Positions 1-64,000 of a stretch of 64,000 nt of DNA are shown piece after piece (the first letter of the stretch is position 1; each line of letters starts with the position of its first letter). Made by a program: the position numbers and the translations under genes. The DNA comes from Ectocarpus siliculosus (taxonomy: Eukaryota; Sar; Phaeophyceae; Ectocarpales; Ectocarpaceae): contig FN649735.1 of the NCBI GenBank assembly GCA_000310025.1, positions 1,221,338 through 1,285,337 of the forward strand, given 5' to 3'. Below the pieces are notes generated by a model, which was not told the DNA's origin, ran no database searches, and saw nothing but the letters and a program-made list of their open reading frames with translations.

Positions 1-2411
1 CACCCCCCCGAAAAGAGACGTTCGCTTTCCCGGCGAGTAGATAGAAAGTAGCCGACGTAGGTACTGTCCAAGGTTGGTATTTTTCCGACTTCGATGGGGT
101 TGTTTTCGATGTCGTCAGGTACCATCATTGTATGTACGGGTACGTCTTCTCTGGACATGCGTGCATGTACGCGTCGAGTTTCTGCAACGTTTGGGTTGTC
201 TGTTTCCTGCTGCGCAGTGTGGAAACAGTAGTAGTGATCCCGCCGCCAGCTGCAGCGGCCGTATGGGAGCCGCTCTAGGTCAGAGGCGTTGGTAGAAAGG
301 CTGTGTTTTTTTTTGTGGATTAATTTGTCGTCGTTGTTGTCGTTGTTGCTGCTGCTTGTGTTTTCTAAATCGCAATGAACAATGAGCACGCGGACGCGTT
401 TTTCGAGCAGGCGCGATTGTGTGTCACCTTGTGTTTTGTTGCGATAAAAGGTAATAGTAATTGAATTGGGCCTTAGACGATAGATGCCAGTTGGTTTGGA
501 GAGCGACGGGGGTAATGTAGGCTGCCAGAGGAAAAAGCGAGCGATGTGAGGTTCACGTGCTTGTTGTTGAAGATTGTCGCAAGCTAGGCCGGCTCCTCCG
601 ACCCTGGTTTTCATATTGAGTTCTTCAGCGTTTTCGTGTGCCGCTTCTTTTCGTTGTCGTTGTGGCAGCACTACCTTATTGGTAGGTTATAGGGGATATT
701 CGATCGATAGACACGAGTTTCATATTACAATGTAACAGCAGCAGTAGACGTGCGCTGCGTAAGCGTAGACTGAGAGCAAAATGTGCGTGCGTGTACGCCG
801 GAGCAAAAAAGGGTCTAGTATTCTGCCTGGATCGCAGCGGCAGAGCTCTCTTCTGACTTGTGGTCGTGCACGCGTTTTGTTCTTGTCGACTGGTTGTATG
901 CTTCTGTCGGCGCAATCCTCTCGGCGAGTTAGTGTGGGTCTCGATGGTGCGCCGGTTGTGATGAGCGAATAATTAATGTGTGTGTGGTTGGTTGATCGAA
1001 ATGGCCACAGAGAGCGAGCGAGCGAGAGAGAGACAGAGACTTGCCCGTTTTCAGGAATTTACACGTACGTGTGGCTTTTCTGTGTCGTATGGCTGTCGTG
1101 AAGTCTTTGTGGAGAGTAGCTAGATATACCTCGATAACTGTGATACTTTTGGCGGCATCAGCGCATAGGGTCTCCTTGTTTGGTACCATTATTTCACTAT
1201 TTGACGGGGAGACGGGGATGTCGTTTCCGGAGTTTTCTGTTGTACGGCCAGGTTTTCGCGAGGGTTGGTTGCGCAGCAACGTGTTAAATCAACGGGGAAC
1301 AGCCAGCCAGTGAGCCCACATAGTCGAAATGTGTCTTGTCGTTGCGTGCATGTTTATTTGGCGTGCTTCTGTATGATTCTGCGTACAGCATTTGGTTCTC
1401 CGAGAGACAACACTCCATCTCCAATTTGAGTGATATCCACACGCCACAAGCGTTTCGTGCTCGCCGCCGCACTGAGACCTACGTTTTCGTTGGTCTGCCG
1501 GTTAACTTGGTCGACGCTATCAGTAAGAAGTGTTTGTGTCAGTGTTCCTGAGAACACACGCCAGAACCAAATGTAACGGTTAAGTTCGTCACGGTTCAGA
1601 ACGTGTGTAACGTCTCTGTCTCTTTATTTAGCCGCTTCCGCCCCCGAGGTGGTATTTTCATGATGGGCACCTTCCGGGTCGTTTCGGGTAGCGGACAGGT
1701 TCTCACCGCTCGACACACACGGAGACAGGCCCAGGCCTCCTTGCAGATCTCATTCGAGGTCACCGCATTTCTGCGTACGCACGCGTGCACACGTATTTCA
1801 ACGATGGCCGACTTCGCTGTCTCTTGGTTATAGATTTGATGGGCAAATATATTGTGAACGCGGGCCGGCTGCGCTAGCGCAAGTATTTCCGGCGTCATCA
1901 TCTACCCTCCTTCGGAGAAACTGTCCAATAATTCCATCCTCGTCTTGACTGCATTGGCTAAATGGTCAAAAAGCCCATAGTCTCTAGAGCTACACCCTCT
2001 CTTGCAGACATGTCAAGGGCATCTTTCCCAAGTATCGTTGGGCATGAACAATCAACTATGGCATCGAGAGACTAGGCATACTTACTGGCGTGACAATATT
2101 GTACTTGGGTCTAGTGTTCATGTACTGCTGTAAGAAGCAATCAGGAAAAAATTTTCTACAACGAAAAGCCAGGGCCTAGCGCGGTCCCAGCCCTTCTCCG
2201 AGCTGTGCTTGAGGCTGGTACAGGCAATTACTGAATGAAGTCATCCCCAACAACACTGGGTGAAACCAAGACGTGCAGATTCCTGGCAGAAAAATCGTTC
2301 CTCGTTAGACGAAAGAACAGTAGTCTATATTCTTCCTGCTTCGAAGATATTTTCTAAAAAAAACAGAAAACAATTTGACCTCGAAAATTTCGCTATGAAT
2401 TCATTGCTAAT
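1..2411. other. No gene recognised; T/G-rich stretch
   Basis: Only short open frames occur, with no recognisable domain or convincing exon. The plus strand is rich in T and G (TTGTCGTCGTTGTT-like runs near 320-360). This resembles introns and 3' UTRs of plus-strand genes elsewhere in the window, so it may be the tail of a gene to the left. That is inference. Confidence 0.4.
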
Positions 2412-2479
2412 CTGTCTCAGACTCTTTTCTATGATAGAGATGGATTCGTTGTGTCATATTTAGAAGAAAAAAAAAAAGG
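2412..2479 (+). repeat. Dispersed repeat, copy 1 (partner near 29.2 kb, inverted)
   Basis: About 70 bp ending in an A-rich run. The core GATAGAGATGGATTCGTTGT recurs in reverse complement at about 29,227-29,302, also followed by an A-rich run. Similarity covers most of the ~70 bp with a few mismatches and small indels. It is probably a fragment of a dispersed element; the family is not recognised. Confidence 0.6.
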
Positions 2480-2576
2480 ACTGAGCGAAGCAGGCTGAGG
2501 CGAGGGGAGGGAGCCGTCCCCAGGTTAGGAGTCAACGAAGCCAGCGTATCGTTACATCCACTTATTGGGCTCCTTG

Positions 2577-2828
2577 CCCGAAGCGTCCAAATCATCCTTC
2601 GTCGCCCGAAGCGTCCAAATCATCCTTCGTCGCCCGAAGCGTCCAAATCATCATTCGTCGCCCGAAGCGTCCAAATCATCATTCGTCGCCCGAAGCGTCC
2701 AAATCATCATTCGTCGCCCGAAGCGTCCAAATCATCATTCGTCGCCCGAAGCGTCCAAATCATCATTCGTCGCCCGAAGCGTCCAAATCATCATTCGTCG
2801 CCCGAAGCGTCCAAATCATCATTCGTCG
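2577..2828. repeat. 28-bp minisatellite, nine tandem copies
   Basis: Nine back-to-back units of 28 bp begin at 2577, 2605, 2633, 2661, 2689, 2717, 2745, 2773 and 2801. Each starts CCCGAAGCGTCCAAATCATC. The first two units differ from the other seven by one base (CATCCTTCG versus CATCATTCG). Because 28 is not a multiple of three, the translated frame cycles every 84 bp, so an apparent 114-codon frame across it is not good evidence of a protein. Confidence 0.97.
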
Positions 2829-3976
2829 TCAACCAAGCGCGACCTCCACCCAAGGAAGGTTCCTCGAAACTACCATGCATGCATTCCTTTTTTTCTACAG
2901 GTAGTCTAATAGACTGAGCCGATCGTAAAAACTGAGGCAGTATGTATTCCCAAAAGCTAAACAAAAAACACACAACGTGCTAACTCGACAAATGCGACAC
3001 ATTTACGTTCTCGTACGCATACGTGGGCACACGTTCCAGTCTACAGCCAAGTGAGTTGACGAGTAACATGCCAAGACGCACCAAACAATGCGCTGTGCGT
3101 AGACGTCCAAAACAGGATTTAGACACACACACATTCATTGAGCAGGAGTCACTGCACTGGGAAAAAAGGGCAATATACAGTGGCATGTACTCGGAAAACA
3201 ATTCGCCCGCCAGATACAAACTGGTTTGCCATGTTACCATCAAACCGCATCAATTTACGCTGACGATGCATGCGTTCACTTCTTCGGCGCACGGCCGTAT
3301 GAAGCCAACAGGGCGAACCGGGCGACCCCTCTGCTGCGGTGTTGTTGAATTTCCTCCGTGAACACCACCCGCTCGTATTGTCGTGAGTAACAGCAGCGTG
3401 CTTCGAGTATTTCCTTCGTTCGTGGGTTATCGCCAAAGGCCAAATCTGGAAGTACAAAAGGTGTCCATGCCGGCCACGATAACGTTTCGCTTCGTCGTTG
3501 TACGGCGGTCCTCCGTCACTACAACACCGGAGGACCTAGGCTATAATATAAACAAAAAGAGATAATAATGTTTACGGGAAACACTACGACAACGCGGTCT
3601 TCACGCGGAAAGGATATTGAAGCCCAAGCCATGAGTCTGGTAAGTTATTCTATTGGTCTGAGAGTGCCAATATTTAAGCCGTCCATGTCGGCAATACAAC
3701 GAAAATAAACGGACAAACAGTTTATAACCGCAAGCAACCAGAGCCTAGTTCCAGAACACGTAGCTGAGCACGCAAGTTGCCTATCGGCCGGGCATCTTGT
3801 CTACCCCACGTCTCGGGCGCAACCAACGTCGTCGCCGACCTCACGCAGGGCTGTCACCGGTACGCCACCGAGGCACCATCACCAAAGCACAGCAAAACCA
3901 AAAAACAGAAACAGAGCACACGACAGCTACGCACCGACGTTACCCCGGCCTACCTATGTATATATACCGGAAGGGA
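2829..3976. other. No gene recognised; downstream flank of the glycosylase gene
   Basis: This holds only short unrelated open frames. It lies immediately 3' of the minus-strand glycosylase gene and probably contains its 3' UTR. No polyadenylation signal could be assigned. Confidence 0.4.
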
Positions 3977-6700
3977 TCATTCCTGCTGAATGCCGCGAAC
4001 CACGTCGCGGACTTCTCTTAGGTCGTTTCTCGCGTGCCATCGCACGCCTCCCTCCTGCCGACTGCGCTCCCCCGAGTTGCGAAGGAGGTAGCTGGGGTGG
4101 AACCAGGGCATGATCAGCATGTCGGCGAGCCTGCCGCCGTGTATCTGGTTTCAGTGTGGTTGTGCAGGGGGAGGGATCAGGAGTTAAAAAAATCTGGACT
4201 ACAGGAGCGGGTCGCGGTGCAAGCGAACAAGAGGCACAGGGAAACACGAAGAAAAACCATGATCTGCATTCGAAGAATTTCAAATAAAGTGAGACCGTAG
4301 GTAAACCTGTCGCTGTTTTAGGTATTGTCAAAGGCTTTCCTGAGGTCCGTCAGGGTCACGACGGAATGGTGGTAAGCCCTTGGAGCTACTCTAGCGGGCT
4401 ACGAACAGGAATACCCCGGGCCAGAGCTCTGACGTCCGCGGGCTACGACCAGCGTTTCGTTTGGCGCCGCCTGAAGTATTAGTTACAGCAACGGGTGGCG
4501 GGTGTTCGAGCTGCGGCAACGATTACCTCGGCCAAAGCTACAGGGTCCGCCCACTGCCCTCGGGCCCTGGTGATGCCCCGGGTCTCGTACGGCAGGAGCG
4601 CCTTGGTTGAGCTAGCGCCTGGATGGGGTGGGATGGGTAAGGAGGTGACTTCCTATTCGGGGTTTTCCTTCGCAACATCAACGTTGACCGTGCTTCTATT
4701 TCCTCTGAAGAACAAAGCACCGATATTCCGAAATCTTTTAGCGTACACCTCCATCAGAGGTTAGGATTTCGACCCTTTGCTGCAATAAATAACAGCCCCA
4801 AATCGACAGGAGGGAATCGAATCTCCGACGAAACTCGGAGATTAGGAGCAACCTGCTTAGGAAGAACCATTGCATGAATAAACAACTGTTTCGTGTTTTT
4901 CCTGCTCGCACTCAAGCTCTCGTGGTATGTAGGCAGATGCAGCGCTCGCCATTCTAGACTGGACAGGTCAAATTCTGAGTTGCCCATTTTCCTACTCCCT
5001 CTGCCATCTGGATTCCCAAACATTTTGTTCAGAGATGGCGCTTCCGTTCAACGTTAACCCCAGCCCTATCGGCGCTGAAAATGCAACCCACGACTACAGC
5101 AAAGCCGGGTTCTACGGTCGATGGCAACATGCCACACAACGGATAACCCCGTTGACGTCTACGGGAAATTGATGAGACGCCAGTCTATGGAATGGTGTCG
5201 AGAAACCCTAAAACGGAATAGGCTCGAGAAGTATCCAGAGTTAATGCCTAGACGGAGAAGCACGAATAGAGTATCACTGGGTCCAAGTCCAGGATCACTT
5301 TTGTAGTAACGCGTACGGGGATCCGCAGCCTAACCGCACGAGCGTCAGCAGCCTATCCGCAAGGGCATCATCAACACCGACAACAACAACCCTTGAACAG
5401 CAAACAGGGCAGGCGTACCAAGCAGTACGATGACGTGGGGGTCGACTAGCCCTATCTCCTCTAGGAGAAACGGCAGGTAGAAGTCCATCTCCTCGGGGGT
5501 AGGCGTTCGGTTGTCGATCGGTCTCCGCCGCACGATGTTGCTGCGGCGCGAGGGGGACAGGCATGCGACAGGCTTAGGGAACCGCAGAATATTGCGCAGC
5601 AAAACAACACGGTACGCGTAGCAGGTAGGTCTTCGTCCTTTAGGTAAACAGGTGATGGAACACTGCGAGCACGGCGTCTATCCGCGTCCTTTCGAACTTG
5701 TAGCCTCACGAGGATATACATTCACCGAAATTGACCGCCCCGTTCGGGGATCAACACTAACCGCCCCTGAGAGGAACCCGGCCGCGGCCGAAGCGCCAGC
5801 ACCCCCACGGTAGTTAGTACAGCAGACAAACATGCGCCCGGAATACTAAAGGCACTGCTTTTCAACGCAAAGAAGAGCAACAAGCAAAGGTACAGCTTCT
5901 CGACCAACACGCAGAGAGACCTTCTTCTCCGTTTATTGTCTGGTACCGAGAGGCGGGTTTCGTCTTTTCGTTCTTGGCCCTTGCGTCCACAGTCCAGGTA
6001 GTACCTGGTACAAGGTAGCAGATTTCGTCTATTCTTTTTTACACCCTTCAGTCCGCAGCGAACGAGCGCACCTGACGTAGACCTCCCGCTCGGGATCAAA
6101 GCCGACCGCCCTCAGCATGTCGTCCAGTAGCTGCCCTGACCGACCGACGAACGGCACCCCGAGCCTGTCTTCCTCGGCGCCCGGCGCTTCCCCGATAAGC
6201 ATCAGGGACGCCGAGGGGTCCCCGCGAAAAACGACGACCCTTCCCCCATCCTGCGAAACCCCCCAAGCCCGTCGAGTTCTCTATTGGTCAATCAAGCGTG
6301 AAAACCAACCCGTTTGGCAACAACAATTTTTTGCTTCCGATTGGGGGAGAATACGGTTACTGAAAGGATGGGTCGGGATTGTTTGAGGCCATGTACTTGG
6401 TTTTGGCCGCCGAGGTTGCGTGCGATTGTCTCGAATGTGAAAGCAATGAGAGACCGGAAGCGTGCGCGGTTGGGGACAGCTGCGGTTTCGCGACGCACTC
6501 GAACGTACAAGCAACCAAACACACAAGCGAGCCGTCACACCAATGGTTGCCACATTGGCACACAACCACGCCGTTGGGGCAACATAGACCAACACGCCGT
6601 TGGGGGTCCACTGGCAACAGCAATGGGTGCGGTCAATTGAAAATCGCTAGGGCACCGGAGACTGGGCTCGTGCGGTCTGGTCATCGAGCAGACGAAACGG

Positions 6701-6769
<69 letters not shown>

Positions 6770-7045
6770 GGGAGAGATATCGCCAAAGCCACATACGGAT
6801 GGTGGAATTTCAGAAAACAGAGAGAAAAACAAACGCATACCAACCACAGCAACACTAAGGTTCGACTGCGAAAGAAGATAAACAACGACCCTACCGTACA
6901 CCACCAGTATGTGCGGGTCCCCGTCCGTACCTCCTCGAGGGGGTCCCCGGTGAGCGTCAGCAACTTCTCGACGAAAGCTCGATGGCCCTCTGCATCGCCC
7001 CTCATACTCATGCCAAAGCCTGAAGTCGTGGCCGCCTTTATCGCC
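3977..7045 (-). CDS. Uracil-DNA glycosylase, family-4-like (five exons)
   Basis: This enzyme class excises uracil from DNA in base-excision repair. Exons run 7045-6931, 6250-6072, 5540-5419, 4618-4527 and 4144-3977 (TGA at 3979-3977), with GT-AG boundaries and matching phases throughout. Family hallmarks appear in order: GEAPGAEED and PFVGRSGQLLD (uracil-pocket region, exon 2), NRTPTPEE (exon 3), GITRARGQW (exon 4) and the C-terminal MPWFHPSYLLRN with the active-site HPS motif (exon 5). Where family-4 enzymes usually carry Fe-S cysteines (VKCRP and the Cys after TPEE), this protein reads VRRRP and MDFY, so those two ligands are absent. Such Fe-S-less versions are known from Alphaproteobacteria, so a mitochondrial-ancestor origin is plausible (inference). 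The first exon begins at a splice acceptor, so the true start lies upstream; see the candidate exon at 9152-9333. Confidence 0.88.
6704..6766. repeat. (GA)n microsatellite, about 62 bp
   Basis: An uninterrupted AG dinucleotide run inside the intron between the first two core exons of the glycosylase gene. Confidence 0.97.
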
Positions 7046-7744
7046 CTACGGGACCCGAAACACAAAACAGAAGAAGTAGGCATTCGAACACAGAACGTTC
7101 CACGTGTGTGTAAGGACGGTAGTAATTAAGAACTTGAGTCTCAGCAAACCAAAACAAAGAACGTGGTCAAAATAACAGGTGCTCAGTCGAGAAGTTTGTC
7201 CACTAAAAAAGAACCTGTTGTTGCCGTGTGGGGGTACATACCCTAGAACAAGGCCCCGGCCAAAATTAGAGATTCTAACGTGGTGGCGCGTTCTGTACGT
7301 GTAAACCATGCCGATCGTCGTGTGCAAGCCCGGTGAATCTGTGTGACACCACAGGCTCCAGCTGTTCTCATACCCCAATCGTTCGTTCGCTGGTTGCATG
7401 TCAATATACGAAAAACATAAGGTGTTCAAGCGATAGCGAAGGTTATGTGTACTCGAAACATCCCACGACTACTTGGGCTCAAAAGACCAGTAGTGTTTGG
7501 CTCCACCCCCATACATAGGGGTCCAACAAAAAAAATAAAAATACTTTCGCGCGAAGCGCGAAAAGATGGGGCGGAGAGAGACATCAAAGCAAGCGTAGAT
7601 AGATGTGGATGGGGCCTACGCCACCACAGAGGTCACCAGTGCACACGCTCACACATCACCCGACACCACCAGTCAGTCAGGGGATGACTGAGAGAGCTGT
7701 TTAGCTCTCATAATCATCAGCTACATGTAGCTGCTGCCGTGCAG

Positions 7745-8330
7745 GATGGGTGTGCACTTGCTTTCCTCGCTTTCGCTGCTAGCAGCGGGCGACGGGCTCC
7801 AAAAATCGCCCCCGATGCCTCCTACGATGTGCATATTTGGTCGCCCTCCGCCTACAGCGTTGTGTACGTCTCACTTGTCTCTGTGTCGGGGGTGCTGCTG
7901 TGGTGGAAGAAAAGCTCGGCCTGCAGACGAACAGCCCGCATACAGATTTGACTTGTGTGCACTCGCAGGTTCCCTCGCTTGCTGCTAGCAGGCGGCCTCG
8001 GGGTCTCAAAATAGCTTCCGACGCCAGCCAGCCTTTGGCCGGACTAGGCCTACAGCAGTGCGTACGTCTCGTTGTCTCTGTTGTGTGGGGATGCGTCTGT
8101 GTGGGAAGCTCCAAAGATCGGTAGGTTGAGGTGATGCAGACGGACCGCGGATTGATTTGCGTCGTCACTCGCTTGTGCTGCCGACAGCAGGCAAATGGGC
8201 TGTAAGAGTCACACCCAACGCCTCCTATGATGTGTGCCTTTGGCTGCCCTTGGCCTACAGCAGTGCGTATGCTGCTGTGCTGGCTGTCTCGTATGTTGTC
8301 TGCGTGGTGTGTGTGGTGCTGGTGTGCAAC
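7745..8330. repeat. Degenerate tandem repeat, about three units of ~200 bp
   Basis: Three diverged blocks begin near 7,745, 7,965 and 8,160. Each contains a CTGCT-rich start, then a GGGCTCCAAAAATCGCC-like stretch, a GACGCC/GCCTCCTACGATGTG-like stretch, and a CCTACAGC-GTGCGTACGTCTC-like end. Units 1 and 3 translate to similar peptides (DASYDVHIWSPSAYS and NASYDVCLWLPLAYS) in corresponding frames, but there is no long shared open frame. If the proposed targeting exon of the glycosylase is right, the repeat sits in its first intron. Confidence 0.65.
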
Positions 8331-9151
8331 AGGATTTCGGGGATTCTCCCGAGAGCGTCGTGCCCATCGCCCAATCATCTGTCTCTGTCTTACAACACGT
8401 TTTACAAAATCGACGTGTGATTGGTGGGAGATGGGTGTCTACCCGGCTCTACCCCTCTAAAACCTAGATAATTGTAGGAAGTTGTTCCGTGTCTTATAGA
8501 AGTACGAAAATTTCCCTATTTATGGGTGCTCTGCCTAGTGTTTCAGTTTTCCCTGCCGTGCTGGCGCGAGGTACATACAATACATTCGTTCTGGGACAAA
8601 GAAAAAAGCGCAACTTTGGTGGAGAAAGAGCCAGTGCGGTACACTGCTCGCATTAACAACTAATCCGTAGGTGACACACGACCCTGGGCCAAATATAGGA
8701 CACTCTGCGCATGTGTGTATGGATTGCATACATTTTCAGGTTACCAACGATTTCCGACACGCAGACAGGACAGGTAGATCCAGAACAAATACCGAAACTA
8801 TGGTGATGATCCGGGGATGCAAAAGAAATATCCCCGCTTTTTTTTCAGCATCCAAAGACCTTGACTTTGGACGCCGCTTGCCACTGGTGTTGTTGTTTGC
8901 TTTTGCTCTTTGGTTGAAGCACCTTCAACACCGTTGAGATATCTCCTACCCTTTTCTCCCTCTGGTGGCGTACAACCATGGATATTGGGGACAACGCGCA
9001 AACAACACATGTAGCATAGTCTACATCTACGGAGATCTTGACCGGAGAGGACAAAGCGGAGAAGACGAAACCAACATCCAACGCACGAGCGAGGTGCCTC
9101 GCACAAACGCAGCACACCCAGGCAAAGCAACCAAAGTCGAAACACGCTCAC

Positions 9152-9333
9152 ATATTCTGTTGAGTCGTTGCACAGCGGCGGCGCATGAAAGGGGCAGCGG
9201 ACCTACTCCTGGTCCTACAGCAAGAGGATGCCCTTGATACCAAGGAGTTCGTGCTGCTGCGAGGAGAGGTCGGAGCTTGCCAGGCGAGTGAAATGCCTGA
9301 GAAGAGGGTGAACACTGCGACAGCAGTCTTCAT
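9152..9333 (-). CDS. Candidate targeting-presequence exon, possibly exon 1 of the glycosylase gene
   Basis: This 182-bp open segment starts at ATG (9333-9331) and ends at the donor AT|GTGAGC. Its 60 residues begin with a hydrophobic signal-like stretch, MKTAVAVFTLFSGISLA, followed directly by WQAP. A Ser/Thr/Arg-rich region with almost no acidic residues comes next. This pattern matches bipartite plastid presequences of stramenopiles, where an aromatic residue follows the cleavage site. The exon ends in phase 2 and the first core glycosylase exon (7045) needs exactly that phase, giving a combined protein of 285 aa. The phase match alone could arise by chance one time in three. It could instead belong to another gene or be non-coding. 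Confidence 0.4.
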
Positions 9334-10803
9334 CGGCGGGGCAACCATATCACGCAGGAGGTGCTGCGCAGTGGCGAAGTGCCACAAGCGAGCCTCTGCT
9401 CCAATCTCCAGTACCGAGAACGGAAGAACCGAAATGCCTCCTTTGTTTGCAACTCCGTGAAACCGCCGAGAGCTCTGTGCGATATCGACAACAATCAGCA
9501 GCATCTTCACCAGATCCGTGGGTTTGTCGCTTACAATTGTGTATGGCCTCTGCTGTATGTCAAAATTTCAATCTACATGCAGGTGGTGACATGTCCATCA
9601 ATCCAGCAAAGGAGTTTACTATCATCTCCGTCGAGTAAGCGATGCTGGCAACCGCGACTAGCCGCTCAAAGTCGGTGTTGGGCAATCTGAATCTTTTCAG
9701 CATGCTCTCTCCCCGAAAAAACTAGAGGACCAAAATGGGTGTGGCTGTGCTGTTGTCTTACCAATAACCGTTCCAATCTCTATGAAGCCCAGTACCTCCA
9801 AATATCCTGATGATTCTACAGAGTGCGTTTGCCGACATTTGCGCGGGACTGTGAAATCCTTCCGCAGCCTTTGCCCAACTTGCCTACTGAGAAGCAACAA
9901 CGAAGCCCCGCTCGGGCAAAGCAGCTAAAGTACGAGGCCACCCCGACTGAAGACGCTTCGAGTGGACAGGGAGGAAACAAATCCAAAGTCGGTTTTAGTT
10001 TTGCCAGTGCGAAAGCCATAGTGGAGCCGTAGAAGACTGGGTGCACGATTCCTGGCGGCACATCCAAGGTCATGATCGCCGCAAGGAACTCTGTGGTCGC
10101 CCAATCGAAGCCGAAGCCACCTCCAATGCCTTCGCTAGAAGCCATCGCGAAGTTGATAGGAGTCAATCTGGAATCGGAGCCAGAGTTAACGTGAGCAAAG
10201 GAAGTTGTGCACAGTGACACCCATTTCTCCAGCTCACCTAAACCCAAGGAGTAAGCCACAGAGAGAGCTCGCGTGGCGCCCGTCATGCTACAAAAGCTTA
10301 TCAGCCAGAAACAGCGTCTTCCACAAAGCTGCTGGGTACACTCGATGTCCTCTCGTCTGTTGATGTCGCAACACTTGATGATGCTATCGCCACACATTAG
10401 CCCCGTAAGACCCACCGTCGTGCTGCTAAACGCCGCTCGGTGAATCAGGCACATCGTATCGGAGATGCGGACTACTCCGTTACCACCGACGTGGACAATC
10501 GAGGAGATCGGCGCCAGCCAAACAACACCGCCGAGAGCGTCACGCTTCACGACCAGAAGCATTACTAGCTACACCGCCGACAGGGAAGCCAACCTGTCAG
10601 CGTCAGCCATCGCCCCCAGGTTGGAGTACGTCAACCGGGTAACGAGAGAACGGACGTGTACGCACCCGGGGACGCCGTACTTCCTCCGCGCCGTTGAGCG
10701 GCAGAGGGTCAGCAACCAGCGTCAGCGTCGCGGAGAAGTTGTGGTCGTGTCCGGCACGTCACCAAAGGCCAATAACAGCAATCACAACAGCATCATTGAC
10801 ACC
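9334..10803. other. Putative divergent promoter region with one long open frame
   Basis: This lies between the possible start of the minus-strand glycosylase gene and the start of the plus-strand gene at 10,804. It contains a 248-codon minus-strand open frame at 10562-9816 with a mixed composition and no recognisable domain. Whether that frame is translated is unknown; an open frame this long could occur by chance about once in a window of this size. Confidence 0.35.
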
Positions 10804-13800
10804 ATGGATTGGTCGCTCCCGTCGACAACTTCCCACCCGGATGAAGACGGCCACGCAGGTCGAGGCGGTGCTCCTAGCATTGGCACTGTCCATGACGACA
10901 CCGCCACCATGGACGATGACCAACCGGTGGCGTCGACCACCGATTCCGGTACAAACAACAGCAGGTGATCCGGGTGTGCGTGTTCCATACGTCCCACAAG
11001 GAGTGCTGTTCGTGCCTCTACAACGGTGACAGAGCCTTGCTGCTTAGATTTGGCCAGCTGAGGACTACAACGCTCGATAACAAGTACGGCGGTTGTGCAA
11101 GACTGACTCGTTGGGTATTACTGTAACTCGTCCGCTTGTGCTCCTGATATGTTTGCAGTAAGGTGCGGGTGGTCCGCAGGGACAAGCCAGGGGTGGGCAG
11201 CGGTACGAGTTTAGCCGAGCAAGAACAAGACAACGGGGCAGAGAGAGGATCAACTCACCGAAAGCGCGCGCCGAGTTCGGGAGGAAAGGGTGGCAAGCGG
11301 AGAACGCCCCCACCTAAATGGCTGGTCTTCACTTCTTGGTGGCACGTGAGGAGATGTTCTTGCAGCGGTGCCGCGAACAGTGATATCATCCGTTTTTTGT
11401 CCTCCGTGATAGGCCTCGTTGTCCTCGCCCATACCTTATTTTTTCCAGGCACCGGCCACGGGGAAGCCGACGAACACTTTGCTGGTGCTCATTCTCACAA
11501 GCCTTGGGCCAGACTGCCGCCGGCAAGTTGTTTCCCCAAGTCAGTCTTAGATACTTTTTCAAGCCGATAGCAGTTAACTCCTACTCATACACCAACTTAC
11601 CTCCCGAGCTTGAACCGTTATTCAGACCACCATCGCGGATGAACAGGCACTCACCAGATCAACAACGTGCAGCAGAACAACAGCAGAACTGATATTGGTA
11701 GGCGATAGATGAACTGAAACTACCGACTACCTGAAATCATCTCGCATATGTCCTTTAACTCGCAAGAAATTGATGCCCACCGCCAATCGGTCTACCAACA
11801 TCTCGTCATCTCCTCGGCTGCCTTGTCATGAATAGTCTCTGGTATTTGGGCGTACTGTCGATATTACAACCGTAGGTTGTATTTTCCCGCTGAACGTTTG
11901 TTCCTGCGCTCACTCGCGTGCCTTTGAAATCATGCAACCGTGCCCCACATGTCGCGTCACGCGTGCGTGCGCGTCTCGCTTCTCGCTCTACCACGAATAT
12001 ACAACATTTCACATCTCCGTACTGGGCCATAGCCTCTTGTGGGTTCGGTCCATCTCCGAGACCAACACTAACATAAACCTTCCGACTCCTCGGGATGCTA
12101 TTGTACCCGATCGCATCCGAGACAGGAGACCACTACCGGGACAGAGAACACCGTGAACCGCAAGCACGCCTCCATACGATACTCTACAGCCAACGGATCT
12201 CTCGAGGTGGAGCTTGAGGACGTCCCGGCCATTTTCGAGGTCTCGCATGCCACGGGGAGGTGAGCAGCTCTTTCTGTCATTTTGCTGGCCTTGGCTGTTT
12301 CCGGGAAAGACACATGTAGGCGTTGGAGAAAGTTGTTCGCCGGGATACGGCCGCGGAGGCTCATGGGAATGATGACCTTCACGGGTGGTGCCTCTTGCAT
12401 AGAGTTGATGTACATAATTTAGACGATGTTTTTTCAGGTCTGCAAAACGCACAAAATATGTGGTTCCAACGACACCAGCTATCTGTGTGAATAAGGCTTT
12501 CGTGGTCGACGTAGGTAGAGGCAGTTTTACACAACCACGTGAACCGACAAACCCGGCCTTTCGGGCCCGGTTTCGGCATTGTGGGGATGCAAGATCACCG
12601 ACCTGAAGAAGAGTATGAATGAACGTTTTTCATGGTTCAAACCGTCCCCCTCTTCAGTAACCCCCACGTTGTACATACTGAAATGTCAATCGTCGAATCC
12701 AGTTTCAATAAAGAAGAAACGCTCCGCACCCCGGCGTCGCTTGGCTACATTCGTTGCTTGTACAATCATTGTGACTCTGAATGCCCACGTTGCACGGTGT
12801 GTTCGTTGCCCGCAAAAGTAAACCTTCCTCACGCTACTTTCGCGCTCTGGCTCTGGCCCTTCCATGCACTCCCATACTTAGGATCGCACAAGGTCCGTTC
12901 CAATTCAGCAATATCATTGTTCCCCCTTTCGTGCAACTGCCGCAACCAGGTACGGAAAGGTGGGCGCTGTCGACATCCGTGTGGGGGCTCAGCTATCGAT
13001 CTTGGGGCGTCAGATGCGGCTGATGCAGGCACGTTCGTGTGGTTGACTTCAACGTAGGCAGACGAAAGACAGAGGTTTCATCTCGTGCATGGTGTAATGT
13101 CGATCGCTTCTTGCCATATTCTTGGAGGGTGGAGATACACCAGTTCGGTGCTTTTCTTTACCCGACGTCGCTGACGAGTTCTCTTCCGCGGGAGCAGAGC
13201 GATATTATCTCGAATACGAGCGAAACAATTCCAAATTCATCATGAAGTGGATGATTAGGCCTCCAGGGAGCGTGACAGAAAAGCACGTGAGCGGGCGGCG
13301 TTGATTGTACATCGGAACGTGTTGTTCGCTCGCTGCTCATCGTTGATGTTTTGCCGGTGATGGGATGATCCGTGTTCATAGCCACCACGTTGCCCATTCG
13401 GCGTCCATATGTTTGCGACGGCACCCGTGAAACATTCTTCTTCGTGCGCCGTCGTTGTGCAATTAACGTTCCAGTGTGATGGGGTGACAGCTCAGTGGCT
13501 CGAGAGTGAGGTCCGAGCCATCACGAAGGCAAAGGCGGCGCTAATCACGGCTGTCGAAGACGGGGGGGACAGCGTGAGAGTCACATGCCGCAGGTGTGTC
13601 TGTTGGGGGGTCGACGGGAAGTGAAGAGCATGTTTCTGACGGGGTGTTCGTGTTCGTGGCCATCACGAGGTACGCGGAACGTTGGCGTAAGGAGACTTTG
13701 GCTCCGCATGCGCACGCTTGGTCGACATTAGCTCAGCGAGAAAATGGTGGTGGTCAAGCGCTTTGTCGCCGGTTGGGCTACGCGTTTGAACGTGAACTTT

Positions 13801-14200
13801 GGTTGTCTGAACGGGTTCTCTCTCACGGAGATAACCCCCGCCGTCTGCACCGCATGCAACATGGTCAGCGACCATGAGTCCCTCCATCCTCTTCGTATAC
13901 CTCCTTCAGCATGCCTGTGCTTACAGTAGAACGTATCGCCTGGTCCTGAGTACGACTCCTCTTTTCGCCCGCATCTCGGGTGCTGTCGTGACGTAATAAT
14001 TTCGCACCTTTGCCGCATGCCCGGGCAGCGATCGGCTCCAAGTGGCTGCCTCCGCGCAGCGAGGGAGCGGCTCCGTGGGACAGGCGGCCGAGATGGACCG
14101 CAGAGCTCTGATGCAAGACGTGGCGACCCTGCGGGACATCCTGGCGAAGACCCAGCCGGAAGAAGCCAGGAGGCTGACCGACGGACTGGATTTTGCCTAA
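10804..14200 (+). CDS. Uncharacterised protein, seven exons, 309 aa
   Basis: Exons 10804-10964, 11159-11345, 11449-11526, 12126-12259, 12950-13028, 13475-13593 and 14029-14200 (TAA at 14198) join in phase. The start was chosen because ATG lies in ACACCATGG, a strong eukaryotic initiation context. The N-terminal ~55 residues are Asp/Ser/Thr-rich. Residues ~75-108 are basic (HRKRAPSSGGKGGKRR), residues ~125-136 are hydrophobic (NTLLVLILTSLG), and the C-terminal ~40 residues (EMDRRALMQDVATLRDILAK) look helical and possibly coiled-coil. No family was recognised. Intron 5 would use a GC donor (CAG|GCACGT). Exons 4 to 7 are the best supported; the exon 2-3 junction and the GC donor are the weakest points. 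Confidence 0.62.
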
Positions 14201-16724
14201 TATATTTGGGTCGAAACGCGTGTGCCGGTGTGCACGAAAAGAACGCGGGCAAGAAGAACATGCAGCTACATACGAAGTTTATTTTATTGCCACATTTAGC
14301 TTTCGTCAATCTCGTTCTAACGTGTGCGCGTGTGTGATATCATCCCATTTTAATGTAGGCACCGGCTTCAAACTTTCTCGACATGTTTGGACACACGGGT
14401 CACGTTCACGCAAGAGGAAGGGCGCGCAAGCTTATTGGCTTGGCTTCTTCCTTCCCCGTTACTAATACTTTTTTCCGATCGCGCAGAGGATTCGACCATC
14501 TCTTTGCCTCCTCGAACGTTTAGTGGAGTTCCTCCTACACACGAATTTGCCGCTTGCCACTTCTATCTGTAGGGCACAACGCGAGAAGAACGAAATATCA
14601 TGTGACTGCGCCAAGGTTCGAACTCACGTCACAAGTTTGTGAGGTTTACATTTGAATCGCCGTCGGACGACGCACCCTAGGCAAAAGAGAACAGAAGGAC
14701 TACCCCGTCGCACGTTGAAAGTTCTACAAGTGCGTACAAACATAGTAGAAACTGTTATGTTGCCCTCGTTGGGGTGGCCGCTGAAATCGCCTTCCTCCTC
14801 AATTCTCCCCTTTCTCATCGCCCTCACAGGCACCACCATCGCCACAAATCTTCTCTACCCTAAAAAAGCACAAACCAAACAGGATACAATACAAGACTAC
14901 AGCCGTGGTACCCAGCAGTGGGCAAATCTCACGACCGAGAGCAGAAGAACCGACATTTTCGTAGCCTGGACTATTCGTAAACAAGAGGCCGCGAACAAAG
15001 GAAACAAAAGCCAGCCGCCGAAAAACGGAGCCATCGCATTACGCAGCTCCAAAATTCGGAAGCCAATCAAGCGCCCCTCGATGTGCTCCACGCCGCGAGA
15101 GCGTAGTAGCACCTGCTAGCGCTACATTAAAGCACGACCCTGAGCCCACCTCTGAAAATCAAGCTTTGTGGTCTATCAAGCAAACATTATAACACACGTT
15201 GAAGTCTGGGACAAGCACCAAGCCCTGACTAAACCTTCGGCGGTGGTCCAGTCTAAGCCGTGTATTCTACACTGTAACACGGTCAAGAGAGACCTCGGGG
15301 GGAAACACTGTCTGGTGGAAAGCTATGCCATGCCATCCTCTACTGCGGCTGCTGCTGTGTCTTGCGACGTCGGCGCCGCTGACTGGATCGAATACGGAGA
15401 AACGACCAGTTTCCACGCGCAAGCATACGGAGACAACGATTTCTATAGGGGGCAGGATACAACTGCACTAAATAAAGCAGCACAAAAAACGAAAAAATTC
15501 GCCCAGAATCAAACACGGGACTTTCACTGCGAGGGAGAGTAACAATACTTGCTTGAGAGCGCACACAAACGAAATGCCCGAATCACAAGGAGAAGTAGAA
15601 TGACAAACACACATAGCACGCACTGCCCAACCACTCTCGCCGCCACACATACAAACTATCGGAACAAACCAGAACAAATCACTAGAGACCCGGTTTGTCT
15701 CTACTGACATCGACCGCGTAGCAACACGAATCACTCCCTCTCACGCAGGACGAGCTATCGACTTTCCACACAAGACAGCGGTGACAAACAGCGTGACCAC
15801 CACGAGGTAAAATCTCCGACACCAGGAAAGTCAACAATGTAGATGCTGCCGCCTAGAACGCCAGCATGGCGTTGGTTTTCGGTGTATCTAGTCCGCAATC
15901 CAAAAACGAACAAGCAATAATATCAAAAGACGGGTGTGACATGGTGAATCTATTCACCACCGGCAAAACTCACCCACAACTCCCTCTCTACAGGGGGAAC
16001 GGCTGTCCGTCTCGATTGTTGTAAAGTTGACAACAATGATCCTTGGCTTGTTTCAACCAAAGAGGCGAATTTCGGTTTCGCCTGCAAGGTTGTACACCAA
16101 GTACTACAACATAAACATTGAAAACCATCGTCCACCATCAAAGCACTGCCTCGGTCGATATCGCGTCTCCATGCCCCTTGAAGGTGGCGGGCCGAAGCAA
16201 TTTTTCCCCTCTCTCTACCCCTCGCAACAAGATTCAATCAAGCTCGTGAACTCCCGCGAGTTGACGTCAGTAAAAGTCATCCTATGCGCTACCTGTAACT
16301 CTATCCCGAAAACAACAAGACAATCGGACGCTGGTTACACCGACTGGACCCACCAACGGCAACGAACGAATGGCAAAGTTTTCCTGAACGTCGATGAGGT
16401 CCACCATCAGCAGCAACGTTCTCTCACGCGTCGATGCGTTCCGCCAATAGCAAAAGGCTTGCTATTAAATCCTCCCATGTACCCGCCGACAGCTAGCAAC
16501 GAAGAGCATTCCGTGAACATGCCGATGAGACATGCTGTTCAACAGCAAGTGAGGATATTCCGCTCCCTCGAGCCGATGAGACCCGGCGTAGCAGCAAGCA
16601 ATGGTGACGCTTCCTAACGTCGATTGCGAGTCGCCCCGGCAGCACCACCAAGGAATCGGCAGCAAGGGATTGAGATCAAGGAACTCCGCGACAAGGATGT
16701 TTCAATAACAGCGGCAGGGATTTA
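14201..16724. other. Convergent intergenic region
   Basis: This lies between the 3' ends of the plus-strand 309-aa gene and the minus-strand K+ channel. It holds open frames of 155 codons (14652-15119, plus) and 196 codons (16027-16617, plus). Neither shows a domain, a good splice context or a convincing protein composition. The sequence turns from T-rich to A-rich on the plus strand near 14.6 kb, as expected for tail-to-tail transcripts. Confidence 0.4.
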
Positions 16725-18663
16725 TCATAGCTCGTCCGCGTCGATGAAACCGTCGCCGTCTTCATCGCGTTCCTCGCCGACCTCGTCCCTCGTAACGAAG
16801 CCGTTGTGGTCCTTGTCCAGAGCCGTGAATCGGGTGTGAATCTGTTCGATGTCCTCCTGGGTTACTTTTTCCTGCGACAGCAGACGGTTTGCGCGTGCGC
16901 AAGGGCTCTCGAGTGAACCGCGAGGACATTAGCGAAGGCAGAGGCACGTAGACAGGCAGCTCACGGCATTGAAGCCCCCCAAAAGCGCGTACTGACGCTG
17001 GCGCCGGCGATCAAGGCTGGACGCTTCGAACGACCCTCGGGCATGGAGTTACAGTGCAAGGGCCTAGTGAAGAGCATACTGGATGCCATTCAGTCCCTTT
17101 CCGGACCTCTTCTCCCTGTGAGAGATGGGAAGCGTCCGGCACACGGTTGACTACAATTTTTTTTTTAGAAGTTTCCAATTATTTTATTCGCTGAAACCTC
17201 CATGAACAGCTACTTTTGTTGTGTTCTCGAAACGGAGATATGTTCGACCAAGCCGAGTTCGAGGGCTCAGCAGTGCATCGAGATGCTTATTTCTCGTCGA
17301 CAAAGTTCCCCTAAACGCTCCCTTTCAGAATTTATATTTCAAGTTAATAAAAAAAAAAATTAAGTCAATCGAAGAAGAAATAATACAGCGATATACGCCG
17401 AGAGTGTGGAGATGAGTCATTTCCTTGTGGTAGCGTCGAATTTCGGTACAGCAGTAAACGCCCCTTTCCCCGACAAAAGATTGAATCGCTCATGACGGGC
17501 AAAATCGCTGCTGAAAAACCGAGTGGTGTGCGAAATGATCTGAGCGATCCCGACCGGTGGGGCGATGACGAACTTCAAATGTTCAACGCCACGCCGACCT
17601 TTGAAACACAGCTCGTCAGGAAAACACCCAACACAAACGTACGCCAAATTTCGCAGCAGAAAAGCTCTCTTGACTATAACGTGGCGAGCGGTGCACCGTA
17701 CAGGCTGTTGATGTTGGACACCACGCACGGCTCCTATTCTCAAAAGTCTGGTTAGCGAGGGTTGCCGAAAAAGAAGCGCGAGCTGCGTTTTTCGTGTGCT
17801 CTGTGCGGTATTTCCGAGACGTGGGTGTCCACAACCTGCGGGCGTCGATCGCCAACTCACTTGTTTGATGAGGGTGTGAACCATGAACTCCATGAGGCTG
17901 ACGCGGTTGTCGTTGTCCGCGTCCATGGCCGCGTACTCGTGCGCCGTAACCGTCGCCAGGAGGAGGCGCGTCTGCCTCTGCTTTACGCGCTTGCTCGCTT
18001 GCATCTGCGCTTCCCCGCCCGGGGGAGACGCGTGGCAGGGCGGGGTCGCAAAGAAGAGAAGAGAGGAGACGATTTTCGTCGTCGTCGTTTTTCACCGAAA
18101 GTCTTCGACGGAGCCAACGAAACGAAACGCAGCAGTGCCTCACTGCCACCATTGTGCAAGTCGACAACCCACAGGCCGTCCAACCCCAGCCTCAGCATCT
18201 TCTAATTAGCAGTTTTGGACGACGTTCAGGTCTATCCCTACCACCGTGACCTCCAGCGGAAAGCTCCAAACATCAAGCGCACATTTACATCCCGATACGT
18301 TATCCTACGCAAACGCGAGCCCCGGCAAACTTGGTGCGGTGCAGAAAAACGGCGTATTTCCGATTATCGAACCCAAACACCCGTAAACCAACAACGTAGC
18401 CTTGTCTTTATCCTCCCAATACCAGCACAAAAGCTGTCTTCGACACTGATTAGCCCAGCTTGTGCACCTACCTCGGTGTAATCCGAAATAATCTTTCCCA
18501 GCAGCAGGGTGGACAACGGCAGGAAGAAAATGGCGAACAACCGTGTCCCGGTCGAAGACGGGAAGTAGTCGCCTGTAGCAATTGGTCAATCAAAAACTCA
18601 TGAGAACAAAAAAAACGGCGTGATTCTTCCCGATAACAAATCCGACACGACACTAAACAAGGC

Positions 18664-18695
<32 letters not shown>

Positions 18696-19051
18696 CCAGC
18701 AAACTTGACCAGAATGAAAAGGATAAACCCACTCTGAGCAACATTCCAGCAAGAGTACGTATTATAGTTACCCTTCAACTGGATCCCAGATTAAGTGCAG
18801 AAAACCGTTTCGGTCAGCGGAAACTCCAAGGCTCTGCTCTGCGCGGCGACTCTCACCATACCCCACCGTCGATGAGGACACTACCGTAAGGTAAAAGGCG
18901 TCGATCACCGACATGTGGCCGCACACCATGAACACCGTTGTGCCCACCCCCACGAGCAGCAAAAAGTAGAAGACGCCCAGGCCCACCTCCACCTGTCCGG
19001 TCGATCGTCGTCGTCGCGACATGACCGTTGACCAGGGGAATAACAAGTCCG

Positions 19052-19109
<58 letters not shown>

Positions 19110-22016
19110 TCGGCAGGGAAATCAAACCACAAACCACACAGAACCACAGATGGTGCCAGTCCGCCTGTCCCTTATATCGACTCTTGGAGAGAGGGGTGGA
19201 ACGGGCTCATTGATTCTGCGGTTCGCGTGTCGTCCGTGCCGCAGGTTCATGGATCGCGCGTGAGTGAGATGGGAAAGGCATGTATGCCGTGGTTGCGGGC
19301 GCAGCGTAGAACGTCTTGTGTAGCCCAAATCAATAGCGCATGTCGCTGTTCTGCTTTGCAGACGACCTCAAGAGAAACTCGGAGTCAAGCGCGTCTGTGT
19401 GCATCATCGCCGGAGTCGGAGGAGGAAGGACCGGCCGCGTGTCGAAAATATCTCAAAAGCAAGAAAAAAAGGAAAAAAAAACATCGAGGGGGTTCCGCCG
19501 TTTCATCTTCTCGGTCGTCGTATCACCGCACCGGACCAGCGGCAGCGTCGTTCGCGCACGGGAGGGCACCAGTCGTAGCTAGCTAGCTAGCTCCGCGTTG
19601 TTGCCCTTACATTGATTCTATTGACCAAGGCGATGTCGTCGTCGTCGCCAGCGGTGTCCTGCTGGGCGGCGGACGTGCCGCCGTTGGTCGCGCCGCTCCC
19701 CCCCTGTGTCTGTACCCGTAAGAAGAAAGGAACGCCGACCGTCATGGCTGCACCGTGCAATCCTATTGGTTGGTGGCACGCGGGTCTCACGACGATGCGC
19801 TTCTCGCCCCTCCATGACTACAAACCACGTCTTTTAATGGACATGTAATCAATAGTGTGGGGGTGTGCGAAGGCCACAAAACGAAAAGAACCGCAACAAG
19901 GAGTGTTGTTTTCGGTTCCGGCTCTCTCACCCAACGACCGCCCACAGCTTTACCTTCGCGGCGGTGTCAGGATCTTCCGCCCCCATGGCCTGCGCCCTGT
20001 TCTTCGTCAGGAGGTTCACGAGAAGGTCCTCCTGCGGAGAGAACATAATCATCACGAGGCGGGTCACATACAAGGGTTTCGAACAAAAATAAAAAACATG
20101 CATTTCAACGGGAGAGTGCGTTCAAGGATCGGAGGGGGCATCGTCGTTGCGAGTCCACGCGGTGGTATTAGGTCAAGCTATCCAAGCAGCTATTCGATCG
20201 ACAACAGAAAGCTAAGATATCTGTCCATTTGACGAGGTGTGGTTTTGGCGACACAACGCAATACGAGCGGAATTCTGCCGCGTTTTCTCTGCGGGACATG
20301 TTGTTGGCCGGTATTGCCGTCGCCACGTACGGTACCCCACGTAGCCCAACCCCCCTCCGCGCCCCCCCCCTGCCACCGATCAGTAGATTCTCCTTGACCA
20401 AGTACGCCAGAAACTAAAAGCGCGCCCGGAAGTCGGGGGTTAATCGAACAGGAAAACAACGGATTTCCGTCCCGAACAGGTTGATGCGCTGAAAACTAGT
20501 CGAACGAATGAAGGAAGGAGCCCAATTTCAATTGTAAATCAAGAATACAGCCCTCTATAATTGCGTAGGAGTCGGTATCGCCAACTAAGCCATTCTCGGC
20601 TCATCGAATTTCATGCACAGTGTGGCAAGCGTGGAAGGCACCGACTACTAGAGGTCATCTCGCGGCGTCCCGTACCTCGAAATAGGTGAGAGCGCGATNN
20701 NNNNNNNNNNNNNNNNNNNNNNNNNNNNNNNNNNNNNNNNNNNNNNNNNNNNNNNNNNNNNNNNNNNNNNNNNNNNNNNNNNNNNNNNNNNNNNNNNNTG
20801 GTTGGGAGTGGGTTTCCCAAATTAAGCCTTTTTGGGTTCTTGAAATTTCAGCCCCGGTGGGCCAGGGGGGGAGGGCCCGGATTATTGGGGGTCTTCTGGG
20901 GGGTTCCCGTCCCTGAAAATGGTGAGAGAGAAGAGAGAGAGAGAGAAAGAGAGAGAGAGAGCGAGGCAAGCTACGCAACCAACGCCACCCCCCCCCCCCC
21001 GCGAATCATGCTAAGAGGACGTCCTGCCTGCTCGTCCAAGAGGAGCTCAACGAGCTTGGACAAAAAGGCCGCCACCATGGCCACGCCGATGAGGATGTAG
21101 AAACAAGCGAACAGCTTCGTCACCGGCTTGTGAGCGCTCAGGTCCCCGTAGCCCACGGTCGTCAGGGTAACTGGAGGGCAAGAAAGCGATTGCGCCAGCA
21201 CAACACGGGATTGACAGAGAGGGTCAGGGTTAGCGTTATCGCTGTTGTGATCATGTGCTCTGTTCGGACGCTCGACCCTGCCGGATGGGTGGGAAGCGAT
21301 CTTGATTATATTTGGCGTCGAATCACCGTGGTTCCTCCGTGATACGAGCGCCCCTGCAGAGACGATGTTGGGAATAAAAAAGAAGTGCGGGGATACATAC
21401 AGGTTTGGTAACTCTGAGGCTGACCAGCGATTACAACTATGTCAGCGACACATGAAAAAGAACAAACGAAAAATAAAATCGGGAACATCGTAGGGTGGGG
21501 AGAGCGGGGGCGCCTACGGCCTGGCTGGCGAATGCTAATGTCCGCCCGTGGTGACGAGTGGACGAAGGCCACTTCGAGGGCCGAACTACTTGGGAACGCA
21601 AAAAACAAGACATGCAAAAACATAGCAGAACACGATAAAAAACCCTCCGACGCACTCTGTACGAAAACCGCGAAATCTAAATATTACAAAGGACGAAAAA
21701 AAAAAAACGAAACGCCTGCCCTACCGACGCAGAAGTACAGCGCGTCCAAGAAGCTCATCCCGGCGAGGGTCGTGTACATCAGGACCCCAAGGCACAAGTA
21801 GCCGAACACGGTGGCAAGCGACAGGGCCAGCAGGCCCTTCCCGGTGAGGGGCGCTCGAGGAGCCTCAGGAATCTCCGCCTGGGCGGCCACCGCCTCCAGT
21901 CTCGCCTCCTCCGCCGCTTCCAGCTCCGAGGCCGTGCGGGGTATCGACGGCGGCAAGGCCGCGTCCGCGGGTAAGATGGGGGACGACGGGCTGCCGCCGT
22001 TGTCGTAGCCAGCCAT
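16725..22016 (-). CDS. Two-pore-domain K+ channel with C-terminal EF-hand loops (TPK-like), 377 aa
   Basis: Eight exons join in phase: 22016-21725, 21170-21028, 20031-19954, 19703-19611, 18992-18857, 18572-18472, 18004-17861 and 16871-16725. The protein has TM1 (~61-84), pore 1 with TLTTVGYGDL (selectivity filter ~102-107), TM2 (~117-140), a Gly/Asp-rich linker, TM3 (~206-226), pore 2 with SSSTVGYGDY (~244-249) and TM4 (~257-278). A cytosolic tail follows with loops DADNDNRVSLME (309-320), DKDHNGFVTRDE (348-359) and DEDGDGFIDADE (365-376). Length and order match plant vacuolar TPK channels, which conduct K+ and are opened by cytosolic Ca2+; membrane location here is not established. Both filters and all loop ligands are intact. 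Oddities: the last two Ca2+ loops are only five residues apart, the protein ends one residue after the last loop, and intron 2 would use a GC donor (CAG|GCAGGA). Confidence 0.92.
18664..18699. repeat. (CAA)n microsatellite
   Basis: A run of AAC/CAA trinucleotides of about 36 bp in the intron between the pore-2 exons of the K+ channel gene. Confidence 0.9.
19059..19106. repeat. (GA)n microsatellite
   Basis: About 46 bp of uninterrupted AG repeat in the intron just upstream of the TM3/pore-2 exon of the K+ channel gene. Confidence 0.95.
20699..20798. other. Assembly gap of 100 N
   Basis: Exactly 100 N bases, a conventional placeholder for a gap of unknown size. It lies in the K+ channel gene intron between 21,027 and 20,032. 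The right flank (20,799-20,990) is rich in homopolymers and GA runs, which may explain the break. Real intron length is therefore unknown. Confidence 0.98.
20926..20961. repeat. Imperfect (GA)n microsatellite
   Basis: AGAGAGAAGAGAGAGAGAGA-like run next to the assembly gap and a poly-C stretch at ~20,987-21,000, inside the K+ channel intron. Confidence 0.85.
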
Positions 22017-22148
22017 GAAGGGCTGGTTCAGGCTGGTGCTGGTGGTGTTGGCCAGGAGGCTGGACCGCTCCGAGCTGAGGGTTTGTTGGCACGCGAGCGG
22101 TGAAAGGCGGCCGCGACGGCGCGGGGTGTTGGTTTTACCGGCGATTTC

Positions 22149-22405
22149 CCAGTTTGACCAGTGGCCACGCGTTTTCCCTTGTCGACACGGAACACCGCTA
22201 GTTGCGCCTACAAACAACGAGACAAATCTGCTATCGATTCTGGCATACTTAATGCACAAAGGACGTTTTTTGCTACGGTGTTAAGAAAAATTACGGCGGT
22301 TTCGACGTGTTCACGCATCTTCCCCTTTTCGACGCGAAACACCAGTCGTTCCGCCTCCAAAAACACACATAACTACGGTTCGACGTTCTGGCATACTTGA
22401 CAGAC
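22149..22405. repeat. Diverged tandem duplication upstream of the K+ channel gene
   Basis: Two neighbouring blocks of about 125 bp (about 22,149-22,270 and 22,280-22,405) share a colinear order: CACGCGTTTTCCCTTGTCGA versus CACGCATCTTCCCCTTTTCG, then a conserved CGGAACACC/CGAAACACC, then TTCTGGCATACTT near the end. They sit within 400 bp upstream of the proposed channel start codon, so they may lie in its 5' UTR or promoter. Confidence 0.65.
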
Positions 22406-25277
22406 AGGGCATTCCTTGCTCTTTTCTCCCCTCCCTCCTGGGCTGCTTGTCGGGGGATTGGTTTATCTTGAATGGCACAGCATTGTCTAGATCCGAATTC
22501 TACTATAGTCAAAACCCTGGGATCAATCGAATCCCACACCACACTCCCGTTCCAAGAGTAAGGAACACCCTGTGGCAGACGCGGCACATGACACACCTGC
22601 CAGGCGGAGAGGAAGCCATAGCGCGGGATAAAGGAGGGTCGTTGTGGTGCTGCCGCTGCCGCACGGCGAACCCGTCCTTCGAAGGCTTGACTATCCTGCT
22701 CCCGCGGCGCCGCACGGAATCCTTTCCGGTGATTCCAGATGATATCAGCAAATATCAAACCCCGTCGTACGACGAACGTGTGTTGGGGTTGTCGGTTCAC
22801 CGAAGCGGGACGGGCATTGATTGCCACAGCAATGTATCAAGAACAAGGCAGCAAGAGCAACGGCAACGGCAGCAGAAGAGCCCGAGGAAAAACACGAGGG
22901 GTGGGGGTGTGGGGGGGGAGGGCCGGCAGCAGGGTGGGGTTGGAAACAGAGAGAGAGAGAAACGTTCACAGACGATAGACACAAACAGGGTTGCAAGCAG
23001 GTAGGTGTGTGTGTCGGTCATAATTATACGTGTGCGTTTGTGTACGTCAAAGCTTGTGCGGATAAATCAACTGCAGGTACTCCGCGGAGATTTTATCTGC
23101 TTGCATACAATCGTCCAGATCTCCGTTCAGTATTGTGCGGACACCGTAGGTCGCGTAAGATACCCCCCCCGCCCCCCCTCGACCGATTCGCAAAGTTCGA
23201 AACCTTGGCAGCAACAACAGTGAAGGTACCGACGACGTTGACGTTGGAACCGTTTCATGGAGAGCTCTCTGAACACGAATCATGCGGTTATGACATCCTC
23301 TTCGGTGGTTGAGGTTGTTGTTTAAAAATCGGTCCGGGGGTGCGACATCTTGCAACATACGGCAGGTAAGCCGGCATTTCGCACATGGATCGAGCACCAT
23401 CTTCCGACTTAACGGCAACAGCCATATTCATCGTATTCAGCACCTTCGTTCAACCGCCGGCACCGAACTTGAAGGGTGTTGCGCCGGGAGATCTAGCTAC
23501 TCTACATTTAAGGAATAATAAAAACACACACAGAAAGACTACCCATTCGAGATATACCCACAGTCGAACGGGATGTGGTGGAGTCTTTTCAGTGAGTGGA
23601 GGGAAACCGGCTGGGTACTGGACTTATTTCGAGTCTTTTTAAGTCTATACACTGATGATTTATACTCTACATTTGCCGGTGCATCGCGGTATTGGATACG
23701 GGATGGTTACCCGATGTCCGTATGCGTCAACCGGAAACACGCGTGGCGGGGATGATTCTGTCGATTAACGACCTGCAGATGCTTCCCTGCTCAGCTCCCA
23801 CTCCGCATGCAAGCGTGAAGGGTAGAGAGTCCTCACTCGTCCTCAATTTATGGAACATGAACCACATCTTGTGCATCCGCCGAGTCCCATGCGTGGTGGT
23901 CGAGCTCGTTTGTCCCCGTGGTAAAAACGAACACCAGCAACACTTGAAGCAACTACCCATAAGAGGCCCCACCAGACCAATTTTCAAAGATCGATTGCTC
24001 CACAACCAAGCCTGTGCCAACACCGGTAATGGTGGTATTGGAAAGTCTCGTCGAGGGCTTTCCGTAGACGTACCGGGCTCTTCCCGCACCCACTTGCTTG
24101 TGGAGCGTGGAGCAATCCGGCTCTTGAAAGTCGGTGTGTATATCGCGCCGCGTCTTATGGTAACAGCGCTATTCCACCTCTCAACAACATTTCATGATGT
24201 CATGGTGGTGGATAGTTTCGACTGGGCGGAACTATAGCGTTAATTCCTCGGACGCATGCCAAGCCTTTCCCCGGTAGTGTACCACAGCCCGGCGCTCTGT
24301 GCACATAACCAGCGACCCTCCGCTGAGTGCGAACTCGTGCGTCTGCTGCTGGCCGGGGCATGATACCGCAGCTGGTAGGTTGCTTCCTTCTTCCCCTCGC
24401 TGCCTCGGCAAGGCTTTTGCCTACGCATGGCCCATAGCGAGGGGGGGAGTCTTTCTAGCGAGCATGGCTAGACTCACCCTCAAGGGACCGATACCTTCTT
24501 GCTGCGGCGCACCCCCCGCGAGCGTGCGTAGTGGTAGCGTTGGGTCGGCACTGGTGCGTCAGGTACAAAACTGCAGATGCGCGGGCGTCATGGCCGTCGG
24601 TGTAGACAGCAATGTCCATCTCAGTTTTGTGCGCGGAGGCAGACGCCATCAGAAAGGTGGACGGGCGCTATGTACACGGCCCTAGGTTTGCTAGAGGGAG
24701 CTGTACTGTCTCAGTAACCTGGTTCGCCATCAAAGGGGAGGAGGGAACAGGTAGTGACGAGCTGAGTGGGCTGGTTGACCCTTCGGCGCGAGAATTTTCA
24801 GACCAAGAACCCTAAGTGCAACGCGGGAGAAAGCGAGGAACCGACTGCAAAGGACAGCAACGAGAGCGTGTACGGACGGAGCGGGTCGATTTTGGTCGTG
24901 CTAGGACTGGCCGCAGCGACACCGGAGCAGCGGCGCCGGAGCAGCGGCACCGGAGCAGCGGCATCGAGCAGCGGCGCCGGAGCACACGGACGACATCGAA
25001 CCGTGACGAACGGACGAACATTTTGTGTTGTCAAATATTTTCCGTTTTTTCCTGAACATTGGTGTGTATGTGATGACGTCACTGGTTTTGTAGAGAGACG
25101 CGGCAGAGATGGCGCGGATAGCCCGGGTGCCTTTACTGTGTTCCTGCATCGTGGAAGACCTCTTCAGTGTGGAACGATTCCTAATCAGTGTCGATTATTT
25201 ACACTGCTGTGTCCAACACAGATGATCAGGGGTAGATTCGGTGATTGTCAATTACAATGGTGGCTTTGGTTGGTTGT
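22406..25277. other. No gene recognised
   Basis: Open frames of 178-210 codons occur here (for example 22447-23004 plus, 23692-24237 plus, 24766-25398 plus), but none shows a recognisable domain or consistent splice signals. A GCGCCGGAGCAGCGGCACCGG-like short tandem of about 15 bp lies at ~24,915-24,985. Confidence 0.35.
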
Positions 25278-25285
25278 TCTTGTTC

Positions 25286-26203
25286 TAGGGTTGTGTATCG
25301 GAGCCGATATGTTTGATATAATCGGACGATATATATCGTATCGAATATCTATTGTCAGCCCCGATATGTTGGGCGATATATTTGAGGGGGCTCCGTGAAT
25401 CAAAAAGGGGGCATATGTTACAACAGTTACACGTTTGGACCCCCTATGAGGCCTCGCTGTTGCGGCGGCTGTTGCTTTGGACCACAGAAGAGCAGACCGA
25501 ACACCGAACACTAGCCGAACACCCCATGAGTACCCCACCAGCAGCGGACCAGGATGGAGGGTCCTCCACGCCGGTGGTTGCAGTAGAACCAGTTTCAGAC
25601 ACAGAGACAGCAGAGCGTTCGAAGAAAAACGAGCGGGCTGCGAAGGTGGAGAGGGTCAAGATGGAGCCGAAGCTGCCCAAGCCCCCGAATGCCTCACACC
25701 CGGTGTGGAAGCATTTCAGGGTGTATCGGAACCCATGCCATTCGGGCATCGCGATCTGTCAGTTGTGCGTGGCAAACGGCGACTTTCACTGTGCAGAGAC
25801 CAAGTTCAAAAAAACACGAAAAACTTAGGCTGTGTTGTAGAAACATGACAAGATTCAGAGAGAGAGGGAGGACGAGGGAGGTGGGAACGTGTTTTGGAAG
25901 CAGCTTCGTGAAGACGTTCAAACGTGGTCGTGTTGTACCACCCAACCAAAGCTTCGAAAGAGAACTGACTAATCATCTGTCATTTATTGTCGATGGTTTC
26001 CAAGTTTTAGCGTTTTTCAGTAGTTTTCAGGATATCACCCACCAAAAAACGGCATCGTCGAAGTGCCCCAAATCACCCAAAAAATATGCTCTAGTGAAGC
26101 CAAATCGCGTAAAAAAACTTTATATTGAAAAAATATCGTTATATCGGCTGCGCCGATCTCCGATACATATTATATCGTTCGGCTGCGCCGATACACAACC
26201 CTA
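25286..26203 (+). mobile_element. Non-autonomous hAT-type DNA transposon, 918 bp
   Basis: The ends are perfect 16-bp terminal inverted repeats, TAGGGTTGTGTATCGG at the left and its complement at the right, with the Y-A-R-N-G start typical of hAT elements. The flanking 8-mers TCTTGTTC (25278-25285) and TCTTTTTC (26204-26211) match at seven of eight positions, as expected for an 8-bp hAT target-site duplication. Both subterminal regions are crowded with short CGAT/ATCGG motifs in both orientations, which in hAT elements bind transposase. The interior carries only a BED-finger fragment and no catalytic transposase domain, so this is an internally deleted copy that would depend on a full element elsewhere. 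Confidence 0.9.
25526..25828 (+). pseudogene. BED-type zinc-finger fragment of a hAT transposase
   Basis: This 100-codon open frame starts at ATG 25526 inside the hAT element. It has a Ser/Thr/Glu-rich N-terminus, then KMEPKLPKPPNASHPVWKHF and IAICQLC. The W-x2-F followed by C-x2-C is the first half of a BED zinc finger, the DNA-binding module at the N-terminus of hAT transposases. The frame stops before the expected His pair, and no RNase-H-like catalytic domain follows. It is best read as a remnant of the transposase; a longer upstream in-frame extension reaches 25,352 without a better start. Confidence 0.72.
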
Positions 26204-26211
26204 TCTTTTTC

Positions 26212-29000
26212 ACTGTATGTCCACCGACGCATTCTGGCAGCACTTCAGACAGCAGTTGCGCGCCCCGAACTTGTACCATGCCTACCATGGTGTTATTATA
26301 CAGGCAGCACTCCAGACAGCTGTACGCTGTAGTCGACATTCATTTTGGTAAAGTGTAGGACAGGGGGTGTGATGCTGCTGTAGTCGAATGCAGTGTGTGG
26401 ACGGGTAGTTCAGTTGTGTAGCACGTAAACGTGCTGCAGGAATGTAGGTGTACTTCTTCGGGCTTGTGTACCCTTTTCTTGCTAGTTTGCGTGTTCTTTG
26501 GATTTTCTGATGGCTCTACCATTTTTGTGACCACGGACCGCGTCTTTGCTAGATTTTGGGATTACGGTGTTTGCGAACATCTGATTTTGGTCTTGTCTTG
26601 GTCTTTTTTATCCTCCCGAGCGCCGAAGTCCGATGGATCTTTATAAATCTGGTATTTTGCTGTCGCGAATTGCCCCCCAAAGACCCGAGAAAAGCTCCGA
26701 TTTTGTCTTGCTCAGTTTTGTCTTTGAAAGAACAAATTTTCATTGGCCTACGAGGTCGAGGACGGGGTGGCATGGTTCATGAGGAAATGGCACAGACAGG
26801 AGGCGGAAGCGTCCGCGAAGCGCCAGCGCGCGAGGGAAGCAGAATCAGGGAGTACGGCCATCTCGGGACCGAAGAGAAAGAGTCTCAGAGTCGGGGAAGC
26901 GGCGGTGGGGGGGAAGAAACGGCGACCGGGTGCTGCTGCTGTAGAAGCGAGTAGGGCGGCCGAGGCAGCACTCGTGGCGAACCATGTACCCGGCTGATGT
27001 TGTTGCGCCCTGTTCCCTGTTCCCCTCCCTGCTGCTGTATGCTATACTCCTGTATGTCCTTTGTATTGCCTTCGGCCTCAGTGCTGTGTTTATTTTTTTT
27101 TCATGTCCTTCCTGCCTACTTTTCCTTGTTGGGTACCTTGATCTCCCTTTTGCCGTTGCTTCTGCTTTTATATAGATGGCTGTCTGCCCATCTGCCACCT
27201 CTTTGTTCTGTTGCCCCCCATTACTCTCATGCCCTGGTGCGTAGTGCCTGATGCTGGTACGGTACCCTTTGATTTGGGTGTGGGAAGCGCTCCTTTTTCG
27301 CTTTTATTTTTGCCTTTATTCTTGTTTTGTTTTATTTTGATCGGTTTCCTAGGGCTCCTTTTCTCGACTGGTCGGTGCAGTAGCTGTTCTTTTCTTTCTA
27401 TCATTTTGTTTTCTTTTTCCGAGTGGTTTGTACTCTATTCTTGTTTTGTCTTTTGTTTCCCCGCAACGTCGTATATGCCGGGTTTTGCGACCACGGGCTC
27501 CCCATTTTTGTGGACTATATAGAGCTAATCACACGTGTTGCCCCCTATGGAAACATTACCATATTTTTTTCATTATGCAGACAATACAAATCCTGGAATC
27601 ATATCCCCTGGCGGTCCCTCCGCATAGAGTTTTGAGCTATTCTGCTATACCTCTCGCTGTAGTGCTGATCCCTAATCGTGCACATCCGATATGCCTTGCC
27701 CATACATAGAGACGCACACCCCAATTTCTGTCAGGTTTGGTTGGGGTTAGGTCTTCAGCAAACGGCGTTGAAAGTCCGGTGCGTGCTTCCATGGCTTGGG
27801 TTTCTATATGTTTTCGGAGGTAGACGCATGATCGTTCTGGAAGCCACTTCTGCTGACTACTGGAGTTTGGACTTGAATTTGGGCCGACTTCCGCAGGCCA
27901 ACCGCGGACGCTGTAGTGGAGACCCCTAATCGTGCACATCATGGATTCGTTCTATGGTCTTTTATCTCTACGATAGGCCAAGTATCGGCCGAATCGGGGG
28001 ACCGTAGTGTTTCAGCAAACCTCGGTGAAAGTTGGCTCCCAAGAGCTGAAAAGGTTGCGCGCAGCAGTAGAAAGCTGGTTCAACTCAGATGTGGTCGTGA
28101 GGCATTTCTCGCGTCCAAAGCAAAATCAAAGGGTGAAAAAACCTTTCCGGTGGAGGGTATGATCTGCTTGAGGTGCCCGTGTACTTTGATGGCACACCGA
28201 GGTCTGTGTGAGGAGCACGAGGTGGTGAAAGAACTGGGCTCAGCCTTGTCCAATCTGGGGAGGGGATGAAACAAAATTGCCCCTCTGAAACCTGCGGCGT
28301 GATTTTTTGTCCGTACTTTTTTTCAATTTCCTACAGGGGGCAACACGTGTGTAATGTGAGAGAAACAACAACAACAAACAACAAACACCCCTAGATACTC
28401 CCGACGTCCTCCCGACACACGCCGCACCATCCCGTGGAGCTGCCCAAACACACACAACTCGGCTGTCATAGGCGACACCATGGCGAACCAACTACAGCAG
28501 TACCGCGAGACAGACAGCCAGACAGACGTCACTGCACCGCAGACCCGGTGCACATTGCAACTTTCGTGTCATCTTAGATGTAAATGTGTGAACCGAAGCA
28601 ACCGCTCTACGTGCATGCTCATGAGCGACACATCAAGCCGGTGTGAGGAGGGTGAGGCGGTGAGGCGGGCGGCATAGATCTCAGGAGTGCGGCACAGGTG
28701 GAGGCGGGGGTGATGGAGTTAGGGATGCTTCAAGCGGCGTGGGAGCGTGAGGAGCTGCAGCGCGTGTGTCCTGTGGACCGTGCTGCATTGATTCGTTTGA
28801 CGGGGACGATCGACTCCGTGGGCGACTGACTGCGATGATGTGTATAACAACTTGTTTGCGTGCTGAAGGGGCACGCACATGCATGCCTCCGCTGTTTGCG
28901 GCGCTACGCTTCCCACATGCACTACCCGTAACTGAACTGGGCTAGCCACCTGTTGTTCATGAGCGCTGCTCCACCAGTATTGTCCATGGCATATGACTAC
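26212..29000. other. Mostly non-coding, T/G-rich, no confirmed gene
   Basis: A plus-strand open frame ends at TGA 26,997 after a basic, Ala/Arg/Glu-rich tail (WFMRKWHRQEAEASAKRQRA onward). It is followed by about 400 bp that is strongly T-rich on the plus strand and could be a 3' UTR. That suggests the last exon of an unknown plus-strand gene, but no upstream exon was found. The rest holds short repeats only. Confidence 0.3.
27657..28045. repeat. Diverged direct repeat, two units ~250 bp apart
   Basis: Two blocks share colinear motifs. CCCTAATCGTGCACATC occurs at ~27,670 and ~27,927, and CTTCAGCAAAC-GCG-TGAAAG / TTTCAGCAAACCTCGGTGAAAG occurs at ~27,750 and ~28,010. The intervening sequence is diverged. 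Confidence 0.55.
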
Positions 29001-29226
29001 TTAGTTAGCTGGGGGTGTGGGTGCAGTTCTAGAGTAGTACAGTAGTAGCCTTCCTTGTTGGGTAAAGGTGGAGGAGGCGGAAGCTCGGAAATATGTATGT
29101 TTTGTGTTCCGAGTCGGCTCAACCATCTGTCTGCCGCCGCCGGCAAAGGGGCTCCGTCGTATTGAACGCAACGTTCTTGGAAATTTCGCGTGCTCAAGAC
29201 CGAAAAAATCACGCTCCAGTCTTCCC

Positions 29227-29302
29227 AAGCAGTTTTTTTTTTTGTTTTTCTTAATATGACACAACGAATCCATCTCTATCGTGGAATAAGAGTCTGAGAC
29301 AG
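29227..29302 (-). repeat. Dispersed repeat, copy 2 (inverted relative to ~2.4 kb)
   Basis: The reverse complement carries the same GATAGAGATGGATTCGTTGT core followed by an A-rich run as the copy at 2412-2479. Confidence 0.6.
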
Positions 29303-29411
29303 CAAATACAATTCCGGTCTTGGTTTTTAACTTGCTTCCAACTTCCAAGACCAAGACCTGAGACCAGTCCCCAAACACACTATTAGCGACTGACACGAGT
29401 TTAATGTGAAG

Positions 29412-29412
<1 letters not shown>

Positions 29413-29443
<31 letters not shown>
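29413..29443. repeat. (CAA)n microsatellite
   Basis: About ten consecutive ACA/CAA trinucleotides. Confidence 0.9.
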
Positions 29444-29445
<2 letters not shown>

Positions 29446-29740
29446 GGTTGCCAGTTTATGTTCAAGCTGTTTAGAGAAAGAAGCAAGCTGATCTGGGTGC
29501 GCACTGGGTATGAAAGCCATGAGCAGAGAACGCCGGAAGGCTGCATCTGGTCCAAGTGCAACCCCAGTCGGTGATGCCGTGTGCAACGGTCTTGTCTTTT
29601 CTGCAACTCGGATGTGACGGAATCGATTATTGGAATTATTTCCAATGGATACACCCACTCACAATAGTTGGACCCGGCAACCAACCTGGCTAGTGAGTAG
29701 TCCACGCGTTCGTATTCTCCGCCCTGGGCGACCGTACCCT

Positions 29741-29779
<39 letters not shown>
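29741..29779. repeat. (CT)n microsatellite
   Basis: About 39 bp of CT repeat with one CG interruption near its right end. Confidence 0.92.
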
Positions 29780-29781
<2 letters not shown>

Positions 29782-30046
29782 CTCTCTCTCCGGTGTACGA
29801 ATGTGGAATGTGGAAACAGGCTCGGCCTGCCAAACGAACTGCCTATAACTCCCTGTCTCCCTGTTCGTCCGCGGTCAACCGCGCACCGCGCGGTTCGAAC
29901 ATAGGTTCGAATGCCACAACCCCAGTGCATGCAAACGCCGCACGGCCGAAAGTGAACACCCGTCCCATCGAGCGGCCCCCCGCGACGCAACAACAACAAC
30001 GTGCGTGTTTCCTGTTTCTCGAAAGGACATCTCATTGTGTAGATCC

Positions 30047-30694
30047 ATGGCGAGCGTTGCGGCCCTCGCTTTCTGTTCCGCTGCCGCTCCGTCCCATGTG
30101 AGCTGCCTGGGAGCCACTGGTGCGTTGGGCACCAGCCACTGGGCGGCAGCTTTCCCAACCAACAGCAGGGCAACAGCGTTCCCGACCGGCAGCAAAAGCA
30201 GCCTGCGGCCGATGGAATACGTCAACGTCAAGCACGGCGGCCGGAGCAGACGAAGACCGCCGCTGTCGTTGACCCGGGCCGGGCCGTGGTCGTCGCCGCC
30301 GCCATTGCCTGCGAGCGCGTTGCGTGACACTGCTGCTCCGCGGGAGAGACATCGCGAGGAGCAGCTTCAGCAACAACAACCGCTACCTTCCTCCAGGCTG
30401 CTCGCGGCTGCGCGTACGTTGTTGCGCCGCGTCCGTGAAGCCAGAGTACCGCCACCACGAACACCAAGGCCAGCCGCCGCGGCGGTGGCGGTGGCGCGGG
30501 CGGGAGCAGAGCGGCCACCCGCTCAACCTAGACACGCGGGGCTTGTGCTGGTGCCGTGGCTGTGGCGGCCCTTCCAGCAGCCAGTCGTCGCAAAGTCCGC
30601 CGGAGGTGCGGCGGCGGGGCCGGTTTTGGAAGTTGGGGCGAGGACAATGTCGGCGACGACTCGCGCAACAAAGCCGGCCCTCTCCTTTGTCCAG
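30047..30694 (+). CDS. Possible first exon of the membrane protein gene
   Basis: A 216-codon plus-strand open frame begins at ATG 30047 and reaches a possible donor CAG|GTTTGC at 30,694 in phase 0. That is the phase required by the well-supported exon at 31,701. Its N-terminus (MASVAALAFCSAAAPSHVSC) is Ala/Ser-rich with few acidic residues, as in targeting peptides, and the rest is Arg/Pro/Ala-rich. The region is very GC-rich, and overlapping long frames occur on both strands, so the frame may be fortuitous. The donor is also weak. Confidence 0.3.
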
Positions 30695-31700
30695 GTTTGC
30701 ACGCATGCCCCCCTGAAGATCTTTGACTCGTTGCCTCGTTGCACGTAGCTTTTGCTTCGGTTGCATGCGTAACAATTGTTTTTGGTATATGCATATGCGT
30801 ACCGGCGATGACTTTTGATGCTGTACATGGCAGTTGAGCGACGGCGAACCATCGATTCAGGCACTTGCTGCTTTCTGCTTACTCGTCTTCATGAATGCTG
30901 CCACTGATGCATCACACGCGGGCGAACGACCCTTGTACTTACCCCAGCGGGGAACTTGGGTATTACCCTTGCTGGTGGGAGTATAGACTTTGTGATTTCT
31001 CTCACAGACAAATACACACACATACACATGAGCTAGACCGCGTTTTGCGATGTGATCATCGGGGCAAGTAAGGTGTGCTCTTGATTGCACGCGCCTGTTT
31101 CTCGCTATCGCAGCTCGTTTCTCGTATGCAGTCCAGAGGTTGCATCGCAAGGTGTAGTAAAGACCAATGCCCAGAATAAATGGGACAACTGGCAAAAACA
31201 CAACGAAACAATGCAGTAGTGCTCATTGTTCTGCGTTTTTTGGGCGGTGAGGGTACGGAGCAAGCTGCCGCGAGAGGGCGCTAACGGTGCGAATGAAGCA
31301 CGCACACAAGCCTCACGGAGCTGCAAAAAGGAAATATTACATAACGCAAAGCTAGGCGGCTGAGAATCGCACGTGATCCCTGCTATTGTTGATGGAGATG
31401 CAGACGCCTATACGGCCATTGCATGCAACTTGATGAGCGCGTCATCTCTTATTCCCTGCCCCCCTTGCCTGTCAACAGCATCGCGCGAGACTTGCGCTAC
31501 AAGACATGTCCCACCCAACGCGCTTCGCACTCGATGCGCTGCCTGCCGAGTAAGCGGGCGGACCCCCACCCAAAACCCGCGCCCAGCCTTCATAGGAACC
31601 GTAATACCCTCCGCCTTTGGAACGCAGTGTACACATAGATGACAAAGCGGAGCTCACCTCGCCCCTTCCCGCCGCGCGCCACCCGTGTGAAAACCTTCAG

Positions 31701-33064
31701 CTCCAAGTGCGGCGGGAGGCCATCCTGTCCGCGCTTATTCTCGTCGCGGCCCCTCTTCTGCTACGGTGGTGGGCGAGGAGGGAGGCGGAGCACCACGACA
31801 CGCTGGAGTGCCGCAACGTCGTGCAGACGTACCTTATAGCGTCCAGCGGGTGGGCGTGCGCGGTGCTAGCAGCGGTAGCGGGCAAGCCAATATCTGCCGT
31901 TGTGCTTCAGGTATTTTTCTTTCTGTTGGCGGTGGAAGTGGGGGCGCGTACTCATGTTTTTCATGCCTTGGTGTGACCATGCGTCATCGAGAGGACAGGG
32001 CGTTGTTCCCACGGGACCGTGATATAGGGGGTGCAAAACTGCATAAAAATAGCCGACAAGGCGAGAAGAAGCGGCACATCGGGTCTGGTGTTCATGTGTG
32101 TTCATTGTACGTCGAGCATCGTGCGATAAAAAAAGAGCATGCGGCCATCAAGCTGTTGTGTCCGCGGTGAAGCGCCCAGCAGTACGGAGCCCTCACGGCA
32201 TCCTGTGCTTGAAATTCAATCCGTGGGAGCCCTTGCCACAAGCTGATCTGAAGGCAGTTCGCACCCGCATTTTTCCGGTCCTATCTCCCGCCTCTTTGGA
32301 AGGCAGACAAGACGGCACGGCCGTTGGTAGAGGATATGAGATATTCAACGTAACTCGCACACACCCATGTGTACCTACAATCTAACATTTTTTGGCGCGA
32401 TTTTTTTGTTCCACTATCTGGAAAATCATTAATGAAACACGACTGCGACGGCAACGACGCAAGGCGGCGTGGAGGGCGGCGGCGGCGCGGTCGCTCTGGA
32501 CGTGGTCCGACCTGGGGAGGGGGCTGATCAGGACCCCCGGCTGGCTTCACGCCTCCGTGGCATGGTGGCGGGGGGCGGCAACCCTTCTTGCCGGCGCCGG
32601 CGCAGTGACGAGGATCCTGGTGGGTGTCGCGGAGGACGCCCCCCCCCCCCCCCTTTTTGTTGTATATTCCTACGCGTTGTGTGCATTGACCGGATGCGCG
32701 CCGTTATGGGCCCTGATATGTCGGAGAACCCTTACCCACCCCCTCTTGAGTTGTCTGGGCAGCTGCTATAGCTCCCTTTTCGTCTCTAAACTTTTTTTTG
32801 TATTTTTTCGACGAAACAGGGGCTGCTCATCGCCATGACGGGGACTTGGACAGCGACGACCGCGGCGGGCGCATTGTGTGCCCCGACCCTCGACTTTCTT
32901 CCCGCTGGGCTGGTGAGCCGACGTAGGGTACTATCTCGTACAGTAGTCTCCGTCGTCGTCGTATAGGAAGTGGTGCGCGCTTTCGGCCAGTCTATCTGGC
33001 GCCACTCCATACACGCTGCTGTGACATATCTGTTCAACGTATATCAGACTATCAGACGAGGTCA

Positions 33065-33104
<40 letters not shown>

Positions 33105-34246
33105 AAAAGAGAAGACGAGGTCACACAAGGGAAACGTCATACAGGAGCTTGTTTCAGTGGTTTATTGTAGTAGCACTAGAAATTGTGTAGGAGTTGTACT
33201 AAGGAGTAGTAGGTGGGGTGGTGGTGGTACTTTGAGAGGGCAGGTTAAGTTGCACGTTTTGTCTCCGACGTGGGAGTCATTCCCTGTCGAGCGTGCTGGG
33301 TTGGGAAAAAGCGTGAGGGTGTAAGGTACTTACAGCGCACCTTTTTGCGTGGTGCACGAATAACCTCAGCGGAAACCAACGGGTGATGGGGGTATTGTAT
33401 TGTTTGCCGCGGTTGGCCACAATCGAATGAAATGAAGACGGGAACGCACATGAACGCCTAGTGGTTTTTATGTTTTCATCCCCCCTTTCGGCGTGTTACG
33501 TTAAACGTCGTCGCGACAAACGAGAACAGGTGAGATGGGCATCTACGCCGGACGACAACTTCGGCCTCAGCGCCGCGCAGCTCGTGCTCGGGGTGGGCAT
33601 GTACGCGTGGATAGCCTACTACGCGTGCTTCTTCCTGCCCTACCGGGTGCTGTACGAGGAGTACCAGAGCTACGAGCGCCGCACGGCACAGGTGTGGAAA
33701 CCGTTATTTTTTTGTCCTTCTCCGTTGTTGCGTCCCCCGTCCCTACCTTCCTTCCTGCTTTTGGCGCTCGGAAGTCAGACGCTAGGGATGGGCGCAAGGG
33801 GAGGGGAGGGGTGGTGGTAGACGCGGGGGGGGGGAGAGTAGGCATTGGTTTTGGCACTCCGATGTTGAAAACCGACGGGGCTGGGTACACAGCTCGTCTC
33901 GCGGTTTTTGCGTTTTGTGGGGCCAGCTGGATGGAGTTGGCCTCCTATTTTTGTGTTGTGGGCTGTTCATCACCGCGATGCTCGATAGCCGGTAGTTCTC
34001 TCAGTGGTGCTTCTTGTGAATTCCTGACGGTACCAAGCACGGCCCTCTCTGCGTCACGTCGATTTTTCCAGGAAGACGCCTAAATGCGCATGCAATACCG
34101 CGCACAGTTTTTGTATTGTCGGATGTTGTTAGTCTGAGGGCGCGATTGCATGTGTCGGGGTTGTGCTGCTCAGGGCTGGCGTGATTTTTGTGTTTGTCGA
34201 CCCATTTTTCACTTTCGTTTTTATGTCTGTATGTCTGTCTGTCTGC

Positions 34247-34286
<40 letters not shown>

Positions 34287-34287
34287 G

Positions 34288-34320
<33 letters not shown>

Positions 34321-34342
34321 GTCTCTCTGTCTCTCTCCCTCT

Positions 34343-34373
<31 letters not shown>

Positions 34374-35275
34374 CCTCTCCTATCTGGTTGCCCTCCTGTC
34401 CCACTCCGTTTTTCACTCTTTCTCTTTGCCGGAACCCCTCTTTCCACTGCACCCACTCCCTCTCGACCGTCCTACGCGTTACGAACCTGCATCCTGCTTC
34501 TGGCAATGCCGCTCGCACCCCTTGGACCGGGGGATGTCACTGCCCTCGCTGGCATGCCATCGGGTGCCGTTTTCCATGTATGTATGGTGGCGGGTATTCG
34601 GAATGGAATGGCCTGGCCCGCTTCTCCGGCGAACGGAATTCGGGCCCTTTGGCTGCCGCGGCGCGCTGTTGTGTTGTGTGGAAATATGGGATTCCGTTCT
34701 TTTCGCTGGATATGGATGGGATTGAACCGCTCGTGTGCGCGGCTGGCGGCTTTGGTACGCGTGTGTGGCTCGATGGATCGGACGGAACGGCCCTCCGTGG
34801 GATGGTGATGCGGTTCGTGGGTCGCTAAATGGAACGCCCCGCTCCGGGTGTGGAATCGCGCCTGTCTGCTTGGGGATGTGGGCGATATTGGCGGGAACTG
34901 GCCCTGGGCGGAACGGGATAATAAAACCGCGGTATTCCGGGTGCAATGTCGTCGGATCACCACCATCATCTTCGTGCGGTTCGGGTGTAATCGCCGATGA
35001 CCCACCGTCGTCTTCGTGCGTGTGAAGGTCGTGAGGGACATGGGGAACGGCCCGGAGCAGGACGTGATGCTGTCCACCAAGCTGGGTCCGCAGCTTCCGA
35101 GACAGCTGCTGAGACGGCGAGTACAATTACAGCTCTCGTGTTGTGGAGTTGACATTTCACTGTGCCAATGCAGCGGTTGCACGCGTACAGCATCGTTGTC
35201 ACGTGGACGGATAAATCCCCATGTCTCCTTTTTTTTTGCTTCCTACGCTCGTGTTCGGCCCTTTAAATTCACCCA

Positions 35276-35307
<32 letters not shown>

Positions 35308-38300
35308 GCCTGTGTTCATTTGTTTGCTCTGTTTTGTCTGTTTATTGCCTGTCATGCACCGACGTTGTCCATTGATGATTGAATTGCGATGGACGTGGAT
35401 GAATGGGACGCAGATCAACGCGAAGAAAAAACCGAGGATAAATACTCATTTGCATATCATGGGTATGTTTCCGTGAACCAACTCAGTGTGTCTGACCCTT
35501 TCTTGTAACACTTTTTTTTCATCACGCTCATTCGTCGAGACAGTCGAATTGGTGGTGCGTTTGTCGAATTTGTGCTCCAGTCTTGGCGAAACGGGGTGCA
35601 AGATTATTGCCGTTGCGAGGCCGCTTGTCGCCTTTCCGTAGACGTCGCCCTCCCCCCTCTGTGTACATGTTCTTCTCGAGATGGTTCCGTCCCACCTCTG
35701 TGCCGCATCGCGGCCAGCACTCCCTTCTCTGCGATAAATGGCACCGCATGGTGCCAGATACATCCCCGTCCCTACCCATGGGGTAACAGCATGACACTCT
35801 TCATCTCGATTTTTCCATGAAAAAGACAACGATGATAGTGCCAATACCGAGCCATACACTACAAGACGGAGTTATTTTGGTAGCTATTGTTCCGCGCGAG
35901 AGGGCGGTAATGAGGGTGCCAATACCAAGCCGCACATCTTTTATTGTACTGTAGACGAATTGTTTTGATCCCTGCTGCTCCACGCAAGAGGGCAGGGAAG
36001 ACCTTTGCGAGGGCGCCGTCTTTGGCATTCAACTTCTTCCCCTTTCCCCCCTGACCTATTCTTGCCGTTTTGTTGTCCGGCCCATGTGAGGTTTTCGCTG
36101 TCGTTCATAATCAATCCCAGGGTACTCTTTCCCTCCACCCTGTCTTAATCTCCCTACATACTTTCACGCATGTTTCGGTGTTTTTTGCGCTATCTTGCCG
36201 CTCATATCAACGGAAGGCAGAGAACGCACTACCGAGAAGGCCCGCTCGGCAGGAAATGTTGTAGACTTTGTGGAGTGTGGTTCCCGGTGTAAGATGAATT
36301 CAAGTCCTCGTTCTCACTTGCGGTTCCCCGTACACCGACGGGGAACATGTAATGCCGCACAGGATGGCGAAGATGCCGCCAGGCGACGACCGGGATGTAC
36401 TCGAGGCGGCCGGCATCGTGAGGCAGAAGGCGGGCTCACACACGGTCGTAAAGGTGAATGAAGCGAACGTCATGTTGGTGTTCTCTTTGTTGCTGCTGCC
36501 TTTGTGGTTGCTGTTGCTTGCGTTGCTGTTGCTGCTGCCGTTGGTGTTGTTGGTGTTGTTTCTGGCGACGGTGGTAGTGGTGATGATCATGTGTCGCCGA
36601 TGGTAGCTATTTGAACACCTCCCTGGCCTCTAAGCACTACCTCCATAGCACCAGCACGGACTCTTGCCTCGCGGCCACGAACCCGCTATAGCAACGATAC
36701 AAAGTGCTGGGAGTACTCTCGAGTGCTGTAGTGCCCAGGGTTTATGCCTAGCTGCTGCCGGTCAGACCAGTAGGCAGGCCAAGTTGTCCTTGTGCTCATT
36801 GCCCGCCCCCTTCCGCTCTGAACCGAAATTTCTGGCTAAGCCGTGTGACCACGAGATTTATTTTGTTTATATCTGTATAGAGCTGGAGTGCAGGCGCGGA
36901 ATAAGGGTTCCTGGCGTTTTACACCAACAAAAACATTATTAACTAAGGAAGTTGTACGTTTATCGCAGCATATTTGGGCTTGTGATGATTTCCCGCACCT
37001 CTTTCACGATGCTCAAGGCGTGGTGCCGGCCCCAAGTAGTCCTATCTACGTCACACCGGCAGTTTCGTTCAGAGAGTGTACAGGGCGGTGTGTAGACCCA
37101 GGCTTTCCGGCAGAGTGGGTGGCACGACGGGAAACCGCGTAAAAAGCTACAGCAGCTTCTCACGTGTGCCCCCAAGTATTTCAGATATGACGACAGAAAG
37201 CAGCCAACAAGCTGCAGCAAAACGACTTTCTTACATGTGTTGCTCATGTGCTTTTGGTTATCGCTCGCTGGAAAACCCGATCGCGGGAACGGAATACAGC
37301 GAACAAGCTACAGCAATAAGCAGCTTCCCACAACGTGTGTCTCACGCACTCTTGTTTTTCACGCTCTGGAAAACCCACAACCGGGCAGGCCGCGAAGAGC
37401 GTGAAGAACAAGGACGGAAAGGTGGGCGTCAAGATGCTGGCGCTCAAGTTCGGCGACCTAAGGTACTGGGGTTCGGACCTGTTCGAGCGCTTCGAGCAGC
37501 AGGTGCGTGCGTGTAGATGCCAAGTCTCGAAACTGGTGAATGCGCCTGAGTTGTTGTATGCGTTTATTTGGGCACATATGCTATTTGTATTGTATCGCGA
37601 TTCCGGGCCGTAAACTGCACCTATTTTGCACAGCCTGCACGCATCGTATTGCCGCCGATGGCGCCCCAAGCCGAACCATCACCGAGGAGGGGATGCTTGT
37701 ATACTTACTCTGTCCCGTAAATATCTGGTCGGTTATGTTGGTACGAATCGTTACACCGTGCCCGGTTTGATTTTCGATTGTTTGTTGCATTGTGTGGAGT
37801 TTTTAACAGTTTGTGCTTGACCCAGATTACCGAGCAGCGAGGAAAAATGGAGTAGCCTCCAAAACTGGCCGAATTTTCGCTCTTTTTCCGAGTAAAACAT
37901 GAAAACCCGGGAATACAAAATTCGGGAAAATCGGAAAACAACACGAACATCCTAAATTGACCAACGATATTGGGTATCTCTTCGCAGGAAAACTACACAC
38001 GCCCCATCTAACAAGGTTTTATTGCGTAACGGCAACGCTCGATGTGAAACGTGATCGGGCAATATTGGCCCTAGAAGGACGAAAAGGTACCAAAATGGGA
38101 CACATAGTTTGACCTGATATTTGTTTCGATTTTTTCTTCTTGTTCTTCTTTTTCTTCATTAGCTTCTTCGGAATTTGATGTTTCTAACGAACCCAACGGT
38201 CAACACCGTTGTACACAAACAAAATGTAGTCACCCATAACCGACGAGACTTATCGGACAGACGCGGTACCGTATTTTATGGCAAAATTGTTATGAACAGT

Positions 38301-41300
38301 ATGTCTACGGTTATGTTCTATTTTCCGTTTTTGCTACAGTTTTGTGGCGGTTCTGCCTACTCGTCTTACGCCCGTATTCTCCTTTCCTAACGAAAACGTT
38401 ATACGGTCGTGGGGTCCCGCAGTAGATTTCTCCTGCTGTGATCCTGATTTGGTTTTTCCGGGCCTCTTGCACAACTCCTGGATGTGATTGCGCAAGTGCG
38501 TGTACCGGTATCGGGGGGTGAAATGTGTTTTTTGGAGAAAAATGGAGCGAGGAGAGTTAACAGACACGGTGTCATGTTTTTCAGCGTGGTGGGTGTATTT
38601 TCGGAGTGGCGATAGCTCCGCCCAACCACCACACGGCTAGCCACCATGTTGTTGTTTGTGTTGTTGTTGTTGGACTCCCCCTACAGGAAGGAGCATGAGA
38701 CGGAATGACGATAACGTTCTGCTCTATGTAGTGTATGCATATGACAACAGGCCATTTTCACACAGACGCTCTTCTGTTTTTTTTTTTTGCAGTTACACCT
38801 GTTGTACCTCCGTGCAAAAGAGAAGGATATCGGCGACGCCTCTATCGCCCTGCGTACATACCACGCCACGATCTTCGAACAGACTAGCAATTTGCCTGTT
38901 TTTTCTTTTTTTCGCCCTTCCTGTTTCCTTGTAGTTGAGGCGGGATAAGAAGACAGGGAGAAAGTCGCCGGACGCCCCGGGATCGGGGCCGAACAGAGAG
39001 AACAGGATGACCTACTCCAAGGTTGGTCTGGTTTTTCGGGCATCAACTGCCGCTCTCTTGATTCATCGCTTTGCCCGACGTCGCAACGATGACAGCATTG
39101 TTTTTTGTTGTTTGGTGGTTGCCGACGAATGTTGTTCGTTTTCTGTTGTTGTAGCGATCGCCTACGCCGTCGTTACTGATGTTGGTTTTGGTGTGTTTGT
39201 ATGTTGTTGTTGTTGGTTACGATAGCGTAGTAGTGTAGTGATATGTCGTCGCCGTCGGTGGGGTGCTGTTGGCGCAGAACGTGTGGCTTACGCCCATGCC
39301 GATGTTGCCTGAGTGATCAGCACGGGGAATGCCTTCTTTTACAGTTGTCGCCTCACGTGGAGGCTGGACCCGGTCGCCGATCTCCTTCACGGCCCTTTCT
39401 GTCGAGGGGTCCCCGCGGACTAGAAGGCGTGCTCGATTTTTTTTGGCCTGAAGTCTTTTTTCGAGAGATCAGCCCCTGAGCGCGGACGACGCTAGTTGAA
39501 GAACCACACACACTGCCAAGCGAGCTAAACGACTGAAAAATGTGATTGTGTTTTTGGTTCTCCCGCTAAAAAGGCTGGCGTTTTTGTTTTTGGTCAGCCG
39601 TTTGGGGCGGTCGGCGCCAGTTCAAGAACCCCCAACACACACGGGGCACGCACCGCACGCGCTCATTCAATAGAAACACAGGCAACACGCACTTGCTCTT
39701 CATTGCTGTTGAATACATGTTTTGTTTGGGAAGATTCGGCGAGAGGTTAAGGTGGAGCTTGGCAAGACCGACGCGGAGATGAACAGCGACCCCTCGCTGT
39801 CGATGTCCAACCTCATGACCTTCGACCCTGATGCGGAAGACGGGGACCCTCCCGAGCTAGTCAAGCAGGAGGTGGGAAGACATTCTTGTTTGACCTCCCC
39901 ATTATTTCTTTTCTTTTCTTTTCTTTCTTCTTTGTTTTCTTGGGGGCCTTGTTGAGAGTTTTCTCAACACCAGCAGAAGCAGGTCACTATTGTACCTTTA
40001 CGGAGGCTCTACCGATCCCATTACGCAGGAGACGTGATGAATTATTATGTTATACGCATTTTCTGTTGGCTGATATTTGTTCTGGAAGTGAGGACAGACC
40101 GGTTTTGCTATCCAATTGTTCGACCTACTGAAGACAAGACGAAGTCGACCCTTGCGCTTGGGAGGTTCTCCTGACCTCGTCAAGTTGGAGATTGTCAATG
40201 CCAATATTCGCGTTGTTGTTCTGCAAACTTTGATTACGAAAGGGAAGCAATCCAGATGGTTACAGCCGTTTTCGGCGTCTTGAATGATCGGTTCTCTGTC
40301 TTCTTCATCGAATATGAGGTAGGGTTTGAGCTAAGCACTCACGCTTTCCTGTGTTTTTTTCGTTTTCTTTTCCTGGTAAGACCCAACGAATTATCTACAT
40401 CTAAGAAAAGAGTCTAAATCCCGAATATTAGAGGAGCACCCCCGGTCATTTTTGGAGGTTTCTTCCCGCCTCGTACAGCAGAAGGTGTGTTTTTTAGAAC
40501 ATTACTTCTTCGCCGTTTCGTCGTCTCCCGAAACACTTCCTTCTTTGGCGTACGTGGGTCGGGCCCTACCACACACACCGCCACCACCGCCGCCAACAAC
40601 AATTACCACTACCACCGGCCGCCTCTCGATCACACCACAACAACGATGCCCCGACAACAGCGACCTGGTAGCATCGACGCCGGCGGGGAGAACCTTCGCA
40701 TGAAGAGCGGCCACGAGAAGGTGGTCACGACGGACTCGACGCCGGCCGACATGGCGAGAGCGGCGGGCGTGCCGCCCGCCGCCGCCGCCCCCGCCGCCCC
40801 GGAGGTGGTACGCAGCACCGACAAGGTTTCGTACAAGATGTGAGGAGAAAAAAGAAAGAGGGCGTTCTTTTTTGTGTCGGGGTAGTCTTCGGGGGCGTGG
40901 GGTCTGCTCTTCTAAAGCGCTTTTGTACCTGGTGTTTTGTATTTGTGCGTCAGGAGGTCGTGAGGACGTGCTTAAATTTTTTTTTGAAGGTATAACGTCC
41001 GGAGATCATGGTGCTGGGAAGTATGGTGTCTCTAGGTGATAACGTTAATGTTGCATTTGAGGATGCGCTTGCACAAACTACGCTTCCCGTCCGGCGGTTC
41101 CTGCTGGTCTTGTCCGTTGTTGCCTCTTTCCATCGGCCGACCCTTGCCGCCATGCGTTAACCTAAACAGCGGCGATAGCGCGGGAAAAGCTTTGGAAGAC
41201 TCCATCCGATCAATGTCGTCGTCATCGCCGCCTGGGCGGGGGGCGCCTGAGAAGATGACACCGGCCACCGCGACGCCTGGTTTCGCAGTCTCCGAAAAGC

Positions 41301-42189
41301 AACAACGTCAAGTCTCGACGGGGAAGCAGGCTGACGTTGTCGCCGTCGGTGTTGATTCGCCGCCGAAGGGGTCGAAGAGCGGTTCAGGTACCGGTTCGGG
41401 CTCGGACGAAGACTCGGGCAAGGCCAGAGGCGAGGAGCAGGTTTCCCGACGCACCGGCGCCATCAGCGATAAGTGGTGAGGGGGTTGTTATTGTTGTTGT
41501 TGTTGTTGTTGTGGTCGTTCATCGTTGCTGTTCCTTCTGGTTTTGTCGGTACGTTGGGCGAGGCGGGGACTTGTTGAATTGACCGCGAGGAATCCCTTTT
41601 TCTGTCTTTCTTTATGACGGTACTGTTCAGGTCAAGCGGTCGTGTGTGACCGTTTTTGTTGTTCCGGCGGTAGCCAGTAGGATGCAAGAATTTTGATACG
41701 AAGTACGCAAAGATCAACAATATACCCTACAATTGCCCCAGAGGCGATTATGATTTCTACTCCGAAGGAGTGGGAGGCCACCCGGGTTTCGGGAGGTCTG
41801 CTTGCCCATGACAACATAACAACTTGACGAGCTTCCCTCCTCTCTCTCTCTCTCTACAAGACAGACATCCACTGCAGTTTGTGCTTCCTTCCTCTGAGCT
41901 CTGTACGCCTCTTTCTCCCCCTGGGTTCCTCTTCGTGCGCTACTCTTCAATACGCAGCGATGATATCGCAAGTTTGGCGATGGAGTTTTCGATGCGATCA
42001 GGCGGCTCGTCGGCGAAAAAGAATGCCACCGACACTTCGGCGCCGCCGCCGCCGTCGCCGCGGGGGCCGCCGCCGCCCACAGCGCGCGACCTCTCGACGG
42101 TCTCTCACATGCAGAGCTTCGTTCTTGCTCACGAGCTGTTCTTGGAGTACTCGGTGATCGTTTCGGACTGTTTCCCCACCCTCACGTAG
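31701..42189 (+). CDS. Uncharacterised multi-pass membrane protein, at least 12 exons (616 aa visible)
   Basis: Exons 31701-31910, 32464-32619, 32820-32912, 33530-33691, 35028-35120, 36373-36453, 37389-37502, 38935-39021, 39734-39871, 40661-40839, 41170-41475 and 41958-42189 (TAG at 42187) join in phase with GT-AG introns. The N-terminal half has about five hydrophobic segments, including AILSALILVAAPLLLRWW, QTYLIASSGWACAVLAAVAG and QLVLGVGMYAWIAYYACFFL. The C-terminal half is soluble and charged (KFGDLRYWGSDLFERFEQQ; SMSNLMTFDPDAEDGDPPEL), ending in Ala/Pro- and Ser/Gly-rich linkers. No family was recognised. The first nine listed exons are all multiples of three and the introns that follow them are all phase 0. 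The start is not settled: the first listed exon begins at an acceptor, and 30047-30694 is a phase-compatible candidate first exon (832 aa in total). The weakest acceptors are at 32,464 and 36,373. Confidence 0.75.
33064..33103. repeat. (CA)n microsatellite
   Basis: About 40 bp of CA repeat in an intron of the membrane protein gene. Confidence 0.95.
34222..34380. repeat. Compound (TGTC)n-(CT)n pyrimidine tract
   Basis: A TGTCTGTC run grades into CTCTCT with scattered G and T interruptions, about 160 bp, in the 33.7-35.0 kb intron of the membrane protein gene. It leaves all plus-strand frames open, so long frames here are artefacts. Confidence 0.92.
35279..35306. repeat. (CTG)n microsatellite
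   Basis: Nine CTG trinucleotides in an intron of the membrane protein gene. Confidence 0.92.
35836..36000. repeat. Two-unit diverged tandem repeat in an intron
   Basis: GTGCCAATACCGAGCC ... CGCGCGAGAGGGCGG and GTGCCAATACCAAGCC ... CCACGCAAGAGGGCAGG are consecutive, each unit about 80-85 bp, within the intron between 35,120 and 36,373. Confidence 0.65.
37205..37388. repeat. Tandem duplication at an intron 3' end
   Basis: Two units of roughly 90 bp share AACAAGCTGCAGCAA / AACAAGCTACAGCAA, a CACGTGTG/CATGTGTTGCT-like middle and CGCTCGCTGGAAAACCC / CACGCTCTGGAAAACCC. The second unit ends at the splice acceptor CCGGGCAG used for the exon at 37,389. The corresponding site in the first unit reads CGATCGCGGG and lacks the AG. 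Confidence 0.6.
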
Positions 42190-42989
42190 CGCTGTGCTGC
42201 GGGCATTTATGATTCCCTTGTGCTGCCTGCCCCTCGGGAGCCCGCGAGTTGGTATCTACCATATCTTTTCCGCACGAGCCACACGTCGGGGAGGCGTTGC
42301 CGGAAGGGGGTTAACGATGCGCCTTGACCGGTATCTGTGCTTGAGTTCCGCTCTTTTGTCGTGAGTGAAGATATTCTACTGGTGGTCTCTTGCGTACGAT
42401 GGCATATTCCCCTTCAAACTAGTGGGGGAACGAGTGGAGGAGGGATCTGGTTGACAACAGGCCGGGCATCGAGGACGCCTCGGCGTTTTCCGCGGGTTGG
42501 ACCATTCGGAAGAGATCAGGCAGGGTTGTACAGGGCGGGAACGTAAGTTGTTGAAATCATTCTCCTTGGCGTGGTTTAGTTTTTCATGTCAACGTACGAA
42601 AAGGTTTTGTTTATTTTTTTCGCAGCGTATCACCTGAAACAGCAGGGCCAACCATGAGGTTGCGGAACCTCGCATCCTTGCACACTCAAAAGTACACCGT
42701 TGCGAATTGCTGTGCATACAAGTCTACACCGACTTCAGCCCCACGTCATATATTTACATGTATCGAAAAGAAGTTACTTTGATCACTCGGATGGCGCTCT
42801 CCTTCTCCCAACTGCAAAACGGAGGACTGGATCACCAAAATCCGGAAAGTACGCGTACAACGTTAGTCTAGCTGCGGTACAGCTTGGCAAGCTGTTTCCT
42901 GGATACTCCACGAGCTCCCCGTACACGTGCTTGGCGTGACGCGTCTCATCTGAACATATTTTACCGTAGTTGTGCGTGTTATGGCACCC
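42190..42989. other. Downstream flank of the membrane protein gene
   Basis: No gene is recognised. T/G-rich sequence just after the stop probably includes the 3' UTR. Confidence 0.4.
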
Positions 42990-43113
42990 ATCGTTGATTT
43001 CGCACCCATCGGTGTTATGGCACCGGGGTGCGCAAAAATATCGAGAGCGGCATGATTTAATTGCATTTCCGCACCGGTATCGGTGTTATCGCATCCGGTG
43101 CGATATCAACGAT
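42990..43113. repeat. Short inverted-repeat (MITE-like) element, 124 bp
   Basis: The ends form a 17-bp inverted repeat with one mismatch: ATCGTTGATTTCGCACC at 42990-43006 and the complement of ATCGTTGATATCGCACC at 43097-43113. The interior has several copies of CGGTGTTAT(G/C)GCA(C/T)C in direct and inverted order. No target-site duplication was identified, so it could be a foldback element or a hairpin-forming satellite unit. Confidence 0.55.
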
Positions 43114-44810
43114 ACAAAACCTGCTTAGGACGTAAGATTGCGTGCTTCCGCAAGGTGTCTCTACCCTCCGGCCACGTGTGGCACTGACCAAGTATTTTAT
43201 CTATGCATCGCCTGGTTCATGAATTCAATTATTCTCTCGGTGTACCGGCACACGAGCGGACACCTTCTTTCTTGGAACTGGGATCAGCGGCTGTGTTCGT
43301 ACCCGTGGTGTGCTGTAGAGCAGCGTTGGGCCATCGCGATTGTTTTACCATGGCATCACAGCAGTAGGAATATCGTGCATTGATGACTGTCTTTTCGGTG
43401 CATCATCATCATCATCATCACCATCTACCTGTCGCTGATCTGTTCACCCGCAGATGATGCGTGTGGCATCGAACGCTGTAGGATAAGCAACGAAATAAAA
43501 ACGCCTCTGAAACGCCCGATGGGAACGAGAGACCAATCCACGAAAAAACGAAAAACCCGTAGAGCACCGGCACGTTGCCCGAGGCAAGCTGCGATACCAA
43601 TCACCGACACCGAGTGCCCCGAGTGGTTCTGGGACACTCACTGCGCCGGAGATACCTCGCGGTTTTATCGCGTGAGAGGTGTGTTGTAGGACGTATAGGG
43701 GAACGATACCCCAGAAAATACATGATGCACGGCCAATCTTGAGGAGCGGCCAAAATTCGATACTTTTGTCGAACGGGGCGCCACCAAAACAGCAGATGGA
43801 AAACGGGGGGAAATAAAAGTAACTACAGGAATACGGCACGGGGAGAGCGAAGATTGGCACTGTTGTCGAGCGGCCAAGGGCCGAAAGGAACGGCAGTCAG
43901 CAAAAACAAGCACGTATCACACCTAGCTTGGCGAGCGACCAACATTCGAAGTATCTGTTGCAAGGATGTGGAGCAACTATAGGGCAGGGGGGAACATAAA
44001 CCTGCGCTGACGGGACCATGAAAACCTGCCTAACCTCTGTACAAGCCGTGGAAAAACGGCAATCAAACGCGTTGAGCGGGCCTCGGCACCGACGGAAACC
44101 AAACTTTGTCGGATGGGGTCGACAAAAACAGTCGGTGAAGGAGTCAACAGAACACACCATGCGGGGAAGTCGACATGGACGAAACACAAGTTCGACGCTC
44201 TTGTTGGATGGGGCTGGGTTGACGAAGAAGTCTAGGAAGCGATCAAAACAATATCAGGCCGCTCTGCCGGAGCGACAGCAAGCCAAAGGTCGTGCAATGG
44301 CATTCGGCGTGAGCGCCCAGCTCGTGGTGAAAATCAGAGGCGGCCCGCACTTAAGAATATGGTAGTTAAGAATATGAGCCTAAGAAAATCCAATTTTAAG
44401 AACTTGTCCATATGAACACGTGCTCAGATCGGACGTGCTGTTAAGAAATAAGAACTTGGCAAATAAGAACTCGTGCTCGGATTGGGCCAGCCAACAAGAA
44501 GCGAGCCTCGCCCCATATAAGAGGTTCTTAAGTGCAAGCCGCCTCTGTAGGAGCCGATCATGAATTGTGGCGGCAATTCCAAAACATAGAAATGCGACGC
44601 AACGGTCCACTAGAAGAAGAACGAGGGGGCGGGCGGCACAGTCGAGGGGGCCAGAAGCACAATGTGGGCAAGAAAAACGCCGGAAAAGGCCCTTATTGAG
44701 AAGGTGCGCGAGGGGCCATCTTCAAAACATCATCACGAGCCCGGCGTCCGTAAAATAATTGCTGGATGTGATTGGCCAGCTCAGAGCGGGCATGCACCGT
44801 GAAGAACGCG
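43114..44810. other. No gene recognised; A-rich flank of the gypsy fossil
   Basis: Short unrelated open frames only. A (CAT)n run lies at ~43,404-43,423. This region may include the non-coding 3' part of the gypsy fossil, but no LTR pair was recognised. Confidence 0.35.
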
Positions 44811-46841
44811 TCACAACACATAGAAAAACGGCAGAAGTGGCCAAGAGAGGACGCGATCAATACAAAACAACATATCAAAAGGTAATCCAAGAACCAAAAC
44901 TACGGACGGCATAGCCGCGGAAGTCACCACGAGCCACATACTGCGCCGACGGCGGAGACGGCGATTTCCACCAGTTCTGGGTCGTCGAGGAAGCGAACCA
45001 CGTCGTGATGAGGCGGAGATCTTGCCCAGCCACCGAGGGCATATTGAGTTTTGTCCCAGAAGAGTATGTTCGGATTGGGAAGCACGGAGCTGGCGGACCG
45101 GCGGGGCCACAGCTTTCCAGGCGCGGATGTTTCGTGTCCCTCTTGTGGGAAAGGTCGCGTTCAGCGGCACTGATACGCATGCCGAGGTAGAGTCGGATTT
45201 CTTGGAGGTGATGGTTGGCTTTTCCTGCCCAGTGGGACAGAATACGTCGGCGGGAGTGTTGGAAGTCCACTTCCCGCTCCCAGCAAGGGTGGCGGAGGCC
45301 TTTCCAACGTGTTTTGTACGACGGCGACAATGCCGCCTGGGCCTCGTACAGGTTGGTGCCCAACCTGCTTGTCCACCGTCAGACGCTCGACTGGCGTGGA
45401 GACACCGTCCGCGGTAACATGGTATCCACTGGGATCTGGTCGTGTAGTTGTTCAGTAGTGAGACCGGCTGCCAAGAACTCTGGCACGTCTTTTTTGCGGG
45501 TTTGCTCAAGGTTTGCAACGAGCGACAGATACACGGCGAAAATTTTGAAACGTTCGGTCCAGTTTATGGACAACTTAGTTTTGAGGACCTTGGGGTCTTC
45601 GCCAGCTTTGATACCTTGGCGAATCGCAGCTGCCGAGTTGTACACCCACACCAACGTGCCGACCGCGTACACCGGCAGATTGTGTGGAGCATCGGTATTC
45701 GTGGAATTCCCGCGTTGTAAGCCGGAACCCATCCGGCCCATATGACCGGTGCTGGCGATCAGCAGCGAGATCGCAGTATTCGAGGTGATCACGGTCGAGG
45801 CTCTGGTGACAACGGGCCTAGGTGTCGTAAGAAACGGTGTGCGGGAACCGCGGGAGACGACCCATGTGACTTTCGTCCGGAGCCAACCCAGTGGCAGTGC
45901 TCACGGAATTATTGCGACGCGAGGAAGGTATCCCAATCGTCCTGTCGATCGTTGACAACCGTTGCAAGCATCGAAGTGCGGTTGACGCTCAACCCCGCCC
46001 TCCTCGTTAGGGAGGTAGGCGCTGGCAATATTCCGAAGTTTGAGAAGCTTGAGGATACTGTAGCCATCGAAAGCTTTTCACGTAGCTGTGGTCCACTGTC
46101 AGAGAGAAGGCTGAGGGTGCATACTAGCGCAGGGATGCATTTTTTGACGAGCACATCATCAGCGGTACCTTCTCCGTACAATCGACGGACGTCCCAGGGT
46201 ACATGTTCGCTTGTCGGCTGAAACGATCCGTGAAAAGGAAGATGCACGGATCACCTCTTGGTGTCGGAAATAACTAATTTCACACAACTTTGGCTCCTAC
46301 GAGTTTGCGGCGGTGGTATCACACCACCTGGTTATCACACCCCATTCATGGTTCTCGCTACCTGCGCTTATCACCCGGGTTACACATAATAGCACACCCC
46401 CCACAGAGTAACACCTGGCGATATGTTTTTTTAATCGCCAAAATGTACCAAAAATGATCCCGAGTTGTGAAGGTTTTTTATCTTGTGTAGGTTTGTTGTC
46501 TTGTGTCATATACGGCATGCTCTACCGACCCACTGATGGAACTTCTCACATAACGTGCGAGAAGCCCCGAGGTGGCAAAGAGCGTCGGCATGGCATGCTT
46601 GCATGACCCATGGTCGCATAAGCATCGGGACGCAGACGCGCGTGTGCTCGTGATTGAGGAGGCGCGGAGGGCGACCACCAGGCCGTCCCGATGTAGACGA
46701 CGTGGGTTTCGTCAGCCGGCGCACAAGGTGTGCGTTGCCATCGTCATCGCAAATGACAACGTGATTTCTGCGAAAGGGCGTAGATGTCCTCACAGGATGG
46801 GCGTGTTGCCGAGGTGGATTTGTCGAGGACATCAAGCACAA
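44811..46841 (-). mobile_element. Ty3/gypsy LTR-retrotransposon fossil (integrase region)
   Basis: Fragments read in order on the minus strand match parts of a gypsy-type integrase. The His/Cys zinc-binding region lies at ~46,840-46,510 (LMRPWVMQACHADALCHLG), a core-domain fragment at ~46,250-45,850 (VVNDRQDDWDTF), a C-terminal fragment at ~45,790-45,380 (VGTLVWVYNSAAAIRQG, LKTKLSINWTERFKI) and a chromodomain-like tail at ~45,360-44,880 (YKTRWKGLRHPCWERE). The element is broken, with several interruptions. Gag, protease and reverse transcriptase parts and both LTRs are not recognisable nearby, so it is truncated and probably old. Confidence 0.72.
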
Positions 46842-47189
46842 TATCTTGGGGAAGAGTCCTTGGACCCCCTACTCTCCACGAATCTCTAGCATACCACACA
46901 CGTGCAAGGGAAGTCCTCCAGAAAATTAATTCCTCCCCCCACCAACCACCATCTCCGTGGATGTATGTGCAGTATTTCTCCGATAAACTATGCTGCGAAT
47001 ATATCGAATACCCCCCCTGCTCGTATTCATGGTTATGCAGCGGCAGCATGTCAACGTCGCCCTTTTCCGTACCATTTCTTCCGAAAACAACAAAAAAATA
47101 ATCGCCGAAAACCAAAACAAAGACAATACTAGGTCCCTCAAAACAAGCGAAACCTCCCAAAACACAATAGACAACGAAGATTCCAGCCA

Positions 47190-47300
<111 letters not shown>

Positions 47301-47569
47301 ATCTATCCATCTTTCTTTGTGTCCTCCTTATCTCCCTCCGTCCATGCCCAACACGACTCCAGTAGCGATAACTCTTCTTTCAATGCACACATTCATCACA
47401 ATATCTCTGTGCAACGTGAAAGACTCCTTGCCTTTCGCCTTTGTCAAGAAATCGTCATCATGACTTCCCACGCAACGTGAGTAGTCGAAATCTCGTTCCT
47501 CTCTGCCAGCCCCTGCTTCCGTTGTCGAAAGCGTACCTCACTTTTGCATCCCAGAAAACCATGTCACTC

Positions 47570-47635
47570 ACCCACCCCCACACATCACTAGGCATCCTGT
47601 GAACCCACCCCCACACATCACTAGGCATCCTGTGA
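47570..47635. repeat. Perfect 33-bp tandem duplication
   Basis: Two adjacent identical 33-bp units (47570-47602 and 47603-47635) contain CACACATCACTAGGCATCCT. Identity suggests a recent event. Confidence 0.95.
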
Positions 47636-47789
47636 CCTCCTGCCTGCCATCTTCCTTGCGTAGTCGGCATCCATAAACACTTCCATGCTCATGCCAGTCA
47701 CTACTCCCCTCTGCAATCCAATCGACATCCACCTCGTCCTACGCTACGTGCCGTCATGAGTGGGCAACATCAAAGAAGTATATGGTACA

Positions 47790-50335
47790 CCGTGTGTTCC
47801 TCCTCTCCACGCAGCTCTTAGGGTTCTGCTGCTTCACGACCACACAAGAACATATTTGTAGTCCTTCGGGTCCACGCGACGTTCCTTGACTTGACAAATA
47901 CAAATTCTTGCGATCTACGAAAGAGGGGAGAAAACTGAAGCAGCACCAAGCGTCAGTAAGACGGAAAATTCTCGATCACAGAACCCCCCCCCAGCAAATG
48001 AATTTAACACACGTTCTCGAAGGTGGTACAAATACACCTGCGTGCTTTTTTGTTGGCCGTAGACATTCTCTGACAGCAGTTACATTGGAGACTACTACAC
48101 ACGCCCCACCTTCAGAGCTCCCTTGTTCTTCAGGCTTAAGGCAACAACACGGTATTCCTATGTAGGCCAGCGAAGATTACATTAACAACGCATGTTTTAC
48201 CAATTCCGAAATTTATTTCCGGGCATGATGCGACCGACGTACAGGAACTGATTGCCGTGTTGAGAGGATCGTCGTGGCGAGCTCCTCGTGAGCAGATGAT
48301 CCGTCATGTCTGCTCGATCACACTACGCTCCTTCGAGTTGTATTTTCCACCGAGAAGAGTTGTTCTTGAATCTGCTTGAACTGCTCTGTTTCTCTAAACT
48401 TGTGATAGAGATTTTCCCTTAGCATGTTGCTGACTTGTTTCGTCGCTTTTTCCAGAAGGTGCTCTTTGTCATCCTGGAACCCGATGAAGCAGTAGAACGC
48501 ACCACGCGACGGGCAACGTCACAAGAAAACGGGCATTGCATTCCGAGCCAGGCGTGTTTCCTACCCAGGCGTTCGTTTTCGTTGCTGCTGGGTACACCTA
48601 GCTGCAGAGAGCACGACCCCCATCCTTCAGTTCCTATTGTCGAGAGAAAAAATCTGGTAAGTATTCTATTCCCCACTCCGAATCGATTGTATGAGGCAGG
48701 CCGTATTAGATAATCAACGAAGGGAACCAAACTGGCTGCAAGAATACTGGACTCACCAGATTGAGGCGTTCGAAGCTCGCACGGTCCACCTCCCTGAGAA
48801 TCTCGTTTCTGATTTTGCTCTCGATGTTCACTTCGAACGGAGAACCCTCCCGGATGTATTTGTCTACTATGGCGGCGAACTGCTCGAAATTGGGGTTGTG
48901 CTCGCACTCGTTGACAGCCACTGCTGCAGACTCAGGGTCCTTGCCAGCAGTAGAAAATTTGGACACGGCATGAAGAGCAGAGTTGAACTCGTCCGCGTCC
49001 ACCAGAAACATGAGCGACTGAGCATCGTGCAATGACCAGCGAATGCCAACAAACGTTGCGGCAGAGGGGAAAAATCTATCTTGGGGACATTGAGTGATTC
49101 CTAGGGATTGACATGTACTTGACCGACGTAGGTGGCTAGCCACACCCAGTTTCGTCCTTGGGGGCGTGATGGGCAGATTATTCCCTACAGAAAAATGAGC
49201 ATGAAGAGAACGCCGATGCAAGCTGTTTGTCACGCGGTTCACGGCATCTAGGCAAGATACTCACCTCGCTGCACAAGGCGTTGCGGCAGTACTCTTCAAA
49301 CGCCTGAGAATGGCAGAGACGCATTCGGTTGAGGCATGGGCGGATGGTGATGGACTTTGAGCGCACGGCCAAAGCAAGGGGATAATCGACCACGATCACA
49401 ATACGATTTCGCAGGGGACGGGGCAAATCGGGCTTGCGACAGTTTCGTTGTTGTTTGGCAATAAGTTCGGTGCGTATGTCTTGGCGGATCGCTGGCAGAC
49501 AGCGGCACTTGCAAACCATTGTCGGTAGGTTGCTGCGCACCGCACAAGCAGCGTCATGTACACGATAGGGTCCTTTGCAGCTCGGTGAGCCTTGGAAAGG
49601 TAGATACGAAAGGCATTTCTACCGGCTGACCCTAGGTATTTTGCTTAGATGGTGATGAGGAGGATTGCACGCAAGGGGAGGGTGCGTGCTTGTGCCGCAT
49701 CTCGAAACCAGAAGCTCAAGCAACAAATGGCGGTGTTACGTGACCTTCGATGTCCGTCTTCACCACAGTACGGAGTCTTTGGGAACCAATCAAAGTCCTA
49801 ACTGGCCGGGCACGGAAGCAGACCATCACAGTTTCGGCTACGTGCTTCGCATCGCTGCAGATGCAGTTGCTGCTGCTTCCGCTAGAACTTATCCGATGTT
49901 GACTCGAACCATTGGATACTCTTTTAACTCTACTGCGGCACTGCCAGGAATAATTTGCTACGACCAACTGCTGTGTCGTCCTCCGGCTAAGCTACAAGGG
50001 GATATCAGTGCTACATAGGTCTCAGTTTTAATATGCTCAGAAGGAAATCTCCTGCAGCACAAACCCGGGCTTCGTTCAGACAATAGACGCGAAGGCGCAG
50101 TCGAACACAAGTGGTAAAACATACCTGGAATAATGGTGGGAATTGGATGATAAGATCCAGCACGGTCCCACCCGCAGAGCTGGCGGACTGGGACCGCAAG
50201 GTGTAACTGGCCTCGACTGCAACTTTGCTTCTCTCGTGCTTCGTCCACGGGATGTACGGGAAGAGTGACGAGATGAAACTCATATTTTCCGTTGCCGACC
50301 CCCTCGATAATGCAGCCCTCACAGGTTGGATGTTG
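47790..50335. repeat. Segmental duplication, copy A
   Basis: This block, from the 3' flank of the 7TM-RGS gene through its exon 6, is colinear with 61,443-63,966. Shared landmarks include GAAGCAGCACCAAGCGTCAG in the flank, every RGS-domain exon, the intron sequences between them and GATATCAGTGCTACATAG. The offset is about 13.56 kb at the 3' end and 13.63 kb at exon 6, so intron lengths differ little. Copy A continues upstream; the corresponding part of copy B is beyond the window. Confidence 0.93.
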
Positions 50336-53300
50336 CTGGTGTGCACGAGCGAGACAAGGTTCATTGGTCATCGCCACGGCATGAGTAGTGGATGAAGAGT
50401 CGAACCTTGTACAGCAGTGGTCAATGTGTTGCCTTCTACAGGGCTTAGCCGTAACTCGTCGCACGGCAAGCTGGGCAAAGGGTACCTAGACAAACGAAAG
50501 TCGCCCACACGCAAGTCTAAACTATAAATACTGCAGGATCAGAGGCGGCTCGGATCCGACACAAAGCATTCGTGGTCGTTGGGCTCCCGAGCAAGAAGCT
50601 CTTGGGCCACTCTAGTGCAACATCGCGACTCACGTAAACCACAAGGAAGGTTGGAACCGGACGGCCATCCACAGGACCAGGACGTACTTGTCGGACTCCG
50701 TGGCAACGGTTACAGTCGCCATCACTTCGCAAAGATTATTGACGAGACAGAGGCAGCGAGGAAAACCGATGAAATAATGCATTCTTGCAATTCTTGGTGT
50801 TATGTAGCAGGGAAGACATCAAGAAGGCACTAGCCCAAACAGGGTGACAAAGGAGGTCACGTCAGACAGGAACGACACACCACAGTAAGATGAGAAAAAA
50901 GTAGGAGGGGGAGATTAGATCATCGAACGTGATACATGAGACGAACGCCGAATGCGACCCGCACCGTAGCGCAATTGACGTTCAACCAACAGTTCAAAAG
51001 ATGGAAACGTCCACGCTGTATGTCGTTGAACTACGCCGAAGCCAATATTCGCCAAAGAGAAGCATTGAGAAATACCCAGACTCGTTGGGTGTGACGGACA
51101 ATACTCTCGTTGTGGGGAGGTTATAGTGGACGTCATTGAGCCTCACCAGTATTTGTGCATCCAGTGCCTCACCAGTATCTGTGTATACAATGACTACTTC
51201 CCACCAAACAGCTTGCGATTGTCCACCGGTAGACAGATCTTTCACCGCGTGGTGCACTCTGCGTCCAAAGGTTTGTTGCTAGCCTCTAGTGGTGATCTTC
51301 TCACAAGTGAATTTCAAAATAGGGGATGTGGTGGGAAAGGGACGGAAGGCACATCGGGAACTCACCAAGCGCTGCCATCGCGAAGACGCCCACTTTTTGA
51401 ATTTCAAGTGACATGTCGAAAATATCTTTAGTCTTCCTCAGTTTGCCGAATAGCGCGAACGATGCGCCTAAAGTGAGGAGGGTGTCCGCTACGACCACCC
51501 CGAGTGTGAAGTAGGCTATCCTGTGGTGGCACAGGGCAAGGACCAACATTCGCCAGCATGAGGGAGCCGGTCGCTGAATGGTGATGGGTGACTTTGAGGG
51601 TTGAGGCTCACAAATTGTCAGCTGAAGGTGTCCTTAACAATGATGTGTCCTTGGCTGGCACCAACTCGGAATCCACGCTACGGGGCCAGGAGGTACATGT
51701 TGTCCGGTTAATCCTGGTGTCAAAAGTGCGTACATACGCGAGGTTTCATATAGTCTATCTCCACATCAACCAGAGCATGTCATATCGTGACAGCCCGGCA
51801 TCCCTATGCACAACCTTGACGTTGCCCACGTTGTTCTACAGCATATAACTACTCAACCAAGAAGTAGCCCAATCGGGAATATGTTGTTTATATGTTGGTC
51901 GGATACATGTTGAGTAGCGCCCGTCAGATGTATTGCTTGCCTTTTTACCCCAACTATCCCGGTGGCAGACCAGATCACGATCTCGAGAACAGCAAGGGAA
52001 ACAAGCGATGTCCGGACCATCAAGGATTCCTTGACAAGTTTCCCGAAGCGCCCGCGCATAGCAGGATTGTACATGACAAGCAGCCGGAAGCCTCTCATGA
52101 CGTACACCCCGGTGTAAGTCGTGAGCAACATTGGCGCCAAGACAAGGTCAACCGCTGAGGCGTCCGGGCTAATCTTCAGGATGAAGCGGTAGATGGAGAC
52201 GGTTATCATTAAAACACCGGAGCAGCCCGACAATGTAGCTAGGACAGGTGACCTGGGAAAGAGGGGACATGTTGTGCGGTTGTTGGACAAAACAGTCAAT
52301 AGTAGAACGAACTACAGTAGTCAATTAGTCGGACACATAGACCTACAGTACAGCAGTGGGGCCGCATCTACACTTTTGAGTATTCTTCCAGCGACATTGT
52401 TTGCGTAATTTGGTCCTTCACCTGGCTACGTATGTATCTATAGACCACAGTCGGATTTGACAAGGGCGGTCCACCCTCTTATATCGGAGCCCCTCGTTAT
52501 ATTGGTGTAAGAGGGTACCCTCTTACTTGGGGGCACTCTATTGTACGGTACCCTCATACAAAGGGGGAGATCGGGAATAGCGAGAAACACAGGCACTTTG
52601 ACTACAGCACAGCTCACCAGTATGCCTTGTATATGTGAAAGCATGTATGTGTGGTGGACTGTAGAGCACGTGTGGTGGGCTGAATGCCCGAATTGGCATG
52701 TCAAAAGCAAGCCGGGTGATTGTGATCGTATCGGCAACGCTTTCCGTTTTGTGTTAAGTTGTTCATGGAGTTGGAACTGTTGGAGAATAATTGCCTCTCA
52801 GCCAAGTTGACGCAGCCATTGATACTAGGAGATAAAGTACATGTTCATGCATCATTGCAAGATTTTTTTAATTCATACAGAGTCGAACAACATGCTACAA
52901 TTCTTCGACACCTCTCCGACCATGAGAAATTTCATGTACACAGGCTACAAGTAAGTGTTGTATGCACCAACGAACGGTCTACCTCCTCCTGGCCCCTGGC
53001 GCACGCCATACATACACACATTGCCCACATTTAAAGAGGAGGGCTCCCTAACGTCTGTCTGCGGTGCAGGTTTTGAACCGTATGCTGAAAGGAACGAAAT
53101 TCTAGCAGTTGCACAAACAGCCCCCGGCTTCTACTTGGCGCCGCGATGTGTGTGTTTCCGTGTGTGTTTTACGTTATCTTTATTGTTAGCATTGACCTCG
53201 CTAACCAGTTAACCAATGAAAACACGTCAGTCTCAGTGCCCATGAACACAGAAAGTGCTTCAAAGGCCACGACCTGGGACCCCATGAGGGGGCACCATGG

Positions 53301-54770
53301 GGGAGGCTAAGCTACTCTCCAGATGAAAGATAGAGACGATAGTAATAGAAGAAAACCTCTTTACCCAAGGCTGCCATTTCGCACACGTCTTCGTTTCGGA
53401 GTGCTGCCATCATCTTTGCATCATCCTCCTTGCATTTGCCACCAGTTTCAGCAAAATACCATTATTCTTTGGCAGCTCCTCTCTGGTCTATTCCTCCTGC
53501 GGCGTTTTGTTTGTGTGTGAGTGAAAGGCCGGGGGAGCCACACACCGGCGACAGTCCCTAACTTACAAGCCCTGCGATAAACCCCCTCAATTGTGGGGTG
53601 ACCCCACAATAAAGGGTCCGGTCTATGTATATGGGTAACCCTACTCACTTGTAGCGGGTCGAGTCCGTGACAACCGATTTCGACCCTCTTGTAACGGAGC
53701 CAAGACTGTACCTATTCTTACTAACCAAACAACAAAATGGTAAGACTCAGGGTGGCACGTCAACGGTGCACAAACCAAATCTGCAACACAGCTGAAAGTC
53801 GCGATATCTTTTCGTCTACAACAATTACATCTATGTACCTGAGCTATGGGGTATGATCTTCTTTATGTACTTCTATATGCCAACCACCCCCGAGCCTTTG
53901 TTCCACCTGTCTGGCAACAACCAAAGCGATGTTCATCGACTGCAGCGCTGGGTCCGAAAGCTCACAACCCACCGGATGTGAGTCCCGCTGGCAGGAATTG
54001 CCGCCTTACCTTACGGCAACTTGGAATTCGTGGCGCATGCCCCACATCTGGGCAATGTGACTGAGGCAGACGAGGGAGTACATCGTTCCACCTGCCAAGA
54101 CGATCGCATCGAGAGCAAAGACCATCATGATCACTGAGGGCGGCGATCGGTGTGTGTAGACGTTGTTAAGGACAGGTCAAGGCGCTCGTTCCTCGTCCCG
54201 ACCAGCTGGTACCACACCGACAAACAACCGAATCGGTACAAACATGTCCCGCGAACCGGGAACCGTGCGCATACGTAACGCCAGACAGCAAAGAACACAA
54301 ACCTCCAAACACCAACCGGAACAATCCTGGAGCGCGAACTGCCGTCGTAATAGGAGATTTTATTATTCCTTAATAGGAGATGCGAACATGTACCTACGTA
54401 CACAACGTGTATTGCGCCGCATTTCTGACAGTCCCTTTCACCCCGCTTGACCATGCTACCATGCCAATTTCGGGCGGGCTCGTGGAGTCTCTCCCGTGGA
54501 GAAACTCGAGCTTGAACTTACTCACATGAGAGAAAAGAGTTATCTCCTTCTCTCAGTGGTCATGGCGGCAGCTACGGAGGTCTGGTTGCGCGAAGACTAC
54601 GCGAGACAAGTGCACTGCTGCTTGACTTCAAAGACGTTGACGAGCAGTCTGGGAAGCGCTAAGGACTCACCACACTCGAGCTTCCCTTTTTGTCCCGTCA
54701 GCCGGCGGCACTCCGACTCGCCGGCATGTGCGAACGCATATCCTGCTGTTGGAATTGAGCATATTGTCAT
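48318..54770 (-). CDS. 7TM-RGS protein (seven-transmembrane receptor-like with RGS domain), 497 aa
   Basis: RGS domains accelerate GTP hydrolysis by G-alpha subunits; in plants the same fusion (AtRGS1 type) acts at the plasma membrane. Nine exons join in phase: 54770-54671, 54133-54010, 52252-51949, 51573-51366, 50724-50634, 50335-50125, 49303-49265, 49017-48757 and 48473-48318 (TGA at 48320). Seven hydrophobic segments occur at about residues 35-63, 76-99, 107-137, 156-176, 194-220, 236-256 and 259-275. After TM5 comes FGKLRKTKDIF, resembling the plant family. The RGS domain (~335-485) includes AFEEYCRNALCSE, SLMFLVDADEFNSALH and IVDKYIREGSPFEVNIESK, the latter containing the conserved EVNI/ESK G-alpha-contact region. 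The seventh exon is only 39 bp. The start ATG is the first in its frame after an upstream stop, but an additional 5' exon with a signal peptide is possible. All nine exons are open. Confidence 0.9.
52473..52525. repeat. Nested inverted repeats in a 7TM-RGS intron
   Basis: A perfect 18-bp palindrome TAAGAGGGTACCCTCTTA lies at 52508-52525. ACCCTCTTA at 52473-52481 pairs with TAAGAGGGT of the same block. A related CCCTCTTGTAACGGAGCC string recurs at ~53,684, matching CCCTCTTATATCGGAGCC at ~52,474. Confidence 0.7.
53590..53610. repeat. Perfect 10-bp-arm palindrome
   Basis: ATTGTGGGGT, one G, ACCCCACAAT. It lies in the second intron of the 7TM-RGS gene; function is unknown. Confidence 0.85.
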
Positions 54771-55221
54771 GTACCACCGACCGGGTAGGCGCCACACGGC
54801 TGCAAGGCCTGAAGCTTGAACTCGCTACCGCAGTAGTATAATAGTGTACCGACGGAAACGCCCCGTTTCGGAGCCAAACAGTTGCCTACATGTATCTTGC
54901 CACCAAAGGAGATGCTTTGAGATCATTGGCGTTATGAATAGCTTACGATATTCTCGATGGCAAGCGGGAGATGGTGTGCAAAACGGAGAGCGGTGTAGGG
55001 GGGGGGCGGGTAGACGAGTGACTTGACTTGGAGCGCGCCCCATCACCCCATCATCGCGTCGTGCGGGAAGGCAGGGATTAGGGTTGAACGCGAAACACAG
55101 CTCAGCGAGCGGTCGATCCTACACCAAAGTCTAGATGGGTATGTTGTATCCTGTGCCCGACGGTGGCAACAAAATTAGCTTGAGTTTGACGTTCGTTTGC
55201 GGGTCCGTACTGCTGTGCTAT
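54771..55221. other. Upstream flank of the 7TM-RGS gene
   Basis: Presumed promoter or 5' exon region. A poly-G/C stretch occurs near 55,000-55,010. No TATA box or other element could be assigned. Confidence 0.35.

Positions 55222-55252
<31 letters not shown>
55222..55252. repeat. (GCT)n microsatellite
   Basis: About ten GCT trinucleotides, 40 bp before a short telomere-like array. Confidence 0.93.
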
Positions 55253-55253
<1 letters not shown>

Positions 55254-55291
55254 ACGATACGGCTTCCGTGGGACCATCTTCGCTCGATCCG

Positions 55292-55309
55292 TAACCCTAA
55301 CCCTAACCC
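55292..55309. repeat. Short interstitial telomere-like array
   Basis: Three perfect TAACCC units (18 bp). TTAGGG-type repeats are the telomere sequence of brown algae and many other eukaryotes. The array is far too short to be a functional telomere. Confidence 0.85.
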
Positions 55310-56090
55310 AACTTCTCCGATTGCATGCTTTATCCATCATTTTTACACTTAATCGGAAAACCTCCTAAGGCTACTGCTTCGTGTTGGAGAAGGTGATATC
55401 GCAAAAAGAAGGCCGTTGCTGTGGCCTCCTGCTGTATCAAGCGTGCTACCCCAGCTGCGCTTGCGGCAGGTCTGCAATATGTTGCTAGATTCGGGCGAGG
55501 GCAGGTATGTGGAGCTTTGATGTCATGTTTGTTTTGGTTCGGCGTGATGGGTGACAAGTTCCGGCCGTCGCCGGGTGTCCAGATCTGGCGTGTAGCAGCG
55601 AGAGCTGCGGCACGCCACCCAGGGCCTGGAGAGGCGCTATCGTGGAATCTGGGAAACAGGAGCGCACCAACAAGAGGAGGCAAATACCACGCCGAACGTT
55701 GTCACGGCTGCCGCGCATGGCGAAAAAGGTACGATAAGGTGAGCGGCTATTCCTCGTGCTGTACTTGTCCGTGGGTTGAGGAGAAAGGGTAAAGTATCGA
55801 AAATCAAAATTACAGGAGCCATCTTCAGTAGAACTATGTATGACAAACGAAGAACGGGGCTTTCGAGCCTAGGTATTGGGGCTCACACGCTCGCCGTGAT
55901 TGTGGTGCTTAGCTTGTAAAGTTGCTACGAAAAGAATCCATCCAAAATAAGTCCCACAGTGGATATCTGCGACAGTGTACCAACACGGTTGCACTTGTAC
56001 TTGTGTAAACAGTAGGTTCTGTCGTACAACCGCCTGTCGGTCGTAAGTCGGTCGTAATATATCCAATTGTTAGCAATTTGGTTGATTTCA
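55310..56090. other. No gene recognised
   Basis: A 123-codon plus-strand frame (55421-55792) has a Cys-rich end (RCHGCRAWRKRY ... SSCCTC) but no recognisable domain or splice partners. Confidence 0.3.
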
Positions 56091-56372
56091 ACGCAGCTTG
56101 TTGCCTCAGGCAACCGTGGTGGTCCTCTACAAGAGATTTTCGGTAATTGGGACGGTGCGTATCGACGACGGTTTTGTCATGACGAAAGCGGTACGCCAAA
56201 GACGGACAACCATCGCCGAGTCTACTCAATCTGACGTTGGGAATACCAAAAAGAGTCATCAACGCTCACTGCGTGGCCAAAACAACCGCGACGGCCAAAC
56301 CCTGCTGAGGAGCACTGCACTATACACCGCTCATCCCGGCTTAAAGCAAACCAGGCGTCCGCTCGTCGTGTT

Positions 56373-56402
56373 CCTCTACGAGACCGATACAGTCTATAGA
56401 GG
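56373..56402. repeat. 30-bp near-palindrome, copy 1
   Basis: Starts CCTCTACGAGACCG and ends TCTATAGAGG. It is a member of a three-copy family with consensus half-site CCTCTAAGAGACCG, and lies at the outer end of the left repeat arm. Confidence 0.8.
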
Positions 56403-57598
56403 TCTCACAGAACGGTAAAGAACATGTTGAAAAACACGTGAATGATCGCGTTCACTCCGAAGCTCCGAACCACGCCCTATTTTGAGCCGAAAGCCCGAGG
56501 CGCGAGGAATGAGACCATGGGCCGTCCTGCACTACTTTCGACGCCCTCAGAAAGTTTTTGCTTCTTTGGTGCCTCCTGCTTTAACGTCTTGCTGTGTCGG
56601 TGACCGACCTTCTCCAACACGAAACACGAGCCTGCAGCAGGTGCTTCCGGCACCAAATTGCTCCCATCTCGACGAAGTTGTGCCTAAACGTTGCGTATCC
56701 TCCACCAAATTGAAGCCCCGGCCAGTCTTCAGCTGGATTGACAACCCCTTCCACGCTGGAATGACTGTGCGTCTACCAATTTTGCCTGCAAACGAGAGGT
56801 TCGGCAAACCGCTGCAACCTCCCGACGCGGAAGTATGTTCCGCCGCATTTCGCACGCACATCAAACAACTTAACAACTTGATGATGATTGATGATTGTAT
56901 GACTCTCTTGATGTCGTCGGAACACATCCATCCATCCATGCATTCATCGTACACTTAATTCCGATCCTGACCGATTTACGCGTGCGTATAGTTGCCTACC
57001 TGCCATCAAGTTCCAATCTACAACGGGATTACCCACTTCGAGGCCGGGATTAGCCTGCCAACGACAGACCTGTACCTGCCCTGCGGAGGCTACTTGTTCC
57101 ACCGCGTGTCGTGGTTGCATGCATACATATACGAGTACTTTTCTCGTCTGTGCTCTCCGCATCATATTGAGCATTGGTATCGCAGCTTTCCTAGGGCAAC
57201 CGTGCTGGTCGTCTAAGAGGTTTTCGTGTCTTTTTAAGGTGGTGTAGAGAGCAGTGAAGAGATGAAGATTCGCACAAAAAGAATTTGTAGTGTGATAAAT
57301 CTTGCATCCTTAGGACGACGGTCAGGGCAAGAAAAAAGCGGTTAGTATAGTTTAGATGGACAATGCCTAATACTCAGTCTGATGTAGAGGGACCAGGCGA
57401 GGTTAAGACTTTCTGTGTTGCGTGCAATACTACGCGAATTAAGTTGTTACGAAATTGGAGAAAACAGCTGTGACAACCCGCATGCCTTGGACTGAGAGAA
57501 CGCGTGTTTTCGCGTATCCAGAATGAACGAAACACTGTTCGGGAAGAGATACACACAAGCACGCCTGCACAAATCGCTCCTTCCATCCCTCTATGCGC

Positions 57599-57682
57599 CC
57601 GCGTATGTACAAGAACAAACAATGTTTCCCTCGAAGCGCGGGGTATGTACAAAAACAAAATAATGTTTCCCTCCAAACGCGG
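57599..57682. repeat. Two-unit tandem repeat of ~42 bp
   Basis: GTATGTACAAGAACAAACAA and GTATGTACAAAAACAAAATA are each followed by TGTTTCCCTC and an A/G-C-GCG end. Confidence 0.8.
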
Positions 57683-58205
57683 CGAATAGTCTATCGCGGT
57701 GCACACGTGTCGAGATCAAGATAACTACAATGGATTGGTGATGTATTTGTTCCGCAATATTTTGCGCGCGTTCAAAAATTATTTTGAAACCGTCGTATTG
57801 CGGGGAATATATTACTTCCTCGTTCGGGAGGTTGCAGCGACGTGGCCCGGACCTCTCGGTGGCAGGCAAAATTGGTAGTTACACAGCTCCAGCGTCGAAG
57901 GACTTGTCAATCCAGCTGTAGATCGGACGGGGCTTCAATTTGGTGGAGGGTAGGCAACGTATAGGCACAAATCGATCGAGATGGGAGCAATTTGGTGTCG
58001 GCTGCACCTGCTGCATGCTCGTGTTTCGTGCTTGAGAGTGCCCGTCACCGACACAGCCAACCGTCAACGCACAAGGCACCAATCAAGTTGAAACTTGCAG
58101 AGGGCTTCTAAAGCCGTGCAGGACGGCCGATGGGGGGATTTCTCGCGTCTCGTGCGTTCGGGTCAAAAAAAGTGCGTGGTTCAGGCCTTCGCACTGAAAG
58201 CGAAC

Positions 58206-58231
58206 ATTCATTCATTCATTCATTCATTCAC
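58206..58231. repeat. (CATT)n microsatellite
   Basis: Five to six CATT/TTCA units inside the right repeat arm; absent from the left arm, so it expanded after duplication. Confidence 0.92.
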
Positions 58232-58255
58232 ATTTTGTTTTCCCGTTGTGTGAGA

Positions 58256-58285
58256 CCTCTAGAGACCGTATCGGTCTCTTAGAGG
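58256..58285. repeat. 30-bp near-palindrome, copy 2
   Basis: CCTCTAGAGACCG at the left and CGGTCTCTTAGAGG at the right, the best-paired of the three copies, at the outer end of the right repeat arm. Confidence 0.85.
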
Positions 58286-58551
58286 AATGAGCCGATGGCT
58301 CTCCGTCGGTGCCTATCGCTTTCTTCCTGACAAGAACGTCGTCGTAAGGATACAACAAGATTTGAAGAACGCATCACCTATTGCACACAGGTTGACACAG
58401 GTATTGGTTGGTTGTGTGCGAATCTTCATCTCGTCTGTGCTCTGTACACCACCTTGAGTCACCTGGTTGGCGCATAGGTGCCCGAACAAAGCTGAAACTT
58501 GCTGAAGATGTGCAATGTAGTGTCAGACGGCCGACGGGGCCACTTCTCGCA

Positions 58552-58581
58552 CCTCTAAAGACCGTAACGGTTTCCTAGAGG
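58552..58581. repeat. 30-bp near-palindrome, copy 3
   Basis: CCTCTAAAGACCG at the left and CGGTTTCCTAGAGG at the right. It follows GACGGCCGACGGGGCCACTT, a string shared with the repeat arms. Confidence 0.8.
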
Positions 58582-58600
58582 AAGCATTAACTATTCGCTA

Positions 58601-60207
58601 CGTCTTACTGGTTTCGTCGCAGAACGGTTTTCACTTTTTGGGGACTTCCTCAAAAACAACCGACGCTATTCAGTGTGTCCCATCGCTTGCGCTGCAACAA
58701 GTTCTACAATTCACTGTTTTTCCGATTGCCTAGACTAATATTTTCTGTGACCTACTGAGGAAGACTTCCCCCGTACCACACGTTCCGAACGGCACAAAGC
58801 CTCCGCGGTATCCTACCGTGTCTCTGATACGCAAGCAAAAAAGTATCCCTCCGAATACCACCAGATGGGACATAAGTGTCGCATAGTAGCAGTCTCGGAC
58901 GATTGAGCAACCCAACGGTACACACTACCGTTCAGAAAACACCCAGTTCGAAGTCGTGCGATATCTGCTTCAGGAGACAACAGTATTAACCCGTCCGGTC
59001 GTCCGATGTCGAACAAGTACGCTTACATTAACAGTACAGAACTGATACGATACACCCTGCGTGCAATTTGACCGCGACCCGGAACGGCACAGCTCAGTCG
59101 TTGGGCTTCCGCCAAGAACAACCGAAACAGGAGGACTCAGAGAGTTCCTCCTCCAAGAAACACACCGGCAAGCGCTACGTCGGAGAGACCCCCGGTCTGT
59201 CTCTCGGCGGTGGCGTGCAGTACCGATTGGCGATGGCCAGCTGTGGTGCACTATGAAGCGCCTAGTGTCGCTTGTCTTGCCCTTCTTGATCGCCATGGGC
59301 CACGCGCCATACGGCGTTGCTTGGTTCCCTCTTGTAATTTTGAGGTCCCCGCGAAATGATTCGCGTGGTGCCTGGGATGTCTCACTACGCAGAGAAACAC
59401 GACGAAAATCACGAGAAAGAAGAAAAGAGACATATCTACGATATCGTGCATCCCGGGCCACCAAATCTCGTGGGCATTCGGTCGTAGCTAGGACAGATCG
59501 CCATGGGGTCAGGCGACGTGCGAGGCATGGTAGGTATCGTTTTTGTTTGTTTAAATTGTTTTTTTGGGGGGGGGATAACGCGGCGCCACGTCGACTTCTT
59601 TGTGGTGGTTCAGGTTACGGGCGCGGCGATGAGAAACAAACACTAGGATCTTACAGTATGTGGCCTTCATCACGGGAAAGGAATAGGATGGCTTTACCGC
59701 GGTCGTCTCTGTTGATACTATTAAGCGTCACTTCTTTAGCGCGCATCCGATAATTACGAGCAGCTGACCGGTAAGCCACTAGATGTTTTAACCACTATTG
59801 TCCCCCGGCGTCATGGGGCGATTTTGGAAAACGCGTTATGGACGGTACAGTTAGCCGAGAGTTCAAAGGGGGACTTCCTGGTGTTGCTGCACACTACGCA
59901 ACCTTGGTGGGAAACACATGTGCTCCAGCCATGCTAGCCGTTCTGGGGGGAGCGGCACGTTGTTCGAACTCGACGCTACGCTTTCATCGCTATGCATCTT
60001 TCGGGACATGATCAAGTTTCATGAGGACATTCCCGGGTATCTTGCAACTAGATATATTCCAACCAGGCGACCGAAACGATTTTGGCGGCCAATGCCGCTG
60101 CACTAGCCAAAGCATCTCCACGATCACTGATACCTGAAGGAGCACATTTGTGTCGCATAATATATCTGGCAGACGGGCATGTGCACACACAGCACAAACA
60201 ATAAAAT
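58601..60207. other. No gene confirmed
   Basis: A plus-strand frame of 230 codons (59061-59753) and an overlapping minus-strand frame of 164 codons (59464-58970) are open, but neither shows a domain. A hydrophobic start, MKRLVSLVLPFLIAMGHA, occurs at 59,252 within the longer frame. Confidence 0.3.
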
Positions 60208-60474
60208 ATGCGTGGAGGAAAATGTCGCATCGTTGAACGTAGTCGTTCTGAAACACATAACACCGGGAGTTACTTTTCTACGGTGGATGCGTTGGTTGCC
60301 CCAAACCTAGGTCCTGATAACGCGGTACTCTACAACCGAGAAATCAACGCCGTGTTCGGCGTCATGTTGGACTGGTGTGGCCAGGAACTGTCTTCGAAAC
60401 CTCTTTGCGGACAGACTAGCAACAGGCCGATGCATGAGGCGCGACCCATACCTGTCGCCCAAGAAAAAGAATAG
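60208..60474 (+). mobile_element. Possible gypsy-like protease-region fossil
   Basis: A short open frame carries LYNREINAVFGVMLDWCGQE. This resembles the end of the aspartic protease and the link to reverse transcriptase in gypsy-type elements (pattern: I-x-AFG-x2-LDW). No adjoining element parts or LTRs are recognisable. The fragment is small and the match weak. Confidence 0.2.
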
Positions 60475-61442
60475 TCGGCTAGGGTATCAAAGTCGGGCGC
60501 GGGAGGCGTTTCCCCCTCCATACAGCGTTTCGTGTGGGCAAGGTAAAACGTAACTTCTCTCTTGTTGTTTTCGAGACGTCGTACTCCATTACACGTGATA
60601 ACTGGAAGGAAACGGCGCGGAGTCCCGCCATGACAAATTGCAGTTTGGGACGTGGACTATCGGAACCCTGATACGTCTTTATACAGGTTCATGGTCTCCG
60701 GGTTTGCCACGGAACTAGGGCTCAGTTTGTTTTTTACAAGTATCGCGCTTTGTACCACGTTCCGAATAGTTTCAGCGCGACAATACGGAAGCGATCTCCA
60801 TTACAACTTTTCCCGTGTGATTTCAGAAACTTCCTTCATATTTTCTGCAACACGTCCGCACGGAAGACGAGCAGCATGTGTGTGAAGTACGTTGGATACT
60901 GTCCTCGATAAGGATGCAACCGTCATGCATGAGTGTAGTGGGAAACCCTTCGAGAAAAGAGAACCGGATGCGCAACCACTTGAAAGCGCCCGGGGATTTA
61001 TGAAAACGGGACAACGGTATTTTGTAGAGATCTGACAGGAAACGTATGTTCCCGCAAGGTAGTTACCAAATCATGCGGTCGATGTTTTTTTTTTTTACCC
61101 CCCCCTCCCGATGGCGTAGGAGGAACAGCAATACGGATGAGACTATGGGTCAGTGCGGTACACGAATCCTGACAATCCCGGCGGACTCATTGTCACCGCG
61201 TTCATTTTCGGGCTAATGAGCAGCCTCAACCCATACTTTCAATACTCTATATTTTACATGAGTACAACGGACAGCGAATCGACTCAATTTTCCATGTAGT
61301 CTGAACCTAGGTAAAATTCATTACGAACCATTAGAACTAATCTGGGTAAACCTACGGCGCGATTGCGGACAGTCCATGGCAGCTCGTTGGTCACACATTA
61401 CCTGACTACAACCCACCATGTTGGACATATTTCCACATCAAA
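60475..61442. other. No gene recognised
   Basis: Short frames only; a poly-T/poly-C stretch lies at ~61,087-61,110. Confidence 0.4.
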
Positions 61443-63966
61443 CCAAGTGTTTCTACTCTCTACGTGACCCTTAAGACTCTGCTGCTTTGCGACCATAAAT
61501 AATATACATGTGACGTTTCTTGACTTGACAAAGACAAATTCTTGAGATCATACGAAATAGGGAAGAACCCTGAAGCAGCACCAAGCGTCAGAAAAAGGGG
61601 AAATCTCTCGAGCACAGAAATCCCCAAAGAAACGATTGACTTGCTTCGAAGCGGGTACAAACCTGTCTGTGCGCATTTTGTGGACATGACTAGACATCTT
61701 CGGACAGCAGAAAACTTGGATCATACTACAAACGTCCCACTTGAAAGCTCACTTGTTCTTCAGGCTTTTAGACAACAACACGGGCATGATGCGACCGACG
61801 TAGAGGGACTGAGTGCCGTGTTCATAAGATCGTCGTGGCGAGATTCTCACGAGAAGATGACCCGCCATGTCTGTTCGATCACACTGGGCGCCTTCCAGTT
61901 GTATTTTCCACCGAAAACAGTTGTTCTTGAATCTGCTTGAACTGCTCCGTTGCTGTAAACTTGTGATAATGAGATTTTCCCTCAGCATGTTGCTGACTTG
62001 TTTCGTCGCTTTGGCCAGAAGGCGCTCTTTGCCATCCTGGACCCGATGAAGCAGTAGAGGACACCACGTGACAGGCAACATCGCCAGAAATCGGGCGTTG
62101 CAGGCGTACGTATGCAGGTGTAGGGAACATTCGTGACCGCCAGCCAGGTGTGTTTCTTACCCAGGCATTTCGTTGTCGTTGTTGCTGGGCGCATCCTTGC
62201 CTGCAGAGAGCACCACCACTGTCCTTCAGTTTCAATTTTCGAAGCGCACGTATCTGGTCAGTGTTGTACTCCCCACTCCTTCCGAACCAACTGTTTGAGG
62301 CAGGCCGTATTAGAAAGTCAACCAATGAACGAAAATGGCTGCAAGAATACTGGACTCACCAGAGTGAGGCGTCTGAAGCTCACGCGGTCCACCTCCCTGA
62401 GAATCTCGTTTCTGATTTACTCTCGATGTTAACTTCGAACGTAGAACCCTCCCGGACGTATTTGTCTACTATGGCGGCGAACTGCTCGAAATTGGGGTCC
62501 TCGCGCTCGTTGATAGGCAACGCAGAAGACTCAGAATCGGCGCAACTAGTAGTAAATTTGGACACGGCATGAAGAGAACAGTTGAATTCGTTCGCGTCCA
62601 CCAGAAACATCAGCGACTGGGCATCGTAAAATAACCAGAGATAATGGGTATTTGGGAAGAAAACAGAAACGTCGGGAAGACATGTTTCAGAACGTGAACG
62701 GCGGCGAGTGGCAAGCTCTGCCTAGTTTCGTTCTTGCGGGCGCCAATGGTAAGGCTATTCCCTGCAGAGAAATGGATAATATGCGAATGCTGATTTGCAT
62801 ACACAATTGGTGCCACGCAATGTCTACAGCAACCCTTGTTTCAACCATTCCGCCGGTGTGGGGTCTTAGACTAAGGAAGATTCTCACCTCGCAGCACAAT
62901 GCGTTCCGACAGTACTCTTCAAACGCCTGAGAATGGCAGAGATGCATTCAGTTCGGCAAGGGACGTATGGCGATGGGCTTTGAACGTACGGCGAAAGCAA
63001 CGGCAAATTCTGCCACGACGTAACGCGTGTTTGCTCCGTGGGTTCCGACAACGGTCGCCGTTGCCCGGCTAGACTATTGATGTCCATGTAGTATTGGGTG
63101 TACGCGCGTTGGTAGACAGCGGTATTTGCAAAGAAATTTCCGTAGGCCGACGCGCACCTCACAAACAGAGGTACACACTAGCGGTCTGTGCAGCTTGGTG
63201 AGACTTGGAATCGATGGGTACGAAAGGCGGTACTACCGGCTGACCCTAGGTGTTTCGCGTGGACGGTGATGAGGAGGATTGCACACAAGGGGGAGGTGCG
63301 TGTTTGTGCAGCACCTCGACAACAAAAGCTCAAGCAATATATGGCGGTTCTACGTGACCTTCGACCTCCGTCTTCACCGAAGTATTGGGGTCTGTGGGAA
63401 CGAACCAAGATTCTAACTGGCCGGGAATGGCAGCAGCCCATCACAGTTTCGGCTACGTGCTTCGCATCCCTGCAGATACAGTTGCTGCTACTGCGCTACT
63501 TCAGCTGGAACTAAACCGATACTCGAACTTTTGGATACTCTTTCTACTTCTACTGCTGCACTGATTTAACCAGGAACAATTTGCTACGACATGCTATTGT
63601 TGTGTCGACAGCAATGCTACAAGGGGATATCAGTGCTACATAGCTCTTGGTTTCAATATGCTCAGAAGGAAATCTCCTGAAGCACAAACACGGGCTTCTT
63701 TCAGACAACAGAACAAGAAGGCGAAATCGAACACAAGCGATAAACATACCTGGAATAAAGGTGGGAATTGGATGATCAGATCCAGCACGGTTTCACCCAC
63801 AGAGCTGTGGGACTGGGCTGGCAAGGTGAAACTGTTTCCGGCCTCGACTGCAACTTTGCTGCTCCCGTGCTTCGTCCACGGGATGTAGGGGAAGAGTGAC
63901 GAGATGAAACCCATCTTTTCCTTTGCCGGCCCCCTCAGTAACGTGGCTCTCACAGGTTGAATGTTG
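61443..63966. repeat. Segmental duplication, copy B
   Basis: Colinear with 47,790-50,335 in flank, exons and introns. The similarity is still present where the window is cut, so the duplication extends beyond 64,000. Confidence 0.93.
61879..63966 (-). pseudogene. Second 7TM-RGS copy, RGS-domain part, frame-disrupted
   Basis: Exons corresponding to copy A exons 6-9 lie at 63966-63750, 62926-62888, 62616-62360 and 62036-61879, with conserved acceptors and donors. Exon 6 keeps NIQPVRATLLRG ... LIIQFPPLFQ and the 39-bp exon keeps AFEEYCRNALCCE. In the exon at 62616-62360, one T of a short run is missing near 62,417 relative to copy A, so the frame runs to a stop soon after FEVNIESK. The last exon has two extra bases near 61,968. 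Both lie in the RGS region, so a normal RGS domain cannot be made from this sequence unless these are assembly errors. The transmembrane exons would lie beyond the right edge. This is a host-gene duplicate in decay. Confidence 0.8.
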
Positions 63967-64000
63967 CTGGTGCGCACGAGCGGGACAATATTCATTGGTC

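Follow-up and report, generated by a model that had tools for sequence, protein, structure and literature searches.

Complex multicellularity arose independently in brown algae, whose means of sensing outside cues are poorly understood. A stretch of 64,000 nucleotides from Ectocarpus siliculosus (the window) raises the question of whether a single gene can join seven receptor-like helices to an RGS domain in this lineage, and what its product would do. The original prediction had assembled such a gene from nine hand-traced exons, with a translation of 497 residues and an architecture likened to AtRGS1 of plants.

Structure of the gene

The 7TM-RGS gene in the window is real. Between positions 54128 and 48318 of the minus strand, eight coding exons (numbered 2–9, as first traced) join in phase to encode a protein of 447 residues (the preferred model), in which seven hydrophobic segments are followed by an RGS domain (PF00615). 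Exon 2 (54010..54133; this and all following features on the minus strand) is the first coding exon, with the start ATG at 54128, and carries TM1 and the first basic loop; it is supported by its splice sites, by 82% identity in the tandem copy (see below) and by an ATG start common to the relatives. Exon 3 (51941..52252) encodes TM2–TM4, with the stretch RGFRLLVMYNPAMR located after TM3, and exon 4 (51366..51520) encodes TM5, the third basic loop and the start of TM6. The weakest exon is exon 5 (50634..50724), which holds the end of TM6 and TM7 (RFQPSLWF); counterparts with the pattern RF...(L/V)W were found at the related loci L040, L041 and L042, and weaker ones at L045 and L046. Exon 6 (50125..50335) encodes the NIQPVR linker and the first RGS helix, supported by splice sites and the locus models. 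The RGS domain continues in exon 7 (49265..49303; AFEEYCRNALCSE) and exon 8 (48757..49017; RGS core, its conserved Asn lying in EVNIES), both with splice sites and a PF00615 match, and ends in exon 9 (48318..48473) with the last RGS helices (ENLYHKF) and the stop TGA, supported by splice sites and the tandem-copy alignment.

All eight introns of the nine-exon model end in AG, and seven of the eight donors are GT. The remaining donor, at the end of exon 3 (intron 3), is GC (AAAAAG/gcaagc), in the tandem copy as well; for exon 3, a GT donor at position 51948 was dropped, because it would put exon 4 in a frame that contains stops. Intron 6 (49304..50124) is present in the decayed tandem copy and absent from all seven relatives in which its presence could be assessed. 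A mobile element was rejected as an explanation, since the intron occurs at just two places in the genome, the window gene and the tandem copy (76%). No Rfam family was found in the window at gathering scores.

The 5' end had to be revised. Exon 1 (54671..54770) is judged to lie outside the coding sequence, because its identity to the tandem copy is 46%, against 82–91% for exons 2–9 and 48–82% for introns, and because the relatives begin in exon 2; its donor is not kept in the alignment. The other eight traced exons hold, and the nine as traced give 482 rather than 497 residues. In the relatives, the counterpart of exon 2 holds the start, an ATG placed a few residues ahead of TM1 (∼13 at most). 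This start was present in five of the eight automatic models with such a counterpart (L040, L042, L043, L045 and L046) and, when read by eye, in L005 and L006; in its place the automatic model of L005 uses an acceptor site, and those of L039 and L047 look wrong. From these comparisons, translation likely starts at ATG 54128, yielding 447 residues. The short N-terminus before TM1, for which a missing 5' exon had been considered, is a trait of the family.

Relatives in the genome

A genome search with the window protein yielded 76 exon matches, which a simple rule clustered into 27 loci. In 15 of these, including the window gene and its decayed tandem copy, TM and RGS matches follow each other in gene order on one strand; a further TM-RGS relative, L006, was found separately from the clustering, and the family size is a lower bound. 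Internal stops occur in 22 of the 76 exon matches (three within the window gene, where the match overruns the exon end), and some relatives may be decayed. Ten loci were modelled with exon phases imposed, L020–L038 lying outside the detailed study. Counterparts of exons 3 and 7 were recovered in all ten, of exon 4 in nine, of exon 8 in eight (it is missing from the models of L039 and L045) and of exon 9 in five; the models look wrong or weak in exon 2 (L039, L047), exon 5 (L047, L005) and the start of exon 3 (L045). The alignment used below (A2) comprises seven proteins, two of them without exon 9, and excludes the partial L039, L044, L045, L047 and L006. By these sequence comparisons the window gene belongs to a sizeable 7TM-RGS family, and the expansion appears to be brown-algal. 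One scan of viral contigs for giant-virus relatives gave 35 pattern matches, of which none was confirmed.

The 3' half of the tandem copy (L004) lies at 61882..64000 and the copy extends past the window end. It carries in-frame stops, frameshifting indels and one altered donor. Both the family membership and this decayed copy, which begins in the same window, had been missed before.

The RGS domain

The window protein matches PF00615 with 52.4–52.7 bits (E 7e-14 to 8.2e-14, cut-off 23.9), far above chance; the Pfam search suggested for the RGS domain thus came out in its favour (52.4 bits, E 8.2e-14). All seven aligned members match this family (E ≤ 1). Glu309 and Asn373, which we take to correspond to the G-alpha contact residues E87 and N128 of RGS4, are invariant in all seven. 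The position of RGS4 N88 is Ser in every aligned member, and that of D163 is Asn (four) or Lys (one) in the five members that reach it, so that GAP activity is not certain. When the PDB was searched with the whole window protein, no RGS match was obtained at E ≤ 1, and the RGS part of the protein gave weak RGS matches (E 0.2–0.5). The seven-member profile retrieved 14 sequences at E ≤ 0.1, all of them RGS, and the best matches to the RGS part were human RGS2 (4ekc) and other RGS structures (E 1.1e-4). Human RGS2 is not known to have a seven-helix part. A search of the genome with the RGS family gave three matches, not including the window gene, whose RGS domain spans four exons.

The seven-helix part

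The mean hydropathy of the seven members shows seven peaks of 1.14–1.91, the next best being 0.82; the lowest of the seven belongs to TM7 (exon 5). Mean K+R counts are 3.0, 6.7, 4.3 and 4.3 in loops 1, 3, 5 and 7, and 0.3, 1.1, 1.1 and 0.6 in loops 0, 2, 4 and 6. Hydropathy and positive-inside counts, the two measures used for topology, place the N-terminus outside and the RGS domain in the cytosol, as expected of the 7TM-RGS architecture. R96, P103 and R106, after TM3, are invariant in seven of seven members despite a TM identity of 29–38%. Aligned to residues 1–230 of each of six relatives, the TM part scored 34–49 SD above 300 simple shuffles each, values that are inflated because simple shuffles also destroy the hydrophobic pattern. 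The suggested search against 7TM profiles gave no hit: no Pfam 7TM family matched the TM part at E ≤ 1. A search for Dicty_CAR receptors likewise gave 0 matches, with a control that was also empty.

In three pairs dN/dS is higher in the TM exons (0.41–0.60) than in the RGS exons (0.20–0.26). For the window gene and L040 the values are 0.41 and 0.20, with silent sites near saturation; for L041/L043 and L005/L047 the TM values refer to exons 3 and 4 only. The pairs L039/L041 (0.79 TM, 0.96 RGS) and L039/L043 (0.62 TM, 0.30 RGS) were excluded from this statement, as just 13 RGS codons are too few.

Comparison with known systems

In AtRGS1 and land-plant 7TM-RGS proteins, seven helices likewise precede a cytosolic RGS domain, and the RGS domains align in a one-to-one comparison (blastp E 3.9e-6, with a provisional AtRGS1 sequence). 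The seven-helix part showed no significant similarity to this one provisional sequence in blastp or hmmsearch; hhalign aligned the whole length with 75.6% probability and low column confidence in the helices. On this comparison the proposed likeness to AtRGS1 therefore lies in the architecture and the RGS domain. Unlike in land plants, the brown-algal genome has at least 15 such loci (one decayed). According to published descriptions, AtRGS1 serves as a GAP for a G-alpha that activates itself (PMC3386157, PMC3718340). Likened by description, the fungal class VI GPCRs GprK and GprR also combine 7TM with a C-terminal RGS domain, for which GAP activity in a yeast assay is described (PMC10794492). 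Naegleria fowleri, a protist of another supergroup, resembles the alga by description in its large 7TM RGS family, given as 28 putative members, and its tested RGS domains are said to accelerate several self-activating G-alphas (PMC9283941). The architecture itself is a known one (plants, some fungi, amoebae), with what looks like an expansion in brown algae as the addition.

Candidate partners are present. Five contigs have at least three G-alpha exon matches each, and the genome holds at least five G-alpha genes, switch II with the catalytic Gln being read on five contigs and switch I (RTTGI) on two. A review describes G-alphas of plants, algae and protists as exchanging nucleotide without a GPCR (PMC9224535). 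Sequence does not establish the earlier claim that G-alpha activates itself here and that hydrolysis is where control is exerted. Two observations point away from a receptor-free, self-activating G-alpha: a class C GPCR exon in the genome, barely over the cut-off (33.6 bits with neighbours against 33.5), and a GRK-like protein, described in Ectocarpus, whose N-terminus is of the receptor-binding kind (PMC3307776).

Proposed function

The best reading, to which we assign a probability of about 70%, is that the window gene encodes a 7TM-RGS family member acting as a membrane off-switch for G-alpha with sensing helices. The protein would sit in the membrane with almost no N-terminus outside, seven helices and a cytosolic C-terminal RGS domain; expression and a plasma-membrane location are presumed. 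Most likely, G-alpha in its GTP-loaded form is bound by the RGS domain and its GTP hydrolysis accelerated, which would make the protein an off-switch; GAP activity is quite probable. The seven-helix part would most likely sense an outside cue and alter RGS access to G-alpha, either through a change of conformation or because the protein leaves the membrane, both of which are described for AtRGS1; we give ligand control about even odds.

The helices might instead serve as a membrane anchor for a constitutively tethered RGS domain with no receptor role. For Aspergillus oryzae class VI proteins, PMC10794492 describes a rescue of the phenotype by the RGS domain on its own; this, and the weaker constraint on the TM exons, would fit an anchor. 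Yet mere anchoring would require neither that seven segments be kept nor the invariant R96, P103 and R106, and the same source describes the whole protein as required in two other fungi; we consider this reading unlikely. Less probable still is an RGS domain that binds active G-alpha as an effector or scaffold, lacking GAP action. The substitutions at N88 and D163 and the family's excess of about nine residues over human RGS2 before the last helices point that way, but Glu309 and Asn373 are kept, and AtRGS1 (provisional sequence) also departs from RGS4 at these two positions, with Thr for N88 and Asn for D163, although it is a known GAP.

Silence or decay of the window gene, with working copies elsewhere, is improbable as well. 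Its tandem neighbour has decayed, and 97 replacement and 47 silent codon changes separate the two copies across exons 2–9, suggesting mild constraint only; against this, the window copy has an open frame and complete splice sites throughout its eight exons, and its dN/dS values with L040 are 0.41 (TM) and 0.20 (RGS), though with silent sites near saturation. A wrong joining of two adjacent genes, one for a 7TM protein and the other for a cytosolic RGS protein, could be suspected because the exons were joined by hand and the intron 5 junction is predicted. The phases at the end of exon 5 and the start of exon 6 match, however, and since the order of TM and RGS matches is repeated at another 14 loci (the decayed copy among them) and in L006, we reject this very improbable reading.

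Returning to the off-switch with sensing helices, one could tentatively extend it to brown-algal lineage-specific inverse receptors with fast-changing sensors and a constrained GAP domain, in which many 7TM-RGS proteins hold few G-alphas off until a cue lifts the brake, in parallel with plants and Naegleria but independently of them. We consider this extended reading rather doubtful.

Genomic and taxonomic setting

The loci joining receptor-like helices to a G-protein off-switch, at least 15 with one decayed, are concrete candidates for sensing, and, in addition to plants and Naegleria, they make it possible to ask once more whether 7TM-RGS accompanies self-activating G-alpha. Among the matches listed, judged by titles and abstracts, no paper treats 7TM-RGS in brown algae, although the surveys of Bradford 2013 and de Mendoza 2014 may include them. 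Of four diatoms searched, a complete RGS domain is described for Thalassiosira pseudonana only (PMC3727952), and on that evidence the abundance in this genome is not a general ochrophyte trait. The stramenopile origin assumed for the DNA agrees with the genome's 880 EsV-1-7 candidates, of which 150 were scored and all 150 pass the cut-off. We take the EsV-1-7 expansion to mark brown algae.

Gene model

The gene predicted to encode a 7TM-RGS protein lies on the minus strand (54128-48318). Its exons were placed by reading that strand for splice sites and frame, and the nine exons of the original prediction join in phase to give 482 residues rather than the stated 497. The donor of intron 3, at the end of exon 3, is GC rather than GT; a nearby GT was rejected, since its use would place exon 4 in a stop-containing frame. 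Exon 1 shows only 46% identity to a tandem copy of the gene, compared to 82–91% for exons 2-9 and 48–82% for the introns. An ATG shortly upstream of TM1 is the start in five of the eight automatic models of relatives that have this exon, and two further relatives read by eye (L005 and L006) likewise start directly ahead of TM1. Exon 1 was therefore rejected as coding, and the start was set at the ATG at 54128, so that the preferred sequence-based model has eight coding exons and 447 residues. A short N-terminus before TM1, which had raised the question of a missing 5' exon, is a trait of the family.

The tandem copy is located upstream on the same strand, with its 3' half at 61.9–64.0 kb and the remainder past the window end. 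In this copy, exons 3 and 4 are each interrupted by a single in-frame stop, exons 3, 5, 8 and 9 contain frameshifting indels, and the donor following exon 4 is altered; the GC donor of intron 3 is retained. As judged from these lesions, it is a decayed copy. A comparison of the copies over exons 2-9 shows replacements in 97 codons and silent changes in 47, suggesting only mild constraint, as would be expected if one of the copies was free to change.

Intron 6 (49304-50124, 821 bases, inside the RGS domain) was found by genome search only in the window gene and the tandem copy. Exons 6 and 7 form a single continuous exon in L039, L040, L043 and L046 (gap of 0), and also in L005 (by eye); L041, where the 12-base gap is divisible by three, and L042, whose pieces overlap, were taken as continuous, and L044, L045 and L047 allowed no call either way. 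This distribution points to gain of the intron before the duplication or to its loss elsewhere.

A family of 7TM-RGS genes in the same genome

The window protein was searched against its own genome (189 Mb, 492 contigs), yielding 76 exon-sized matches at E ≤ 1, which were clustered by strand, order and distance into 27 loci. At 15 of these, including the window gene and the decayed copy, matches to the TM and RGS parts occur in gene order. Internal stops are present in 22 of the 76 matches, three of them from the window gene, where the match extends beyond the exon end; in exon 3 of L041, L043, L044 and L046 the match had an internal stop and the modelled exon is open to a GTGA-type donor. Some loci may be decayed. 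Automatic modelling of ten loci, with exon phases imposed, gave counterparts of exons 3 and 7 in all ten, exon 4 in nine, exon 8 in eight and exon 9 in five. Alignments between the window protein and the TM parts of six relatives score 34–49 standard deviations over simple shuffles. L005, ∼0.2 Mb from the window gene, is 34% identical along its full length (RGS 50.8 bits), and L006 (contig C15) was found as an additional member via its own RGS exon, its TM part matching exon 3 at E 0.0015. The recurrence of TM and RGS exons in the relatives is the main evidence that both sets form one gene, which supports the original prediction.

Further 7TM-RGS loci cluster at C14:333-397 kb (five loci) and C20:1172-1194 kb (three), some of them without matches to both parts. 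The TM part of L006 also weakly matches C102, C18 and C7:2249406 (E 4e-4 to 0.04), where there is no known RGS partner; these are possibly TM-only relatives.

The gene is real, and its architecture is already known from plants, fungi and protists. As far as literature searches show, the novelty lies in the size of the 7TM-RGS family in a brown-alga-like genome.

RGS domain, topology and selection

The only strong domain in a Pfam search of the 482-residue protein was RGS (residues 323-465, 52.4 bits, E 8.2e-14), confirming the expected C-terminal domain; no known 7TM family was matched. A profile of seven proteins (the window protein and relatives) matched RGS domains among solved structures, human RGS2 being the top match (E 1.1e-4), and all 14 matches at E ≤ 0.1 were RGS proteins, with 4igu, which is listed as CG5036, taken to be an RGS protein as well. 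Glu309 and Asn373 are invariant in the seven members, as is Ser310 adjoining Glu309; position 417 is Asn in four and Lys in one of the five members extending that far. We take Glu309, Asn373, Ser310 and Asn417 to correspond to E87, N128, N88 and D163 of RGS4. AtRGS1, read by eye, has Thr at the N88 and Asn at the D163 position. GAP activity of the predicted RGS domain is likely.

Mean hydropathy over the seven members gave the seven predicted hydrophobic segments as peaks of 1.91, 1.63, 1.57, 1.79, 1.87, 1.67 and 1.14, the next-highest (0.82) being located where the RGS domain begins. Loops 1, 3, 5 and 7 contain on average 3.0, 6.7, 4.3 and 4.3 basic residues, versus 0.3, 1.1, 1.1 and 0.6 for loops 0, 2, 4 and 6. 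By the positive-inside rule, this predicts a GPCR-like topology with the N-terminus outside and the RGS domain inside.

For three pairs with a sufficient number of codons, dN/dS was 0.60, 0.50 and 0.41 in the TM exons versus 0.26, 0.23 and 0.20 in the RGS exons, silent sites being near saturation in the window/L040 pair. Two pairs with L039, having 13 RGS codons each, were omitted (TM/RGS 0.79/0.96 and 0.62/0.30). A constrained output domain with a faster-evolving sensing part would fit the pattern of receptor families; a general trend in membrane segments is a possible cause of the faster TM-exon change.

Candidate G-alpha partners and proposed mechanism

A genome search with PF00503 (G-alpha) gave 22 exon matches: five contigs have at least three apiece, and two others have one each. 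All five multi-match contigs encode a switch II that includes the catalytic Gln (DVGGQR); switch I could be read on three contigs, two having RTTGI and the third MTSGV. A class C GPCR exon (C17:1175605-1175802) reached 33.6 bits with its neighbours, marginally passing the Pfam cut-off of 33.5. The assumed stramenopile setting agrees with the EsV-1-7 matches, which point to a brown alga: all 150 that were scored, out of 880 candidates, were above the cut-off, and expansion of EsV-1-7 is a brown-algal trait.

Plant 7TM-RGS proteins are described as driving GTP hydrolysis on a G-alpha that self-loads GTP, and as being removed by sugar or kinase signals (PMC3386157, PMC3718340). In Naegleria, a 28-member 7TM-RGS family is reported, some of whose RGS domains act on self-activating G-alphas (PMC9283941), and in Aspergillus oryzae the RGS part is described as sufficient by itself (PMC10794492). 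On the best reading, the window protein would be a membrane-bound GAP, with the seven-helix part modulating its activity. Ectocarpus is described as having a GRK-like protein whose N-terminus binds receptors (PMC3307776), which argues for ordinary receptor signalling as well.

Other features

L007 (C14:1824500-1834400) is a gene region in which an RGS domain (27.9 bits) occurs together with PAS stretches (PAS_9 65.3 and 65.5 bits), at ∼3175-4344 and ∼7270-8513. The PAS stretches contain GRNCRFLQG, the LOV blue-light signature, and L007 is a predicted RGS-LOV, photoreceptor-like gene. This gene type is described from the fungus Botrytis (PMC8993538).

Within the window, minus-strand exons at 17420-22280 (Ion_trans_2 49.2 bits at 20974-21441; pore motif TVGYGD) belong to a potassium-channel-like gene, apparently for a tandem-pore channel. 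The gene may also include an EF-hand-like stretch (DADNDNRVSLMEF; 17420-18091) that gave no Pfam hit. A long TC/GA simple repeat at ∼46900-47300 gives SLSLSL or RERERE in several frames.
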